64,000 nt of DNA from Neisseriaceae bacterium ESL0693. GTDB lineage: Bacteria > Pseudomonadota > Gammaproteobacteria > Burkholderiales > Neisseriaceae. Positions 1 through 64,000 of this stretch are shown here, one piece after another. The notes beneath the pieces were generated by a model. It made no database searches. It was not told the DNA's origin and saw only the letters and a list, made by a program, of their open reading frames with translations. The DNA is taken from contig JAQTIE010000008.1 in assembly GCA_029433475.1 (NCBI GenBank), positions 1 to 64,000 of the forward strand, in the 5' to 3' direction. Made by a program: the position numbers and the translations under genes. Every line of letters starts with the position of its first letter. The stretch's first letter is position 1.

Positions 1-76
1 TGGTGGGTGATGACGGAGTCGAACCGCCGACATTCTGCTTGTAAGGCAGACGCTCTACCAACTGAGCTAATCACCC
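1..76 (-). tRNA. tRNA-Val (anticodon TAC)
   Basis: Read on the minus strand this folds as a complete 76-nt tRNA with an encoded CCA end. The acceptor stem GGGTGAT pairs with ATCACCC, the T loop reads GGTTCGACTCC and the anticodon loop CTTACAA gives anticodon TAC, for valine GUN codons. The body closely resembles the usual gammaproteobacterial and betaproteobacterial tRNA-Val(UAC). It lies at the window edge, so it may belong to a tRNA cluster that continues outside. Confidence 0.97.
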
Positions 77-423
77 ATCGCTGTTAAGGCGCGTATTTAA
101 CCACATTACAGCCTTATCGGCAAGTTTTTTTATCACTGAGCGATTAAATTTTTTTAAACGATTATTTTAAATAATTTTTAATTTACCCTGTTTCATTTAA
201 ACTCACAACAACCCGCATCATTACAAACATGACTACTTAAATATTTTAAGCTATAGAATCACTGAATTGGTTTGCCTGCCATCATCAATAATATATACAT
301 CATCAAGACACCAAACACGCCTGGCGCCATTTAAATCCAAAATATTCATGACTGGAATATTGTTTGAATATCTCTTCTTATCGATCGTCTGCCAACAATC
401 AATAATGAATTAAACATACTTAC
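77..423. other. AT-rich intergenic gap downstream of ribA
   Basis: About 350 nt between tRNA-Val and the ribA stop codon. It is AT-rich. I see no convincing open frame, RNA gene or strong GC-rich terminator hairpin in it. It would hold the 3' end of the ribA transcript and the promoter of the tRNA-Val. Confidence 0.5.
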
Positions 424-1041
424 TCAATCAGAAAAATGCCCCAGTTTATGCATTTTCGTTTGTAAATAATGTTCGTTTTCGGCATTCTCACCGACATGCA
501 AAGGAATCCGTTCAGTCACAACAATACCGGCTTTATTTAAAGTATCCACTTTTTGGGGATTATTGGTCATCAGATGTAACGACTTAACCCCTAAATGATC
601 CAATATGTATTTAGCCAAGACAAAATCCCGCGCATCAATGGGCAGCCCCAGCGCCAGATTAGCCTCTACCGTATCCAGACCTTGGTCTTGTAATTTGTAA
701 GCACGGATTTTATTCAGAAGGCCAATGCCCCGCCCTTCCTGTCGCAGATAAACAATGACACCGCGACCTGCTTTTTGCACCGCCTGCATGGCAGCTTTCA
801 ATTGAGGACCACAATCACACCGCTTAGAAAATAAAGCATCACCAGTCAGACATTCCGAATGAATCCGCGTCAGTACATCCTGCCCTTGAGCTAGATCCCC
901 CACACTTAAAGCCGCATGTTCCTGACCTGTACGCGTATCTTCAAAACCATACATGGTAAATTCGCCCCATTGCGTTGGCAAACGGCATTGAGCCACAAAA
1001 CGTAAAGGACTATCTGATTGAATATCTGTATTTAACGTCAT
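424..1041 (-). CDS. ribA: GTP cyclohydrolase II RibA
   Basis: Catalyses the first committed step of riboflavin synthesis, opening GTP to 2,5-diamino-6-ribosylamino-pyrimidinone phosphate, formate and pyrophosphate. From the ATG at 1041 the protein has 205 residues, a normal length for a stand-alone RibA (no RibB domain fused). The zinc cysteines lie in [17 protein letters not shown] (Cys64, Cys75, Cys77), and RQEGRGIGL (100-108) is the nucleotide-binding and catalytic signature. The frame continues 12 codons further upstream to another ATG at 1077, but AGGAA lies ahead of the 1041 ATG and family length favours it. I see no FMN-riboswitch consensus in the upstream gap. No other rib gene is in the window. 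Confidence 0.95.
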
Positions 1042-1449
1042 CTTATTTAATGGTTTCCTGTATTTATCTATTATCATTTAACCGTTTGATTGCTATTTAT
1101 TAATCTTTCCATGATTATTTTGCTGATTCTTTATTGCGCCACACCGGCTCTGAATAAATATCGGACACAATTATAGTCATCTTATAGAAAATCAGACCAC
1201 CAAACTCAGCATTTACGCATAAATCTATCGTAGCATAGCCTGTGGATTAATAAACAACCAAGATAATTCAGCCTTGGATAATCAGGGTCATTATGCATCA
1301 ATCCAGAGCCATAATGGCAAAACTATTGCAAGGCATATTCATCATACAATACCACCAGTAAAACATTAAGATACCGGATCGGGCATTTAGCGCAGATATC
1401 GGTTCACACAATGATAGCCAACCTTACTTTTCTGACAAATCAGACAAAT

Positions 1450-1483
1450 AAAAGGACACCTTGAAATTCAAGGTATCCTTTTA
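1450..1483 (-). terminator. Rho-independent terminator behind the decayed tRNA-Leu
   Basis: Arms AAAGGACACCTTGAA and TTCAAGGTATCCTTT form a long hairpin with one mismatch and almost no loop. T-rich flanks on both strands would let it work in either direction. It lies about 95 nt beyond the 3' end of the tRNA-Leu-like gene at 1579-1664, in the right orientation to end its transcript. Confidence 0.7.
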
Positions 1484-1578
1484 TACTACACAATAACCCA
1501 ATCCAGTTGATCTTGTAAATCAAAGTGTCACAAAATTGGAACAAACATTTTGTAACTTATTGAAGTTACTATATTACA

Positions 1579-1664
1579 TGGTGCAGATAAAGAGACTCGA
1601 ACTTTTATACCCTGCGACAGCAAAAAACTGAATCCGGTGTGTCTGTCCATTTCACCCCATCCGC
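1579..1664 (-). tRNA. degenerate tRNA-Leu (CAG), probable pseudogene
   Basis: The minus strand aligns over its whole 86-nt length with a bacterial tRNA-Leu, including an encoded CCA end and a long variable arm. The acceptor arms GCGGATG and TATCTGC still pair with two G-U pairs. The anticodon arm is broken: CCGGA faces TTTTG with a C-T mismatch and two wobbles, the loop TTCAGTT gives CAG, and position 37 is T instead of a purine. The T stem AAAAG/CTCTT has an A-C mismatch. A TATAAT hexamer lies 16 nt upstream (1680-1685 on the complement) and a terminator follows, so it may still be transcribed. Probably a decaying duplicate; function in decoding is doubtful. Confidence 0.72.
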
Positions 1665-2090
1665 ATTTTATAGATAATAATTATATAGTGTGTGATGATT
1701 TTATCTCATGACCTAACCAAGCTTATATTAAATCATATCAATTAAGCATAAAGTAGATTATTAATTATATATAAACAAAAATTTTTTAACTTATTAATTA
1801 TTAATTTACTGATATATATTGACATGGATACTTGTCGCTCTTTAGCACAATATAATGAATTATATCTATCTTTAAAATTTTTTTATGCGACAAATTACTA
1901 CTTTACAAACAGTATTAAATGCCTTAAAAACTCACCTAAGCACATTTGTATTTCGATTATGTTATGATCATTTTGCTTGTGATCTATTACGAGTGCATGG
2001 CACTTTAAAACACAATCCAATACATAAATAATGATTTAAATTATAATTCAAGTAATTATAACCAAACCTTGATAAAAACGAGGAACTAAA
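1665..2090. other. AT-rich leader region of the permease gene
   Basis: About 425 nt of very AT-rich sequence between the tRNA-Leu relic and the permease start. TTGACA (1819-1824) and TATAAT (1851-1856) both occur but are 26 nt apart, too far for one sigma-70 promoter, so I do not call one. No open frame of interest is visible. A ribosome-binding site, GAGGA, lies at 2080-2084, six bases before the permease ATG. Confidence 0.4.
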
Positions 2091-3407
2091 ATGGATTTTG
2101 CCCAAATTGCTTCATTAGCATTACTGATACTGATATTGGTTTTAGCGATGTGGCGTAATATTAATATCGGTTTATTGGGTTTTGCAGCCGCAGCCCTGTT
2201 GGTTGTGGTTTCGCCAATGCATGAAGTCGCGGGCGAAATGGTACGTTCACTTAACGCCAAGACACTTTTCAGCCACTTTCCCGGCTCTATCTTTACACTT
2301 CTGGTCGGCGTTTCACTGCTTTTTGCCCATCTGGAAAAAAGTGGTGGTCTGAATTGGTTTACCAATAAAGTTTATGGTACCATCGGAGACCGTACCAATA
2401 TCATACCGTGGGTTGGTTTTTTACTGGGTATTACCATCACAACTGCGGGGGCTTTTGCCACGGCAACCATTGCATTATTGGTACCTGTTATTGCCGCTTT
2501 ATGCCGGCGCCACCCTAAAATCTTTTTTATCAGTGAAATGGCAGCCATTATTGGTGCCAATGGTGCCGGTTTGTCCCCCATCAATCCTGTCGGTATTGTG
2601 GTACGAAAAGCGGCAGACAGTGCCCAGGTTGTCTTTAATAGCTGGGAAGTTTGGTTTTTTGGCGTGATTGTGGCCGCCGCAACTGTACTGGTACTCCAGA
2701 TTCTATTCCGCCCCAGCAGGCTGATTGACGATACGGTACTGAATACGACCCAACAACGCGGCTTTATCCTGATGCGGCCAGCTTATTCCGAAAACGAAGA
2801 CAATACAACCATGCAACCCTTTTATGCCATGTGTTCTTTTATTGGCGTACTGGCCTTTGTATTTCTGGTTGTATTTGCCAAAGCCGATGTGGGCTTAACC
2901 TCCATTTCACTGGCCGTTTTGTTGATGCTCATTTTCCCAGGCAACAATAAAAACTTCTTCCGTAAAATTCCCTGGGGTGCCATCGTGGTATTGTCTGGTT
3001 TACTGATGTTTATTGGTGCCATGCAGGAACTGCACACCATGCAGGTGATTGAAGAAGGTCTGATCAGCATGACCAGCAGTCATATTATTCTGCTCTTCAT
3101 GATTGCCTATCTGACCACATTCCTGAGTAATGTTGAAGCTTCAACCATGGGGGTGATCAGCTTAATGGCACCGATGGTTATGACCATTTTCGGCGCATCG
3201 CCTCATATTTCCATCATCATAGCGGCCATTTTGGTACCGGCAACTTTAAGCGTTGTCAATCCGATTCATGCCGCGGGTACTCTGGTGATCGGGTTTACTG
3301 AAGAAAGACAGCAGGACAAACTATTCCGGCGCCTGGTCAGTATTGCCGGCAGTACCGTTGTGCTGGTTCCTGGCATAGTGTGTATTTTGCCGGCATTCAT
3401 GCTGTAA
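2091..3407 (+). CDS. MatC/SLC13-type carboxylate permease
   Basis: A 438-residue polytopic inner-membrane protein, hydrophobic almost throughout. The N-terminus (LALLILILVLAMWRNINIGL) and the following GFAAA segment resemble the MatC_N family of dicarboxylate carriers in the ion-transporter superfamily. The central stretch with INPVGIVV and the second half with INPIHAAGTLVIGF look like the two inverted helical-hairpin repeats that bind substrate in such carriers, each with a conserved Asn-Pro. The likely job is sodium- or proton-coupled uptake of a C3-C4 di- or tricarboxylate; substrate cannot be read from sequence. Single-gene unit: GAGGA precedes the ATG and a strong terminator follows. The alternative is another SLC13 or Na+/H+ antiporter branch. 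Confidence 0.72.
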   Translation: MDFAQIASLALLILILVLAMWRNINIGLLGFAAAALLVVVSPMHEVAGEMVRSLNAKTLFSHFPGSIFTLLVGVSLLFAHLEKSGGLNWFTNKVYGTIGDRTNIIPWVGFLLGITITTAGAFATATIALLVPVIAALCRRHPKIFFISEMAAIIGANGAGLSPINPVGIVVRKAADSAQVVFNSWEVWFFGVIVAAATVLVLQILFRPSRLIDDTVLNTTQQRGFILMRPAYSENEDNTTMQPFYAMCSFIGVLAFVFLVVFAKADVGLTSISLAVLLMLIFPGNNKNFFRKIPWGAIVVLSGLLMFIGAMQELHTMQVIEEGLISMTSSHIILLFMIAYLTTFLSNVEASTMGVISLMAPMVMTIFGASPHISIIIAAILVPATLSVVNPIHAAGTLVIGFTEERQQDKLFRRLVSIAGSTVVLVPGIVCILPAFML

Positions 3408-3430
3408 ATAACGCGGATTAACTCGCTAAA

Positions 3431-3466
3431 AATATCCTGTTTAATTGACTTAAACAGGATATTTTT
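3431..3466 (+). terminator. Rho-independent terminator after the permease gene
   Basis: Perfect 14-bp inverted repeat AATATCCTGTTTAA / TTAAACAGGATATT with a 5-nt loop, followed by a T run. It lies 24 nt after the permease stop codon. Confidence 0.9.
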
Positions 3467-3611
3467 GTATTTGTGAATTTAAATTCACCTTATGTCAGTC
3501 CTGAAATATCAAATGTGAAATAGCGCCTCTGATCTACCTGGCAGCATAGAGGTGTTAACAACATTTGCCGGATATGACACAATAAGTCTCTGTACTTCAG
3601 AATGAATGACT

Positions 3612-4832
3612 ATGCAAATTTACCTCGTAGGTGGTGCTGTCCGTGACAAATATTTAAACCGGCCAGTAAAAGATCGTGACTGGGTGGTGGTTGGTGCTAC
3701 TGTAGAAAAAATGCTCGATGCCGGTTATAAACCCGTGGGTAAGGATTTTCCGGTGTTTTTACATCCGAAGACACATGAAGAATATGCCCTGGCCAGAACT
3801 GAGCGTAAAATTGCTGCCGGTTATACCGGTTTTCAGTTTTATGCCACCCCTGATGTCTCACTGGAGCAGGATCTGCAACGGCGTGATCTGACCATAAACG
3901 CCATGGCAGAAGATGCCGAAGGTCAGCTCATTGACCCTTATCACGGCCTGGCCGATCTGAGGGCGGGTATTTTACGCCATGTCAGTCCGGCTTTTGCTGA
4001 AGACCCTGTCCGTATTCTGCGAATTGCCCGTTTTGCTGCTCGTTATAATTTTGAAATTGCACCGGAAACTCTTGCCTTAATGCAACACATGGTGACTCAG
4101 GGCGAGGTCAACGCCTTGGTGGCAGAACGCGTATGGCAGGAACTGGCCAAAGGCTTAATGGAATCCAGACCACGCATCATGCTGGAAGTATTACGTGCCT
4201 GCGGTGCTTTACGGGTATTGCTGCCACAACTGGATGCCCTTTTCGGCGTACCCCAACCGACAAAACATCACCCCGAGATCGACAGCGGCGAACATACCCT
4301 GCTCACGTTACAATATGCGGCACAACAGGATTACACTCTGGCCGAACGGTTTGCTTCATTAATGCATGATTTAGGTAAAGCCCGCACTCCGCCTGAAGAC
4401 TGGCCACACCATTATGGGCACGATGTGGGCGGGCTCAAACCGCTGGCCGAAATCCGGCAAAAACTACGCATACCCAAAGATTGTGCTGAATTGGCCGCTT
4501 TAGCCTGTACTTATCATACGCGCATACACAGTGTCAGCCAGTTGCGATCGCGCACCATTTTAAAACTACTGCACCAAACCGATGCATTCAGACGGCCAGA
4601 GCGGTTTCTATCACTCTTAAAAATATGTCTGGCTGATAGCCGCGGCCGCCTTGGTCTGGAAAATAGTCCTTATCCGCAACAGGATTACTGGTTAAAATTA
4701 CTTGATGCGGCCAGCAATATTGATGCGGCCGCCATTGCCCGCCAGCAAACTGAACCGACCAGAATCGCTGACGCCATTGACCGGGCGCGCCTACTGAACA
4801 TTAAAGCCATTCACCGCTCTTCAGGCCGGTAA
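3612..4832 (+). CDS. cca: multifunctional CCA tRNA nucleotidyltransferase
   Basis: Adds or repairs the CCA end of tRNAs. From ATG 3612 the protein is 406 residues and begins [12 protein letters not shown], as family members do; an in-frame ATG two codons earlier (3606) is less likely. Visible motifs are GGAVRD (7-12), the catalytic DRD (Asp21, Asp23) and [10 protein letters not shown] (90-99), all of the class II nucleotidyltransferase fold. The C-terminal half carries an HD phosphohydrolase domain (MHDLGKA, His252-Asp253), the arrangement of gammaproteobacterial and betaproteobacterial multifunctional Cca. It heads a co-directional run cca-glnD-nnrD with short gaps. The paralogue pcnB in this window lacks the HD domain. 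Confidence 0.95.
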
Positions 4833-4854
4833 TAAAGGGATTCGGGTAAATATT

Positions 4855-7419
4855 ATGTCTCATTCAACATTGCTGACCACACTAAAACAGGAATTACAGC
4901 GACAAAAACTTGATCTTCAACAACAATATTTATCCAACAGACAGCCCAGAATATATTTTCAACAGCACACACAGCTTCTGGAGCGAGCATTATCAAGATT
5001 ATGGCAGGAATATTTCGCTCATCAGAACATGTGTTTAATGGCCATTGGTGGTTTTGGCCGCGGCGAAATGTATCCTTATTCAGACATGGATATTGCCATC
5101 ATCACCGAAAAAGAAACCATCCCCGAACTACAAGACAAAATATCGGCTTTCATTCAGGATTTATGGGACGTTCATTTAATGCCGGCAGCCAAAGTCGGCA
5201 GTGTGGAGCAGTTATGTGACAGTGCCCGTCAGGATCTGACCAGCGATACCGCATTTTTAGAAGGTCGGTTTATTTGTGGCCGGCATCAACTGGCACAAAA
5301 ATTACTGCAACAATTGGATTTACAACGCAACACCAGCGTATTTATTGACAGTAAGCTATTAGAACAACAACAACGAGAACTGAAAGTCAGCCGCCATGAC
5401 AGCATGCTGGAAGCCAATATTAAAACTGTGCCGGGCGGAATGCGTAATATTCATACTTTATTGTGGCTGGCCAAAGTACAAGGTTTACCGCCGCGTATCG
5501 ACAGTCTGATCAAAAACGGTATTCTGAACCGTCAGGAAGCACGCCTATTGCTCAGCTGTCAGAAAGAACTGGCCAAAATCCGCATTGATCTTCATCTGGC
5601 CGCAGACCGCCCGGAAGAGCGGCTATTGTTTGATCTGCAAACCAAAGTAGCGCGTAACATGGGCTATACCGATGACGAACACAGTTATGCCAGCGAAAAA
5701 CTGATGCGGACATTTTACCGCTCGATTAAAGGCATTAATCAGCTCAGCGATATTTTATTACCCATGCTGCGTGGTCGGGTTTCCTGTGCCCTGCCCCGAA
5801 TTATTGTGAATTTAGATGAGCATTATTACCAGCTGGGTAATCTGCTTGCCGTTCGCGATCTTGAATTATTCCGACAAGACCCCGGCCATATTTTTCAGGC
5901 ACTGGAAATCATTCAGAAACACAACGACCTGATGGGTATGGCACCTAAAACACTACGCGCATGGTGGGCGGCCGTACATAATATCAATGCAGACTTTTAT
6001 CATGACCCGGCCAATCGTCGCCGTTTTCTGAATTTTTTCAAACATGGGCGCGGTTTGACGCATTTATTGCGTTTCAGTAATTTATATGGTCTTCTGGAGC
6101 GCTATCTGCCCAACTGGGGCAAAATTGTTGGCCTGTTGCAACACGATCTCTTCCATATTTATCCTGTTGACGACCACATTTTAATGGTATTGGGTAATCT
6201 GCGGCGTCTGGCCATGGAAGAACACAGCCATGAATTTCCACTGGCGTCTGATCTGATGCGCACCTTTAAACCCAAACATATTTTGTATCTGGCGGCTTTA
6301 TTCCATGATATCGCCAAAGGGCGTGGTGGTGATCATGCACTTGAGGGTATGGCAGATGCCCATACCTTTGCCCAAGACCACGGCCTGAATAAGCATGAAC
6401 ACGATTTACTGGTCTGGCTGGTTGAAAATCATTTGTATCTGTCTGCCACAGCGCAGAAACAGGACATTCAGAATCCGGACGTAGTATCGAAATTCGCACA
6501 GCACATACAAACACCGGAACGATTAAAGGCACTCTATTTACTGACGGTGGCTGATATTCGCGGCACCAATCCTAAAATCTGGAATTCATGGAAAGCCAGT
6601 TTACTGGAAATGCTGTTTAAGGCCGCTTTAAATCACCTGCAAGGCAATCAACCCAATCACAGTGTATTGATCAATAAGCGCCAGCAACGCGCCATGCATG
6701 AATTAACCCAGCTTCAGCATACGCCAGAGGCACAACAGCATTTGTGGCAGCTTCTGGGGCAGGCTTATTTTGTTCGCTACGAAACCGGTGAGATTCTCTG
6801 GCATTTGCCAGAAATCATCGGCCATGAATATGAAGCGCAGGCACATGTCCGTCTGTCACCGAAAAACCATACCATGCAGATCATGGTATATATGCCCAAT
6901 CGTCCCAAATTATTTGCCCAGTTAAGTTATCTCTTCAGCCAGCATAAACTGAATATTCTGGCTGCGCGTGCTTATGTGACTGAACACAACTATATTCTGG
7001 ACACCTTTATTTTACAATTTCCCGCCACGACCTTATCAGCCGATCACCGCCGGCTTCAGAAAAAAATTCAGACATCACTGGATAGATTTGTACACAATCA
7101 GCTTGAATCCCACACCATCGCCGCTACCCAGCCACTGGGACGGCGCAGCCGCTATCAGCCGATTGCTCCGCGCATCAGTATTTGTGAAGATGATGCCGAA
7201 GGCTGGTATAGCCTCAATATCATTACCTTTAACCGTCATTATTTACTGGCCAATATCGCTCAGGTATTATCCGATTTTGACATCAGTATCCGTTACGCCA
7301 AAATTACCACGCTGGACGAACGGGTAGAAGACAGTTTTCTGATCTATGCGCCTGAGCTGATCCATACCCATCAGCAGCTTAAACTCAAAACCGCCCTTCT
7401 TGACCAGATCAGCAATTAA
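4855..7419 (+). CDS. glnD: bifunctional uridylyltransferase/uridylyl-removing enzyme GlnD
   Basis: The 854-residue nitrogen sensor that uridylylates and deuridylylates PII protein in response to glutamine. The N-terminal nucleotidyltransferase domain shows GGFGRGEMYPYSDMDI (65-80, with metal-binding Asp77 and Asp79). The central HD domain that removes UMP shows FHDIAKGRGGDH (from about residue 483). Two ACT domains (roughly 685-760 and 785-854) sense glutamine; their starts are visible as VYMPNRPKLFAQLSYLF and ITFNRHYLLANIAQVL. Length is slightly below the roughly 890 of E. coli GlnD. It starts 22 nt after cca. Its downstream partner glnE is also in this window, about 16 kb away on the other strand; no glnB or glnK is seen. 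Confidence 0.96.
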   Translation: MSHSTLLTTLKQELQRQKLDLQQQYLSNRQPRIYFQQHTQLLERALSRLWQEYFAHQNMCLMAIGGFGRGEMYPYSDMDIAIITEKETIPELQDKISAFIQDLWDVHLMPAAKVGSVEQLCDSARQDLTSDTAFLEGRFICGRHQLAQKLLQQLDLQRNTSVFIDSKLLEQQQRELKVSRHDSMLEANIKTVPGGMRNIHTLLWLAKVQGLPPRIDSLIKNGILNRQEARLLLSCQKELAKIRIDLHLAADRPEERLLFDLQTKVARNMGYTDDEHSYASEKLMRTFYRSIKGINQLSDILLPMLRGRVSCALPRIIVNLDEHYYQLGNLLAVRDLELFRQDPGHIFQALEIIQKHNDLMGMAPKTLRAWWAAVHNINADFYHDPANRRRFLNFFKHGRGLTHLLRFSNLYGLLERYLPNWGKIVGLLQHDLFHIYPVDDHILMVLGNLRRLAMEEHSHEFPLASDLMRTFKPKHILYLAALFHDIAKGRGGDHALEGMADAHTFAQDHGLNKHEHDLLVWLVENHLYLSATAQKQDIQNPDVVSKFAQHIQTPERLKALYLLTVADIRGTNPKIWNSWKASLLEMLFKAALNHLQGNQPNHSVLINKRQQRAMHELTQLQHTPEAQQHLWQLLGQAYFVRYETGEILWHLPEIIGHEYEAQAHVRLSPKNHTMQIMVYMPNRPKLFAQLSYLFSQHKLNILAARAYVTEHNYILDTFILQFPATTLSADHRRLQKKIQTSLDRFVHNQLESHTIAATQPLGRRSRYQPIAPRISICEDDAEGWYSLNIITFNRHYLLANIAQVLSDFDISIRYAKITTLDERVEDSFLIYAPELIHTHQQLKLKTALLDQISN

Positions 7420-7444
7420 GCTATTTATTTAAAGGCTTATTATT

Positions 7445-8335
7445 ATGATTTATCAGCTCGATCAGCAGACTCTGCGCCAATATCAGGCTTATGCCCGACG
7501 CTATTTCCCGCTACTGTGCCAGCCCAGACCCATAGATAGCCATAAGGGGACTTTTGGCACTCTGGCTATACTGGGCGGCCATACCGGTATGAGTGGCGCG
7601 CTGATTCTGGCAGGTTGTGCGGCTTTAAAAACCGGCTGCGGTAAAGTCTGGCTTGGCTTTAATCAACCCCGTATACCCCTGCCCGTTATTACTGATCGTC
7701 CTGAAATCATGCTGACCACCCTCACCGCACTCTCAAAGCAAACCAGCAGCGCTTATGTGATGGGTTGTGGCCTAGGTACTGATCACAGTGCGCTGACCGC
7801 TCTCAGGCATTTTCTGGATTTATCGCTGACCAAACCGCTGCTTTTAGATGCCGATGCTTTGAATCTGATTGCCCGGCAACCCGAATTATGGCCAGATCAG
7901 TGTATCAAAACCTACCCATGGGTACTGACGCCCCATCCGGCCGAAGCTGCCCGGCTATTGCATAGCACCACAGCCGAAATTCAGCACAACCGAACCGCCG
8001 CTGTTTTACAATTAGCCCAACGCTATGGTACCTGGGTAGTTTTAAAAGGACATGAAAGTCTGATTGCCTCACCTGAAGGCCACATTCATCACAACACCAG
8101 CGGCAATGCCGGACTGGCCACAGCCGGTAGCGGGGATGTGTTATCGGGCGTCATTGGTAGCTTGCTGGCGCAGGGCATTCCTATACAACAAGCCATTTAT
8201 GCCGGCGTATGGCTGCATGGTGCGGCAGCGGATGTCTTGGTTGCTCACGGAATTGGCCCCATTGGCTTATGTGCGCATGAACTGGCTGACGCCATCCGCT
8301 GGCTGCGCAACCAGCTCACTGAGCATCAGTCATAA
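7445..8335 (+). CDS. nnrD: ADP-dependent NAD(P)H-hydrate dehydratase
   Basis: Repairs the S-form of hydrated NAD(P)H at the cost of ADP. The 296-residue protein corresponds to the C-terminal (ribokinase-like) half of bifunctional Nnr proteins; the epimerase (NnrE) half is absent, so an epimerase must be encoded elsewhere if present. Family marks are the glycine-rich GTLAILGGHTGMSGA near residue 37, VLTPHPAEAARLL in the middle and the NTSGNAGLATAGSGDVLSG stretch (about 218-236) that holds the catalytic GSGD Asp. It lies 25 nt downstream of glnD and is probably cotranscribed. It faces the OsmC-like gene tail to tail with only 23 nt between. Confidence 0.9.
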   Translation: MIYQLDQQTLRQYQAYARRYFPLLCQPRPIDSHKGTFGTLAILGGHTGMSGALILAGCAALKTGCGKVWLGFNQPRIPLPVITDRPEIMLTTLTALSKQTSSAYVMGCGLGTDHSALTALRHFLDLSLTKPLLLDADALNLIARQPELWPDQCIKTYPWVLTPHPAEAARLLHSTTAEIQHNRTAAVLQLAQRYGTWVVLKGHESLIASPEGHIHHNTSGNAGLATAGSGDVLSGVIGSLLAQGIPIQQAIYAGVWLHGAAADVLVAHGIGPIGLCAHELADAIRWLRNQLTEHQS

Positions 8336-8358
8336 TCTGATTATGGCATTGCTGGTTT

Positions 8359-8781
8359 TCAGATAGGCGCGACTTCAATACATTCAAAATCATGACTGAT
8401 TTCTACGGCTTTTCCCAGCATAATCGCGGCCGAACAATATTTATCTGCCGATAACTGTACTGCCCGGCCAATGGCGATTTTATCCAGCTGATAACCGGAA
8501 ATTTCAAAATGTAAATGAATCTGGGTAAATACATGCGGTACTACTTTGGCTCGCTCACTCGTTATATGACAGACACAATTGTATACTTTCTGCTGTTGTT
8601 TGCGTGCAATGGTCATGACATTAATACTGGCACAACCACCCACCCCCAATAGCAGCATCGCCAGTGGGCTAACGCCTTTTTTCCCGCCTTCAACCAAAGC
8701 GCCGTCCATCACCACACTATGGCCGTCTTCAGTAGAACCCACAAAACACAAATCGTCCAACCATTGTACTTTAACATCCAT
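8359..8781 (-). CDS. OsmC-family protein (YhfA-like)
   Basis: A 140-residue member of the OsmC/Ohr fold, thiol-dependent proteins of which several reduce organic or fatty-acid hydroperoxides. The two family cysteines are in place: Cys50 in GVGGCASINVM and Cys116 in DKYCSAAIML. The sequence resembles the YhfA branch more than true Ohr, so a peroxidase role is plausible but unproven. It is the last gene of a minus-strand run (zinc exporter, gph, racemase, this gene) with short gaps, which may be cotranscribed. Confidence 0.85.
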   Translation of the reverse strand: MDVKVQWLDDLCFVGSTEDGHSVVMDGALVEGGKKGVSPLAMLLLGVGGCASINVMTIARKQQQKVYNCVCHITSERAKVVPHVFTQIHLHFEISGYQLDKIAIGRAVQLSADKYCSAAIMLGKAVEISHDFECIEVAPI

Positions 8782-8799
8782 TATTTATTTCCTTGCTGA

Positions 8800-9498
8800 T
8801 TACTGATTTTCCAATGCCCAATCTACGGCTGATAATGCATGAATCCGAGTAGTATCAAAAACGGGCACACAACTGTCCTGCTCTGAAACCAGCAACATGA
8901 TTTCAGTACAACCCAGAATAATGGCCTCTGCCCCTTTTTCTACCAGCCGTTGCATGATTTGCCGATATTGCTGCCGTGATGAGTCACGGATAATGCCTTT
9001 TACCAATTCAGTATAAATAATATGATGCACTGTCTGACGATCTGTTCCATCAGGAATGTAAACCTCCAGATCAAATTGATCGGTCAGCCGCCTCTTATAA
9101 AAATCCTGCTCCATCGTAAAGGCAGTACCCAGTAATCCAACTTTTCTGATGCCTTGTGCCTGAATTTTTCTGGCCGTAGCATCGGCAATATGCAATAAAG
9201 GAATAGAGACAGATTGCGCTACTGCATCAGCCATACGGTGCATGGTATTGGTACAAATCACAATCCCTTCTGCCCCGCCACGTTGCAGATTCTGCGCCGC
9301 CTGACACATTTTTTGTGTCAATGCTGACCATTGGTTCTGATGCTGGCAGTGTTCAATTTCAGCAAAATCCATGGACCACATCAGACTGCGGGCTGAATGC
9401 AGCCCGCCTAAGCGACGGTTCACTTCTTCATTAATCATGCGGTAATATTCAGCTGAACTTTCCCAACTCATGCCACCAATCAGGCCAATCGTTTTCAC
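8800..9498 (-). CDS. aspartate/glutamate racemase family protein
   Basis: A 232-residue cofactor-independent racemase of the Asp/Glu/hydantoin superfamily (YgeA-like). It begins MKTIGLIGGMSWESSAEYY, the usual start, and both catalytic cysteines are visible: Cys82 in ICTNTMH and Cys197 in ILGCTEIML. Such enzymes make D-amino acids, often D-aspartate or broad-range D-amino acids, for cell wall or signalling; substrate is not readable here. It starts 8 nt downstream of the gph stop, so the two are likely cotranscribed. A glutamate racemase (MurI) role is less likely because MurI motifs differ. Confidence 0.85.
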   Translation of the reverse strand: MKTIGLIGGMSWESSAEYYRMINEEVNRRLGGLHSARSLMWSMDFAEIEHCQHQNQWSALTQKMCQAAQNLQRGGAEGIVICTNTMHRMADAVAQSVSIPLLHIADATARKIQAQGIRKVGLLGTAFTMEQDFYKRRLTDQFDLEVYIPDGTDRQTVHHIIYTELVKGIIRDSSRQQYRQIMQRLVEKGAEAIILGCTEIMLLVSEQDSCVPVFDTTRIHALSAVDWALENQ

Positions 9499-9506
9499 TC
9501 ACACCT

Positions 9507-10160
9507 CTACATGGAAATTAAAGACAAAATATCCTGTGGCCGGGCAGCAAGATGATCCGCTCCCCATGCATCAATACATTCTGTTTTACCGATGTAACCC
9601 CAATTGGCCAGTATGGTTTTCATGCCCGCATTTTTCCCTGCCTGAATATCGCGCAGTGCATCACCCACATACACACATTGTTCTGGCTTAACATGCATGG
9701 ATTGACAGGCATGAAGCATCGGCTTGACACTGGGTTTGGCTTCATCAGTGGTATCACCGCTGACCACCACTGCCGGCGCATGCACAAAACCCAGTTCAGG
9801 CACCAGCCGGTCAGTAAACCGACGTGGCTTATTGGTTACAATGCCCCATTGAATGCATTGCTGTTGCAACGCATGGATTACCTCATTAATCCCATCAAAC
9901 AATACCGTTTCCTCAGCCAGGTGCCGGTCATATTCAGCCAGAAAAGCCTCGCGCCAATAGCCATAATCCTTATTGTCTGATGTTATTCCCGTACCCAGTT
10001 CAATCAATGCGGCCGCACCACGACTGGCTACCTCACGAATAGCTGCCATCGTTTTTGGCGGTAAATGATGCTGCTGCAACAAACGGTTAAGCGCCCCGCC
10101 CAGATCGCGGGCTGTATCGGCCAGCGTTCCATCCAAATCAAACAATACTGCCTGAATCAT
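9507..10160 (-). CDS. gph: phosphoglycolate phosphatase (HAD family)
   Basis: A 217-residue haloacid-dehalogenase hydrolase that most likely dephosphorylates 2-phosphoglycolate. The N-terminal motif I is VLFDLDGTLADTARDL with nucleophile Asp8 and acid Asp10. Motif II is the Thr in GIVTNKPRRF, and motif IV is VYVGDALRDIQAGK near residue 166. The helical cap between motifs I and II and the wording ADTARDLGGALN are typical of the Gph/PGP subgroup. Assignment to phosphoglycolate, not another sugar phosphate, rests on family resemblance only. Confidence 0.83.
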   Translation of the reverse strand: MIQAVLFDLDGTLADTARDLGGALNRLLQQHHLPPKTMAAIREVASRGAAALIELGTGITSDNKDYGYWREAFLAEYDRHLAEETVLFDGINEVIHALQQQCIQWGIVTNKPRRFTDRLVPELGFVHAPAVVVSGDTTDEAKPSVKPMLHACQSMHVKPEQCVYVGDALRDIQAGKNAGMKTILANWGYIGKTECIDAWGADHLAARPQDILSLISM

Positions 10161-10225
10161 TAAAATCTGCCTTCTATCAATGTCATTACGCCATAATACC
10201 TTAATATAGGATTATTAATCATATA

Positions 10226-11185
10226 TTAATGATGGTGTCCTTCATCATACCGATGCTGAAGATGGCACAGCAATGCCTCAGCATGATGATGCTGATCTGT
10301 TTCCACCTGAATCGTCACATGATGTATCTCGTGATTTAATAGTTTCTGTTCCAATAGCAATACCAATTGTTCTGCCTGACTGACCGTTAACGTACCCTCA
10401 ACCACAATATGACAGGACAGCGCATTCCAACCACTGGTAATGGTCCAAACATGCAAGTCATGTACTGCCTTTACTTCAGGCACAGACAACATTACTTGGT
10501 TCAAATCATCCAGTGTCACCACCGCCGGCACACCTTCCATCAATACCTGTAAAGTTGTTTTTAAAATACCATAAGCACTAAAGGCAATCAGCAATGCCAC
10601 AATGATGCTTACCACCGGATCAGCCCACCACCAGCCAAAAATCATCATCAATAATGCGGCAATAATCGCCCCCACCGAACCGAGTAAATCACCCAGTACA
10701 TGCAAATAAGCACCACGCATATTGATATTGTGTTCGGTTTCACTGTGCTGATGCATATATCGCGCCACCACCACATTGACCAGCAAACCCAAAATACTGA
10801 TCACCAGCATGCCGGTTGTGGCAATCTTTGGCGGCGCCATCAATCGGTCTACGGCTTCATAAATAATCAGTACGGCAATACCCACTAAAGCAAGCCCGTT
10901 AATCGCAGCTGCAATGACTTCAAACCGCTGATAGCCATAAGTCCGCTGCTGACTGAATGGCTGGGTGCTCAGATGAAAGGCAATCAGCGACAGCAACAAT
11001 GCCAGTGCATCAGAAAACATATGACCTGCATCAGACAATAAAGCCAGGCTATGGGTAAGCACCCCACCCACCAGCTCAACCACCATATACACACCGATGA
11101 TCAATAGCGAAACAAACAATACTTTTTTATTTTTGCCCGAAGCGTCCGGTAAAGAATGAGTATGGGTATGATGATTATGTGACAT
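10226..11185 (-). CDS. cation diffusion facilitator, zinc exporter (ZitB/CzcD-like)
   Basis: A 319-residue CDF transporter exporting Zn2+ in exchange for protons across the inner membrane. The N-terminus is His-rich (SHNHHTHTH) and the C-terminus ends HHH. Six membrane segments precede a cytoplasmic ferredoxin-like domain. The transport site is of the zinc-type HD-HD pattern: His55/Asp59 in SDAGHMFSD (helix 2) and His162/Asp166 in LHVLGDLLGS (helix 5). It is the most upstream gene of the minus-strand run ending with the OsmC-like gene. A role in zinc or cadmium tolerance is inferred from family. Confidence 0.93.
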   Translation of the reverse strand: MSHNHHTHTHSLPDASGKNKKVLFVSLLIIGVYMVVELVGGVLTHSLALLSDAGHMFSDALALLLSLIAFHLSTQPFSQQRTYGYQRFEVIAAAINGLALVGIAVLIIYEAVDRLMAPPKIATTGMLVISILGLLVNVVVARYMHQHSETEHNINMRGAYLHVLGDLLGSVGAIIAALLMMIFGWWWADPVVSIIVALLIAFSAYGILKTTLQVLMEGVPAVVTLDDLNQVMLSVPEVKAVHDLHVWTITSGWNALSCHIVVEGTLTVSQAEQLVLLLEQKLLNHEIHHVTIQVETDQHHHAEALLCHLQHRYDEGHHH

Positions 11186-11926
11186 GGTAGACCCCCATCT
11201 ACAAATAAAGAATAATCCTGCTGCAAGGCAGACAATTGATCGAATAGATCAAGTATAAACGTTCATATTTCACAGCGCATGTTGCGCATGACATCGATAA
11301 GCCATTTAATGCCATAACGTAAATATCCAGTATCAATGCATGATGTTATATGATTTCAAAAAATCACTCGTCTAAAGAAAAAATAATCATCATCACAAAA
11401 AGATTCAGTCGGAAATTATAAAAAACCGCCCTCTTTATTTGATTTATGATATTGATTTTATGGAAATTAAAATTATATCTATGCATTTTTACTCCATAAT
11501 GTCAGAATTTCCACATTTTTCATTTAAACACAAAAGCATATTTGATTTATTTTTAAATAAATTTATATTAAAAAATGAGCATCAATGTAAAATTAATATG
11601 ATTGATACATTTTATATTTTTGTCATAATCGCTGATACATTGTGTTTGTCAGACAAAAGCGGCTCTATGGACAGGTTGATACCTAATAATTAAAAATAAA
11701 GTGTTTTTATACATAAAGATAAGCAAAAACCCAATAACCATGCTGGTGACTGAAACTGTATCTATGTAAAATATCGTTTCTTTATCGTTACAGAATTATT
11801 CAGCGGATAACACAAAACCATAAGCATTCTCTTAAAGCTTATTTGTTTGTAGCGTTATTACTGTATTACAGAAATATTCATCGTTACTGTGGCGAATTTA
11901 TTTTAATCCGCCCATCGTGATCCATC
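11186..11926. other. AT-rich divergent promoter region
   Basis: About 740 nt between the divergent zinc exporter and patA. It is strongly AT-rich. An 84-codon frame at 11439-11693 consists of low-complexity AT-driven residues, lacks a good ribosome-binding site and resembles nothing I know, so I do not call it. The gap must hold the promoters for both flanking genes; no clear hexamer pair stands out. Confidence 0.4.
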
Positions 11927-13429
11927 ATGTTTAGTTTTATATCCATTGAGTTCGGTTTACTGTTTATCGTCTTTTTCTGTATTTACTGGTTATGCTCAAA
12001 TTCCCCCAGAATTCAGAATCTGCTGTTATTATTGGCCAGTTACAGCATCATATTTCTTATGGCCGGAACACTGGCATTAAATACCTTACTGATATATACC
12101 GTTTTTATTTACATCATCTCCATCGGTATCGATCAGGGTCGCCATCCCCGACGCTGGCTGTATACAGGTATTGCACTGGCTATTATTAATCTGATTTTAT
12201 GGAAATATTTTGATTTTTTCCGTCCGCATGTCAGCCAGAGCCTGCAATTTTTACACATCAACAGTAGCTGGCTGACGGCCATTATTCTCCCTTTGGGTAT
12301 CTCTTATTATACGTTCCAATCCATCAGTTATCTGGTTTCATTAGAAAAAACAACTCATACGTCTACCCGCACGCCAGCACGTTTAGGATTATCCACCCTG
12401 GCATTACATCTGTCATTTTTTACCACCGTTACCGCCGGCCCGATTGCCAGAACACATGCAGCCAGCCATTTAACCGACTTTGCCGGTCAGCCGGTCAGCA
12501 TGAGAGAGCAACTCAGTACGATACAACCAAGACACATTCAGGCACCTACACTGGCGTTTATCCTGATTCTCATGGCACTGATTAAAAACTGGTGGTTATC
12601 CGGCTGGATTGGTGAGCAATGGGTTGATCCGGTATTCACTAATCCAACCCAGTATCACAGCCTTGAAATCCTGGCCGCCATCTATGGCTATACCGTGCAA
12701 TTATTTCTGGATTTTTCCGGCTACAGCGATTTAATGGTGGCGTTAGGTTTATTACTCGGCTTTCGTCTGCCCATCAATTTCCGTGCCCCCTTACTGGCGC
12801 ACAATATCCGTGAATTCTGGAACAGATGGCACATCAGCCTTTCTACCTGGATAAGGGATTATATTTACATTCCACTGGGCGGCAGTCGCAAAGGATTCGG
12901 GCGCACACAAATAAACCTGATTATAGCCATGGCTTTATCTGGCCTCTGGCATGGCTCCGGCTGGCATTTCCTGATCTGGGGATTATTGCATGGTACTGGC
13001 ATGGCCTGTCTGAATATGGGTGATGCCGCTATGCGGTATTGTTGTCCCAATAAGCCGGTTACCCGTGATTACTTAAGCCAGACAGGCTGGTTTGGCCGCT
13101 TCATTGCCATTGTCTGTACCATTAATTTTGTCGCTTTTTGTTTTGTCTTTTTCCGGGCAGCAACCTTTAATGATGCCATCAGCCTGCTACAGGCACTCTG
13201 GCATAACACCATTAACATATCATTAAGCACCAATCCATTTTACTTTCTGCTGCTACTGGCCATTGCCTGGGCTTGCTATCCCTATCTTAGTAAAGGCATG
13301 AATCATTTATATCGCCATGCCCCCACCCTGCCACGTTACCGATTGATGGTTCCGTTAATCATGCTGTTTTTACTGACATTAATTTGTGCACCATCTGGAA
13401 TTCCGGGGTTTATTTATGCCAAATTCTAA
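11927..13429 (+). CDS. patA: peptidoglycan O-acetyltransferase PatA (MBOAT family)
   Basis: A 500-residue polytopic membrane-bound O-acyltransferase. In Neisseria, PatA moves acetyl groups from the cytoplasm to the periplasm for PatB to place on MurNAc of peptidoglycan. Family marks are LPLGISYYTFQSISYL (about 123-138), REFWNRWHISLSTWIRDY (about 294-311) and LSGLWHGSGWHFLIWG (about 337-352) with the invariant MBOAT histidine. Alone it could be AlgI or DltB, but the two downstream SGNH genes match PatB and Ape1, which fixes the assignment. The stop codon overlaps the patB start by 14 nt, so the two are translationally coupled. Confidence 0.88.
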   Translation: MFSFISIEFGLLFIVFFCIYWLCSNSPRIQNLLLLLASYSIIFLMAGTLALNTLLIYTVFIYIISIGIDQGRHPRRWLYTGIALAIINLILWKYFDFFRPHVSQSLQFLHINSSWLTAIILPLGISYYTFQSISYLVSLEKTTHTSTRTPARLGLSTLALHLSFFTTVTAGPIARTHAASHLTDFAGQPVSMREQLSTIQPRHIQAPTLAFILILMALIKNWWLSGWIGEQWVDPVFTNPTQYHSLEILAAIYGYTVQLFLDFSGYSDLMVALGLLLGFRLPINFRAPLLAHNIREFWNRWHISLSTWIRDYIYIPLGGSRKGFGRTQINLIIAMALSGLWHGSGWHFLIWGLLHGTGMACLNMGDAAMRYCCPNKPVTRDYLSQTGWFGRFIAIVCTINFVAFCFVFFRAATFNDAISLLQALWHNTINISLSTNPFYFLLLLAIAWACYPYLSKGMNHLYRHAPTLPRYRLMVPLIMLFLLTLICAPSGIPGFIYAKF

Positions 13430-14948
13430 ACGCCGCAAATCAAAAGCCAGCAAACGGCAGACAGCAAAATATAAACAAAAGCAGCCATCGTATAAAACCA
13501 AGGCAGCTTCAAAACCAGCGTCTTTAGCAGACAGGTCAACAACCGCGGTCAAATCATCTGGTCACTATACAGCCGTCGTGAATGAATACTCATACCAGCT
13601 ACTGAAACAGATTAAATCTGAACATAAAAATCAGTTAGTTAATAGTGAGAATTTACCTATTAACCCTCATCACACGCCCAATAGTAACCCCACTACCCCT
13701 GAACACAGCCAGCCTCAACCGAGCCTGCCAACCACCAGCCACAAACAGGCAACCGACACTCCAACCCAAGAGATCAGACCACAGCCTCATCACAGTATCA
13801 AAGCAAACTTACCAGCCATCAGTACCGCTACTGATCAGCATAAACAACACCCTCAGCGAGTCGGTGCAGCATTTCCCTTACCGCTGCCATCACCGCCCAA
13901 ACAATCTGAGACTGCATCAACCACTACGCATGGGATCATCAGCAACAGGCGCCAGCGCAATTTTGTGGTACTGACACTGCTTTTGGCCTTATTCTCTGGT
14001 GGCTGGCTCATGCAAAATTCCATTCAGATATATTATCAGCAAACCTATCATAAAGACTTATCACCTGTTTTATTTCACCCTAATACGGTAACTACCCAGA
14101 TTAATCAACACATTGAGGCACTACAACATGCTATTGATGACCTCAATCAACGTGTCATCAATCATTTTAATCATCAATATGCCTATACCCCTGCCCATCG
14201 GCAACAACAGCAGCGGCAACAGCAACAACATCTGGCAGAACAAGCCAGACAAGCAGCCACAGAACGCCGCCTCAATAAAGAAACGCGCATCAGAAAAGCC
14301 TTTACCCTCACCAACGATGATCAGGTTTTTTTTGCGGGTGATTCACTCATGCAAGGCATAGCGCCTTATGCACAAAAATGGTTAAACGAACAACACCACA
14401 TCAAATCCATCAACCTGAGTAAGCAAAGCACAGGCCTGAGTTACCCCGGATTTTTCGATTGGCCGCAAACCATTGCCGATACACTGAAAAGCAATCCGCA
14501 GATCAAAATTCTGGTCATATATCTCGGACCCAATGACCCCTGGGATATGCCTAACCCTGCCGGAGGTAAATTTCTGCGTTTCCAATCTGATGCATGGGAA
14601 GCCGTTTACCGCAGTCACATCCGGCGTATCATGCAAGAAGCCCATCAGCACCAAGTCACCGTATTATGGCTTCTGCCACCCGATGTTGGCCGAATCAAAC
14701 TCAATCAGCACATGATTTACTTACGCAACCTCATGCAAGATGAAGTAAACCGCAATCAAGGTTATGTGATGGATACACAATCATTATTGAGTGATGGTCA
14801 ATCAGATCAGTTTAGCGATAGCATCACCGCTGCCGATGGACGTAAAATAAAGACCAGAAGTGCGGATGGTATTCATTTCTCCATTCAGGGACAAAAAATT
14901 CTGGCCAGAGCCATTCTGGCGCGCCTGCATTTCAGTCCGAACCCATAA
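13416..14948 (+). CDS. patB: peptidoglycan O-acetyltransferase PatB, with long disordered N-terminus
   Basis: A periplasmic SGNH-fold transferase that esterifies MurNAc C-6. The catalytic triad is visible as Ser310 in AGDSLMQG and Asp484/His487 in SADGIHFS; the block LGPNDPWDMPNPAGG holds the oxyanion Asn. A single membrane anchor lies at about 182-203 (VVLTLLLALFSGGWL). Residues 1-180 are a low-complexity cytoplasmic tail rich in Lys, Gln, Pro, Thr and Ser, which makes this 510-residue protein much longer than the roughly 325-residue gonococcal PatB. I chose ATG 13416; the frame also extends to a GTG at 13386, deep inside patA. It is followed 12 nt later by ape1. Confidence 0.86.
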   Translation: MPNSKRRKSKASKRQTAKYKQKQPSYKTKAASKPASLADRSTTAVKSSGHYTAVVNEYSYQLLKQIKSEHKNQLVNSENLPINPHHTPNSNPTTPEHSQPQPSLPTTSHKQATDTPTQEIRPQPHHSIKANLPAISTATDQHKQHPQRVGAAFPLPLPSPPKQSETASTTTHGIISNRRQRNFVVLTLLLALFSGGWLMQNSIQIYYQQTYHKDLSPVLFHPNTVTTQINQHIEALQHAIDDLNQRVINHFNHQYAYTPAHRQQQQRQQQQHLAEQARQAATERRLNKETRIRKAFTLTNDDQVFFAGDSLMQGIAPYAQKWLNEQHHIKSINLSKQSTGLSYPGFFDWPQTIADTLKSNPQIKILVIYLGPNDPWDMPNPAGGKFLRFQSDAWEAVYRSHIRRIMQEAHQHQVTVLWLLPPDVGRIKLNQHMIYLRNLMQDEVNRNQGYVMDTQSLLSDGQSDQFSDSITAADGRKIKTRSADGIHFSIQGQKILARAILARLHFSPNP

Positions 14949-14960
14949 AGAAAAACAATT

Positions 14961-16100
14961 ATGTATAAACTCTATTTAGTGTGTATTGTGTCTTCCCTCT
15001 TCGCCTTGTCCTGTGCAGCCCAGACCACAAACGACATTCCTGTCCAGAACCATCAGGATCCGCAAAGCCAGCAAGTCATCAAAGCATTAAAAAACAAAAA
15101 TATCCATATTGTACAATTGGGTGATTCACACACTGCCGCTGACTTTCTGACCGATGCCGTGCGCACTAGATTACAACAGAAACTGGGTAACGGCGGCCCC
15201 GGCTGGGCAATGCCGGCCAGATTCAGTGGCATGAGACTGGCACGTTTCACTTATCAGCAGCAAGGCTGGCAGACATTTTCAAGCCGCAGCCAACCCGATC
15301 AGGACTACACGCTGGGCGGCCTCATCGCCCAACCTCATGCAGGTGCCACACTGACGCTCAGCAGCCGCCAACCCGAAAAACTGCAAACCATTGATGTTAA
15401 TTTAAAACAAGGGCCTAATGATGATGATCTGATTATTACTGATGCCGATGGGCAACAAATCAACGTAGGCGCACCTCATAAAAATAACCAGTGGCAATTT
15501 ACTCAGTTTCAGGCACGCCTGCCCATTCAAATCAAAGCAGGATTGAATTTTCAAACCGCCATTGGCGGCTGGTGGATACACAACGAAAACGAAGAAGGCG
15601 CCGTTTACTCTGCCTTAGGCATCAATGGCGCCAAACTGGATCAATGGGATCGTTGGCATCAGACCGCCTGGCAGCAAGCTTTAAATCATATCGCTCCTGA
15701 TCTGATCATACTGGCCTATGGTACCAATGAAGCCTACAACAACGATGTGGACGTTAACGCCACCCAAAAAACCTTAGTTGAAAAAATCCATCAGATTCGC
15801 ATTGCCTCACCCTATAGCGCCATCATGATCATCGGCGCACCTGAAAGTCTGCAAAATACTGCCGGTGACTGCGGTAGCCGCCCCACCATGCTGACTGATT
15901 TTCAAAACATGCAGCGCCACGTAGCCGCTTCAGAACATACTTTTTACTGGGACTGGCAATCTGCCATGGGAGGAGAATGCAGTATGAAGCAATGGATTAA
16001 TGCCGGTCTGGCGCGTAAAGACGGCGTTCATTTCACTCAGGCAGGTTATCAACGCCTAGGCGAAACACTGGCCAACGCCATTTTATCCATAGAACCATAA
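14961..16100 (+). CDS. ape1: peptidoglycan O-acetylesterase Ape1
   Basis: A 379-residue periplasmic SGNH esterase expected to remove acetyl groups from MurNAc, opposing PatA/PatB so that lytic transglycosylases can act. A signal peptide is evident (LYLVCIVSSLFALSCAAQ); the LSCA segment could also be a lipobox. The triad is Ser56 in LGDSHTAAD and Asp354/His357 in KDGVHFTQ, with the Gly-Thr-Asn block LAYGTNEA as oxyanion hole. The stretch between about 80 and 230 would be the carbohydrate-binding-like insert known in the Neisseria enzyme. The motifs and cluster order agree with the meningococcal enzyme. Confidence 0.88.
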   Translation: MYKLYLVCIVSSLFALSCAAQTTNDIPVQNHQDPQSQQVIKALKNKNIHIVQLGDSHTAADFLTDAVRTRLQQKLGNGGPGWAMPARFSGMRLARFTYQQQGWQTFSSRSQPDQDYTLGGLIAQPHAGATLTLSSRQPEKLQTIDVNLKQGPNDDDLIITDADGQQINVGAPHKNNQWQFTQFQARLPIQIKAGLNFQTAIGGWWIHNENEEGAVYSALGINGAKLDQWDRWHQTAWQQALNHIAPDLIILAYGTNEAYNNDVDVNATQKTLVEKIHQIRIASPYSAIMIIGAPESLQNTAGDCGSRPTMLTDFQNMQRHVAASEHTFYWDWQSAMGGECSMKQWINAGLARKDGVHFTQAGYQRLGETLANAILSIEP

Positions 16101-16385
16101 AAACCAGCTAGCTGCCATCGCAGACAATGGATTTTATAATGCATTCAATCCCATTATTAGAAACCTTAATCAGGTGGCGGTGGAGAGATAGGTTTAGTAT
16201 AAAGACTGACCGGTAAAGTAACATTGGCTGAATACAGCCCTCAACGGATACCTTTATTTCATTTAAATATATGGTAATTCATTCACCATTTTTGTATTGC
16301 TATCTTGGGTATTACTCTAAAATTCTTGAATTGTGCTGAATACTTGAGAGAATGAAAATGTCTGGAATATATAAAAATAAAGATA

Positions 16386-16420
16386 AAAATAAAGGCTTTC
16401 CAGATTTACTGAAAAGCCTT
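16386..16420 (-). terminator. Rho-independent terminator of ssrA
   Basis: On the minus strand AAGGCTTTTC pairs with GGAAAGCCTT around a 9-10 nt loop, followed by a T-rich tail. It begins 13 nt past the CCA end of ssrA. Confidence 0.85.
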
Positions 16421-16432
16421 GATGGGTATATT

Positions 16433-16793
16433 TGGTGGAGGCGGGGGGAATCGAACCCCCGTCCGGAAATCCTCTACAGAGCGTTCTACATACTTAGTCT
16501 TACCAACTTAAAATCTTATTTTCAAATCGCCGGTAGACGGGCTATTTAAAAACCAGTTGCTGTTAATCTCGTTCAGTACCCAGCAACCCTGCACTAAACC
16601 AGCCAATGTAAATGTCGTTGCGGTGGGTTGCCCCACACGGCCCATCGGCCAACCGTTGCAACGTTTAGCCTTAAGCGGCTAAAGCGTAAGATTCGTCGTT
16701 TGCGACTATATAAATTCAGTGTTTAACGGGAAACTGAGATCCCGGTATGCCCGCATCTGCTTTGCAACCCCCGTCGAAACCAAGGTCGCCCCC
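16433..16793 (-). ncRNA. ssrA: transfer-messenger RNA (tmRNA)
   Basis: A 361-nt tmRNA that rescues stalled ribosomes and tags the nascent chain for proteolysis. The 5' end GGGGGCGACC and 3' end CGCCTCCACCA pair as a 7-bp acceptor stem, and the T arm GGGGGTTCGATTCCCCC is intact. The tag frame lies at 16671-16703 on the minus strand and encodes ANDESYALAA followed by TAA. The Neisseria tag I know is ANDETYALAA, so this differs by one Thr-to-Ser change. This is one of the strongest taxonomic markers in the window. A weak promoter precedes it and a clear terminator follows. Confidence 0.98.
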
Positions 16794-16814
16794 AGATACA
16801 TAGAACTGACTTTC

Positions 16815-16843
16815 ATTATACTTTTATTTTTCATAAAAAGCCA
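16815..16843 (-). promoter_or_regulatory. probable sigma-70 promoter of ssrA
   Basis: TATAAT on the minus strand at 16815-16820, with a weak -35-like TGGCTT 17 nt further upstream. It lies 22 nt ahead of the mature tmRNA 5' end, which would leave a short precursor for RNase P to remove. Confidence 0.45.
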
Positions 16844-16945
16844 GTATTCATCAACCTGTCTGCCCTTTGAAACGGAAAATATCTTAATCATCGCAGATAT
16901 CGTATAATCTTTTATCAATTCTCCATTACTCTTAAAACCTAAGCC

Positions 16946-17428
16946 ATGTATGATGTCAACACTACTGATGTGCGCCATTTCTTCGCCGATGTCTGGCAAA
17001 AACGACAGCAACCGGAACAACTGGACGCTTTGCAAAAAAAAGCGTGGCGCATTATTGCAGCTCACCCTGAATATGAACCTTATCTGGCCTCGGTAGAGCG
17101 TTATCTGCATCATACCTGGACACCCGAAGCCGGTCAGACCAACCCGTATCTGCATTTGTCATTACATTTATCGATACAGGAACAAGTAGCGATTGATCAG
17201 CCATTTGGTATTGCCGCCATACACCAGCAATTGTGTGCCAAATACAATGATGACTGGGTACAGGCAGAGCATGAGATGATGGAAGCCTTGGCCGAAACCA
17301 TCTGGACGGCACAAAGAAACCGGCAGGGATTAGATGTTAACGCGTATATGACCCGTCTACGCCGTTTACTCGGTATCGGCCAGGAAGAAAAAGCCCGGAT
17401 TAATCCACACGAAGTCAATGCTGATTAA
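16946..17428 (+). CDS. DUF1841 family protein
   Basis: A 160-residue conserved protein of unknown function found mainly in betaproteobacteria and gammaproteobacteria. The diagnostic central block is visible: TPEAGQTNPYLHLSLHLSIQEQ (about residues 58-79, here cited only as a landmark) followed by DQPFGI and an alpha-helical C-terminal third with HEMMEALAETIWTAQ. No signal peptide or membrane segment, so presumably cytoplasmic. It runs toward the UPF0756 gene with a 76-nt gap. Function cannot be inferred from sequence or neighbours. Confidence 0.85.
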   Translation: MYDVNTTDVRHFFADVWQKRQQPEQLDALQKKAWRIIAAHPEYEPYLASVERYLHHTWTPEAGQTNPYLHLSLHLSIQEQVAIDQPFGIAAIHQQLCAKYNDDWVQAEHEMMEALAETIWTAQRNRQGLDVNAYMTRLRRLLGIGQEEKARINPHEVNAD

Positions 17429-17504
17429 GCTAATACACCTTAATCTAAGGTCGTCAGCATTTCAGACTACTTTAAACCATATTCAATGATTCTATCTGAT
17501 TATT

Positions 17505-17957
17505 ATGCACTTTATTACCAATAACGCCAGCGCATTATTATTGCTGTTTTTTGTCGGCTTAGGTATTGTCGGCCAGAACCCCTCGGTGACGGTGGCCTCG
17601 CTGATGTTATTACTGGTACAGCAAACACCTTTATTAAAATTTGCCCCGCTACTGGAACAATATGGTTTAAAACTGGGCATTATGCTGCTGACCATCGGCG
17701 TATTAGCGCCTTTAATTACCGGCAAAATTCAGGCAACAGAGATTGCTCAGTTATTATCCAGCTGGCGTACCATTGCCGCAGTACTGATTGGTTTACTGGT
17801 GGCCTGGCTGGGCGGTCGCGGCGTAACACTAATGCGCGCTGACCCTACAGTAGTTACCGGCCTGATGGTAGGTACAATTTTCGGCGTGGCCTTTCTTAAA
17901 GGTGTGCCGGTAGGTCCTTTAATTGCCGCGGGTCTGTTGTCTTTATTATTATGGTGA
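17505..17957 (+). CDS. UPF0756 (DUF441, YeaL-type) membrane protein
   Basis: A 150-residue inner-membrane protein with four to five hydrophobic segments and little else. The typical family words are present: GLGIVGQNPSVTVA near residue 18, KLGIMLLTIGVLAPL in the middle and VPVGPLIAAGLLSLL at the C-terminus. The family is widespread (E. coli YeaL) but its role is unknown. No clear terminator separates it from the tRNA-Ser promoter that begins 24 nt downstream. Confidence 0.88.
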   Translation: MHFITNNASALLLLFFVGLGIVGQNPSVTVASLMLLLVQQTPLLKFAPLLEQYGLKLGIMLLTIGVLAPLITGKIQATEIAQLLSSWRTIAAVLIGLLVAWLGGRGVTLMRADPTVVTGLMVGTIFGVAFLKGVPVGPLIAAGLLSLLLW

Positions 17958-17980
17958 AAGCAATATAGACTGATTAAGAC

Positions 17981-18009
17981 TTGTCAAACCTGTAGTACCC
18001 CACTATAAT
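17981..18009 (+). promoter_or_regulatory. sigma-70 promoter of tRNA-Ser
   Basis: TTGTCA (17981-17986) and TATAAT (18004-18009) with an ideal 17-nt spacer. The start point would be near 18016, about 19 nt before the mature tRNA 5' end. Confidence 0.85.
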
Positions 18010-18034
18010 GGCCTCCGCTTTACTGACACCTTAT

Positions 18035-18125
18035 GGAGAGGTGGATGAGTGGTTGAAGTCGCACGCCTGGAAAGCGTGTATACGTGAATAGCGTATCGAG
18101 GGTTCGAATCCCTTCCTCTCCGCCA
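18035..18125 (+). tRNA. tRNA-Ser (anticodon GGA)
   Basis: A complete 91-nt class II tRNA with encoded CCA. Acceptor GGAGAGG pairs with CCTCTCC, the anticodon loop CTGGAAA gives GGA for serine UCC/UCU codons, and a long variable arm (TACGTGAATAGCGTA) is present as expected for serine. It has its own promoter and terminator, so it is a single-gene transcription unit. Confidence 0.98.
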
Positions 18126-18140
18126 ATGATTACAATAATC

Positions 18141-18162
18141 GCTGCCTGATGCAGCTTTTTTT
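18141..18162 (+). terminator. Rho-independent terminator of tRNA-Ser
   Basis: GCTGC-CTGAT-GCAGC hairpin followed directly by seven T residues, 16 nt beyond the tRNA 3' end. Confidence 0.9.
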
Positions 18163-18981
18163 GTGCCTATTTAATATCATCGCTTGTTTTGTTATTTAAT
18201 TCCTAATTATTATTCTGGACTTTAATTTTGCTCAAGGCTAAGCATTTTTAATAGCTACCGCCATGCTTTAATTGCCTTGTTGCAGTAATCCGGAAGAAAG
18301 TAAACTGAAATATGAACAAGACCATCAAACCATTAGTCTGAATTTATTCACGAACAAAATAACATGACTTACAGTGATGCAAAAGAGAAAATTCAGGCTA
18401 ATGTATTGTTATTTAAATGAGAATAATCATTGACCATATTATCTGTAAAAACATGGCAGCAACAGATTGCCAAATGAAAGAAATATAGAATTTTGCAAAA
18501 GCCTCCAGCGATCCAGCCGATAATCCGGATATCTCTGACCCAATGAGTGTAGAAATATACCTGAGATAGTCAGGTTTGAATAATACTATGATTGCAGACA
18601 AAAGGTGTTCATAAACATTGGATTCTGAGGCACAAATAAACCCAGGCTTTATTAATTCATAAATCTACATTGACCTATTTACCATGAATTAGTGAAACCG
18701 GTATAAAAGTGACCAAACACTGGCCATGATCAATTTAAATCATCATCGAATTTACCTTCAGATTGTATGAGCTGATAAAATTTATTTAGGTTCAAAGATA
18801 AAACTAACAGCTTGTTAAACTTTGATGAATAAAATTCTATTTATGGGTTATGCTGTACTGAATCACAAATTAAAAAGACCAGCAATAAAAATAGTCAGCC
18901 ACGAAAAAGTTTATTTTTCTGGTGAACAAATAACTCTGGTCAGAGAGTAAGCAATCCCATGGAAGGCCAGATAACCTTAAT
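18163..18981. other. long AT-rich gap without a convincing gene
   Basis: About 820 nt. A 62-codon minus-strand frame at 18413-18601 and short plus-strand coding-like stretches near 18290-18400 occur, but each is broken by stops and none matches a family I know. The region may be the decayed remains of a gene. No repeats or RNA gene recognised. Confidence 0.4.
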
Positions 18982-20133
18982 TTATTTCCCCAGCTCTTGT
19001 CTGACCAGCTCTGCAAAATATTTTACGCCTGTTGTTAATATCTCATCATTAAAATCAAAAGCGGGATTATGAAGATTGGCACCCTGGCCTGATCCTAGCC
19101 AGACATAAGCGCCGGGTGTTTTTTGCAGCATAAAAGCAAAATCTTCTGACCCCATTGATGGTTTCGGATCAATGATCACTTTGTCTTCGCCAACAATATG
19201 AGTAGCCGCCTTAATGGCTATTTCTGCCTGACTAGGGTGATTGATGGTTGCAGGATATCTGCGCTGATAGGTAATATCAGCCTTTGCGCCATAAGCCATG
19301 GCAATGCCTTGCGAGATCTCTTTAATCCGTTTTTCGGCCATATCCTGGATTTGTGCATTAAATGTTCTCACTGTGCCGCGAATAATGGCCTCTTGCGGCA
19401 ACACATTCCAGGTATCACCGCTATGTATTTGGGTCACACTGATCACTAATGAATCTATCGGATTGGTATTCCGGCTGACAATGGTTTGCAGGCTGGTTAC
19501 AATTTGGCTTGCAGTAACAATGGCATCTTTACCCTTTTGAGGTGATGCCGCATGGCCACCCAATCCTTTGACTGTTATTTCAAATACATCATAAGATGCC
19601 ATTAGTTCGCCATGCGCGATATAAAAGTAACCTAACTGCATATTAGACTGATTGTGCAGACCATATACCGCTTCAATGGGAAAACGATCAAATAAGCCGT
19701 TTTCAACCATCACTCTTCCTCCGCCTTCATTTTCTTCGGCAGGCTGGAATATTAAAACCACCGTTCCGGCAAAATGACGGTTTTCGGCAAGATATTTGGC
19801 GGTACCCAATAACATCGCTGTATGTCCATCATGACCACATGCATGCATTTTGCCTTGAATGATTGAGCGATAATTAATGTCATTGTCTTCAAGAATATCA
19901 AGCGCATCGATATCCGCGCGTAAACCAATCCAGCGCCCTTTCTGATCACCTTGAATAATGGCCACTACGCCTGTGGGCGCAAAATCGGTATATAATTCGG
20001 TGATACCAAAAGATTTCAGCTTATCAATAATGAATTCAGTCGTATTGTGCTCTTCAAACGCAGTTTCCGGATGCGCATGCAGATAATGCCGCCATGCCGT
20101 CATTTCTTGCTTTAAATCAGAAATTTTACCCAT
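18982..20133 (-). CDS. M20 family amidohydrolase (hippurate/N-acyl amino acid hydrolase type)
   Basis: A 383-residue zinc-dependent peptidase of subfamily M20D, which cleaves N-acyl amino acids, hippurate or indole-3-acetyl conjugates. Metal-binding words are visible: HACGHDGHTAML near residue 100, QPAEENEGGG near 135, GLHNQ near 165 and MGSEDFAFML near 330; the dimerisation lid lies about 185-295. The ATG at 20133 has AAAGGG eight bases upstream and is preferred to the in-frame TTG at 20148, which lies inside that site. It stands alone between two long AT-rich gaps with no operon partner. The natural substrate cannot be told from sequence. Confidence 0.87.
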   Translation of the reverse strand: MGKISDLKQEMTAWRHYLHAHPETAFEEHNTTEFIIDKLKSFGITELYTDFAPTGVVAIIQGDQKGRWIGLRADIDALDILEDNDINYRSIIQGKMHACGHDGHTAMLLGTAKYLAENRHFAGTVVLIFQPAEENEGGGRVMVENGLFDRFPIEAVYGLHNQSNMQLGYFYIAHGELMASYDVFEITVKGLGGHAASPQKGKDAIVTASQIVTSLQTIVSRNTNPIDSLVISVTQIHSGDTWNVLPQEAIIRGTVRTFNAQIQDMAEKRIKEISQGIAMAYGAKADITYQRRYPATINHPSQAEIAIKAATHIVGEDKVIIDPKPSMGSEDFAFMLQKTPGAYVWLGSGQGANLHNPAFDFNDEILTTGVKYFAELVRQELGK

Positions 20134-20833
20134 CACTTGCCCTTTCAACCGGTTAAGTTTAGTATCACCTTGCTATTACACCAACTATAATACAAAACCC
20201 TTTGTTTTCTAAATAGTAATTCAGACTATACGACAGTTATTTTAGTTATATGATGATAATCATTTATTAAAAATGACTGAATTATTATAAATAATGATAT
20301 AACAACATCATGCCGCTTAATATAAAACCGCCAGACAGGAATTAATCAAAGTAAACCCAATGAAATCATTTTACCGGTTATCTGGCCATAATATAAATCC
20401 TGTAACATTACATCATTGCTACACAACAAATAAATATTAATAACTCAGATTAATAATAATGGCACCATCAAGTACCCATGGCGGCTCTTAATTTTATATC
20501 TTCTCACCTAGGGTCTGTTTTTTATTAAATCAAATCTTTAATAATATTTTAATTATCCAAAACCGTATAACTAATTCATCATTAAATCATAGTTCAATGC
20601 GATTATATCCTAGTTTTACATTTCTTCTTTTAACTCATCATAAATCTGAAGTAATATGATTTAATTAGCTAAATTCTAATAGAGCTTTCTATTTTATATA
20701 GTTGGCAACACCATTATTGTGTTTTTATGACCAGAATTTAAAACCATGATGAAAGACAGATTTCATTGATATCTAGGTATTTATTTTCTGAATATGAATC
20801 TATTAAAGTAAACAATATTATAGCGAGCACGAT
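20134..20833. other. AT-rich divergent gap, nothing recognised
   Basis: About 700 nt of very AT-rich DNA between the divergent M20 hydrolase and the small secreted protein. It must contain both promoters. I see no open frame, structured RNA or repeat worth naming. Confidence 0.4.
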
Positions 20834-21184
20834 ATGATAAGAAAATCATTTTTATGGCTGATGCTATTTTGGAGTAATATGGTCTGGGCAGATGACAGCA
20901 CCTGTCTGATTCCGGATTATTACGCAGAACAGTCACTAAATGCTCATTGGCAGCACCAGACATTATCTTCATGGCGCCAGACCTCATTAAAACCCTACGC
21001 TGATTCAGCTTCAATCATGGCTTATCTGGATCAGATTGCCACTAAAGCATTTCAGCAACCCAAGGTACCCGCTTCGCAGCAATCAGAACAGTTATACCGG
21101 TTTGTCCGCCAGATACATCACGAATGTATTCGCGATCTGGTGCAGTCTGATCATTCATCAGACCAGACAACACCAGATCAATAG
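20834..21184 (+). CDS. small secreted protein of unknown function
   Basis: A 116-residue protein I do not recognise. It starts with a good signal peptide: Arg-Lys, then SFLWLMLFWSNMVWA and a likely signal-peptidase I site after Ala19. The mature part of about 97 residues is hydrophilic, Gln- and Ser-rich, with Trp residues and just two cysteines (Cys24 and one in HHECIRDL near residue 98), which could form a disulfide in the periplasm. No lipobox. It converges with the PerM-type gene, with 14 nt between stops. Probably periplasmic; function unknown. Confidence 0.65.
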   Translation: MIRKSFLWLMLFWSNMVWADDSTCLIPDYYAEQSLNAHWQHQTLSSWRQTSLKPYADSASIMAYLDQIATKAFQQPKVPASQQSEQLYRFVRQIHHECIRDLVQSDHSSDQTTPDQ

Positions 21185-21198
21185 ACTGCCCGGATAAT

Positions 21199-22227
21199 TT
21201 AAATCAGCTTCATTTCTTTTAAAGACAGTTTTAAAAAAGCATAAAAGATGGGCGCAAAAACCAGCCCGATGACACCAAACAAGGTTTCCAGAAACAACAT
21301 GGCAATCAGTAATTCACAGATACCGGCATGGATTTTACCACCCACAATTTTGGCATTGAGTACATATTCAAATTTATGAATAAAGATCAGATAAATAGTT
21401 ACGACAATAGCCACTTTAAAGGAAATGGATAAACCGATAAAAAACATGATGACGTTGACCACCAGATTGCCGATGATCGGAATCAGACCAAAAACAAAAG
21501 TCGCAATCACCAGGGTTTTTCGGAAAGGCAGATCAATACCAAAAATCGGTAAAACAACAAACAGGAAAATCAGCGTCATTACCGCATTGAATAATGCAAT
21601 AATCACCTGCGAAAAAGCCACATACTGAAAAACCAGTACCAGCCGATCCAGACAATGCTCCAAAGCTATTTTGAGCGCCGGTTGCTGAGCTACGCCATTT
21701 TTAGTGCGTTTTTTCTGCTGAAAACCGAGAATCAGGCCAATGATCATGCCAACAACAATGATGATCAACAGATGAAAAACGTTTTTAACAATCGATTGCA
21801 GATAAAAAACATGCTCTTTAAGGTAGTCTACAATCGTGGCCTGAATCTGATCAATATTATCAGGCAGATAATTACCGATACTGGCCGGTAAAGTATGCGA
21901 TACTTTATCTATAACCGACTGGATATTCTCCATGGTTTCAGTAGGATGCTTGGCAAGATCAAGAAAATAACTGAATATATAGCCAAAACCACCAATAAAA
22001 ATCACCACGATGATACTGGTCAGTAACAATACTGAAACCAGGCGGGATTTATGACCAAACCGCTGCATGCGGCAAGATAAAAAGTGATCGAGCTTCAACA
22101 CCAGCGTATAGGTGAGTAAACCGGTGATCACCGCTGCCATGAGGTGTACTTGCATTAAAATAATAAAAAATATCGAAAATACAGCAACACAGAATAGATC
22201 CAATTTGGTTTGGGTATTCAATGACAT
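21199..22227 (-). CDS. AI-2E family (PerM/TqsA-type) membrane protein
   Basis: A 342-residue inner-membrane protein with seven to eight hydrophobic segments. The C-terminal half carries family words such as LIPIIGNLVVNVIMFFIGL and the final MLFLETLFGVIGLVFAPI. Members are named AI-2 exporters (TqsA) or permease PerM, and some move Na+/H+; the substrate here is unknown. ATG 22227 has AAGGA seven bases upstream, so it is preferred to the ATG six codons earlier. Single gene; no partner that suggests quorum sensing. Confidence 0.85.
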   Translation of the reverse strand: MSLNTQTKLDLFCVAVFSIFFIILMQVHLMAAVITGLLTYTLVLKLDHFLSCRMQRFGHKSRLVSVLLLTSIIVVIFIGGFGYIFSYFLDLAKHPTETMENIQSVIDKVSHTLPASIGNYLPDNIDQIQATIVDYLKEHVFYLQSIVKNVFHLLIIIVVGMIIGLILGFQQKKRTKNGVAQQPALKIALEHCLDRLVLVFQYVAFSQVIIALFNAVMTLIFLFVVLPIFGIDLPFRKTLVIATFVFGLIPIIGNLVVNVIMFFIGLSISFKVAIVVTIYLIFIHKFEYVLNAKIVGGKIHAGICELLIAMLFLETLFGVIGLVFAPIFYAFLKLSLKEMKLI

Positions 22228-22467
22228 TAGGTTATCCTTGAGCATGAATGGTTTTATTGACTGCTAATCAGACGATACCACAACCGTATTGAGTCCGTCG
22301 TCCATCAGAGAAGCATATTTTACGCCTTTATCCATGAATGCAAACCCGAAAGTTTCTATAACCAAAGTCGGGATTTATTCATGAGGCTGATTTGATCTGA
22401 TGAATCAGAGAGCGGCAGTGCTTAAATGCCTTGACTCATACGCATTCCAGTATCTCCATCGGGTATT

Positions 22468-23133
22468 TTAAACAAAATTCAGAATCGGCCAGCCATGTGA
22501 ACGCGCATACTGACTCAGTTTTTCATCCGGATTCACAGCTACAGGTTCATCCACCAATTGCAGTAATGGCAGATCATTGAAAGAATCACTGTAAAAATAG
22601 ACTTTATCGTAGTCGCTCAATTGTGCCTGACGTTCAGCCAGCCATTGATGCAAGCGGGTAATTTTGCCTTCTTTGAAGCTGGGCACGCCCACATAGCGGC
22701 CAGTATAATTACCGGCCTCATCGGTCTGTAACGAAACACCGATAATATTCTGAATTCCGAATTCCTGGGCAATCGGAGTAATTAAAAATTCATTGGTGGC
22801 GGAAATCATCAATAATTCATCACCGGCATCACGATGGCTTTGTACCAGCAATCGAGCCATACTGGTGATGTGCGGTAAAATATAGGCTTGCATGAATTCC
22901 TGATGCATGGCATTGAGTTCTGCCCGACTGAAACGACTTAAGGGCGCCAGCTGAAAAGCCAGAAATTCATCAATATCCAGACAACCATTCAGATAATCCT
23001 GATAGAATTTATGATTTTTCATGTCCACAAACTGCTGGTCAACGATGCCTTTTTTCATGAGGTATTTAGGCCATTCGTTATCCGAATCGCAGTTTATCAA
23101 TGTGTGATCCAGGTCAAAAATCACCAGATTCAT
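22468..23133 (-). CDS. HAD-IB hydrolase, SerB-like phosphatase
   Basis: A 221-residue haloacid-dehalogenase phosphatase. Motif I is IFDLDHTLINCDSD (Asp7 nucleophile, Asp9), motif II MISATN near residue 110, motif III the Lys in FKEGKITRL and motif IV YFYSDSFNDLPLL near residue 182. The pattern is that of the HAD-IB/SerB-like group, whose members dephosphorylate phosphoserine, histidinol phosphate or lysophosphatidic acid. The short N-terminus without an ACT domain argues against classical SerB. The ATG overlaps the hda stop by 4 nt (ATGA), so the pair is translationally coupled, an arrangement I recall as common in betaproteobacteria. Confidence 0.82.
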   Translation of the reverse strand: MNLVIFDLDHTLINCDSDNEWPKYLMKKGIVDQQFVDMKNHKFYQDYLNGCLDIDEFLAFQLAPLSRFSRAELNAMHQEFMQAYILPHITSMARLLVQSHRDAGDELLMISATNEFLITPIAQEFGIQNIIGVSLQTDEAGNYTGRYVGVPSFKEGKITRLHQWLAERQAQLSDYDKVYFYSDSFNDLPLLQLVDEPVAVNPDEKLSQYARSHGWPILNFV

Positions 23134-23798
23134 GCATGCTCCTGTTGTTTTAATAATTGACGTAATAAAGGTAAGGTAATCCGGCGCCGTTGTACCAGCG
23201 AATATTCATTCAGGGTATTCAGCATCAGTAACAGACTGTCCAGATCGCGACGCCAGTGAGCCAGCAAATAATGCACCACTTCCGCGTCAACCGGTATCTG
23301 GCGCGCTTTGGCCATGCTCATGAGCGCATCAAATTTTTCTTCATCGCTCAGTGGTTTGATTTCATACACCAGACAATACGCCATCCGGGTACGCAAATCC
23401 TCACGTATCATTAACTGATGAGGCGGCAAGGTAGAGCTGAGCAGCAGACTGCCCTGGCGGCGGTTATGGAAATCATTAAACAATGCAAACAGTTGTTGTT
23501 GTTCAGTGGTATTGAGAAATTCGATCTGATCGACGGCGACACAATCCATTTCCAATAGCCAGTTGCCCAATCCTTCACGGGCTGCATCCACATATTCAGC
23601 ACGCTGACCGCGCGCCTGCGCCTGGGCAACCCATGCCTGTAATAAGTGGCTTTTACCGCTGCCTTCTTCTCCCCAGACGAAGATAAACGGTTCATGCTGA
23701 CTTTGTAATACATGAATCAGGCCGGCATTGGCATGACCCAGAAATTTATCGAAACCAGGATAGCTGCGATCATCAAAATCAAAAATCAGTTGGTTCAC
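23130..23798 (-). CDS. hda: DnaA regulatory inactivator Hda
   Basis: A 222-residue DnaA-like AAA+ protein that, with the DNA-loaded clamp, triggers ATP hydrolysis on DnaA to prevent re-initiation. The N-terminus MNQLIFDF contains a QL[IL]F-type clamp-binding motif. Walker A is GEEGSGKSHLL (43-53); Walker B is CVAVDQIEFL; the AAA+ arginine-finger and sensor II areas lie in RRDLDSLLLMLNTL. It lacks the DNA-binding domain IV of DnaA. Same transcription unit as the SerB-like gene; glnE lies 90 nt upstream in the same direction. Confidence 0.92.
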   Translation of the reverse strand: MNQLIFDFDDRSYPGFDKFLGHANAGLIHVLQSQHEPFIFVWGEEGSGKSHLLQAWVAQAQARGQRAEYVDAAREGLGNWLLEMDCVAVDQIEFLNTTEQQQLFALFNDFHNRRQGSLLLSSTLPPHQLMIREDLRTRMAYCLVYEIKPLSDEEKFDALMSMAKARQIPVDAEVVHYLLAHWRRDLDSLLLMLNTLNEYSLVQRRRITLPLLRQLLKQQEHA

Positions 23799-23888
23799 AA
23801 CAAGAAGGACTTAAGCTGAATAAAAATCAATTGTACGCTGCCAGACTGACTGGCAGCAAGCATTGTTGGTGGTGACGATGGCCGGGTA

Positions 23889-26582
23889 TCAGCTTCGCTG
23901 CGGAATCTGACCAAATACTTGCGTCCATAAATTGCTTACCGCCTGACAATGATCCAGTAAAACCTCATTGACCTGTACCTTGAGTGCATCACGCAACCGG
24001 GTATTGTGCTGTTGCTGACGATAATAGCGATAAGCCTGACCACTGGCTTTGGCCAGACGATCATCAATCAGCCCAAGATCAGCCGCCATATTTAATAAAG
24101 CAATATTGCCATAATTGTGTAATAGCTGCGGATACTGGTGCGCATGCGCCAAAATCAGATACTGCACAACAAATTCCACATCGACCACCCCACCCCGCAT
24201 GTATTTAACATCATTCTCCACAGGGGGATGGGTGGGGAACATTTTTTCCCGCATGGCAATAATGTCCTGCTGTAACGGCAAAAGATCCCGTGGCCGGCAC
24301 AGAATTTCCTGCCGAATCGCTTCAAACGCAACACCTGTATCCTGATGACCGCCAATAAAACGTGCCCGTGTCAGCGCCTGATGTTCCCATGTCCAGGCCT
24401 GTTGGCGCTGATAACGGCTAAAAGCCTGAATATGAATGGCAGTAAAGCCGGCTTCACCATTCGGGCGTAACCTAAGATCAATGTCATACAATAAACCGGC
24501 GCCGGTAGGTACCGTTAGCCACGAAGTCAGCCGGCGTGCCAGACGGGTATATGTATCGGCCGCATCAGGATGATCGTCATCAAAAACATACACCAGATCC
24601 AGATCAGAGGCATAGCCCAGCTCTTTACCGCCTAATTTGCCATAACCAATCACAGCAAACCGGGGTTGATCAGTATGTTTGTGGGGTAATTGCTGCCATA
24701 CCTGCCTTAAAGCGGTCTGAATGATAACATCGGCCAGCGCCGACAATTGATCTGACAGTGACTCAATCGACCATAATCCGGCCAGATCCTGCACCGTCAG
24801 GCGGAAAATCTGTGCATGCTGAAAGCGGCGCAAGGCATCCATCTGCGCCTCAACATCATCGCCACATTCATCCAAGGCCTGGATTAATTGCTGTGACCAG
24901 CAGGCTGTATCCTCTTCGGGGTGTAACAATTCATTACTCAATAGCTCATCCAATAGCACCGGATGACGACACAAATAAGAAGCCGCCCAACTGCTTTGGC
25001 TCATGAAACCAGCCAGTTTATCCAATGTTTCTGGATGTTCATGCAAAAAGGCCAGATAGGCACTTCTGCGCCCGATGGCTTCCAGAAAATCCAGTATCCG
25101 GCTTAAAGTCTGGGTGGGATGGGTGCATTTGGCGGCTGCATTCAGAATCAATGGTTTCATTTCATCCAGATGCTGACGTGCCGTGGCCGATAATTGCCGA
25201 TACTGGCTGCTCTGATGTAATTGATTCAGGCGCTGCCAGCTATAGGGCACTTCAAAACCACGCTGCTGCAATAAAGCCTGCTGGCGTGTGGCATCTTCAC
25301 CCTGACAAATTTCCATCAGATCGGCATCGTATGGCTGCTGTCGGGGCGATGACTGATTGATCAGGTCACCGAAAATCTGATTCACTGCCTGACGATGCTG
25401 GTTTAATTGTGCCAAAAAGGCAGCATAGGTATCAAAACCCATGCTTTGCGCCAGTCGTTGCTGCTGCTCTAATTCCAGCGGTAATGTTTGCGTTTGCTGA
25501 TCTTCCCAATACTGAAGCCGATGTTCGGTATCGCGCAAAAATACATACGCGGCCAGTAGTGTCTTAACCGTTTCAGGCGGCAGTATATTCAGTTTGGCCA
25601 GCTCTTTTAATGTGTCTTGTGTGCCCTGATTTTGTAAACTGCGTAACTGCCCGCCACGTATCAACTGAAAGATCTGCGCCACAAATTCCACTTCGCGGAT
25701 ACCGCCGGCGCCCAACTTGATATTATCGGTCATGCCCTTGCGGCTGACTTCTGTCTGAATCTGTTCATGCAGACGGCGCATGGCCTCATAGGCGTTGAAA
25801 TCCAGATATTTGCGAAACACAAACGGCCGCACCAATGCACTGATGTCATTCGAATGATCGGTGACCACCCGCGCTTTAATCCAGGCATAGCGCTCCCATT
25901 CGCGCCCCTGGGTAATCAGATACTGCTCCAAAGCCGCTTCATTGATCACCAGTGCACCGGCATCACCATCAGGGCGCAGGCGCATATCGACCCGGAATAC
26001 CTGTCCATCACCGGTTATATTATTTAATAACGCAATGATTTTCTGTCCGACTTTGGTAAAAAATTCCTGATTACTTTTCTGGCGCCGGCCATCGGTTTCA
26101 CCGGCCTCTGGGAAGACAAAAATCAGGTCAATATCTGAAGAGACATTCAATTCATAGCCACCCATCTTGCCCATGGCAACCACACTCAGGCGTTGCGGCA
26201 GGCCAGAATCATCACCGTGGGGCTGACCATATAAATCAGCATAATACTGATGGGCAAATGCTTCAGCGATTCTGATCGCAAAATCGGCAAAGAGCGTAAT
26301 GGTGGTGGTCACCTCCGCCAGAGTACTGACCCGCGCCAGATCGCGGGTCATGATGTGTGCCATCACATGGCGACGCAATAACCGCAGTTGCCGCGCAATT
26401 TCTGTTTCATTCTGCTCTTGCTGCCAGCGCGTCCAGTCGGTAAAAACCAAAAAATCATTATAGCTTAAACTTTTTTGTAACCCATCAGATAATCGGTTTA
26501 TATCCAGTAGGCCATTGTCCAATTGACGCGCAAGATAAGGCGAATAGACACGGGCTGTATTTAATAGTTGTTCAGGCATCAT
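23889..26582 (-). CDS. glnE: glutamine synthetase adenylyltransferase/deadenylylase GlnE
   Basis: An 897-residue enzyme that adds and removes AMP on glutamine synthetase, responding to PII status. It has two nucleotidyltransferase domains in tandem: the deadenylylase half with GKMGGYELNVSSDIDLIFV (about 170-190) and the adenylylase half with GYGKLGGKELGYASDLDLV (about 645-663), each with the DxD metal motif, separated by helical regulatory segments. Length is slightly below the roughly 945 of E. coli. Together with glnD it means a full GS-PII cascade is likely. It is upstream of hda on the same strand and may share its transcript. Confidence 0.96.
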   Translation of the reverse strand: MMPEQLLNTARVYSPYLARQLDNGLLDINRLSDGLQKSLSYNDFLVFTDWTRWQQEQNETEIARQLRLLRRHVMAHIMTRDLARVSTLAEVTTTITLFADFAIRIAEAFAHQYYADLYGQPHGDDSGLPQRLSVVAMGKMGGYELNVSSDIDLIFVFPEAGETDGRRQKSNQEFFTKVGQKIIALLNNITGDGQVFRVDMRLRPDGDAGALVINEAALEQYLITQGREWERYAWIKARVVTDHSNDISALVRPFVFRKYLDFNAYEAMRRLHEQIQTEVSRKGMTDNIKLGAGGIREVEFVAQIFQLIRGGQLRSLQNQGTQDTLKELAKLNILPPETVKTLLAAYVFLRDTEHRLQYWEDQQTQTLPLELEQQQRLAQSMGFDTYAAFLAQLNQHRQAVNQIFGDLINQSSPRQQPYDADLMEICQGEDATRQQALLQQRGFEVPYSWQRLNQLHQSSQYRQLSATARQHLDEMKPLILNAAAKCTHPTQTLSRILDFLEAIGRRSAYLAFLHEHPETLDKLAGFMSQSSWAASYLCRHPVLLDELLSNELLHPEEDTACWSQQLIQALDECGDDVEAQMDALRRFQHAQIFRLTVQDLAGLWSIESLSDQLSALADVIIQTALRQVWQQLPHKHTDQPRFAVIGYGKLGGKELGYASDLDLVYVFDDDHPDAADTYTRLARRLTSWLTVPTGAGLLYDIDLRLRPNGEAGFTAIHIQAFSRYQRQQAWTWEHQALTRARFIGGHQDTGVAFEAIRQEILCRPRDLLPLQQDIIAMREKMFPTHPPVENDVKYMRGGVVDVEFVVQYLILAHAHQYPQLLHNYGNIALLNMAADLGLIDDRLAKASGQAYRYYRQQQHNTRLRDALKVQVNEVLLDHCQAVSNLWTQVFGQIPQRS

Positions 26583-26752
26583 GATGGCACATCATTAAAA
26601 AACACAAGCCATCATAGCGTTATTTGTTTCGAATGTGAACGATTACAGCACCATAATCAGAAAATAAGACTAAAATAGTCGCTTTATGGTTGAATGAGAA
26701 CCTACTAAAGCAAAACAGCAGTGATGGCAGACACAACCGTTTTCGCCCATGA

Positions 26753-27391
26753 CTAAGACAATACCGTCAGATCAGCCAGACCGGACGACTGCACAATAGT
26801 GGTGTTCATCTCGGTAGGACATTCCAGCCAGACGGAGTAATCTTCAGGCTTTAACATCACTACTGTGCGCTTTGGCTGGCCGGGCTTATGAAACTGAGAC
26901 ATGAAAACATCATCGGCAGCACTGACCGTCAGCATGGTAAAACTCACCACCACTTCAGTACTGATTTTATCTACCCATCGATCCCATAAACCGGCAATAC
27001 CGATAGGCTGACCATCGGCACGGGCAATACGCGCAGGCTGATAGTGACCGCTGCGCCAGTCTGGTTCTACAATCCAGTCGGCGGGAATAATACATTTTTG
27101 CCGGCGTGCCCAGGCCTGACGATAAGCCGGCGCCTGTGCCACCCGCTCAACGCGCGCATTCATGGTTGCAAATTTGATTTTGCGTTCTTTTGACCACGCC
27201 GGCAGTAAGCCAAATTCCGCACTGATCAATTCCAGATCAGAATCATGCTGTGGGTTTAAACGAATGATCGGCGCCGGATAATGATTAAAAACGTGATATT
27301 TGCCAACAGGGCTGTGCCAGTCTGAGGCCAGAGACAGGCCAAATTGCTGTAACCGCACTTTGTTTGAGGTAACTTCATAATTGGTACACAT
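26753..27391 (-). CDS. SRAP (YedK/HMCES-like) abasic-site DNA-protein crosslink protein
   Basis: A 212-residue SOS-response-associated peptidase family protein. Relatives use Cys2 to form a covalent link to abasic sites in single-stranded DNA. The start must be ATG 27391, which gives MCTNYE and exposes Cys2; GAGGA lies just ahead. The frame runs 16 codons further upstream without support. Other active-site candidates are NARVE, the Glu in IIPADWIVEPDW and the His in SQFHKPGQPKR. The usual GFYEW and HxRMP words are replaced by DWIVEPDW and HKPGQPKR, a divergent branch. Stand-alone gene. Confidence 0.85.
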   Translation of the reverse strand: MCTNYEVTSNKVRLQQFGLSLASDWHSPVGKYHVFNHYPAPIIRLNPQHDSDLELISAEFGLLPAWSKERKIKFATMNARVERVAQAPAYRQAWARRQKCIIPADWIVEPDWRSGHYQPARIARADGQPIGIAGLWDRWVDKISTEVVVSFTMLTVSAADDVFMSQFHKPGQPKRTVVMLKPEDYSVWLECPTEMNTTIVQSSGLADLTVLS

Positions 27392-27550
27392 ATTATCCTC
27401 ACCAGATACAATCGAAACCATGCATTGATTATAAATCAAATACTGCTATTGTTCCGACCCGACAATATCCGCATTATCCTGATTAATCCTTATTCCGGCC
27501 AACAGTATGGTTTCAAATAGAGTGATCACAACATTTGCTATCCAATATAC

Positions 27551-27582
27551 AAAAAAGCCGTAAACCATGATCGGATTACGGC
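27551..27582 (-). terminator. Rho-independent terminator of slyD
   Basis: Minus strand: GCCGTAA pairs with TTACGGC around a 12-nt loop and is followed by six T residues (27551-27556). It is about 57 nt past the slyD stop codon. Confidence 0.87.
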
Positions 27583-27638
27583 CATTCAGATTGCATCTGA
27601 TACCATGCGTTATTGATTAAATCAATCAAACGCCGGAA

Positions 27639-28121
27639 TTAATGATGGTGGTGATCATGGGCACCATGCACATGACCATGTTTCAGCTCTTCGGCGGTAG
27701 CATCGCGTACATCCGTCACTGTGGCTTTAAAGCGGATGCGCTGACCAGCCAGCGGGTGATTGCCATCCACCACGGCCTTACCATCGGCAACATCGGTAAT
27801 ACGGTAAACCATGGTATCCCCTGTTTCCGGATCATCTGCCTCAAACATCATGCCTACTTCAACCTCTACCGGAAACACGTCCAAAGGTTCAATCCGGATC
27901 AGGGTTTCGTCTTGTTCACCAAAGGCATCATCAGGCGCCAGCGTCACATCAACCACATCACCGACGGTTTTATCCTGTAACTGTTCTTCTACCAGAGGGA
28001 AAATACCATCATAGCCACCATGCAGATAGCTAATGGGTTCTTCCGTTTTATCAATCAGCTGATTATTGTCATCAAACATTTCATATTGCAGGCTGACAAC
28101 GTGGTTTTTAGCGATATTCAT
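27639..28121 (-). CDS. slyD: FKBP-type peptidyl-prolyl isomerase SlyD
   Basis: A 160-residue cytoplasmic prolyl isomerase and chaperone, also a nickel/zinc-binding protein feeding metalloenzymes in some bacteria. The N-terminal FKBP domain has the flap (IF) insertion: YLHGGYDGIFPLVEEQLQ near residue 29, then the acidic insert with VDVTLAPDDAFGE, then GNHPLAGQRIRFK. The C-terminus is His-rich, GHVHGAHDHHHH, a metal-binding tail shorter than that of E. coli SlyD. Single gene with its own terminator; rep lies 90 nt upstream on the same strand. Confidence 0.93.
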   Translation of the reverse strand: MNIAKNHVVSLQYEMFDDNNQLIDKTEEPISYLHGGYDGIFPLVEEQLQDKTVGDVVDVTLAPDDAFGEQDETLIRIEPLDVFPVEVEVGMMFEADDPETGDTMVYRITDVADGKAVVDGNHPLAGQRIRFKATVTDVRDATAEELKHGHVHGAHDHHHH

Positions 28122-28211
28122 CGTATTCTTTCTTCATTACAGTAAAGTGGCAAAACGCCGGACTGGCTCTAGTGTAACATGGATTAAGCCGGCCAACAGA
28201 AGCAAACCTGT

Positions 28212-30212
28212 TCAGTTTTGCTTCTGGTCAATATGCGCCATCATCTGAGCCAGCATACTTTTACCTTCACTCTGGCTGATGATCGGCTGTGTGTCTTTGC
28301 GTCCGAGCAGCCGAATATCATCGGCGGGCATTTCATTAATGAAACGGCTGGGTTCATGAAATTCCCAGTTACCCGCCCGTTTACGTTTATGACAATGGCT
28401 CAGTGTCAGTGTTTTCTGCGCCCGGGTGATGCCCACATACATCAAGCGCCGCTCTTCATCCAGATAATCATTTTCCACACTGTCGGCATGCGGAAATACC
28501 CCTTCTTCACAGCCCACCAGAAAAACATGCGGATATTCCAGACCTTTGGCAGCGTGTAAAGTAGACATACTGACCATATCGGCCTCTTCATCGTCCTTGC
28601 CTTCCAGCAAAGTCATTAAAGCAATGGTCTGAGCAATATCCAGGAGGTTTTTACCGTCTTCTTCGGCTTTTTTGGTAATCCAGCGCAATAAATCCTGCAC
28701 ATTACGCCATTTAATTTCCCCGGCACGACCTTCTTCTGTATTAAGTAAATACGCCTCATAGGCGATGTCTTCTAACAATTCCTGCAATAATTTTCCGGCC
28801 GGTTCAGAAAAAATACGTTGCTGATAATCCGCCAGTAATGCCATAAACTGTTGTACCTGCTGGTGGCTTTGCACGGACAGCAGTGATAAAGCAGTCATAC
28901 TGCCGGCAGCCTGAAAGAGACTGCAATGGGCGACTTTGGCATAATCATTCAGTCTAGCCAGTGTGGCCTCACCAATGCCGCGTCTGGGGGTGATCACCGC
29001 CCGCAAAAAGGCCGGTTCATCATCAGGATTAGCCAGTAAGCGCACATACGCCAGCACATCCTTAATTTCGGCCTTGTCAAAAAAACTCTGACCGCCAGAC
29101 AAACGGTACGGAATGCGATGACTGCGCAAAACCTCCTCAAATACCCTGGCCTGATGATTACCACGATACAAAATGGCAAAATCACGATAGCGTACCGCCT
29201 CAGCGCCCATCATTTTGCGATGCATGATACGACTGACCACCACCTCAGCCTCATGGGTTTCATTTTTACAGGCAATCACATCAATCATGTCACCCAGACC
29301 ATATTCACTCCACAAGGTTTTGGCAAACAATTTGGGATTATGGGCAATCACCTGATTGGCCACACGCAAAATACGTGCGGTGGAACGGTAATTCTGCTCG
29401 AGCTTAATAATTTGCAGCCGTGGATAATCTTGTTGCAGCAGGCGCAGATTTTCCATATTGGCGCCCCGCCAGGCATAAATACTCTGATCATCATCACCTA
29501 CCGCCGTGAATTTACCTTCACTGCCGGTCAGTAACCGCATCAATGCATACTGACAGGTATTGGTATCCTGACACTCATCCACTAAAAGATAACGTAAACG
29601 CAACTGCCATTTATAACGAATCTCAGGAACCTGTTGTAAAAGCTGCACCGGCAGACGGATCAGATCATCAAAATCCACCGCCTGATAACTGACCAACGTC
29701 TCCTGATAAGAGGCATAAAGCTGTGCCATTTGCCGTAACCAGATATGGTCGGCCTCTGCCAACACTTCTTCAGGCGTTTTTAAATCGTTTTTCCACAATG
29801 AAATCTGGTGCTGTGCTTTAAATACCGCTTCGCGGCCACTACTGCCCAACAATTCAGCCATGATTTTGGCTGTATCGGTGGCATCAAGAATGGAAAATTG
29901 TTTTTTATAGCCGGCGGCCAATGCTTCCTCACGCAAAATACGCATACCTAGGGAATGAAAGGTACTGACCGTCAGTCCTTTGGTCTGTGGTTTGGATAAC
30001 AATAGGCTAATGCGCTCCTGCATTTCACGCGCAGCCTTATTGGTAAATGTGATGGCTGCAATCTGACTGGCCGGATAACCGGCACGGGTAATCAGGTAAG
30101 CAATTTTTTCCGTGATCACCCGGGTTTTACCACTACCGGCACCGGCCAAAACCAGTAATGGCCCATCCAGATAAGTAATGGCCTGATGTTGCTGAGGATT
30201 GAGTTTTACCAT
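28212..30212 (-). CDS. rep: ATP-dependent DNA helicase Rep
   Basis: A 666-residue superfamily 1A 3'-5' helicase that clears proteins ahead of the replication fork. It starts MVKLNPQQHQAI, the Q motif of Rep/UvrD/PcrA. Walker A is AGAGSGKTRVI (about 23-33), motif Ia ITFTNKAAREM, motif II LLVDECQDTN, motif III AVGDDDQSIYAWRGA and motif VI YVGITRAQKTL near residue 575. Length and the C-terminal part agree with Rep rather than UvrD, which is longer. Only the Rep versus UvrD/PcrA distinction carries some doubt. Confidence 0.92.
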   Translation of the reverse strand: MVKLNPQQHQAITYLDGPLLVLAGAGSGKTRVITEKIAYLITRAGYPASQIAAITFTNKAAREMQERISLLLSKPQTKGLTVSTFHSLGMRILREEALAAGYKKQFSILDATDTAKIMAELLGSSGREAVFKAQHQISLWKNDLKTPEEVLAEADHIWLRQMAQLYASYQETLVSYQAVDFDDLIRLPVQLLQQVPEIRYKWQLRLRYLLVDECQDTNTCQYALMRLLTGSEGKFTAVGDDDQSIYAWRGANMENLRLLQQDYPRLQIIKLEQNYRSTARILRVANQVIAHNPKLFAKTLWSEYGLGDMIDVIACKNETHEAEVVVSRIMHRKMMGAEAVRYRDFAILYRGNHQARVFEEVLRSHRIPYRLSGGQSFFDKAEIKDVLAYVRLLANPDDEPAFLRAVITPRRGIGEATLARLNDYAKVAHCSLFQAAGSMTALSLLSVQSHQQVQQFMALLADYQQRIFSEPAGKLLQELLEDIAYEAYLLNTEEGRAGEIKWRNVQDLLRWITKKAEEDGKNLLDIAQTIALMTLLEGKDDEEADMVSMSTLHAAKGLEYPHVFLVGCEEGVFPHADSVENDYLDEERRLMYVGITRAQKTLTLSHCHKRKRAGNWEFHEPSRFINEMPADDIRLLGRKDTQPIISQSEGKSMLAQMMAHIDQKQN

Positions 30213-30328
30213 GCCTGCACCGTAGCGGCTAAACAGCCAACAGAATATTTAGATAACATCATCGTATCTGACATTACCGACAGCTGCATTATCTGCATGC
30301 AGCCTCATTGCCGTATTTTTTGATGATA

Positions 30329-30994
30329 TTAAATCTGCCAGTTGATCGGCGTCAGGCCGTTTTCTTTAAGATAGGTATTGGCTTTGGAAAAATGCCGGCA
30401 ACCCAAAAAACCGCGATAGGCAGACAAAGGCGACGGATGGGGCGCAGTCAGCACCAGATGTTTCTGGCGGTTAATCATGGCGCCTTTTTTTTGCGCATGA
30501 CTACCCCATAACAAAAATACAATGTGTTCACGCTGATGATTCAAGGCATTAATCACATGATCGGTAAATGTCTCCCAGCCCAGTTCTGCATGAGAATGCG
30601 CCCGTCCGGCCCGTACCGTCAATACCGTATTCAACAATAAAACCCCTTGCTGCGCCCAGGCCTGTAAATAACCATGCTGAGGAATGCGGAAACCCTCAAT
30701 GTCATCCGCCAATTCTTTATAAATATTCACTAAAGAAGGCGGTATGGCCACCCCTTCACGCACTGAAAAAGACAAACCATGTGCCTGATTGGCGCCATGG
30801 TAAGGATCCTGCCCCAGAATCACCACCTTAACCTGATCAAATTCAGTAGCTTTGAATGCATTGAATACGTCTGGCGCCGGCGGGTAAATGATTTCGCCGG
30901 CCTGTCGTTCGGCTCTGACTGTTTGCAGTATCTGCTGAAAATAGGCCTGCTGTTTTTCTGCGCCAATCGCCTGATGCCAGGTTTGCATCTGCAT
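30329..30994 (-). CDS. ung: uracil-DNA glycosylase
   Basis: A 221-residue family 1 uracil-DNA glycosylase that excises uracil from DNA. The catalytic water-activating Asp is in [10 protein letters not shown] (about residue 64), FSV in [10 protein letters not shown] stacks on uracil, LLLNTVLTV follows, and the DNA-intercalation loop reads [17 protein letters not shown] near residue 186 with the catalytic His. The ATG at 30994 is preceded by AAGGAG seven bases away. It lies between rep and thiD on the same strand with gaps of 117 and 130 nt, so probably separate units. Confidence 0.97.
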
Positions 30995-31123
30995 GAATCC
31001 TCTCCTTGTTCTGCGGTCTGATCTATCTTAATCATGCCAGTAAAGACAATATTTTATCATTTCATCTGCTCACCCGAACACAAGCTGATTAAAACAAAAA
31101 ATCATGAATATGATATAAACAAA

Positions 31124-31948
31124 TTATGATGTTGTCTGCCAGAAATGTGCCAATGGTCCATGACCATGCCCCAGCTGCCAGTCCTGGCCCGCTTCAATGG
31201 CGCCATGGACATATGCTTTGGCAGCAGCCACGGTTTGAGCCAGTGAGTCATGCTGTGGTCTTAATGCAGCAATGGCTGAAGACAATGTACAGCCGGTACC
31301 GTGGGTATTTTCCGTCTGTATTCTCTTCTGACGAAAACAAACCGGTTCTTTTGCCGGTTCAAGCAACCAGTCAGCAGATTCATCACTTTCATACAAATGG
31401 CCGCCTTTCAGTAACAGCGCCCCCTGATATCCGTGTTGCAATAACCACTGCCCCTGCGCCAGCATCTGAGCCTCGTTTACAGCCACAGGCTGATCAGTCA
31501 AGACCGCCAGCTCAAATAAATTAGGCGTCAGCACCTGCGCCAAAGGCAATAATGTTTGTCTGAGTGCCTCGACTGTCTCTTCCGTAGCCAGTCTGTCACC
31601 TGAGGTAGCAACCATGACCGGATCCAGCACAATAAAAGGAATACGATAGCGTGACAACGCCCTAGCCACCGCTTCAATACTGGCTACATCTGCCAGCATG
31701 CCGATTTTTACCGCGTCTATGTGGATATCTGATAACACCGAATCGCATTGTGCCTCAATCAATGCATGAGGAGTGACACTGATTTGTTGTACTCCCAAAG
31801 TATTCTGGGCGGTTATGGCGGTAATCACACTGGCGCCATAGGCTTTAAGTGCAGCAAATGTTTTTAAATCAGCCTGAATACCTGCCCCACCACCAGAATC
31901 TGATCCGGCAATGGTAAGCACACGGGGAAAAGGTTTAATCTGATGCAT
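31124..31948 (-). CDS. thiD: hydroxymethylpyrimidine/phosphomethylpyrimidine kinase
   Basis: A 274-residue ribokinase-fold enzyme that phosphorylates HMP and HMP-P for thiamine synthesis or salvage. Family words: VLTIAGSDSGGGAGIQADLK near residue 10, VITAITAQNTLGVQ, VLDPVMVATSGDRL near 108 and the C-terminal TENTHGTGCTLSSAIAA near 213 with the catalytic GTGC Cys/anion hole. No ThiE domain is fused and no other thi gene is nearby. I looked upstream for a TPP riboswitch and did not find its conserved CTGAGA core. Confidence 0.94.
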   Translation of the reverse strand: MHQIKPFPRVLTIAGSDSGGGAGIQADLKTFAALKAYGASVITAITAQNTLGVQQISVTPHALIEAQCDSVLSDIHIDAVKIGMLADVASIEAVARALSRYRIPFIVLDPVMVATSGDRLATEETVEALRQTLLPLAQVLTPNLFELAVLTDQPVAVNEAQMLAQGQWLLQHGYQGALLLKGGHLYESDESADWLLEPAKEPVCFRQKRIQTENTHGTGCTLSSAIAALRPQHDSLAQTVAAAKAYVHGAIEAGQDWQLGHGHGPLAHFWQTTS

Positions 31949-32109
31949 GCCGACCTCTGTATTAAGAAAATAATCACGGTTATTACGGGATTATTTTAAA
32001 ACAGATCACCCCAGAGGCGCACCTGTTTATGCATCTTCTGAGCATGACTTTACGATAAACAAACCAAAGTCATTAATGCATTTATCTTTACCTATTAAAA
32101 CATAAAAAT

Positions 32110-32154
32110 ACCCTCAGTCAGAATGCCGAAATCATTTCCGTTCTGACTGAGGGT
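32110..32154 (-). terminator. long-stem terminator behind the zinc-ribbon gene
   Basis: A perfect 14-bp inverted repeat, ACCCTCAGTCAGAA (32110-32123) and TTCTGACTGAGGGT (32141-32154), encloses a 17-nt loop that itself contains GAAAT/ATTTC. On the minus strand it is followed by ATTTTTATG. It lies 18 nt past the stop codon of the small gene at 32173. Confidence 0.8.
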
Positions 32155-32172
32155 GAGTATGGAACTATCTTA

Positions 32173-32538
32173 CTATGACTGATGATACTGACTGGCTATT
32201 CTCCGACAAGCCAACTGATAATAATGCATAATTTTATCATCGTCATGGTTAAATATCGCCTGAGCCGATATTTTTTCTTTAATACGGTGTGATAAATCAA
32301 TCATACGCTGCTTACATTGGGAACATACGTATTTATTCACCGTAGCAATATTGGGCAACGCCAATTGATGGCACTTTCTGCATCGACAACTGTATTTTTT
32401 CAGTAAAGTGGTCATTAAAGATAATAATTCTTGTTCTCTTTGATCAATTTCGTCCAGTTTAGTAATCAACTGAGCGAAACAACCCCAGAATCTTCCGGCC
32501 TTCAGAGAAGAAATATTAGTGTGATTCATATTACCCAT
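32173..32538 (-). CDS. small zinc-ribbon protein of unknown function
   Basis: About 121 residues from ATG 32538; the frame also reaches a GTG two codons upstream and another ATG three codons downstream, and none has a clear ribosome-binding site. The middle holds a CRCRKCHQL...YVCSQCKQR pair of Cys-x2-Cys knuckles about 20 residues apart, as in a zinc ribbon. The N-terminal third is predicted coiled (QLITKLDEIDQREQELLSLM) and the C-terminal third is helical and charged. No signal peptide. It stands alone between thiD and panB with a strong terminator. I do not recognise the family; nucleic-acid or protein binding is conceivable. Confidence 0.62.
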   Translation of the reverse strand: MGNMNHTNISSLKAGRFWGCFAQLITKLDEIDQREQELLSLMTTLLKKYSCRCRKCHQLALPNIATVNKYVCSQCKQRMIDLSHRIKEKISAQAIFNHDDDKIMHYYQLACRRIASQYHQS

Positions 32539-32687
32539 ATCCACAAAAAGTTAACTGCGTAAAATCATTTATGGATCGCATTTTAACATAAAAATACAAT
32601 AATAGTTATATGAACAAGAAAAATTAATTTAGATTAATATAAGAGCTTTACAGTTAAAAGAATTTAGTTTGGCGCTCATTAACCTAC

Positions 32688-33476
32688 CTATTCAAAACTG
32701 TGTTCTGCGGCGGGAAATGTCTGCCCTTTAACCGCGTTAACATAAGCCTGAATAGCCTCAGCAATACTGCTTTGACCCTCCATGAAATTGCGCACGAATC
32801 TAGCGGTTTTACCAGGAAAAATACCCAGCATATCGTATACCACCAGCACCTGCCCATCACAATCCACACCGGCGCCAATACCAATAACAGGGCATGAAAC
32901 CGCTGCGGCAACCGATCTGGCCACCTCACTGGGCACACATTCCAGCACAATCAGATCAGCACCAGCCAGATCATGCGCTCTGGCATCCTGTAATAACTGA
33001 TCCGCTGCCTCACCTCGCCCCTGTACCCGATAGCCTCCCAGCGTATTGACCGACTGGGGTGTCAACCCAAGATGGGCACACACCGGTATACCTCTTTGCT
33101 GTAAAAACTGCGTGGTTTGCGCCAGCCACGCACCGCCCTCAATTTTCACCATATGCGCGCCGGCTGCCATAAGCCGCACCGCCGCATCAAATGCCTGCTC
33201 TTTATCACGCTGATAGGCACCAAAAGGCAGATCAGCCACCAGCAAAGCCTGCCGATTGCCACGCGCCACCATGCGGGTGTGATAACACATATCCGTTAAT
33301 GTTACCGGTAGCGTGGATTGCTCGCCCTGAATCACCATACCCAATGAATCTCCCACCAGCAATACATCCACACCCGCTGCATTCATTAATCCGGCAAAGC
33401 TGGCATCATAGCAAGTCAGCATGGCAATCTTTTCACCCTGTGCTTTCATTTTTCTCAGTGTATTAACAGTATTCAT
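32688..33476 (-). CDS. panB: 3-methyl-2-oxobutanoate hydroxymethyltransferase
   Basis: A 262-residue ketopantoate hydroxymethyltransferase, the first step of pantothenate synthesis from ketoisovalerate and methylene-THF. Family words: [19 protein letters not shown] near residue 18, [13 protein letters not shown] with the Mg-binding Asp near 43, HMVKIEGG near 109 and [15 protein letters not shown] near 196, with the catalytic Glu in LECVPSEVA. The ATG has GGAG six bases ahead. panC and panD are not adjacent, which is unusual but not rare. The leader region contains a hairpin-terminator pair described separately. Confidence 0.96.
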
Positions 33477-33518
33477 GCATTCTCCAATCCGGTATTTATT
33501 TACCTAGGTTTTAAAGTA

Positions 33519-33541
33519 TAAAAAAGCCGGTCAGGCCGGCT
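33519..33541 (-). terminator. Rho-independent terminator upstream of panB
   Basis: Minus strand: AGCCGG-CCTGA-CCGGCT followed by a TTTTTT run. It lies about 45 nt upstream of the panB start and points the same way, so it ends a short transcript starting near 33596, or acts as an attenuator in the panB leader. Confidence 0.72.
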
Positions 33542-33597
33542 CAATGGTATTTATGTTGTTGCCCCGAAAATACAGTTTCCCGAGGCGCCAGAATCAG
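33525..33597 (-). ncRNA. candidate small RNA or panB attenuator leader
   Basis: A perfect TATAAT hexamer on the minus strand at 33603-33608 lies about 80 nt before an intrinsic terminator, with no open frame between them. The -35 region is weak (CTGAAG, 17-nt spacer). The transcript would contain a first hairpin, CCTCGGGAAA against TTTTCGGGG around a 5-nt loop with several G-U pairs, then the terminator stem AGCCGG/CCGGCT. The layout suits a roughly 75-nt independent RNA, or a premature-termination leader of panB. I do not recognise any Rfam family in it. Confidence 0.38.
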
Positions 33598-33729
33598 CGG
33601 TCATTATAGCAATCTCTGTCTTAACCTTCAGCTATCCAAATAGCCACAATAGATGAAAGTCATTTTATAGAAGTTGCGAATAGAAGCGCCTTGGCGGGCT
33701 ATTTCTGCTGATTTATACCTGTAGAAAAC

Positions 33730-34025
33730 AGCTTTTCATCAATTTAATCGCTGGTCTATTTTCCGGTAATACCAGGAAAATCAATGACAAGAAAACAAAT
33801 CCTAAGTTTGATGACTATTTATATCAATTAAAACATTTGGTTGAAAATATCTTTGCACGTTTGAAACAGTTGGGTGAAATAGCGATTGAAAAATTGGCAT
33901 GCAATAATCAATCAATGTTGCGTATTGCATGCCTGTTTATTCAGTGCACGGCAAAATGCAGACACAGCCTAAATACTTTTCCAAGGTTATGGTCATTAAA
34001 ACAAAACGTTTACCATGAAAATTAA
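33730..34025 (+). pseudogene. IS5-family transposase remnant (C-terminal part)
   Basis: The plus strand encodes about 95 codons ending at 34025 that match the C-terminus of IS5-type DDE transposases: SGNTRKIN, then the signature KHLVENIFARLKQ with the catalytic Glu, then KLACNNQSMLRIACLFI, the equivalent of the usual KLARNFxSMLxIACxxI. The N-terminal two thirds, including the two Asp residues, are missing and I see no terminal inverted repeats. It is therefore a dead fragment. It marks the left side of the accessory stretch between panB and the deoxynucleoside kinase. Confidence 0.75.
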
Positions 34026-34379
34026 TCCTTATACAGGTCAAAGGGTTCGTCCGAAATCTCAAAACCGGAGATGATTTGCATCATTTCAGTAAAGCCTTAA
34101 AAGACTCTTGCATCAGCCATAAATACCGAATTCACTGAACAATTGCTTATAAAATGGCCACAATAGAAAAACATCTGACCAAGTATTTTTGAAGAGTGTT
34201 TACAGAATCATTGCTACCCTCAATTCACAAACACCAGTTCGGTACGGCCTAAATAGGGAAATGAGGATAATTTTGAACACCGTTCAAAAACAAATGTCGT
34301 TGCTGGCTTTTCCTGCACGATGAGCGTACTAATAATGCTTAGTCAGCTAATGCCTCATCTATCCATTTAATTTGTATTT
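34026..34379. other. non-coding stretch inside the accessory region
   Basis: About 350 nt between the transposase remnant and the broken short frame at 34380. No open frame or known RNA. It holds one palindrome, described separately. Probably debris of a mobile or phage-derived segment. Confidence 0.4.
34271..34289. repeat. palindrome TTTTGAAC-ACC-GTTCAAAA
   Basis: Perfect 8-bp arms around a 3-nt centre. Too AT-rich for a strong terminator; it looks more like a binding site for a dimeric repressor, as found in phage control regions. Nothing beyond its symmetry supports this. Confidence 0.35.
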
Positions 34380-34538
34380 TCAGTTAGTAACACGGCTCGG
34401 TAACGCAAAAATGGTCATTACTGCATCACACATATGCCAAGTTTTGCTTTTTAGTGCAGTTTCAGCTTTTTTAATTAGCCATTGGCCATCGTCATCGGCC
34501 TGATGGAATCAAGCTTTAGCAGGTTCATTTTTCAGCAT
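34380..34538 (-). pseudogene. broken 52-codon frame downstream of the 97-residue gene
   Basis: The minus strand has ATG at 34538, only 2 nt after the stop codon of the 97-residue gene (TAGAAATG), and then an open reading of 52 codons with a single in-frame TGA at codon 10. The part after the stop reads FHQADDDGQWLIKKAETAL and ends PSRVTN, a plausible protein composition. The junction suggests it was the next gene of the same operon and has been inactivated by one mutation. I do not recognise it. It is not present in the other two repeat units. Confidence 0.4.
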
Positions 34539-34540
34539 TT

Positions 34541-34834
34541 CTACGGTTTTATATCACTATTCAGATTTAACCGTGCTTGTGCATGTACCATGAAATTTAA
34601 CAGTTCGGCCAGAATACAGACAGCCTGTAGTTTTTCCAAAGCTTTAGCTTCATACCAAGTTTTATCTTCTGCATGTACTGCACAAGCAGCAGCATAAGCA
34701 CCATGGCTGATGCCTTGCAAACTGTAAGACAGCTCACAAATCGCCTGATGAATGTCTTGGCTTAATTGTATTTTTTCCGCTTTATTTGTTTTAATTTCAA
34801 CAAGATTCAGAATTTTTTGAGTGTATGAGTACAT
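34541..34834 (-). CDS. 97-residue helical protein of the tandem-repeat cassette (intact copy)
   Basis: A 97-residue, mostly helical, soluble protein starting MYSYTQKILNLVEIKTNK and containing QLSQDIHQAICELSYSLQGI and ALEKLQAVCILAELLNF. GAGG lies seven bases before the ATG, itself embedded in GTACATCGATGTAC. It has no signal peptide, membrane span or motif I know. Its start is 14 nt after the stop of a 34-codon hydrophobic frame, so translation is probably coupled to that leader. Two further copies upstream (to 36099) are frameshifted. Function unknown; a phage or mobile-element origin is plausible because of the neighbouring transposase remnant. Confidence 0.6.
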   Translation of the reverse strand: MYSYTQKILNLVEIKTNKAEKIQLSQDIHQAICELSYSLQGISHGAYAAACAVHAEDKTWYEAKALEKLQAVCILAELLNFMVHAQARLNLNSDIKP

Positions 34835-34848
34835 CGATGTACCTCATT

Positions 34849-34953
34849 TTATGCCGATTCTGCTGATATAAGCAGGAGGCAGACAAGTGACAAGGTTGAA
34901 ACGCTGGACAAAACTAACCAGTAGGCATAAGCCTCCTTGCCACCGTCTACCAT
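34849..34953 (-). CDS. 34-residue hydrophobic peptide in the cassette leader
   Basis: A short frame reading MVDGGKEAYAYWLVLSSV and then TLSLVCLLLISAESA, that is, a charged or polar head, one membrane-spanning segment of about 20 residues and a polar tail. It ends 14 nt before the 97-residue gene. The two degenerate units upstream preserve the protein sequence around EAYAYWLV and STLSLVCLL before frameshifting. No good ribosome-binding site precedes the ATG; a perfect AAGGAGG lies inside the frame. It could be a leader peptide that controls the next gene or a small membrane toxin. Not previously known to me. Confidence 0.42.
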   Translation of the reverse strand: MVDGGKEAYAYWLVLSSVSTLSLVCLLLISAESA

Positions 34954-35053
34954 AGACAAGGCATAGACATAAAACCGCCAATCTTAGATTGACGGTATAT
35001 GCCGTTTTGTTTCAGCGTTTCAAAGCTGGTTACTAAAAAACAGTAACGTAGAT

Positions 35054-35082
35054 ATTATAGCGGTGAATATTCATTTAGTCCA
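35054..35082 (-). promoter_or_regulatory. probable sigma-70 promoter of the intact cassette
   Basis: Minus strand TGGACT and TATAAT (35054-35059) with a 17-nt spacer. The start point would leave a leader of about 210 nt before the 97-residue gene. The two other units have TATATT at this place (for example 35680-35685), so their promoters are weaker. Confidence 0.6.
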
Positions 35083-35200
35083 GTACGCTGTTGTCCTGAT
35101 AATATCTCTTATTATGTTTGTTTCTTGCGCTTCAAGAGGATTGTCAGGGCGATTCTGTTATCGTTAAACACAAAGCCTAAGGTTAATAAAATAAATCCCT

Positions 35201-35461
35201 TATTCAGATTTAACCGCACTTGTGCATGTACCATGAAATTTAACAGTTCAGCCAGATACAGATAGCCTGTAGTTTTTCCAAAGCTTTGGTTTCATGCCAG
35301 TTTTGATCTTCCGCATCTACTGCATAAGCAGCGGCAAAGCACCATGGCGCTGTAAGACAGCTCACAAATCGCCTGATGAATGTCCTGACTTAACTGTATT
35401 TTTCTGCTTTATTTTATTTAATTTCAACAAGATTCAGAATTTTTTGAGTGTATGAGTACAT
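35201..35461 (-). pseudogene. frameshifted copy of the 97-residue gene (unit 2)
   Basis: Aligns with the intact gene from its ATG (35461) to its end, but has four single-base deletions and the 13-nt deletion near ACCATGGCGCTG. No long frame survives. Confidence 0.7.
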
Positions 35462-35826
35462 TGATGTACCTCATTTTATGCCGATTCTGCTGATAAGACA
35501 GGAGGCAGACAAGTGACAAGGTTGAACAGCTGGACAAAACTAACCAGTAGGCATAGGCCTCCTCGCCACTGTCTACCATAGATAAGGCATAGGCATAAAG
35601 CCGTCAATACTTGATTGACGGTATATGCCGTTTTTTTTCAGCATTTCAAAGCTGATTACTAAAAAACAGTAACACAGATAATATAGCGGGGAATATTCAT
35701 TTAGTCCAGTACGCTGTTGTCCTGATAATATCTCTTATTATGTTTGTTTCTTGCGCTTCAAGAGGATTGTCAGGGCGATTCTGTTATCGTTAAACACAAA
35801 GCCTAAGGTTAATAAAATAAATCCCT
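35201..35826 (-). repeat. tandem cassette unit 2 (626 nt, degenerate)
   Basis: Direct repeat of unit 1, nearly identical by eye over its length. Single-base deletions at several A/T runs and a 13-nt deletion break the 97-codon frame. The central hairpin is even better here (TACCGTCAATCAAGTATTGACGG), showing compensating changes relative to unit 1. Confidence 0.85.
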
Positions 35827-36099
35827 TATTCAGATTTAACCGCACTTGTGCATGTACCATGAAATTTAACAGTTCAGCCAGATACAGATAGCCTGTAGTT
35901 TTTCCAAAGCTTTGGTTTCATGCCAGTTTTGATCTTCTGCATCTACTGCATAAGCAGCGGCAAAGCACCATGGCTGATGCTTTGCAGGCTGTAAGACAGC
36001 TCACAAATCGCCTGATGAATGTCCTGGCTTAACTGTATTTTTCTGCTTTATTTTATTTAATTTTAACAAGATTCAGAATTTTTGAGTATATGAGTACAT
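35827..36099 (-). pseudogene. frameshifted copy of the 97-residue gene (unit 3)
   Basis: Keeps the ATGGCTGATGC segment lost in unit 2 but shares its single-base deletions and has one more near the start. The shared lesions indicate that units 2 and 3 arose from a copy that was already inactive. A fusion frame at 36053-36244 across leader and gene is an artefact of these shifts. Confidence 0.7.
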
Positions 36100-36460
36100 T
36101 GATGTACCTCATTTTATGCCGATTCTGCTGATAAAGCAGGAGGCAGACAAGTGACAAGGTTGAAACGCTGGCGCAATTAACCAGTAGGCATAAGCCTCCT
36201 TGCCACTGTCTACCATAGATAAAGCATAGGCATAAAGCCATCAATACTTGATTGACGGTATATGCCGTTTTGTTTCAGCATTTCAAAGCTGATTACTAAA
36301 AAAACAATAACACAGATAATATAGCGGGGAATATTCATTTAGTCCAGTACGCTGTTGTCCTAATAATACCTTTTGTTATATTCGTTTCTTGCACTTCAGG
36401 CAGGTCATCAAGACAATTCTGTCATTGTTAACCACAAAACCAAAGTTAATAAAATAAATT
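35827..36460 (-). repeat. tandem cassette unit 3 (about 634 nt, degenerate)
   Basis: Third direct repeat, immediately next to unit 2. Its outer end has diverged from the other two after AATATAGCGGGGAATATTC, with CTTTTGTTATATTCG replacing the matching text. It lies just downstream of the deoxynucleoside kinase stop codon. Confidence 0.83.
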
Positions 36461-36484
36461 ACCTGCCTATTTGAATATAAAAAA

Positions 36485-37117
36485 TTACTCACTCAAATTT
36501 AAATAATGTCGGCTGCCCTGCATATTGGCAATGGTGTCCAGCAATAATGCAAAGTGATCTTCATTATGAAGAAAATCCAGCTCATTGGTATTGGCGATCA
36601 GTAAAGGCGCATTCTGATACAAATGGAAAAAATGACGATACTGCTGATGTATTTGCGGCAAATAACCGGCAGGAAATAAATTGATATTCTGATCATTATG
36701 CTGGTGCAGGCGTTTGGTCAGCATGTCATTGCTGGCCTCCAGATAAATCACCAGATCAGGCACCGGATATTGTGGCATCACTCTTTGTTTAATCTGCCAA
36801 TACAAAGCCTGTTCATCATCGCGTAAAATAACCGGCGCATAAATCTGATCCCGCTCCAGTAAAAAATCCGCAATAATGCGACTGCGCCGCTCATCTTCTA
36901 CATGGATAATATCGACCGCTTCCGCATGACGCATTAAAAAATACATTTCCAATGCCAGACCATGATGAGCTGCATTCAGGTAAAATTGCTCCAGAAACGG
37001 ATTACTCTGCGGCGACTCAGACAATAAAAATGCATCAAAATGTTCGGCCAGCATTCGGCTTAATGCGGCCTTACCACTGCCAATCGAACCTTCCACCACA
37101 ATATAACGATAATCCAT
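36485..37117 (-). CDS. deoxynucleoside kinase (dNK family)
   Basis: A 210-residue nucleoside salvage kinase that transfers phosphate from ATP to a deoxynucleoside. The P loop is VEGSIGSGKAALS (about 8-20), and the lid and substrate residues include LERDQIYAPVIL near residue 88 and DLVIYLEASNDMLTKRL near 122, as in the dGK/dAK/TK2-like family. The P loop has Ala where Thr is usual (GKA, not GKT), within the known range. folK lies 35 nt upstream on the same strand, and the folK-dNK pairing is familiar in Neisseriaceae. Base preference unknown. Confidence 0.88.
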   Translation of the reverse strand: MDYRYIVVEGSIGSGKAALSRMLAEHFDAFLLSESPQSNPFLEQFYLNAAHHGLALEMYFLMRHAEAVDIIHVEDERRSRIIADFLLERDQIYAPVILRDDEQALYWQIKQRVMPQYPVPDLVIYLEASNDMLTKRLHQHNDQNINLFPAGYLPQIHQQYRHFFHLYQNAPLLIANTNELDFLHNEDHFALLLDTIANMQGSRHYLNLSE

Positions 37118-37152
37118 GTATCACTCCTTCCCTTATGAAAGCAAACAATATC

Positions 37153-37659
37153 CTATAGTCTGGTGATGATCCCGTCAGGATCAGCCTCGGTAAGCTGTCT
37201 GGCCATTTCAGCCGCAGTCAAGGATGATTGGCCAATACAATAATCCGGCGCAATGGCAGCCAAGGGTACCATGACAAAAGCGCGTTCATGTGCCCGCGGA
37301 TGCGGTAGCTGCAAATCGGTTTCATTGATGAGCTGGTGAGCATAATCGATGATGTCCAGATCCAGCGTGCGCGGGGCATTGCGAAAGGTACGTTGCCGGC
37401 CAAAATGCTGCTCAATTTCATGCAATAATCTTAATAATGCCTGCGCGGATAAATCCGTCTGAATCAGCGCCACTGCATTCACAAAATCCGGTTGATCCAC
37501 ATAGCCCACCGGACGGGTACAGTATAATGGTGAAGCCTGCAATACCGTGACTGCATCTGTCTGATCCAGTAAGGTTAAAGCCGCCTGAATCTGCTCGGCC
37601 GGCTGATTCAGATTGGCGCCCAGCGCGATAACAGCAGTTACCTCATGAGGTTTTTTCAT
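37153..37659 (-). CDS. folK: 2-amino-4-hydroxy-6-hydroxymethyldihydropteridine pyrophosphokinase
   Basis: Transfers pyrophosphate from ATP to 6-hydroxymethyl-7,8-dihydropterin in folate synthesis. From ATG 37659 the protein has 168 residues and begins MKKPHEVTAVIALGANL; the frame runs 24 codons further upstream into pcnB without support. Family marks are IALGANLNQP, SPLYCTRPVGYVDQPDFVNA near residue 50, the metal-binding DLDIIDYAH near 102 and LPHPRAHERAFVMVPLA near 118. It overlaps the pcnB stop by 17 nt, so pcnB-folK-dNK forms one minus-strand operon. Confidence 0.95.
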   Translation of the reverse strand: MKKPHEVTAVIALGANLNQPAEQIQAALTLLDQTDAVTVLQASPLYCTRPVGYVDQPDFVNAVALIQTDLSAQALLRLLHEIEQHFGRQRTFRNAPRTLDLDIIDYAHQLINETDLQLPHPRAHERAFVMVPLAAIAPDYCIGQSSLTAAEMARQLTEADPDGIITRL

Positions 37660-38980
37660 GCGTACTGTCTTTCGCTTTTGGTTTGCGTCTGCGTTTACGC
37701 GTACTGGCAAGAGACTCACTGGCAGGAACACGGTGAATCATCTTTTGCCGCTCCGCTTCGGTAGCCTGTTGGAATTGCTGCCACCATTCTGCTTTTTCCT
37801 GTTGTACCTCGCCCAGCTGAGCGCGCAGACACAGAAAATCAAACGCGGCTCTGAAGCGTTTCTGAGTCACCAGCCGAAAGGGTCTGGCGCCACGGCGCGC
37901 CTCAAACTGAGGCTGTAACGTCCAGATTTCACGCATCATTACCGTATAACGCTGCGGTATGCCCCAGCTTTTATCCAGATGTGTGCGCTCATCGGCAATG
38001 GCAGTATTCATGGCGCCACTGGCACTCATGCCACTGTCCAGATATTGCTGCCATGCCTTCTGTACCCGCGGCCACAATACTGCCGCCAGCACAAATCCTA
38101 CCGAAACCGACTTATCCTGTCGCAATCTTTCATCGGTATTATGTAGTGTCAGCGCCACAATATTCTGTTCTGTTGCCATGGCCGGCATCAGCGCATCCAG
38201 TAACGGATGTGCGCCTGCTAGTCCCAAATCACGTAATTGATGTAGACAGGCACTGGCATGACCACAAAACAGTATTTTCAGGATTTCATCAAATAAGCGT
38301 GCGGAAGGTTCACGCTGCAATAATGGAGCGCATTGCATAATTGGTTCTGCCGTAGCCGCCTCAACGCTGAATCCCAGTTTGCCGGACAACCTGACTGCCC
38401 GCAACATTCTGACCGGATCTTCCTGATAGCGCGCCAATGGTTCACCAATCATCACCAGCCGCCGGGCGCGAATATCCTCCACCCCATGATGGTAATCCAG
38501 TACTTGCTGTTTAAACGGATCGTAATACAAGGCATTGGCAGTAAAATCACGCCGCATGGCATCTTGTACCAAGGTGCCGAAACTGGTGTCTTTCATGATG
38601 CGGCCAAGCTCATTCTGACAGTGCAATTCACCGCCGCGAAAAGTAGTTACTTCAATGGTTTCAGGGCCTACCATCACATGCACAATGGGAAACCTGCGCC
38701 CGATAATACGACTGCGGCGAAACAGCTTACGCACCTGTTCCGGTGTGGCATTGGTGGCTACATCAAAATCTTTCGGGGTAACGCCCAAAAGTAAATCCCG
38801 CACAGCACCACCGACCACATAAGCCTGAAAATCAGCATTCTGCAAACGTTTAATGACTTTTTCTGCCGCAAAACTCAATTTCTCCGGCTTAATGCGGTGC
38901 TCACTAAATGGCAAAACACACTGTTTCGAGGTGTCTGCTGCTTTTCTTGGCAACACTTTTTTTAACCATTTTTTTAACAT
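37643..38980 (-). CDS. pcnB: poly(A) polymerase I
   Basis: Adds poly(A) tails that promote RNA decay. From ATG 38980 the protein is 445 residues with a basic N-terminus, MLKKWLKKVLPRKAA; the frame extends 49 codons upstream, but that stretch is AT-driven and not family-like. The nucleotidyltransferase core shows YVVGGAVRDLLLG, the catalytic DFDVAT, GRRFPIVHV and RRDFTANALYY. The C-terminus is Lys/Arg-rich (TRKRRRKPKAK), the RNA-binding tail of PcnB, which separates it from Cca. No HD domain is present. First gene of the pcnB-folK-dNK operon. Confidence 0.94.
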   Translation of the reverse strand: MLKKWLKKVLPRKAADTSKQCVLPFSEHRIKPEKLSFAAEKVIKRLQNADFQAYVVGGAVRDLLLGVTPKDFDVATNATPEQVRKLFRRSRIIGRRFPIVHVMVGPETIEVTTFRGGELHCQNELGRIMKDTSFGTLVQDAMRRDFTANALYYDPFKQQVLDYHHGVEDIRARRLVMIGEPLARYQEDPVRMLRAVRLSGKLGFSVEAATAEPIMQCAPLLQREPSARLFDEILKILFCGHASACLHQLRDLGLAGAHPLLDALMPAMATEQNIVALTLHNTDERLRQDKSVSVGFVLAAVLWPRVQKAWQQYLDSGMSASGAMNTAIADERTHLDKSWGIPQRYTVMMREIWTLQPQFEARRGARPFRLVTQKRFRAAFDFLCLRAQLGEVQQEKAEWWQQFQQATEAERQKMIHRVPASESLASTRKRRRKPKAKDSTHEKTS

Positions 38981-39331
38981 AATCAATTTATTACTATTCA
39001 AAAATATCCGATATACCGTATAAAAACGATCAAATGAAGAGCCATAGTATAGCTTATCTGTCTGTATTTGATCATATCTGTAGACAATTGAATGATTCTG
39101 AAGCATTTCCTCTAGCGTAAATGCCATATATATGATTTTAGAATAAATGTTTCATGCAACTGATAATATCTGTTTGAATGCCCAATTAAAATCATTCACT
39201 GCCTACAACAGCACATAAACACCAAAGCACCACCTCATACCGCTTTTATCTTCACCATTCACATGGCTGCGTATATAATACTGACTCATATTTAGTTAGC
39301 GTCATTTTCCATCATTCTTAAAGAAGAGACC
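38981..39331. other. divergent promoter gap between pcnB and the DUF3460 gene
   Basis: About 350 nt, AT-rich. It contains a non-supported upstream extension of the pcnB frame. No strong promoter pair or structured RNA stands out. GAAGAG lies just before the DUF3460 ATG. Confidence 0.4.
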
Positions 39332-39517
39332 ATGTACAATTATCAATCTGATGCCACCCAGTTTCTGAATCAGTATCTGGAAAAGAATCCCGAAGAAGCC
39401 AAAGCACGCCTTCAGCATCGCAACCTCTTATGGGACGTTGAACTCAATCCGGAAGATGAAGCCGGCTTTGCCGCAGCAGCCTTACCCAAAAAAGGTTACC
39501 CGTACGAATCCGAGTAA
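39332..39517 (+). CDS. DUF3460 family protein
   Basis: A 61-residue acidic protein with the DUF3460 pattern: MYNYQSDATQFLNQYLEKNP at the start, the LLWD word (residues 33-36) in the middle and a C-terminal PKKGYPYE. The family occurs in betaproteobacteria and has no known function. AAGAAGAG precedes the ATG. The O-methyltransferase gene starts 8 nt after its stop, so the two are likely cotranscribed. Confidence 0.83.
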   Translation: MYNYQSDATQFLNQYLEKNPEEAKARLQHRNLLWDVELNPEDEAGFAAAALPKKGYPYESE

Positions 39518-39525
39518 TACCACTA

Positions 39526-40197
39526 ATGAGTACGCAGGCATCGGTTTTTTCTGCTGAGCTATCCACCTATCTGGATAGCATTAATCCGCCAGAGCACCCG
39601 CTTTTGGCACAATTAGGGCATGAAACAGCACAACACCGCAAAGGCCACATGACCATTGCCACCCAGCAAGTCCAGCTACTGGTCTGGCTGGCCAGGCTGA
39701 TACAGGCACGGTTTTATCTGGAAATTGGCGTTTTTACCGGCCACAGCAGCACGGCAATGGCCATGGCATTACCCGATAATGGTCATATTACGGCCTGTGA
39801 TATCAATGTTACCTATACCGACATTGCACAACATTATTGGCGCCTGGCCGGCGTAGACCATAAAATCAGTTTACATTTGCAACCGGCACTGATTACCTTA
39901 AAGCAATTATTGGCCGAAGGCCATGCCGGTCATTATGATCTGGCGCTGATTGACGCAGACAAGCCCCCTACCGCCCACTATTTTGAATACTGCTTAAAAC
40001 TGGTACGACCCGGCGGCATCATTGCCATTGATAACGTATTACTGCAAGGCCGCATTACTCAGGAACCAACATCCACCCGGGAAACAGACAGTTTATACAT
40101 GATGCGTCAGTTTAATGCCTCCTTAAAACAGGACGAACGCATACAGGTACTGACATTACCCTTGGGTGACGGCCTGACCCTGATACAAAAAAAATAA
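39526..40197 (+). CDS. class I SAM-dependent O-methyltransferase
   Basis: A 223-residue enzyme of the caffeoyl-CoA/catechol O-methyltransferase-like family (Methyltransf_3). SAM-binding motif I is YLEIGVFTGHSSTAMA (about 65-80), motif II ITACDIN near 87, the metal-binding LALIDADK near 145 and IAIDNVLLQGRI near 168. Bacterial relatives act on small phenolics or unknown acceptors. In operon with DUF3460 and followed 23 nt later by the lipoprotein gene. The true substrate is not readable. Confidence 0.88.
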   Translation: MSTQASVFSAELSTYLDSINPPEHPLLAQLGHETAQHRKGHMTIATQQVQLLVWLARLIQARFYLEIGVFTGHSSTAMAMALPDNGHITACDINVTYTDIAQHYWRLAGVDHKISLHLQPALITLKQLLAEGHAGHYDLALIDADKPPTAHYFEYCLKLVRPGGIIAIDNVLLQGRITQEPTSTRETDSLYMMRQFNASLKQDERIQVLTLPLGDGLTLIQKK

Positions 40198-40220
40198 CCT
40201 TTTTCTACCGGAGCAAAGTC

Positions 40221-40895
40221 ATGACGGCTGTTCAACATTATGGTGGTTTCAGTCTGATGATCATCAGTGGATTTTTCTTGTCTGGCTGCTATGCCTTTAA
40301 CCAGCCTGCCTCGGCGCCCACAACCTACCAGACCATCAGCCAGACAAGAACCATGCCGGTCAATGAACACATTGCCTTACTGGAAAAACAGCTGATCATG
40401 CTTGAAACCCAGCTGAACAATTTACAAAATCAGGTTGATCATATTGATCATCAGCAAATTGCACTCACCCAGCTTTTCAACCTCCAGACCACCAGCAAAT
40501 TAACCGGATTGTCTGATGGCAAAACAAACAGCAAAGACAATAAAACCGAACAGGCCAGACAACTGTATCGCGCCGGATTGTATAGCCAGGTCATCAAATT
40601 ACTCAAAAAAGCCGATCATCCGGCTGATAATTCCGCCAGCGCGCAGGAACAAATGTGGTTATTGCTGCAAAGCCATGCGCGACTGAATAACTGCGAATCG
40701 GTCATCAACATGAGCCAGCGTTTCACCAGCCAGTTTGGCCGCCATCCGGAAGCACCCCATGCACTGTATCTGATGGCACAGTGTCAGCAACGAATGCAGC
40801 AGGAAGACATTGCCCGTACCACTTATCAGCGTATTATCAGCCATTATCCACACAGTGTTTTTGCTAAAAAAGCCCGACAGAAATTATCTTCATGA
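40221..40895 (+). CDS. lipoprotein with coiled coil and TPR repeats (CpoB/YbgF-like)
   Basis: A 224-residue predicted lipoprotein. The signal sequence ends in a clear lipobox, FLSGC, with Cys23 as the lipidated residue. Residues about 55-85 form a short coiled coil (LLEKQLIMLETQLNNLQNQV), like the YbgF trimerisation helix. The C-terminal part (about 110-224) has TPR-like helices ending with YQRIISHYPHSVFAKKARQKL. The layout is that of CpoB/YbgF, which coordinates the Tol-Pal system with PBP1B, but no tol or pal genes are nearby and a lipobox is not usual in CpoB. Treat the role as inferred. Confidence 0.72.
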   Translation: MTAVQHYGGFSLMIISGFFLSGCYAFNQPASAPTTYQTISQTRTMPVNEHIALLEKQLIMLETQLNNLQNQVDHIDHQQIALTQLFNLQTTSKLTGLSDGKTNSKDNKTEQARQLYRAGLYSQVIKLLKKADHPADNSASAQEQMWLLLQSHARLNNCESVINMSQRFTSQFGRHPEAPHALYLMAQCQQRMQQEDIARTTYQRIISHYPHSVFAKKARQKLSS

Positions 40896-40945
40896 AGGTT
40901 GCCGGCAAAAATATTTTTGTATTTTTAACCTAGGAATCTTTACTC

Positions 40946-41440
40946 ATGTCAGATCAGCCCCTTATTGGCATCATCATGGGCAGTAACAGCGACTGGCCCA
41001 TCATGCAATTGGCCGCTAAGACCCTCAATCAATTTAATGTGGCGCATGAAGTACAGGTTATTTCAGCTCATCGAACACCTGATTTAATGTTTGAATATGC
41101 CAGTAGTGCACAACAACGAGGACTCAAGGCCATTATTGCCGGTGCTGGTGGTGCGGCTCATTTACCGGGTATGGTGGCAGCCAAAACCATTGTGCCCGTA
41201 CTGGGTGTACCCATACCGAGTCATTATCTGCGCGGCGAAGATTCTTTATTGTCTATTGTGCAAATGCCCAAAGGCGTACCGGTAGCCACCTTTGCCATTG
41301 GTGAAGCCGGTGCAGTCAACGCCGCTTTATTCGCCATTGCGCTTTTAAGTAATCAACAACCGGCATTACAACAACAATTGCAGCAATTTCGCCAGGAGCA
41401 ACAACAAACCGTACTGAATATGACATTAACCCACGATTAA
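40946..41440 (+). CDS. purE: 5-(carboxyamino)imidazole ribonucleotide mutase
   Basis: A 164-residue class I PurE that converts N5-CAIR to CAIR in purine synthesis. Signature words: [14 protein letters not shown] near residue 6, [15 protein letters not shown] near 38 with the catalytic His, and [17 protein letters not shown] near 65. Class I enzymes need PurK, which is not in the window. It starts 50 nt after the lipoprotein gene and converges with fadD. Confidence 0.96.
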
Positions 41441-41471
41441 CCGATCATGATGCGAATTTGTATCAATCCGG

Positions 41472-43133
41472 CTAGCGCAATTCCTTACGCAGAATCTTAC
41501 CCACATTCGATTTGGGTAATTCATCCCGGAATTCAATATCTTTAGGCACCTTATAGGCTGTCAGATACTGGCGGGCATGGGTAATAATGTCTTCGCGCGT
41601 TAAAGCCGGATCTTTTTTAACCACAAACAGCTTAATGGCCTCACCGCTTTTCTCACTCGGCACACCAATACAGCCAACCTCAAGCACTTGCGGCATCATG
41701 GCAATCACTTCTTCTACCTCATTCGGATAAACATTAAAGCCAGAAACCACAATCATGTCTTTTTTGCGATCAACCAGCTGTATAAATCCTTTCTCGTCCA
41801 TCTTGCCAATATCACCCGTGGCAAAATAACCGCGCTCATCCATGACCTTGGCGGTTTCGTCCGGCCGGTTCCAATAACCCTGCATCACCTGCGGGCCTTT
41901 AACCCACAATTCCCCTGCCTGGCCGACTGCTACAACATGGCCATCTTCGGCACGGATTTCAACATCCGTATTGGGAATCGGTAAACCCGCCGTACCGCTA
42001 TGCTGCCGGATATTTAATGGATTGGCACACACCCCCGGGCTGGTTTCTGTCATGCCATAGGCTTCAATAATCGGAATATGCGTTACCTTCTGCCATTCAT
42101 CTGCCACCGATTGCTGGAGCGCCATGCCACCGCCCAGAGTCAGTTTCCAGGAAGAAAAATCCAGTTTCGCAAAATCGGGATGATGTAATAACGCATTAAA
42201 CAGCGTATTGACCCCGCCCATCACACTGATACGATTATGACGTAAGGTTTTCACCAATCCGGCAATATCCCGCGGATTGGTAATCAGAATATTTTTGGCA
42301 CCCACCTTGGTAAAAATCATAATATTTACCGTCAGCGAAAAAATATGATACAAGGGCAAAGGTGAAACCACCACTTCCTGCCCCTCAACCAATTCTGATT
42401 TAATCCATTCCCCCGCCTGTGCCATATTGGCCACGATATTGCCATGGGTGAGCTTAGCGCCCTTGGGCACACCGGTAGTACCGCCAGTATATTGCAATAA
42501 AGCCAGATCATCCTGTGATAGCGGCACAGGCACAAAAGGCTGACGCTTGCCCCGCTTGAGTGCTTGTTTAAATGTTATCGCATGCGGCAAATGATAAGCC
42601 GGCACCGCTTTTTTAACCCGGCGCAGCATAAAATTGATCATACGGCCTTTGATTGAACCCAGCATATCCCCCATACTGGCCACAATCACCTGCCTGATCT
42701 GGGTAGCCGGTAACGCCTTTTGTAACGTAGCGGCAAAATTTTCCAGCACAATAATGGCCTTTGCGCCAGAATCATTGAGCTGATGAACCAGCTCTCTGGG
42801 CGTATACATGGGATTGACATTCACAATCACGCCACCTGCCTGCAAAATGGCAAAAACAGCCACCGGATATTGCAATACATTCGGCATCATGATGGCAACG
42901 CGATCACCTTTTTTCAGTCCGAACTGGTGCTGTAGAAAAGCGGATAACTGATTAACATAGCTGGCCGTCTGCGCATAGGTCTGCGTCACCCCGAAATTGG
43001 AAAAACCGGGACGTGAACCAAACTGACGCACACTTTGTTGAAATACATCAATAATAGAACCGCAGGCACGCACATCAATATCAGCGCGCACCCCGGGCTG
43101 ATAACTGGATAACCAGATTTTCTCTATAGCCAT
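41472..43133 (-). CDS. fadD: long-chain fatty acid-CoA ligase
   Basis: A 553-residue acyl-adenylate-forming enzyme that activates long-chain fatty acids to acyl-CoA. The AMP-binding P-loop is LLQYTGGTTGVPKGAKLTH (about 205-223), followed by YGMTETSPG near residue 350 and TGDIGKMDEKGFIQLVDRKKDMI near 440 (the FACS-type motif); the catalytic C-terminal Lys is in PKSNVGKILRKELR at the end. Length and wording match E. coli FadD. Stand-alone gene preceded by a 570-nt gap. Confidence 0.93.
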   Translation of the reverse strand: MAIEKIWLSSYQPGVRADIDVRACGSIIDVFQQSVRQFGSRPGFSNFGVTQTYAQTASYVNQLSAFLQHQFGLKKGDRVAIMMPNVLQYPVAVFAILQAGGVIVNVNPMYTPRELVHQLNDSGAKAIIVLENFAATLQKALPATQIRQVIVASMGDMLGSIKGRMINFMLRRVKKAVPAYHLPHAITFKQALKRGKRQPFVPVPLSQDDLALLQYTGGTTGVPKGAKLTHGNIVANMAQAGEWIKSELVEGQEVVVSPLPLYHIFSLTVNIMIFTKVGAKNILITNPRDIAGLVKTLRHNRISVMGGVNTLFNALLHHPDFAKLDFSSWKLTLGGGMALQQSVADEWQKVTHIPIIEAYGMTETSPGVCANPLNIRQHSGTAGLPIPNTDVEIRAEDGHVVAVGQAGELWVKGPQVMQGYWNRPDETAKVMDERGYFATGDIGKMDEKGFIQLVDRKKDMIVVSGFNVYPNEVEEVIAMMPQVLEVGCIGVPSEKSGEAIKLFVVKKDPALTREDIITHARQYLTAYKVPKDIEFRDELPKSNVGKILRKELR

Positions 43134-43707
43134 TTTATATCTTTATCATTAATACACAGTCTGAAAAAAACGTCACTATTCAGCCATGATGGTTTTAATC
43201 ACAACCCCGACCAGCCCGGTATATCTCGCAATAAGATTTATGGTCTTAGCTATCAAAAAACCCTTCACTTTCAGCCAGACACATACAAACATTCGGTTTC
43301 ATTATTCTGGTTATTGACTAAAATACAACCAAAGTCAGAAACCAACACCAGACAGCAAACACAAATGACGATTCAATTCATCCATTTTGATAATCAGACA
43401 GACACAGAAAACAAACAAATCATGAGGCTCTATTGAATACTACCAATCCCCTTATCTCTTTACCGCTTTCTGATCTGGTTTAATATATGGATTAAAATCA
43501 ATATATCAATCAAACCTGACAACACCTGATCACTACATCGTTTCAACCAGCAAATAATTGGCTAAAACCCTCAGAGTCCGGTGCAAAATCCAGAATGATC
43601 AACAAACGGCACCAGCATAAGCAATTATGCCATAAGTATTATAAATTGCAATGGCATTGTTTAACCGCAAGTCACCAGACATAAAACAAATTTATCTTAT
43701 TTACTTT
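43134..43707. other. AT-rich gap between mnmA and fadD
   Basis: About 570 nt with no open frame. A weak inverted repeat, ATGCCAT...ATGGCAT near 43627-43655, may end the mnmA transcript but lacks a proper T tract. Otherwise nothing recognised; it must contain the fadD promoter. Confidence 0.4.
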
Positions 43708-44820
43708 TCATGAGATGCGTGATTGAATACTGTGATTATCTGTATCATGAATGATGCCACCACCCAGACAAACATCACCCGCATACAAGACTGCCGATTG
43801 CCCGGGTGTAACTGCCCATTGCGGTTCATCAAACGTCAATTGGGCGCGATCATCATCCAGATAACTTAATGTTGCCATAGCATCGGGCATACGATAACGG
43901 GTTTTCACGCCGTATCGGCCGGCTGCCGGTCTTTCTGGCAAGGTAAAACTCAAATCATGCATGATTAGCTGACGACTGAATAATAAAGGGTGATCATGCC
44001 CTTGCACCACACACAATTCATTGGCGCTCAAATTCTTGCCCGCCACAAACCACGGTTCACCATCACCGCCTATACCGAGGCCTTTACGCTGCCCCAGCGT
44101 ATAATACATCAGGCCTTCATGCCGCCCCACCACCCGGCCATCCACATCAACCATATTGCCGGGATTGGTCGGTAAATACTGTTGTAAAAACTGGCGAAAT
44201 GGCCGCTCTCCAATAAAACAGATACCAGTACTGTCTTTTTTGGCTGCCGTAGGCAGTCTTGCCTCTTGTGCCAGCTGCCGCACGGTGGTTTTTTCCAATT
44301 CACCCAATGGAAACCAGGCACGTTGCAATTGATAAGGTTGGAGGCGATACAAAAAGTAACTTTGATCTTTATTACCGTCCAGCCCTTTCAGCAGATAATG
44401 AATACCATCACGTACTTGTTTACGGGCATAATGTCCGGTGGCAATCACATCAGCACCTTTATTCAGGGCATAATCCAGAAAAGCCTTGAATTTAATTTCA
44501 GCGTTACACAATACATCCGGATTAGGCGTTCGGCCGGCCTGATATTCCTGTAAAAAATACTTGAATACCTTATCCTTGTATTCTGCGGCAAAATTGACAA
44601 TATCGATATCCATGCCAATCAGATCAGCCACCATCACCGCATCCAGAGAATCCTGTTTAATGGAACAATATTCATCATTATCATCGTCCTGCCAGTTTTG
44701 CATAAAGATGCCGCGCACATCATGACCGGCCTTCTTTAATAGCCATGCAGTTACAGACGAATCCACACCACCAGACATACCCACAATCACGCGTGCGGAT
44801 TCCTGATTATCTATATTCAT
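43708..44820 (-). CDS. mnmA: tRNA-specific 2-thiouridylase MnmA
   Basis: Thiolates U34 of tRNA-Lys, -Glu and -Gln with sulfur relayed from the Tus system. The 370-residue protein has the PP-loop [10 protein letters not shown] (14-23), the catalytic Cys105 in [11 protein letters not shown] and Cys201 in [12 protein letters not shown], matching the two cysteines of E. coli MnmA. The C-terminal beta-barrel domains follow ([20 protein letters not shown]). Its product acts on tRNA-Glu, the substrate of the gltX enzyme that lies 194 nt upstream on the same strand. Confidence 0.96.
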
Positions 44821-44958
44821 TCACCTAATCCAAAAATCAATCATATGGCCTGAATGACCCCATATCCGCAGTCACTGTAACGCCGTAAAGCCTTGATTGT
44901 CATATTAACATAGACATGAGTAAAATAAGTTTGAATAAACCACAAATATCATCAAAAA

Positions 44959-44993
44959 GCAGAGCATAATATTCACCAATATGTATGCTCTGC
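44959..44993 (-). terminator. Rho-independent terminator of gltX
   Basis: Minus strand: GCAGAGCATA pairs with TATGCTCTGC around a 15-nt loop that can pair further (AATATT), followed by TTTTT. It lies about 22 nt after the gltX stop, so gltX and mnmA are separate transcripts. Confidence 0.85.
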
Positions 44994-45014
44994 ATGATCA
45001 ATAGACAATAGGGT

Positions 45015-46406
45015 TTAGTTGGATTCTGCCAGACGACGCAAAACCTCATCACGGCCAATCAATGCCAAGACAGCATCAATAGACGGCGTTTTGGCCGTAC
45101 CACACACAGCCAGGCGTAACGGCATCCCCAGTTTACCCATTTTGATGCCCTCGGCATCACAAAACGGTTTAAATAACGCATGAATGGATTCAGCGTCCCA
45201 TTGAGACAACGTGCCTAACCGCACAGCAAAGCGCTGCATTCTGGCCGGCGCCTCTTCATCCCAGTGTTTGCTTAATTCTTTTTCAGTCGGCGTGGTCTTC
45301 TGATAAAAATAAACACACTCATCCGCCAGCTGATTCAAATCCTGCACCCGTTCCCGCACCAGATCAATCACCTCGGTCAACACAGGCTGATCCGTAACTA
45401 CAATACCTTTTTGCTGCAAACGATCACGGACACTGTCGGCCAGACGATTCAGATCTGCCGCCTTAATATGCTGCGCATTCAGCCACAATAATTTTTCATG
45501 ATCAAAGCGGCTGGCTGACGGGCTGACATCTTTCAGATCAAACCACTCAATAAACTGCTGCATGGTAAAAAATTCATCATCGCCATGCCCCCAGCCCAGA
45601 CGAGCCAGATAATTCAGTAATGCCTCAGGCAGAATACCCTGACGATCATAATCCACCACACTGACCGCATCGCGCCGCTTACTCATCTTGGCGCCTTTTT
45701 CATTCAGAATCATCGGCAGATGAGCATATTCGGGCACCACCGCCCCCATGGCTTTCAGAATATTGATCTGTTTGGGGGTATTATTCACATGATCATCACC
45801 GCGAATCACTTGGGTAATGCCCATATCAAAGTCATCCACCACCACACAGAAATTATAAGTAGGCGTACCATCGGCACGCGCCAGAATCAAATCGTCCAGA
45901 TCATGATTGGCGATGGCAATCCGCCCTTTAACCAGATCATGCCAGACAGTTTCGCCTTCAAGCGGCATTTTAAAACGCACTACCGGCGCTATGCCTTCAG
46001 GCACTGCGGGCAATACCTTACCTTCTTCAGGGCGCCAGCGGCGGTCATACCAGAAATGTTCGCCCTTGGCCTCCGCCTCTTGGCGCATGGCTTCCAGTTC
46101 TTCCTTACTGGTATAGTCATAATAGGCATGGCCGGCGGCAATCAATTCTTGCAATACTTCTTTATAGCGATCAAACCGCCGGGTCTGATAAAAAGGACCT
46201 TCATCATAATCCATACCAACCCAGTGCATACCATCTAAAATGGCCTTTACCGAAGCTTCTGTAGAGCGTGCCAGATCGGTATCTTCAATTCTCAATACAA
46301 ACTGACCCTGATTTTTTCTGGCATAAGCCCAGGAAAACAGAGCAGTCCGGACACCACCAATATGTAAATAACCAGTGGGGCTGGGCGCAAAACGGGTACG
46401 TACCAT
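45015..46406 (-). CDS. gltX: glutamyl-tRNA synthetase
   Basis: Charges tRNA-Glu. From ATG 46406 it is 463 residues and starts MVRTRFAPSPTGYLHIGG, with the HIGH-type motif; an in-frame TTG four codons upstream is not needed. The KMSKS-type motif is KGAKMSKRRD near residue 238. The rest is the helical anticodon-binding domain. A single GluRS without extra domains fits a betaproteobacterial discriminating or non-discriminating enzyme; this cannot be decided by eye. It is divergent from the asparaginase gene, with about 110 nt between. Confidence 0.97.
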   Translation of the reverse strand: MVRTRFAPSPTGYLHIGGVRTALFSWAYARKNQGQFVLRIEDTDLARSTEASVKAILDGMHWVGMDYDEGPFYQTRRFDRYKEVLQELIAAGHAYYDYTSKEELEAMRQEAEAKGEHFWYDRRWRPEEGKVLPAVPEGIAPVVRFKMPLEGETVWHDLVKGRIAIANHDLDDLILARADGTPTYNFCVVVDDFDMGITQVIRGDDHVNNTPKQINILKAMGAVVPEYAHLPMILNEKGAKMSKRRDAVSVVDYDRQGILPEALLNYLARLGWGHGDDEFFTMQQFIEWFDLKDVSPSASRFDHEKLLWLNAQHIKAADLNRLADSVRDRLQQKGIVVTDQPVLTEVIDLVRERVQDLNQLADECVYFYQKTTPTEKELSKHWDEEAPARMQRFAVRLGTLSQWDAESIHALFKPFCDAEGIKMGKLGMPLRLAVCGTAKTPSIDAVLALIGRDEVLRRLAESN

Positions 46407-46514
46407 GGTTAAACTCAAATCATCAAAAACCGGTATTGTACGCGTATCCCTGACTGAACAAAACCCACCCCTGTGCTATGCTTATGGATACATTTTGTTA
46501 TTTTCCATTCCGCC

Positions 46515-47519
46515 ATGAATACTATCCGCAATATCGCCGTTTTTTATACTGGGGGCACCATTGGCATGAAACCCACTGCCGAGGGTCTGGCGCCAGCCAC
46601 TGATTTACATGATCTGGCCGCCCCGCTTTTTCAGGAATTCAGCCATCAACTACACTGTGACTGGTTTGTCAGTACCCCCTTGATTGATTCTTCCTCCGTC
46701 ACACTGGAAAACTGGCAACACTGGCTTAACTGGCTGGACCAGCAGCAAAATCATTATGACGGTTTTCTGATTCTGCATGGTACCGATACCTTGGCCTATA
46801 GCGCCAATATCATTGCTTTGGCCAGACCCGACTTTGCTAAACCCATCATATTAACGGGTGCTTTATGGCCTTTCAGTCAGCCTGACAGTGATGCACCGCT
46901 GAATTTACGCACCGCACTGGCCGCCTTTGCTCTTTCATTTGATCAGACGGCCATTGCTTTTAATGGCAAATTATGGCGCGCAGTAGGCAGCACCAAAATC
47001 AGCACCCAATGCGCCGATGGCTTTCAAACGCCTCATTTTGCGCCATTAGCCCACTGGTCAGCCAAAAAAGGCTGGTACAACCAGCAACTGCCTGCCCAAA
47101 TCAAGCCTGAGCAACCATCCTGCCAAGCCTGCAATCTTCATCCCGAAGTAAAAATCCATTGCTTTACCCTCACACCGGGCGCCAATATCGACATGATCAC
47201 CGCCAGCCTGAATCAGCACACACCGGATGGCGTTGTCCTGCAAACCTATGGCAACGGTAATGCCCCTGACAATGCCGCATTGTTACAGGCGCTCAAACAA
47301 TTAAATAAGCAAAACATTCCTGTATTGAATATCAGTCAGGTATTACAAGGGCAGGTTTCCGATACCTACGCCCAAGGACAGGCACTCCAGTCTTCTGGTG
47401 TGATTAATGCCGGCCAATGCAATCTGGAAACAGCGCAGGCTTTACTTACGCTTGCCGCCAGCAATCACTGGCCCAGACAAAAAATCATCCAGTGTCTGCA
47501 ACAACATCAGCTGATTTGA
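46515..47519 (+). CDS. asparaginase (type I, cytoplasmic)
   Basis: Hydrolyses asparagine to aspartate and ammonia. From ATG 46515 the protein is 334 residues and begins MNTIRNIAVFYTGGTIGM; the frame extends 14 codons upstream without support. The two catalytic threonine blocks are visible: FYTGGTIGMKPT near residue 12 and ILHGTDTLAYSA near 90. There is no signal peptide, so it is a cytoplasmic AnsA-like enzyme. It lies upstream of the GABA operon in the same direction but is separated from it by about 350 nt. Confidence 0.88.
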   Translation: MNTIRNIAVFYTGGTIGMKPTAEGLAPATDLHDLAAPLFQEFSHQLHCDWFVSTPLIDSSSVTLENWQHWLNWLDQQQNHYDGFLILHGTDTLAYSANIIALARPDFAKPIILTGALWPFSQPDSDAPLNLRTALAAFALSFDQTAIAFNGKLWRAVGSTKISTQCADGFQTPHFAPLAHWSAKKGWYNQQLPAQIKPEQPSCQACNLHPEVKIHCFTLTPGANIDMITASLNQHTPDGVVLQTYGNGNAPDNAALLQALKQLNKQNIPVLNISQVLQGQVSDTYAQGQALQSSGVINAGQCNLETAQALLTLAASNHWPRQKIIQCLQQHQLI

Positions 47520-47627
47520 TTAATGCCAATATCATTGGTGATTGGTATTATTCATTATATTTAAATAGATATCATTAAATCCATAAATAATGCCAATAGC
47601 GTATAAATTATTTACATTTCAATACAC

Positions 47628-47667
47628 TGCACCATCTGGTGCAAACATCTGTATTGATAATATCAAT
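47628..47667. promoter_or_regulatory. two adjacent palindromes, candidate operators of the gab operon
   Basis: TGCACC-ATCT-GGTGCA (47628-47643) and ATTGAT-AAT-ATCAAT (47653-47667) lie 9 nt apart in the 356-nt gap before gabT. The second fits the T-N11-A pattern of LysR-type sites. The rest of the gap (47520-47875) is AT-rich and holds no gene. No regulator gene is next to the operon, so the acting protein is unknown. Confidence 0.42.
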
Positions 47668-47875
47668 CAGTCACTTTTTATATCGCTTTTTTGTGCCAGA
47701 AAAATTAATATACACCTCTTTGCATCACGTGATTGACAGCATGAATATAACCACGTAATTTATAAGGTTGCATTAAAAAGGATTCTATACTGTTTCCGAA
47801 AAAATAAACAATCAGATATATATCTGAATAATAGGTAAAACATTGCCCTACAGGCTCCCTCATCAAGGAATTTTT

Positions 47876-49150
47876 ATGAGTGATTTAAGTAAAGTACGTC
47901 AACGTCAATTAGCTGCTGCACCGCGCGGTGTGGGCTTCATGTGTGATTTTTATATCGATCATGCCAAAAACGCTGAATTCTGGAGCACAGAGGGCAAACG
48001 ATACATCGATTTTGCTGGTGGTATCGGCGTACTGAACACCGGACATCTGCATCCCAAAGTTCAGGCAGCGGTAGCTGAACAATTACAAAAATTCTCTCAT
48101 ACCTGTTTCAATACAGTACCTTATGAACTATATGCCGCGGTAGCTGAAAAAATCAATGCCCGCGCCCCCATCGAAGGCGACAAACGCACCATGTTTGTTA
48201 CCTCAGGTGCCGAAGCGGTTGAGAATGCGGTTAAAATCGCCCGCGCCTATACCAAACGCCGTGGCGTGATTGCATTTAATGGCGCCTTTCATGGTCGTAC
48301 CAACCTGACCATGGCGCTCACTGGTAAAGTAGCTCCTTATAAAATTGATTTCGGACCTTTCCCAGCCGACATCATTCATGCCCCTTATCCGAATGAATTG
48401 CATGGTGTCAGCATCGAAGCCGCATTGGAAGGCCTGAAACAGATATTTAAATGCCATATCCAGCCTACCGATATCGCCGCCATCATCATTGAAGTGATTC
48501 AGGGTGAAGGTGGTTTCAATGTCACACCCGATGCATTCCTGAAAGCTTTGCGTCAGATTGCAGACGAACACGGTATTGTATTGATTTTTGACGAAGTACA
48601 ATCCGGCTTTGCCCGTACCGGCAAAATGTTTGCCACCGAACACATGTCGGTTAAGCCTGACCTGATCACCATGGCCAAATCACTGGCCGGCGGTTTCCCC
48701 TTGTCTGGCGTTGTGGGTAAAGAAGCCATTATGAATGCGCCTGTAGTCGGCGGTCTGGGCGGCACTTATGCCGGCAGTCCTCTGGGTCTGGCCGCAGCCA
48801 ATGCCGTTATCGACGTTATTGAAGAAGAAAAACTGTGTGAGCGCGCCAATACACTGGGGGAACGCCTCAAAGAGCGCTTCAGCCAATTGAAAGCCGATAT
48901 CCCGGCCATTGCCGATATCCGCGGTCTGGGCTCTATGGTAGCGATTGAATTAACCCAACCCGGCACCGGCGAACCTAATGCCGAACTGACTAAAAAAGTG
49001 CAGCAGATTGCTCTGGAAAATGGTCTGATGTTCCTCACCTGTGGTCAGTATTACAACGTGATTCGTTTCCTCTATCCGCTGACCATTGAAGACGCCGTTT
49101 TTGATGAAGCACTGGATATTCTTGAAGCTGCTTTGCGTCAGGCACAATAA
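47876..49150 (+). CDS. gabT: 4-aminobutyrate aminotransferase
   Basis: Moves the amino group of GABA to 2-oxoglutarate, giving succinic semialdehyde and glutamate. From ATG 47876 (AAGGAA just ahead) it is 424 residues, starting [18 protein letters not shown] as GabT proteins do. PLP-binding parts: [15 protein letters not shown] near residue 106, [14 protein letters not shown] near 240 and Lys268 in [16 protein letters not shown]. First gene of a gabT-gabD-gabP block; the match of the next two genes makes GABA the likely substrate over other omega-amino acids. Confidence 0.93.
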
Positions 49151-49236
49151 AACTGATCGGGCAGATCATTCCATCATTAATTTTAATCATCAGAATGATC
49201 TGCTGTTTATTGTTTTCATCCCGCAAGGAATCCGGA

Positions 49237-50694
49237 ATGCAATTGAATCATCCCAACCTGCTTAAAACACAATGTTACATTAACGGCACATGGCTTGATG
49301 CCGATAATAAAGGTGTGATCGCGGTCACCAACCCGGCCACCGGCGAACACATTGCCGATGTCCCCAATATGAATAGCGCTGAAGCTACCCGCGCCGTAGC
49401 CGCAGCACAGGCTGCTCTCAAACCCTGGCAAGCCAAAACCGCGAAAGAACGCAGTGTATTATTGCGCCGCTGGTTTGACCTGATGATGCAACATCAGGAT
49501 GATCTGGCTAAAATTCTGACGTTAGAACAAGGTAAACCACTGGCTGAAGCCAAAGGCGAAATTGCCTATGGCGCTTCTTATCTGGAATGGTATGCCGAAG
49601 AAGCCAAACGGATTTATGGCGACACCATACCGGCGCCTGCCAACGATAAACGCATTGTGGTATTAAAACAGCCCATTGGTGTGTGTGCAGCGATTACCCC
49701 ATGGAATTTCCCCAATGCCATGATCACGCGTAAAATCGCCCCTGCTCTGGCGGCAGGCTGTACCTTTGTTATTCGTCCGGCCTCACAAACGCCGCTGTCT
49801 GCCCTGGCCATTGCACAGCTGGCTGAAGAAGCCGGTATTCCAGCCGGTGTAGTCAACGTCATCACCGGCAGCTCAACCGCCATCGGTAAAGTGCTGACCG
49901 AAGACGACCGCGTGAAAAAATTCAGTTTTACTGGTTCTACCGAAGTTGGCCGTCAGCTGATTGCCCAATGTGCCGGCACAGTTAAAAAAGTCTCCATGGA
50001 ACTGGGCGGCAATGCTCCCTTTATCGTTTTCAATGATGCGGATATTGATGCCGCAGTTGAAGGCGCCATGATTTCCAAATTCCGTAATGCCGGTCAGACC
50101 TGTGTCTGCACCAATCGCTTTTATGTACAATCCGGCGTGTATGATCAATTTGTACAGAAATTGTCGCAGGCAGTACAACAGCTGCATATTGGTAATGGTC
50201 TGGATCAGCAGACCACCGTTGGCCCTTTAATTGATGCCAGTGCCATCAGTAAAGTACAGCAGCACATCAATGACGCCGTCAGCAAAGGTGCCGAAATTGT
50301 GACCGGTGGCGCTGTGGCAGCACAGGGTGATCTGTTTTTCCAGCCGACTGTCCTTAAAAATGTCACCCAAGAGATGCACGTAGCCAAAGAAGAAACTTTT
50401 GGCCCGCTGGCACCGGTATTCCGGTTTGACAATGAAGAAGAAGTGATTCAATGGGCCAATGACACCGAATTTGGTCTTGCCGCTTACTTCTATAGTCGTG
50501 ATATTGGCCGTATTGTCCGCACCAGCGAACAACTGGAATATGGCATGGTGGCCATCAACACCGGTTTACTGTCTAACGAAGCCGCACCTTTTGGCGGCGT
50601 AAAACAATCCGGCTTGGGTCGTGAAGGTTCCAGATACGGCATTGAAGATTATCTGGAAATCAAATATCTGTTACTGGCCGGCCTGAATCAGTAA
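49237..50694 (+). CDS. gabD: succinate-semialdehyde dehydrogenase (NADP+)
   Basis: Oxidises succinic semialdehyde to succinate, feeding GABA carbon into the TCA cycle. From ATG 49237 (AAGGAA upstream) it has 485 residues. Catalytic residues are Glu255 in [10 protein letters not shown] and Cys289 in [12 protein letters not shown], the double-Cys pattern typical of GabD. The cofactor loop [11 protein letters not shown] and the C-terminal [14 protein letters not shown] are present. It follows gabT by 86 nt. A hairpin with a T run lies directly after the stop, between gabD and gabP. Confidence 0.95.
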
Positions 50695-50710
50695 ATGCTT
50701 CATCAACCAA

Positions 50711-50744
50711 ACGGCAACCCGCTTTCTGGTGCTGCCGTTTTTTA
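50711..50744 (+). terminator. terminator or attenuator between gabD and gabP
   Basis: ACGGCA (50711-50716) and TGCCGT (50733-50738) form a hairpin followed by TTTTTTAT. gabP, 109 nt further on, is thus either read through at a reduced level or has its own promoter. Confidence 0.72.
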
Positions 50745-50852
50745 TGTGTCTGATAACAATAGCTGATAAAAAATGAATAGTATGATTTTTTGCCGTTCTT
50801 TGGCATTATCGTCAAAGTATCTGGTCTTTGTATTAACCAAGGAGGCACCTGC

Positions 50853-52241
50853 TTGAGCACCACATCATCAAATGAATTGAAACATGGACTCAAATCACGT
50901 CATTTAACCATGATTTCCATCGCCGGCGTGATCGGCGGCGCACTGTTTATTGGTTCTGGTAGCGTGATTTACAATACCGGCCCTGCTGCCTTTTTAGCCT
51001 ATGCCGTGGGCGGTTTTCTGGTCATGCTCATCATGCGTATGCTGGGTGAAATGGCCGTAGCCCATCCGGACAGCGGCTCTTTCTCCACCTATGCCGATGT
51101 AGCCATTGGTCGCTGGGCCGGCTTTACCGTTGGCTGGCTTTACTGGTATTTCTGGGCTTTGCTGATGGGCTGGGAAGCCTATGTAGCCGGAAAAATTCTC
51201 AATGAATGGTTTCCGATGATCCCGATCTGGGGTTATATGCTGGTGGTGATCATCTCATTGGTTATCGTCAATATGCTTGACGTTAAAAATTATGGCGAAT
51301 TTGAATTCTGGTTTGCCCTGATTAAAGTAGTGGCCATTGTGCTCTTTCTCATTATCGGCAGTCTGGCCATCATGCATCTTTGGCCTTGGGGCAATGCCGA
51401 TACGCAAGGCTTAAAGCATCTGACCAGTCAGGGCTTTTTACCTCATGGTTTTCCTGCTGCCGTCACCGCCTTACTCGGCGTCATGTTTGCCTATATCGGC
51501 GCAGAAATCGTTACCGTGGCCGCAGCAGAATCCGCCAATCCCGCCAAAGAAATCCAGAAAGCCACCAAATCAGTGGTCTGGCGTATCATTCTGTTTTATG
51601 TCGGTTCCATTTTCATCACGGTTTGTCTGATTCCCTATAATGATCCTCATCTGAAAGATCCTACCTGGGGCACATACAGCGTGGTACTGACCAATCTGGG
51701 CATTCCACAAGCCAGACATATTGTGAATTTTGTAGTACTGACTTCAGTATTAAGCTGTTTTAATTCTGCCCTCTATACCTGCTCGCGCATGCTATTCTCA
51801 CTGGCAAACCGAGGCGATGCCCATGCCATCATGGCACGCACCGGCAAAAACGGCAGCCCGCAAATCGGCGTAGTGATTTCATGTTTATTTGCCCTGCTGG
51901 CCGTCTACCTGACCGCCACCGCCAAGATGAATGTCTATGATGTTTTAATGACAGCAACCGGTACAGTAGCATTGTACGTTTATCTGGCCATCAGCTGCTC
52001 GCAACTGTGTCTGCGCAAAAAGATGGAAGCGCAGGGTCAGACCCTCAGTTTTAAAATGTGGTGTTTTCCCTGGCTGACTTATCTGGTCATCGCCACCATC
52101 GTGGGCGCCATCATCATCATGATTTTTGAAGGCACCTACCGTAAAGAAGTATGCTATACCTCTTTATTGGCCGCCATTATTGTCTGCATGGGGTTTGTGG
52201 CGCAAAAGCTGCACACAGGAAAAAACAAAACCCCACATTAA
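50853..52241 (+). CDS. gabP: GABA permease GabP (APC family)
   Basis: A 462-residue, 12-helix amino-acid transporter, closely like E. coli GabP over its length: LKSRHLTMISIAGVIGGALF at the start, FSTYADVAIGRWAGFTVGWL, KNYGEFEFWFALIKV and SALYTCSRMLFSLANRGDA. The start is a TTG at 50853, placed seven bases behind a perfect AAGGAGG; the longer frame from 50790 has no such site. It supplies substrate for gabT and gabD and completes the GABA-use operon. A terminator follows. Confidence 0.92.
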   Translation: MSTTSSNELKHGLKSRHLTMISIAGVIGGALFIGSGSVIYNTGPAAFLAYAVGGFLVMLIMRMLGEMAVAHPDSGSFSTYADVAIGRWAGFTVGWLYWYFWALLMGWEAYVAGKILNEWFPMIPIWGYMLVVIISLVIVNMLDVKNYGEFEFWFALIKVVAIVLFLIIGSLAIMHLWPWGNADTQGLKHLTSQGFLPHGFPAAVTALLGVMFAYIGAEIVTVAAAESANPAKEIQKATKSVVWRIILFYVGSIFITVCLIPYNDPHLKDPTWGTYSVVLTNLGIPQARHIVNFVVLTSVLSCFNSALYTCSRMLFSLANRGDAHAIMARTGKNGSPQIGVVISCLFALLAVYLTATAKMNVYDVLMTATGTVALYVYLAISCSQLCLRKKMEAQGQTLSFKMWCFPWLTYLVIATIVGAIIIMIFEGTYRKEVCYTSLLAAIIVCMGFVAQKLHTGKNKTPH

Positions 52242-52263
52242 AAATCAGTCACATACTGATCAT

Positions 52264-52292
52264 AAAAGCCGGATATTTTATCCGGCTTTTTT
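52264..52292 (+). terminator. Rho-independent terminator of gabP
   Basis: AAAAGCCGGATA-TTT-TATCCGGCTTTTTT, a perfect 12-bp inverted repeat with T run, 22 nt after the gabP stop. Confidence 0.93.
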
Positions 52293-52410
52293 CTGGTCTC
52301 AGCAAGTTTAATAAACCATATATATAAAAATGATGCTTCTCCCGCCGCCAATCCATCAATTCAGCCTATAATAGCCGTTCCGTTTTAGTTATCCCTATAG
52401 AAAACCTGTC

Positions 52411-53658
52411 ATGATCACCTTATCACAATGTCAACAATGGGATCAGCAAGACCCTCTGGCTCATTTTAAACCACAATTCAATCTGCCAGACCATATTATT
52501 TATCTGGATGGCAATTCACTGGGTGCCCAGCCCAAAGAAGCCCTTAGCTGTAGTCAGCACGTTTTACAAAAAGAATGGGCGCAAGGACTGATTGGTAGCT
52601 GGAACAGTGCCGGCTGGTGGGATCTGCCGGTAAAACTGGGCGATAAAATCGGCCAGCTCATCGGTGCCAAGACTGGTGAAACCATCGTGACCGACACCAC
52701 CAGCCTGAATCTATTCAAAGTACTGTCAACTGCTTTACAGATTCAACAGAAAGCACCAGAGCGTCAGCTGATTATTGCGGAAAAAGATGTTTTCCCGACT
52801 GATATTTACATGATCCAAGGCCTGATCAGCATCATGGGCAAAGCGTATCAGCTCCGATTGATTGACGGGCCTGAAGACTTGGCGCATGTACTCAATGAGC
52901 ACACGGCCGCGGTGGTGCTGTCACACGTTAACTATCGCACTGGCTACCTGTATAACATGCATCAGACCAATGATCTGATTCACCAGCATGGCGCCCTGGC
53001 CATCTGGGATTTATGCCATTCCATCGGTGCTTTGCCCATTGATCTGAACCATGATGGCGCTGATTTTGCGGTTGGTTGTACTTACAAATATTTAAACGGC
53101 GGCCCGGGTGCCCCGGCCATGTTGTGGGCAGCAGCCAGACATCAGACTCAAAGCATGCAACCCTTATCCGGCTGGTGGGGACATCAGCGCCCTTTCGATA
53201 TGGCCACAAGCTACACCCCTGCGGATAATATTCGCCGCTATTTATGCGGCACTCAGCCCATTGTCTCCATGAAACTGATTGAATGCGGAGTAGACCTGTT
53301 TTTACAAACCAATATGCAGACCATCCGCACCAAATCATTGCAACTGACCGATTTACTGATTCAGCTTATTCAGCAGGAATGCGCCGGTTATGGCCTGGAA
53401 ATCATTACCCCGAGAGAACATCAGCATCGTGGCAGTCATGTCAGCCTGCGCCATCAGGAAGGCTATGCCATAGTACAAGCATTGATTCAGCGCGGCGTGA
53501 TTGGTGACTATCGCGAACCCGAAGTCATCCGTCTGGGCATCACCCCGCTTTACCTGAGCCACAGCGATGTCTGGCATGCGGTACAACACCTGAAAGAAGT
53601 ATTACAGCATAAAGAATGGGATCAGCCACAATACCATACCCGCGGGCAGGTTACCTGA
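52411..53658 (+). CDS. kynU: kynureninase
   Basis: A 415-residue PLP enzyme that splits kynurenine into anthranilate and alanine. It starts with the family wording DPLAHFKPQFNLPDHIIYLDGNSLG, PLP phosphate contact is near TDTTSLNLFK, and the Schiff-base Lys226 is in GCTYKYLNGGPGAP; HVNYRTGYLYNM is a family landmark in the middle. Neither tryptophan dioxygenase nor formylkynurenine hydrolase lies nearby, so it probably works on imported kynurenine. The next gene, 80 nt downstream, is an amino-acid permease that may import it. TATAAT at 52367-52372 may be its -10 box. Confidence 0.93.
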   Translation: MITLSQCQQWDQQDPLAHFKPQFNLPDHIIYLDGNSLGAQPKEALSCSQHVLQKEWAQGLIGSWNSAGWWDLPVKLGDKIGQLIGAKTGETIVTDTTSLNLFKVLSTALQIQQKAPERQLIIAEKDVFPTDIYMIQGLISIMGKAYQLRLIDGPEDLAHVLNEHTAAVVLSHVNYRTGYLYNMHQTNDLIHQHGALAIWDLCHSIGALPIDLNHDGADFAVGCTYKYLNGGPGAPAMLWAAARHQTQSMQPLSGWWGHQRPFDMATSYTPADNIRRYLCGTQPIVSMKLIECGVDLFLQTNMQTIRTKSLQLTDLLIQLIQQECAGYGLEIITPREHQHRGSHVSLRHQEGYAIVQALIQRGVIGDYREPEVIRLGITPLYLSHSDVWHAVQHLKEVLQHKEWDQPQYHTRGQVT

Positions 53659-53738
53659 ATCTGTCAGCATGATCTCCTGAAACAGACTGAGTAATACCTC
53701 AGTCTGATCAACATCTATTCGCTCATTCAAGGATACTC

Positions 53739-55112
53739 ATGAAGTCATTTGAGCAACTTCAATGCCGTGAAACCGGTCTGCACAAAAAATTATCCTCGCG
53801 CCAGATGAGCATGATTGCCATCGGCAGCGCCATGGGTACCGGTTTATTTCTGGGCAGCAAATTTGCCATCGGCTTTGCCGGCCCTGCGGTAGTCATCAGC
53901 TACGCCATCGGTGCTCTCATCACTCTGATTCTGATTGCCTGCCTGACTGAAATGACCATTCAGCACCCCACTACCGGCTCATTTGCCACTTATGCAGAAT
54001 ACTATATCCATCCACTGGCCGGTTTTCTGGTGCGCTATTGCTACTGGATCTGCAATGTATTGGCCATTGGTACCGAAGTATTGGCCATTGCTGACTATAT
54101 GAAATTCTGGTTTCCCGACATCAGCACCTGGTTATGGATTATCCTGTTTCCAGCCATCCTGGTATGTATCAATGCTTATAGTGTGAACACATTCGGCTCT
54201 ATCGAATACTGGTTTTCCGCGATTAAGATTTTTGCCATCATCGCTTTTATCATTCTAACCAGTTGTTTACTCTTCACTCATTCTCATCCGGCACAAATCC
54301 GCCATCATTTATTTGACTTCGGTGGCTTTGCACCTCATGGTTTTAATGGCATCTGGATGGGCGTGATTATTTCCATTTTCAGTTTTTTAGGCATAGAAAT
54401 GATTGCCATTGCCGCCGGTGAAGCCAAAGAACCGGAAAAAGCCATCAAATATGCCTTTAAAGCCACTTTGGTTCGATTATTTCTATTTTATCTACTGACA
54501 TTAGCACTTATCGTGGCTTTGGTACCCTGGCCGCAACTGGTGCAGCAAAGCAATAGCCCCTTTGTCAGCGTTATGCAAAGCCTGAATATTCCCTTTGCTG
54601 CCAGCATACTGAATTTTATTGTGATTATTGCCGCACTTTCGGCCATGAATAGCATGTTGTACATCACAACCCGCATGTTATTCAGTCTGTCACGCGCCAG
54701 ACAGGCACCTGCTTTCTTTGGTCAGGTTAATCCGCGCGGGGTACCTGTTTATGCGCTACTGCTCTCTTCAGCCGGTATTGCCGTAGCAGTGATGGTGCAT
54801 CTGGCCAAACCAGAAACCGCGTTTCCGGTCATGATGGCCTTGGCCATGTTCGGGGCATTATTCAGCTGGGGCATGATTTTTGTCAGTCATTTGTTTTTCC
54901 GCTTCAGATTGCATCAGCAAAATATCGCCGTTAAATTCCGCCTGCCCGGCTTTCCACTCACCAGCCTCGCCGGTCTGCTGGCCATTATCGCCATCCTCAT
55001 CTCCACCTGGTATGAACCGCAGTTTCACGCCACTTTATTATTTGGCTTACCGTTTATCCTATTGCTTATAGGGATTTATGGCATAAAACACCGCTACCAT
55101 AATAAACATTAA
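53739..55112 (+). CDS. amino-acid permease (APC superfamily, AAT family)
   Basis: A 457-residue, 12-helix transporter of the amino acid transporter family 2.A.3.1: LHKKLSSRQMSMIAIGSAMGTG near residue 15, FATYAEYYIHPLAGFLVRYCYW, and the GFNGIWMGVIISIFSFLGIEM consensus area around 200-220. Nearest characterised relatives by wording are ProY, AnsP and aromatic amino-acid permeases; the substrate cannot be fixed by eye. It follows kynU by 80 nt in the same direction, which makes kynurenine or tryptophan a reasonable guess. An inverted repeat follows its stop. Confidence 0.85.
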   Translation: MKSFEQLQCRETGLHKKLSSRQMSMIAIGSAMGTGLFLGSKFAIGFAGPAVVISYAIGALITLILIACLTEMTIQHPTTGSFATYAEYYIHPLAGFLVRYCYWICNVLAIGTEVLAIADYMKFWFPDISTWLWIILFPAILVCINAYSVNTFGSIEYWFSAIKIFAIIAFIILTSCLLFTHSHPAQIRHHLFDFGGFAPHGFNGIWMGVIISIFSFLGIEMIAIAAGEAKEPEKAIKYAFKATLVRLFLFYLLTLALIVALVPWPQLVQQSNSPFVSVMQSLNIPFAASILNFIVIIAALSAMNSMLYITTRMLFSLSRARQAPAFFGQVNPRGVPVYALLLSSAGIAVAVMVHLAKPETAFPVMMALAMFGALFSWGMIFVSHLFFRFRLHQQNIAVKFRLPGFPLTSLAGLLAIIAILISTWYEPQFHATLLFGLPFILLLIGIYGIKHRYHNKH

Positions 55113-55121
55113 CTTGATATT

Positions 55122-55170
55122 GACCGATGATGTTTACATTGCTGACACACAGAATCATCATCGGTCTTTA
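55122..55170 (+). terminator. inverted repeat ending the kynU-permease unit
   Basis: GACCGATGATG (55122-55132) and CATCATCGGTC (55156-55166) are perfect complements around a 23-nt loop, followed by TTTAA. The rest of the 360-nt gap up to the htpG stop is AT-rich and contains no gene. Confidence 0.6.
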
Positions 55171-55416
55171 ACTAATTTATTCTGCTGATGGTCTGGTTTT
55201 GGTATTCTTCAGACCATTGATCTCATTAAAAATATATTTTTCAGTATTTTTTATCATTATATCTGCATTTTTAATCCATTCTGTTTAACATGAATATCAG
55301 ATAATTTAATTTGCATAAAAATGAATATCAAGGTCTCAGCTATCTAAATAAAATAATCTGAATAGTATGTACATTTTTGATCGCAGTTTAATCATCCCTA
55401 AGAAAAAAGCATTAAA

Positions 55417-55447
55417 AAACCACCCGAATCAATGATTCAGATGGTTT
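55417..55447 (-). terminator. Rho-independent terminator of htpG
   Basis: Minus strand: AAACCATCTGAATCA pairs with TGATTCGGGTGGTTT with a small internal mismatch, followed by TTTTTTAAT. About 28 nt past the htpG stop. Confidence 0.8.
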
Positions 55448-55474
55448 ATCCTGTAGATCAGGGCATGATCTGAA

Positions 55475-57373
55475 TTACTGTTTCATACTCAGCAATAAAT
55501 GATTCATGCGTTTTACAAAGGCAGCGGGATTATTGAGTTTGCCGCCCTCAGCCAGTAAAGCCTGCTCATACACCAATTCTGCCAGCTCATTACGCTGATG
55601 AGTGTCTTTGTCTTCAGCAATTTTCTTAATCAGAGGGTGCTCCGGATTGATTTCCAGCGTAGGCTTGGTTACCGGCATCTGATCCTTGGCGCCGGCGGCT
55701 TCCAGCATGCGCGCCAGATGCGGGCTCATGTCGTGTTCACCGACCACCAGACAAGCCGGGCTTTCGGTCAGGCGGGTGGTAACGCGGACATCGGCCACCT
55801 GATCACCCAAAGCAGCTTTGATATGGTCAATCACTTCTTTATTGTCTTCTTCGGCTTTGGCCTGTTCGGCCTTTTCAGCTTCATCAGCCATACCACCTAA
55901 ATCCAGTGCACCTTTAGCCACGCTCACCAGTTTTTTACCGTCAAATTCGGTCAGATAACCTACTGCCCATTCGTCTACACGATCAGTCAGCAATAGTACT
56001 TCCACGCCTTTTTTAGCAAAAATTTCTAAATGCGGGCTGTTTTTGGCTGCTTCATAACCATCGGCGGTAATGTAGTAGATTTTGTCCTGACCTTCTTTCA
56101 TGCGACTGATGTAGTCTGCCAGAGACACATTTTGTATGCCGCTATCGTTATGGGTAGAGGCAAACAGACATAAGCCGGCGATTTTTTCTTTATTACTGAA
56201 GTCTTCGCCAATGCCTTCTTTAAAGGTATTACCAAAAACTGACCAGAATTCGGCATATTTTTCTGGCTGGTTTTTCTTCAGGTCGTCTAACAATGCCAAT
56301 ACTTTTTTTACGCTGCCAGAACGAATGGCATCCAAATCACGGCTTTCCTGAAGAATTTCACGTGATACATTCAAAGGCAGATCGCTGCTGTCAATTACAC
56401 CACGCATGAAACGTAAATACATCGGCATGAGTTTTTTGGCGTCATCCATGATGAATACGCGTTTGACAAACAATTGTATGCCGTGTTTCGGCTCACGATC
56501 ATAAAGGTCGTAAGGGGCATGTTTGGGAATATATAATAAACCGGTGTATTCATGCCGTCCTTCTACACGGAAATGCGTCCATGCCAGCGCGTCATCAAAG
56601 TCATGTGACATATGCCGGTAAAAAGACTGATATTGTTCATCAGTGATTTCATTTTTGGGACGCAACCACAAAGCCTGAGCCTGATTGACTACTTCCAGTT
56701 CATCTGAAGGTTTCGGATTGCCCTCTTCATCATATTCCGGTGCTTTTTTCATGTATATCGGTACGGAAATATGATCACTGTAGGTATTGACGATACGGCG
56801 CAACGTCCAGTCTGATAACAGATCGTTCTCATCTTCTTTAAGATGCAGAATCACATCGGTACCACGGCTGGCTTTGGTGATTTTTTCCACGGTGAATTCA
56901 CCATTACCGCTGCTGACCCAGCGCACGGCCTCATCTTCGGCCTGTCCGGCTTTGCGGCTTTCTACAGTAACGCTGTCGGCCACAATAAAGGCAGAATAAA
57001 AGCCAACACCAAACTGGCCGATCAGGTTGGCATCTTTTTTGGCGTCACCCGTTAAATTCTCAAAAAAGGCTTTGGTGCCTGATTTGGCAATGGTACCCAG
57101 ATGCTCAATCACATCTTTTTCGTCCATACCGATACCATTATCGGATACAGTAATGGTTCTGGCTTCAGTATTGGCGGTAACGGTGATTTTCAAATCAGGG
57201 TCATCACCGAGTAAATCAGGCTGATTGAGTGCTTCAAAACGCAGTTTGTCGCAGGCATCGGCTGCATTGGAAATCAATTCACGCAAAAAAATTTCTTTAT
57301 TACTGTATAAAGAATGAATCATCAATTGCAATAATTGCTTTACTTCAGTCTGAAAACTGTGCGTTTGTTTCAT
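55475..57373 (-). CDS. htpG: molecular chaperone HtpG (Hsp90)
   Basis: A 632-residue bacterial Hsp90. The start is ATG 57373 with GAGGA just ahead; an in-frame GTG at 57385 overlaps that site. The GHKL ATPase domain shows [17 protein letters not shown] near residue 26, [15 protein letters not shown] near 77, [11 protein letters not shown] and [12 protein letters not shown]. The middle and C-terminal dimerisation domains follow to the end ([14 protein letters not shown]). The bacterial linker is short and no MEEVD tail is present, as expected. Stand-alone gene. Confidence 0.97.
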
Positions 57374-57614
57374 TTTTGTCCTCACTGGATAAATTCAACC
57401 GGTTGTCAAACCAATCATTAATTAAATGAATACTGCCCTAATAGATAAGGGCATGGCGACAGGCTTTCAAGCCAAAATTAATTTCAGATATGTGTCTATT
57501 AATGCAATGATCTTTAATCAGAATTATTTTTTGTTGATGGAAAGGCCGCCCAGGATATAGGCTGATGTCAGAATTTGTTACAATATCCCCCTTGAAAATG
57601 ACCTGAAATTCATC

Positions 57615-58715
57615 ATGGACACACACCATCGTCTACCTGATACCCGCCCTTATCCTACTGATGCGGTTAAGAACGAATTATTAATCCATGCCCGCCATCT
57701 GACTGAATCTACTTCAAAAGCGCAAACCACACTGGCACAGGAAAGCCTGCACAGCAGTATTGCCCAGATGCTGGCACAAAATCACTATACGGCTTTAAGT
57801 GTGGCTTTATCCATGGCATCGACTGCCAGCATATATAATACGTTATGGCAAAGCCTGATTGAGGTTTTACAGGCACAAAAATCCAGTGAAGTGCAATGGC
57901 TGGCCTTGCCGGTGATTGTGGTGGGTGGAAGCCAACAGTATATAGTATTACCGGCAGATATCCCTGCGGATGCCATCAGTCATGTTTTCCGGCAGCAAAG
58001 CTGGATTGATGCCTGGAAAAGCATTACATGGGCAAAGCAACTGATTGATGCCGATACGCTTACGGACATTAAGGCCAGTCAGTGGTTTAAAGCCAAACAA
58101 AGTATGACAAAAGCACAACAATTACTGGATGCTTTGGCCACACCGGCATTAACATTGGCAAGCGGCCAGTCTGTACAAGTGTTTTATGCGTTGGGTTTTG
58201 CTGACAGCAGCATTCAGCCGGCTCTGGGTGCACCATTAGGCGCAATGGCTTTACCATTGATGCAGGTATGGCAGGAAAAGCTGGCCGTCAAGGGCGCAAC
58301 TTTATTTACCAACCCACTGCCGCCATTGCCGCCATTAGCAGCGATGCATGAAGGCAATGCCATGCGGCTCAGAATGGCGTGTGATGTTTTTACCGCCAAT
58401 GCCATTCGCGCTATCCGGCTGCAAAGTCCGCGTGTGGGGGTGGTGATTGCCACTACGGCACATGGACAATTATTATTTGGCTTTAATGCCACAGACAGTG
58501 CGTTTGAATTACAACAACAGGTTTTCACCTGGCCGCTTACGCCCGCCGATGATCTGGATGTGATTGTGCAGAATTTTATTGATCTTCTGGCTGAATGTCA
58601 GGTTGAAAACATTCGCCTATTGCATGAGCCGGTAGACAACATCAGCCTGCTGCCCAACTATGCGCGCGCCATCAATATGGCTGGTCATAATCCTTTGTTT
58701 AACATGAGTCACTGA
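57615..58715 (+). CDS. conserved protein of unknown function upstream of LMW-PTP
   Basis: A 366-residue protein I cannot assign. It has no signal peptide or membrane segment. The first 100 residues are helical and Ala/Leu-rich; the middle (about 90-110) has a hydrophobic strand ALPVIVVGGSQQYIVLPA; residues 185-300 contain FYALGFADSSIQPALGAPLG, PLPPLPPLAAMHEGNAMRLR and RVGVVIATTAHGQLLFGF. This alternation of strands and helices suggests a folded alpha/beta enzyme or regulator. It ends 2 nt before the phosphatase ATG, so the two are cotranscribed and perhaps functionally linked. Confidence 0.72.
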   Translation: MDTHHRLPDTRPYPTDAVKNELLIHARHLTESTSKAQTTLAQESLHSSIAQMLAQNHYTALSVALSMASTASIYNTLWQSLIEVLQAQKSSEVQWLALPVIVVGGSQQYIVLPADIPADAISHVFRQQSWIDAWKSITWAKQLIDADTLTDIKASQWFKAKQSMTKAQQLLDALATPALTLASGQSVQVFYALGFADSSIQPALGAPLGAMALPLMQVWQEKLAVKGATLFTNPLPPLPPLAAMHEGNAMRLRMACDVFTANAIRAIRLQSPRVGVVIATTAHGQLLFGFNATDSAFELQQQVFTWPLTPADDLDVIVQNFIDLLAECQVENIRLLHEPVDNISLLPNYARAINMAGHNPLFNMSH

Positions 58716-58717
58716 TT

Positions 58718-59188
58718 ATGCTTACCCGGGTTTTATTTGTCTGCTTAGGTAATATCTGCCGTTCGCCCATGGCAGAATATGTGTTACGTGATCTGGTGCA
58801 AAAGGCACATCTGGGCGGTATGATTACCGTAGATAGCGCCGGCACCTCTGGCTGGCATAATGGCGAAAACATGCATGCCGGCACCCAAAAAATGCTGCTA
58901 GCACATCAGATTGATCCTGCCCGCTTTCACAGTAGTCAGGTTCACGCCGATGATCTGAATCATTATGACTTTATTATCGCCATGGATGACCAGAATCTGA
59001 CTGCTTTACACACCTTATTTCAGCAATTACCAAGCAACAAGGTATATAAAATCACCGATTTAATCCCGCAAAGCGATATGAATGAAGTACCAGACCCTTA
59101 TTTAACCGGTGATTTCCAGCAAACCTATGATCTGATTTTTCAGGGTTGTACTGCCTGGCTCAGACAATGGCAGCAGCAACACCAATAA
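58718..59188 (+). CDS. low-molecular-weight protein-tyrosine phosphatase
   Basis: A 156-residue LMW-PTP. The phosphate-binding loop is VCLGNICRSPMAE, with nucleophile Cys9 and Arg15 (C-x5-R-S), and the general acid Asp lies in EVPDPYL near residue 126. The D-P-Y motif is intact, so the enzyme should be active. It is not beside exopolysaccharide or BY-kinase genes as Wzb-type enzymes are; its partner gene is the unknown protein upstream, which may be its substrate or regulator. Confidence 0.92.
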   Translation: MLTRVLFVCLGNICRSPMAEYVLRDLVQKAHLGGMITVDSAGTSGWHNGENMHAGTQKMLLAHQIDPARFHSSQVHADDLNHYDFIIAMDDQNLTALHTLFQQLPSNKVYKITDLIPQSDMNEVPDPYLTGDFQQTYDLIFQGCTAWLRQWQQQHQ

Positions 59189-59568
59189 AACACATTGGCA
59201 TTGATACAGGCAGATGTATCTGTACCTTTGGTGTGCCACAGCATAGACATATTGGCCGGCATACATGTACATTCAGAATGGTTAACCCGATCAGTAGATA
59301 GGGCACGAAGAAAGCCGCATCAAACATAGGGCATCGTGCCGGATGATATGCCTGAAGCAATCCAATGGTCTGGCGATTAGCAATATCGATGCAAGACAAT
59401 GAATGCGGGTTCCCCCATCAGCAGTTGGTATTATGCTGCCGTTCTGATGTGTTTAGCACTACCCGGCATCAACAATGGCCGGTAATGGTATTATAATAGG
59501 CCATTGAATATTAAATTTGCGATCACCCGTTTTGATCTTTTAGGATAAACATTAAAAACAAGGATTTT
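59189..59568. other. gap before yebC
   Basis: About 380 nt. A 79-codon minus-strand frame (59160-59399) with a hydrophobic middle overlaps the phosphatase end; I see no start site or homology and do not call it. The right end holds the yebC promoter. Confidence 0.4.
59469..59497 (+). promoter_or_regulatory. probable sigma-70 promoter of yebC
   Basis: TCAACA (59469-59474) and TATAAT (59492-59497) with a 17-nt spacer, about 75 nt upstream of the yebC ATG. Confidence 0.6.
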
Positions 59569-59570
59569 TC

Positions 59571-60302
59571 ATGGCAGGACACAGTAAATGGGCCAATATT
59601 CAGCATAGAAAAGGCCGCCAGGACGCCAAACGCGGCAAAATCTTTACTCGGTTAATCAAAGAAATCACTATTGCTGCCCGGCTGGGTGGTGGTGATCCGA
59701 ATGCGAATCCACGCTTACGTCTGGCCATGGATAAGGCCACTGAAGCCAACATGCCCAAAGACAATATCCAGCGTGCCATTGATAAAGGTACTGGTAATCT
59801 GGAAGGGGTAGAATATGTGGAATTACGCTATGAAGGTTATGGTATCGGCGGCGCTGCGGTAATGGTGGATTGTCTGACCGATAATAAAACCCGTACCGTG
59901 GCCGATGTACGCCATGCGTTTACCAAACATGGCGGTAATCTGGGCACCGATGGCTCGGTGGCTTTTCAGTTTCAGCATCAGGGTTATTTATTATTTGCGC
60001 CGGGCGTTGATGAAGATGCCTTAATGGAAGCGGCTTTGGAAGCGGGAGCTGAAGATGTGCTCACTCAGGACGATGGTTCTATTGAAGTTATTACCGAACC
60101 ATTTGCCCACAGCGGTGTTAAAGAAACGCTGGAGGCTAAAGGTTTTAAGGCAGACGATGGTGAAGTAACCATGCGTCCGGTGAATGAAACCGAACTCAGT
60201 GGTGCCGATGCTGAAAAAATGCAGCGTCTACTGGATGCATTGGAAGACTTGGACGATGTACAGAATGTGTACACCACCGCTGTTTTTAATGACATCAACT
60301 GA
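59571..60302 (+). CDS. yebC: YebC/PmpR family protein (TACO1 type)
   Basis: A 243-residue protein of the YebC family, known as a DNA-binding regulator in some bacteria (PmpR) and more recently as a translation factor relieving stalls at proline stretches. Signature: [20 protein letters not shown] at the start, [37 protein letters not shown] and [14 protein letters not shown]. The full domain set (about 240 residues) is present. AAGGA lies before the ATG. Single gene with promoter and terminator. Confidence 0.95.
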
Positions 60303-60308
60303 TCTGAA

Positions 60309-60339
60309 ATGAACCAGAATCATTCTGGTTCATTTTTTA
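60309..60339 (+). terminator. Rho-independent terminator of yebC
   Basis: ATGAACCAGAAT and ATTCTGGTTCAT form a perfect hairpin followed by TTTTTT, 7 nt after the stop codon. Confidence 0.93.
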
Positions 60340-60541
60340 TTGGCCACGTTGTTCAGACAAAACAAACGTCAGCTATTTCTGACTGTTCAAGACATTTTCA
60401 GTGATCTTAATCATGCTCATCAGACTGCATGATTTTCAATCCTGAATAAACCTATTTTCTTATAGTGATGAGAAAAATACTGTGAATCGGTTTATATTGC
60501 CTTTAAACCAACCTTATTCTGCCTGAAACGTTAATAATGAT

Positions 60542-60748
60542 ATGATGCAAGCCGTTACCCATTTTTTTGAAACAGAACCGGTCAGTGAATGTGATGCTTT
60601 GCTTGATTTCTGGCTGAATGAATGCAGCCTTGATCAGGCACCAGAGGCAGCAACGGTACAACACTGGCAAGAGATTTTTACCACACGTCAGGGTAAATTT
60701 ATCCGGCTTGCCAATCTATGTGGCCAATGGCTGGATGAAAACTCATGA
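60542..60748 (+). CDS. small acidic protein of unknown function
   Basis: A 68-residue soluble, acidic, Trp-containing protein (AVTHFFETEPVSECDALLDF, HWQEIFTTRQGKFIRL). I do not recognise it. It is supported as a gene by its tight coupling: its TGA overlaps the ATG of the VanZ-like gene by 4 nt (ATGA), and that gene overlaps pepP in the same way. A start one codon later is equally possible. Confidence 0.68.
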   Translation: MMQAVTHFFETEPVSECDALLDFWLNECSLDQAPEAATVQHWQEIFTTRQGKFIRLANLCGQWLDENS

Positions 60749-61131
60749 CTGATCAGACCCAGGGTTATAAATGGCTGTTTTTGGCGCTGATCTGGTTTGG
60801 CGCCAGTATTTATGGCTTATTTTTTCATCACAACCCTACCCGGCCGCCTTTTCAGCACTTTGACAAGATATGTCATTTTGGTTTATTTTTCGGACAAACA
60901 TGGCTGATCATTAAATTTTATCTCAGCCGTAGCCAGCCTATTGTGTTGCTGCACTTAATGATATTGATGACCATGTGGGCGCTCATCAGTGAAACCATCC
61001 TGCTTTTTTTGCCGGTTCACGCTCATTTTCTGTCAGACATAATGCTGAATTTATTGGGCATGATCATTGCTTCAGCGTTAGGCTGGCGTATACAAAAAGC
61101 ACGACTTAGCTACAGGAGTAACTCAGCATGA
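60745..61131 (+). CDS. VanZ-like membrane protein
   Basis: A 128-residue protein with four predicted membrane helices: WLFLALIWFGASIYGLFF, HFGLFFGQTWLIIKFYL, VLLHLMILMTMWALISETILLF and DIMLNLLGMIIASALGW. The pattern DKICHFGLFF, then SETILLFLPVHAHFLSDIMLNLLG, matches the VanZ-like family (D-K-x-x-H-F and R/H-x-x-D-x-x-x-N). Members are of unknown function in Gram-negatives. It overlaps both neighbours by ATGA, so it is translated as part of a three-gene unit ending in pepP. Confidence 0.78.
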   Translation: MTDQTQGYKWLFLALIWFGASIYGLFFHHNPTRPPFQHFDKICHFGLFFGQTWLIIKFYLSRSQPIVLLHLMILMTMWALISETILLFLPVHAHFLSDIMLNLLGMIIASALGWRIQKARLSYRSNSA

Positions 61132-62450
61132 ATCCGGACTACTGTATTTATCAGCAAAGACGCCAACGCGTTTTACAACAACTGGGTCAAGATGGCATAG
61201 CCATTATTTTTGCCGCACCCGAGCAGCGCCGCAGTAATGATACCGAATTCCCGTTTCGCCAGGACAGCTATTTTTATTATCTGACTGGTTTTCCGGAGCC
61301 CGAATCAGCGCTGATTTTAAACGGACGGGAACAAAGTGCGCTGTTATTGTGTCGCGATAAGGATGCTGAACGCGAAATCTGGACAGGCTTTCGTTACGGG
61401 CCGGCAGCTGCCCGCGACTTATTCGGTTTTGATGCCGCAGATAGCATTGATCAGTGGCCACAACAACTCAGTAAAGCATTGCCCGGCCACCGGCAATTAT
61501 TGGCCTTGTGGGGTCTGTATCCGGAACATGACCGCCAAATTATGCCACTGTGGCATACGATGGTACAGCAAAGCGGTTATCGTGCCGCCTCAAAAGGCAC
61601 TATTGCGCCTTCTGAACTGGTCAATCTGGCACCGATGCTGGATCAGATGCGGCTATACAAAGATGAATACGAACAATCACTCATGCGCACAGCTGCTGAA
61701 ATCAGCGCTCAGGCACATATCCGCGCGATGCAGACCACGCGTCCGGGACAATTTGAATATCAGGTTGAAGCAGAAATTCTGCATGAATTTATGATGCGCG
61801 GGGCACGCTTTCCTTCCTATAACAGTATTGTGGCCGGCGGTAAAAATGCCTGCTGTCTGCATTATGTGGATAATGCTGCCCGATTAAATAGTGGTGATTT
61901 ACTCATGATTGATGCCGGCGCCGAATACCAGATGTATGCTGGTGACATCAGCCGGACTTTTCCGGTCAATGGCCGGTTTACACCGGCACAAAAAGCCGTT
62001 TATGAGATTGTACTGGCGGTCAATCAGACCAGTATTACCGCTACGGTCACCGGTGCAGACTGGCAGCAGATCAGCCAGCAGGCCATACACCAGCTCACTC
62101 AGGGGCTGATTGATCTGGGCTTACTGCAAGGCAGCGTGGAACGCAATATTGAAACCAACGCCTACCGCCGTTTTTATATGCATGGCTTAGGCCATTGGCT
62201 GGGATTGGATGTACACGATGTTGGCGGACGCTTTAACGGCCAGGGAGAACCACTATTATTACAGCCAGGCATGGTTACCACGGTTGAACCGGGGCTATAT
62301 ATTGCCGCAGCCGATGATATTCCGCCGGAATTTCATCATATCGGCGTACGTATTGAAGACAATGTATTGGTAAAAGAAAGCGGCAATGAAGTATTAACCG
62401 CCTCTGTACCCAAAGATATTGATGCCATTGAAGCATTGATGCATCATTAA
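61128..62450 (+). CDS. pepP: Xaa-Pro aminopeptidase PepP
   Basis: A 440-residue metallopeptidase (M24B) that removes N-terminal residues preceding proline. The N-terminal domain is of creatinase type (QDSYFYYLTGFPEPESALIL). Metal ligands are visible: Asp262 in MIDAGAEY, Asp273 in AGDISRTFPV, His in GLGHWLGLDVHD near 352, Glu in TVEPGLYI near 386 and Glu in GVRIEDNVLV near 410. AGGAG precedes the ATG. It is the last gene of the three-gene unit. Confidence 0.95.
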   Translation: MNPDYCIYQQRRQRVLQQLGQDGIAIIFAAPEQRRSNDTEFPFRQDSYFYYLTGFPEPESALILNGREQSALLLCRDKDAEREIWTGFRYGPAAARDLFGFDAADSIDQWPQQLSKALPGHRQLLALWGLYPEHDRQIMPLWHTMVQQSGYRAASKGTIAPSELVNLAPMLDQMRLYKDEYEQSLMRTAAEISAQAHIRAMQTTRPGQFEYQVEAEILHEFMMRGARFPSYNSIVAGGKNACCLHYVDNAARLNSGDLLMIDAGAEYQMYAGDISRTFPVNGRFTPAQKAVYEIVLAVNQTSITATVTGADWQQISQQAIHQLTQGLIDLGLLQGSVERNIETNAYRRFYMHGLGHWLGLDVHDVGGRFNGQGEPLLLQPGMVTTVEPGLYIAAADDIPPEFHHIGVRIEDNVLVKESGNEVLTASVPKDIDAIEALMHH

Positions 62451-62456
62451 AAAACA

Positions 62457-62491
62457 ATATCCCCGTGATGGCTCATCAATCACGGGGATAT
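62457..62491 (-). terminator. terminator between convergent pepP and hslO
   Basis: ATATCCCCGTGAT and ATCACGGGGATAT form a 13-bp stem around a 9-nt loop. On the minus strand a T-rich tail (TGTTTTTT) follows, so it ends hslO; on the plus strand the tail is poorer, but the stem may also slow pepP transcripts. Confidence 0.82.
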
Positions 62492-62510
62492 AAACCATTA
62501 ATTATTTAAA

Positions 62511-63425
62511 TTAATGATTACGTATTTCTTCAGTCGCCGTCTCTTTGGCCAGTTTAACCACGTCCTGGCCGAATAATGTATTAACATCCGTATCGTCAAA
62601 TACATAGCGCTCATGACAGAAATCGCAATTAACCTCAATACTGCCTTCTTCAGCCACTGCCTCACCCACTTCTTTAGCACCCAGCAGTAACAACATATCG
62701 CTGACTTTGCCGCGAGAGCAGCTACAGGCAAATTCGATCCGCCGCGGTTCAAATACCCGTACCGGCTGTTCATGAAACAAACGATACAGAACTGTAGCAG
62801 CATCCAGCTGGTTAAGTTCTTCACTGCTTAAAGTTTCTGTTAAAGCAGTCAGGGTTTGCCAGTCATTGGGTTCTATGTCCTGACTGGGTAAGCGTTGCAA
62901 CAAGAGACCGGCGGCATGGTGTTCATCTGAAGCCAACTCAATATGCGTATCCAGCTGTTCGGATTGCGCCATATAATTCATCAGCATCCGGGCAATGCTG
63001 TCACCGGTCAATTCAACAATGCCTTGCCAGGCTTCACCCTGTAGCGGTTGCAAGGTCATGACAAATACCCCACCCTCACCCAGTAATTCTGTCAGACTCA
63101 TGTGTGCATCAAGATCAGCCTCTTCATTCCAGCGGGCAGTGGCGCGACAAGTACCGGCAGAAGTGGCCTCTGCTACCAGCATTTTTAATATGCCCTGACC
63201 TTGCACCTGAACAATCAGGCTACCTTCAAATTTCAGATTACTGGCCAGTAAAACAGCCGCGGCTGTCAGTTCGCCCAAGGCATGACGAATGGCCACCGGA
63301 TAAGTCTTACGATCTACAATGTGCTGCCAGACCTGAGTTAAATTGACATGTAAACCACGCACCGGACATTGATCAAAGACAAAACGGGTCAGCTGATCAT
63401 GATGATTGCCGGAGATTGTTTCCAT
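62511..63425 (-). CDS. hslO: redox-regulated chaperone Hsp33
   Basis: A 304-residue chaperone activated by oxidative unfolding. From ATG 63425 (AGGAA upstream) it begins METISGNHHDQLTRF; the longer frame to 63536 adds 37 codons with no support. The C-terminal zinc switch is intact: FACSCSRGKV with a C-x-C pair and NCDFCHERY with a C-x2-C pair. The N-terminal domain has the AVRGLHVNL-like start and the GQGILKMLVAEA repeat area. Stand-alone gene. Confidence 0.95.
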   Translation of the reverse strand: METISGNHHDQLTRFVFDQCPVRGLHVNLTQVWQHIVDRKTYPVAIRHALGELTAAAVLLASNLKFEGSLIVQVQGQGILKMLVAEATSAGTCRATARWNEEADLDAHMSLTELLGEGGVFVMTLQPLQGEAWQGIVELTGDSIARMLMNYMAQSEQLDTHIELASDEHHAAGLLLQRLPSQDIEPNDWQTLTALTETLSSEELNQLDAATVLYRLFHEQPVRVFEPRRIEFACSCSRGKVSDMLLLLGAKEVGEAVAEEGSIEVNCDFCHERYVFDDTDVNTLFGQDVVKLAKETATEEIRNH

Positions 63426-63753
63426 AATATTTTTTCCTGTAAATGAATAGGCGCTATATGGGCATGGCCTAGCAAATATCAAGTAATGATTCAGTATCAT
63501 GCAATCATTTATATTTTGTTTCAATAACTCAGACATTTTTACGGTTTAAAACCCAATAATTTAATATAAATGGCATTATTCATGAGAAAATGATTCTCTG
63601 GCCACCAAAGATAACCCTGATATCAGGCCAATATCAGCAGTCAATGGTAATTTTTATTAGGCTGAAGCGTTAATTTTATTTTAAAATACATTACGTCCCT
63701 GTTAGCAATCATTAAGCTGATTGCCTGATGGCTTTTCATAGAGGAATGCAGCC
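63426..63753. other. divergent promoter gap
   Basis: About 330 nt between hslO and the amidotransferase gene; AT-rich, no open frame or structured RNA recognised. GAGGA at 63741-63745 serves the downstream ATG. Confidence 0.4.
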
Positions 63754-64000
63754 ATGTGTCAATTATTAGGCATGAATTGCAATACGCCTACCGATATAGC
63801 TTTTTCTTTTGAAGGTTTTCGCCGTCGCGGTGGTCTTACTGATCATCATACCGATGGATTCGGCATTGCTTTTTTTGAAGGCAAAGGGGTGCGCATGCTA
63901 AAAGACAATAAACCCTGTGCCAGCTCTCCTCTGGCTGATCTGATACAGCAATACGAAATCAAATCAGAAAACGTGATTGCGCATATTCGTAAAGCTTCTC
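63754..64000 (+). CDS. class II glutamine amidotransferase (YafJ-like), 5' part only
   Basis: The window ends inside this gene; 82 codons are visible. It begins MCQLLGMNCNTPTDIAFSF, so processing of Met exposes Cys2, the N-terminal nucleophile of class II amidotransferases. RRRGGLTDHHTDGFGIAFF and NVIAHIRKAS match the YafJ/EgtC-like group, in which His and Arg residues bind the glutamine. GAGGA lies 8 bases before the ATG. The acceptor substrate is unknown; the rest of the gene lies outside. Confidence 0.85.
   Translation, partial: MCQLLGMNCNTPTDIAFSFEGFRRRGGLTDHHTDGFGIAFFEGKGVRMLKDNKPCASSPLADLIQQYEIKSENVIAHIRKAS

Follow-up and report, generated by a model that had tools for sequence, protein, structure and literature searches.

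The Triple Repeat in the Window

What are the three direct repeats that lie side by side in the genome of Neisseriaceae bacterium ESL0693, and which of their parts matters? The window, meaning the whole stretch of 64,000 nucleotides analysed here (positions 1 to 64,000 of contig JAQTIE010000008.1; GC content 45.0%), carries them at positions 34558-36460. The original prediction of such an array was correct. The repeats lie on the minus strand with a start-to-start spacing of 626 to 643 nucleotides, and their ungapped identities are 93.1% (units 1 and 2), 89.6% (units 1 and 3), and 93.7% (units 2 and 3). The predicted promoter-like site, TGGACT-17-TATAAT or TATATT, was found by motif scan on the minus strand at an equivalent position of each unit (35054-35082 in unit 1, where it reads TGGACT-17-TATAAT, 35680-35708 in unit 2, and 36318-36346 in unit 3). 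Since the promoter-like scan gave 11 sites where 8.1 are expected by chance, only the repeated position across the units counts. As predicted, one intact 97-codon ORF exists and it is in unit 1 (34541-34834, minus strand), reaching 17 nt past the start first given for the array, while the genes of units 2 and 3 are broken. These two units have at least two one-base deletions in common, which are absent from unit 1 and from the copy on contig C4. The shared deletions fit the proposed duplication after inactivation of one copy.

A transposase remnant adjoins the array at 33800-34030 (plus strand), according to the earlier reader. A deoxynucleoside-kinase-like protein is encoded at 36485-37117 (minus strand); its P-loop, GSIGSGKAAL, has an alanine after GK, where serine or threonine is usual. 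Below, locus names such as C23:168005 give the contig label and the position, and the label C4 denotes a contig, distinct from the C4 RNA.

The Leader is a C4 RNA

Phages P1 and P7 silence their icd-ant (immI) operon with an antisense RNA called C4. It was found that all three units match the C4 family RF01695 over its full length (positions 1-87) at 45.0-45.5 bits, with E values of about 1e-6. The matches, all on the minus strand, are at 34872-34957 in unit 1 (45.5 bits, E 6.4e-7), 35498-35583 in unit 2 (45.3 bits), and 36136-36220 in unit 3 (45.0 bits), the latter two with a broken gene behind them. Thus, the structured RNA leader foreseen for each unit exists, while the statement that the sequences match nothing known did not survive. 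The three scores lie barely at or above the Rfam cut-off of 45, a point against the model proposed below. The identity of the RNA and that of its cognate targets are solid.

Is this a local curiosity? In the whole genome (2.23 Mb, 25 contigs), RF01695 has 42 matches at E<=10, 35 of them above the cut-off. A model named R1, for which 24 of these 42 sequences served as input, has 45 matches at E<=0.01, namely 41 of the 42 and four new ones; it misses a prophage-like C4 RNA at C23:168005. The union is 46 C4-like RNAs. Unit 1 scores 86.2 bits with R1, its own sequence being among those that built the model. In contrast, none of 60 relatives has more than three C4 RNAs, and a match at E<=1e-5 was found in 25 of 61 genomes (the relatives and this one), with up to 59 candidates scored per genome. 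R1 matches 13 of the 14 genomes of the genus (this one included), with 0-3 C4 RNAs in each of the other members. In the class (143 genomes including this one), six have a C4 match and no other genome has more than three; scoring was limited to 28 candidates per genome, of which 27 were taken up here, so a very large set in another genome would have been noticed. Among 14 control genomes, none has a match above the RF01695 cut-off, and five of them give weak matches at E<=10. The C4-region DNA of C23:288168 is 78.6% identical over 82 nt to an Acinetobacter phage (E 2e-6) and 84.6% identical over 50 nt to P1 records (E 0.01).

The fold was assessed with 24 of the 42 sequences. In the three-helix structure (P1, P2, and P3), 98.5% of cells are paired and 12 of 25 pairs vary on both sides. 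Of five fold measures, four were reached by 0 of 500 shuffles and the fifth by one of 500. Related sequences may exceed such shuffles; however, all six slid controls are far lower, with at most 47% of cells paired. The only processing sign visible in the sequence is the GGT-like start of the C4 RNA.

The short membrane-type peptide of the original prediction is a frame running through the C4 RNA. In unit 1 it is a 45-aa frame with a TTG start at 34844-34981 (minus strand), and it has equivalents in all window units. Among 42 C4 RNA copies, 28 keep this frame open, and 0 of 42 combine an open frame with an in-frame start that has a Shine-Dalgarno-like motif before it. Because of this and of the overlap with the C4 RNA, the frame was judged not to be a gene, and a hydrophobic-peptide toxin gene was rejected.

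Anatomy of the Cassettes

The main genes behind the C4 RNAs form three families, A, B, and C. In B and C cassettes, the order of parts is promoter-like site, a1b1, terminator-like hairpin, C4 RNA, a2b2, leader, and main gene. A reading of the flanks against the annotated P1 record (AF234172) indicated that a2b2 spans the ribosome site of the leader peptide. The best promoter-like site lies 121-160 nt before the C4 RNA at 31 of 42 loci. A terminator-like hairpin lies 8-85 nt before it at 32 of 42 loci, where 4.4 are expected, and P1 has one too.

A leader peptide overlapping the main gene was found at 23 loci. Stop of the leader and start of the main gene overlap by a constant amount within each family, +1 in 17 of 18 B cassettes and +5 in six of six C cassettes; in the 18th B cassette, C2:14878, the overlap is again +1, but the leader begins outside the search range. 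The icd-ant1 overlap of P1 measures 4 nt (AF234172). The similarity among B copies extends from about -155 to about +475 to +600 relative to the C4 RNA start. The cassette is a discrete unit of about 630-755 bp. In summary, B and C cassettes have two features of a P1-type operon, cognate a1b1 and a2b2 and a leader/main overlap. The third, an antirepressor main gene, was not found in A, B, or C; a Bro-N protein stands only behind C23:168005, where the C4 RNA is prophage-like.

C4 units also occur in tandem elsewhere (L053:2600-5000 on contig C2, L056:2700-5300 on C22, and L049:2250-3800 on C23), several of them without their own leader and gene.

Most Loops Match Their Targets

Do the C4 RNAs fit their own flanks? 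All 42 loci together have 29 distinct loops. The hairpin-3 loop and the 3′ linker fit their own flanks, upstream as well as downstream, better than permuted flanks (p=1/5001 in each of four tests), and the own flank was best or tied for 11, 12, 17, and 12 of the 29 loops. I then scored the linker (a′) and the loop (b′) jointly at 26 loci, which were picked by hand after viewing the sequences (the 23 loci at which a leader precedes a B or C gene, plus C2:12750, C23:168005, and C23:430582). The own a2b2 was best or tied at 22 loci and uniquely best at 18, the exceptions being C2:12750, C2:238641, C22:152857, and C25:90021. The own a1b1 was also best or tied at 22 loci, with a unique best at 17 and four exceptions. 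Seen from the target, the own C4 RNA is the unique best regulator for 13 of 26 a2b2 and 17 of 26 a1b1 sites. A whole-molecule duplex test, which is crude, gave z values of -1.2 to -1.6 at three B or C loci. Since the own a2b2 was best or tied at 22 of 26 loci and four failed, most of the tested cassettes are insulated and some are not.

Two groups were scored apart: 12 copies without the usual leader and gene (including C2:14878, where the gene is more distant downstream) and four family-A copies. The four RNAs found only by R1 are in neither set. The 12 copies fit their own downstream stretch poorly, with scores from 0 to 27. Two of them, C2:13397 and C23:300285, have loops from tandem runs that fit cassettes elsewhere as a cognate C4 RNA would, with a score of 38.

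The Main Proteins are Conserved

No A, B, or C protein has a Pfam or NCBIfam match reaching the cut-off, and PHROGs gave nothing better than E 0.023. No match to an antirepressor family was found for the main proteins, and profile comparison revealed no homology among A, B, and C. Family B has 20 matches here, one of which is a 16-residue piece, and none in the 60 other genomes searched. Family C has nine members here and distant relatives in eight of 13 congeners. R1 was run on 17 of the 19 congener C places, and a C4-like match lies about 240-320 nt upstream in six. This link between congener C genes and C4 (6 of 17, with two matches below E 0.01 and two at E 0.08) is suggestive only.

Two kinds of C4 locus recur in congeners (L038 and L113-L133). 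In one, the C4 RNA precedes a leader and a 118-119-aa protein, here called family D, which has no match in Pfam or PADLOC. In the other, the leader behind it is short and contains an LRLFPP motif, and no main gene is visible. No relatives of family B were found in IMG/VR or GTDB contigs, and none of families A, C, and D in IMG/VR; because these contig scans relied on patterns of short peptides, they can miss distant relatives.

The pN/pS ratio is 0.116 for B84, 0.242 for B88, and 0.090 for C, with a pS of about 0.4 between copies. This set has nine B84-type, six B88-type, and six C sequences, and it omits the truncated, odd-length, and displaced copies C5:128987, C3:885, C22:152857, and C23:430582 as well as B and C matches found later. 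In contrast, the leaders have a ratio of 0.75 (16 leaders in six equal-length groups, whose ratios range from 0.41 to 1.15). The main proteins are thus under purifying selection while the leaders are nearly free, which argues that the main protein is the product that matters and the leader is a switch.

Family A and the Window Copy

Family A is present here as the window array and a copy at C4:5437; a further copy, at C4:32727, contains a stop, and contig C2 ends in a piece of the gene. Broken remnants are found in six congeners; R1 found no C4 RNA at the six remnant loci scored with it. The flanks of the remnants in relatives have no PanB or kinase match, so a shared site is not seen within about 1.5 kb.

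Unit 1 keeps the promoter-like site, a1b1, the hairpin, the C4 RNA, and an intact, constrained gene, and its relative at C4:5725 is alike. The a1/b1 target of unit 1 (TTGAAACG .. ACAAAAC; 35004-35023, minus strand, counted by hand) is complementary to its own C4 RNA with a joint score of 35, and that of the C4:5725 copy scores 37. The hairpin scan placed the terminator-like hairpin of unit 1 at 34974-34996 (minus strand), between a1b1 and the C4 RNA. Units 2 and 3 fit their own C4 RNA poorly (22 and 25.5); in unit 2, a weak a1b1-like target lies at 35635-35686 (minus strand), with 25.5 bits for RF03163 against a cut-off of 46.7. Both a1b1 and the gene have drifted in these units. The array in the window is a single family-A cassette present three times, with units 2 and 3 decaying.

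Between the C4 RNA and the gene, unit 1 has a 37-nt spacer (34835-34871, minus strand) with a ribosome-site-like GAGGT. No a2/b2 target was recognised downstream of the family-A C4 RNA (scores of 20.5 in unit 1 and 21 at C4:5725), and no leader gene was found at either place. The duplex of C4 RNA and leader region was no better than shuffles in family A (z 0.1 and 0.0), although this test is weak. Family A may be controlled only via a1b1 and the hairpin, by attenuation, or control may have been lost.

In one comparison, of unit 1 with C4:5437, the pN/pS ratio is 0.21. The 97-aa protein has no match in Pfam or NCBIfam, two weak matches in PHROG (best E 0.046), and a weak match to Tin in PADLOC (E 0.019). 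No relatives were found in phages, plasmids, or GTDB contigs, the contig scans again being made with short peptide patterns. AlphaFold gave an all-helix model of the lone protein with a mean pLDDT of 59.9, too weak for a fold search.

CRISPR Arrays and Toxin Fragments Nearby

Among the 100 of 107 places listed, a 28-nt CRISPR repeat makes up 11 segments of arrays, on contigs C2, C4, and C25. The repeats are presumably of the type I-F kind. Among the places listed, eight of the 11 segments have an A or B cassette no more than 1 kb away (a rough binomial of 3e-9 if 36 cassette clusters are assumed, with the segments not independent because the arrays are related). No repeat lies on the contig of the window (C24) among the same 100 of 107 places. 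A single Cas1 match is located away from the arrays, at C22:186146. The arrays are many, short, and dispersed between other genes (L139:161-14372 and L140:3249-18635 on contig C4, L141:2645-6958 on C25, and both L142:11419-11865 and L143:8203-8710 on C2), and at L140:16018-18635 two segments flank a B cassette with its C4 RNA. At L063:1416-1925 (C2), three tandem 135-nt repeats coding a YLLVFVRQTNAM-type frame adjoin a B cassette and a CRISPR array.

Ten flanking proteins were scanned. Two have a PT-VENN pre-toxin domain near B cassettes (contigs C8 and C10), one has a haemagglutinin repeat near a C cassette (C9), two have sub-cut-off DUF6853 matches, and five have none. CdiA/FHA-type toxin or haemagglutinin fragments occur near C4 cassettes in L055, L059, and L066 (by Pfam) and in L060 and L067 (by eye only); small DUF6853-like genes, again below the cut-off, lie in L055 and L066. 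Other cassettes lie between genes read by eye as housekeeping.

A Model and Its Alternatives

I propose, with a probability of roughly 0.8, that the units are cassette copies akin to the c4-icd-ant (immI) operon of P1-like phages and that the C4 RNA probably silences the adjoining gene. The regulatory design is well supported by the RNA identity, the fold, the cognate complementarity, the gene overlap, and the selection described above. Family A without a2b2 and leader, the loci and set-apart copies that fit their own targets poorly, the limited number of targets with a unique best own C4 RNA, the modest duplex z values, and the main proteins' lack of an antirepressor match count against it. 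I infer that a single promoter would give an RNA from which a C4 RNA of about 77 nt would be cut, at an RNase P site placed by analogy with P1. The 3′ linker (a′) and the hairpin-3 loop (b′) would pair with a2/b2 behind the C4 RNA and cover the ribosome site of the leader. Since the leader stop overlaps the main-gene start, blocking the leader would silence the main gene too. In P1, blocked translation leads to Rho-dependent termination. Repression by C4 is likely here, by homology with P1. The a1b1 target and the terminator-like hairpin before the C4 RNA may let it limit its own transcript. Loops and targets have changed together, with the result that most tested C4 RNAs fit their own targets best. 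The product that is kept is the main protein in A, B, and C, and the leader serves mainly as a translation switch. The best guess for the main proteins is that they are small effectors acting on the cell or on mobile elements, normally off.

Could the main protein be a toxin and the C4 RNA its antitoxin, in many largely insulated modules of a type I-like kind? This is possible, though not the favoured reading. An antisense RNA would lie over a ribosome site ahead of a small gene, there are many copies with distinct specificities, and the neighbours include PT-VENN and haemagglutinin-repeat fragments and CRISPR arrays. Moreover, the P1 Icd protein blocks cell division, according to PMC8198154. 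However, no toxin family matches the main proteins, the weak Tin match of family A being all that PADLOC offers; the P1 Ant protein is an antirepressor, not a toxin; and the leaders, which occupy the Icd position, evolve almost freely.

It is rather unlikely that the cassettes are a selfish, non-autonomous repeat family spread by recombination with little use to the host. The discrete unit, the tandem arrays, decayed copies, and dispersed sites, and the absence of family B from the 60 relatives searched would suit such a family. Against it, constrained main proteins (pN/pS 0.09-0.24 at a pS of about 0.4) and matched changes of loop and target indicate long functional upkeep.

It is distinctly unlikely that the C4 copies are a repertoire of trans-acting immunity RNAs, each shutting off the c4-type operon of any invading phage or plasmid that shares its specificity. 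C4 prevents superinfection in P1 and P7 (PMC5320573), and the 12 copies without the usual leader and gene, two of which fit other cassettes, are what such a repertoire might contain. However, RNA immunity has no need of main proteins under purifying selection, and pattern scans found no A, B, C, or D relative in IMG/VR. The original reading, an ldr-like membrane-peptide toxin or silent cassettes for gene conversion, was suggested by the tandem layout and the hydrophobic frame and is now highly improbable, with that frame lying on the C4 RNA and in none of 42 copies both open and led by a start with such a ribosome-site motif. Nothing seen points to a silent-cassette array serving gene conversion.

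A phage-type cassette, probably silenced by C4, remains the preferred reading. A bolder form of it, which I regard as improbable, is that a phage immunity operon has turned into a large family of largely insulated RNA-silenced effectors, some beside arrays that would be worth keeping (of CRISPR or contact toxins), in which loss or disturbance of C4 would release the protein, so that the cassettes would be guard modules. With CRISPR arrays and toxin fragments as neighbours, a role in guarding or defence can be put to the test. A single cell also offers, in its roughly twenty natural pairs of antisense RNA and cognate target, a test bed for how specificities diverge without cross-talk. The three small protein families have no relatives outside the genus in these searches, and their upkeep demands explanation.

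Comparison with Known Systems

For the RNA part, the analysis ended at a phage module of known function, the immI operon of P1 and P7, a result that the original prediction had listed as evidence against itself; for the protein no such module was found. B and C cassettes share with immI (c4-icd-ant1) the order of parts, a close C4 sequence, and the rule by which the a′ linker and the b′ loop pair. They differ in that the loci here are chromosomal with 46 C4 copies, short and fast-evolving leaders stand in place of Icd, and the main proteins are not ANT or Bro-N; family A furthermore lacks a2b2 and the leader. PMC8546580 and PMC8198154 cover the P1 biology, and C4 was described as a motif in many bacteria by Weinberg and colleagues (PMC2864571). 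In the open-licence literature, no paper on a C4 antisense RNA in Neisseria was found, and titles gave nothing related on antisense RNA in Snodgrassella.

Type I toxin-antitoxin loci have an antisense RNA that blocks translation of a small gene, and they occur in tandem copies. The cassettes resemble them in a predicted antisense block of a small gene and in tandem copies. Thus, the likeness to an antisense-controlled layout, drawn at the outset, held, while the membrane peptide as its product did not. Unlike in type I loci, the RNA comes from the same strand as its target and presumably from the same promoter. CreTA RNA guards of CRISPR-Cas are likewise RNA-controlled modules tied to CRISPR, with one reported for type I-F in Acinetobacter; here, however, the RNA is C4, the regulated product is a protein, and there is no sign of Cas effector use.

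The nearest parallel to the expansion itself is Acinetobacter baumannii, for which PMC5320573 gives 21 C4-like sRNAs with a variable loop. Its Group 1 sRNAs are, as here, many per genome, phage-derived, and variable in the target loop. They differ in that they are described there as sRNAs with proposed targets, whereas cognate targets, coupled genes, and three conserved protein families are found here. To the C4 expansion known from A. baumannii, the present genome adds one in which targets can be seen and the proteins are conserved.
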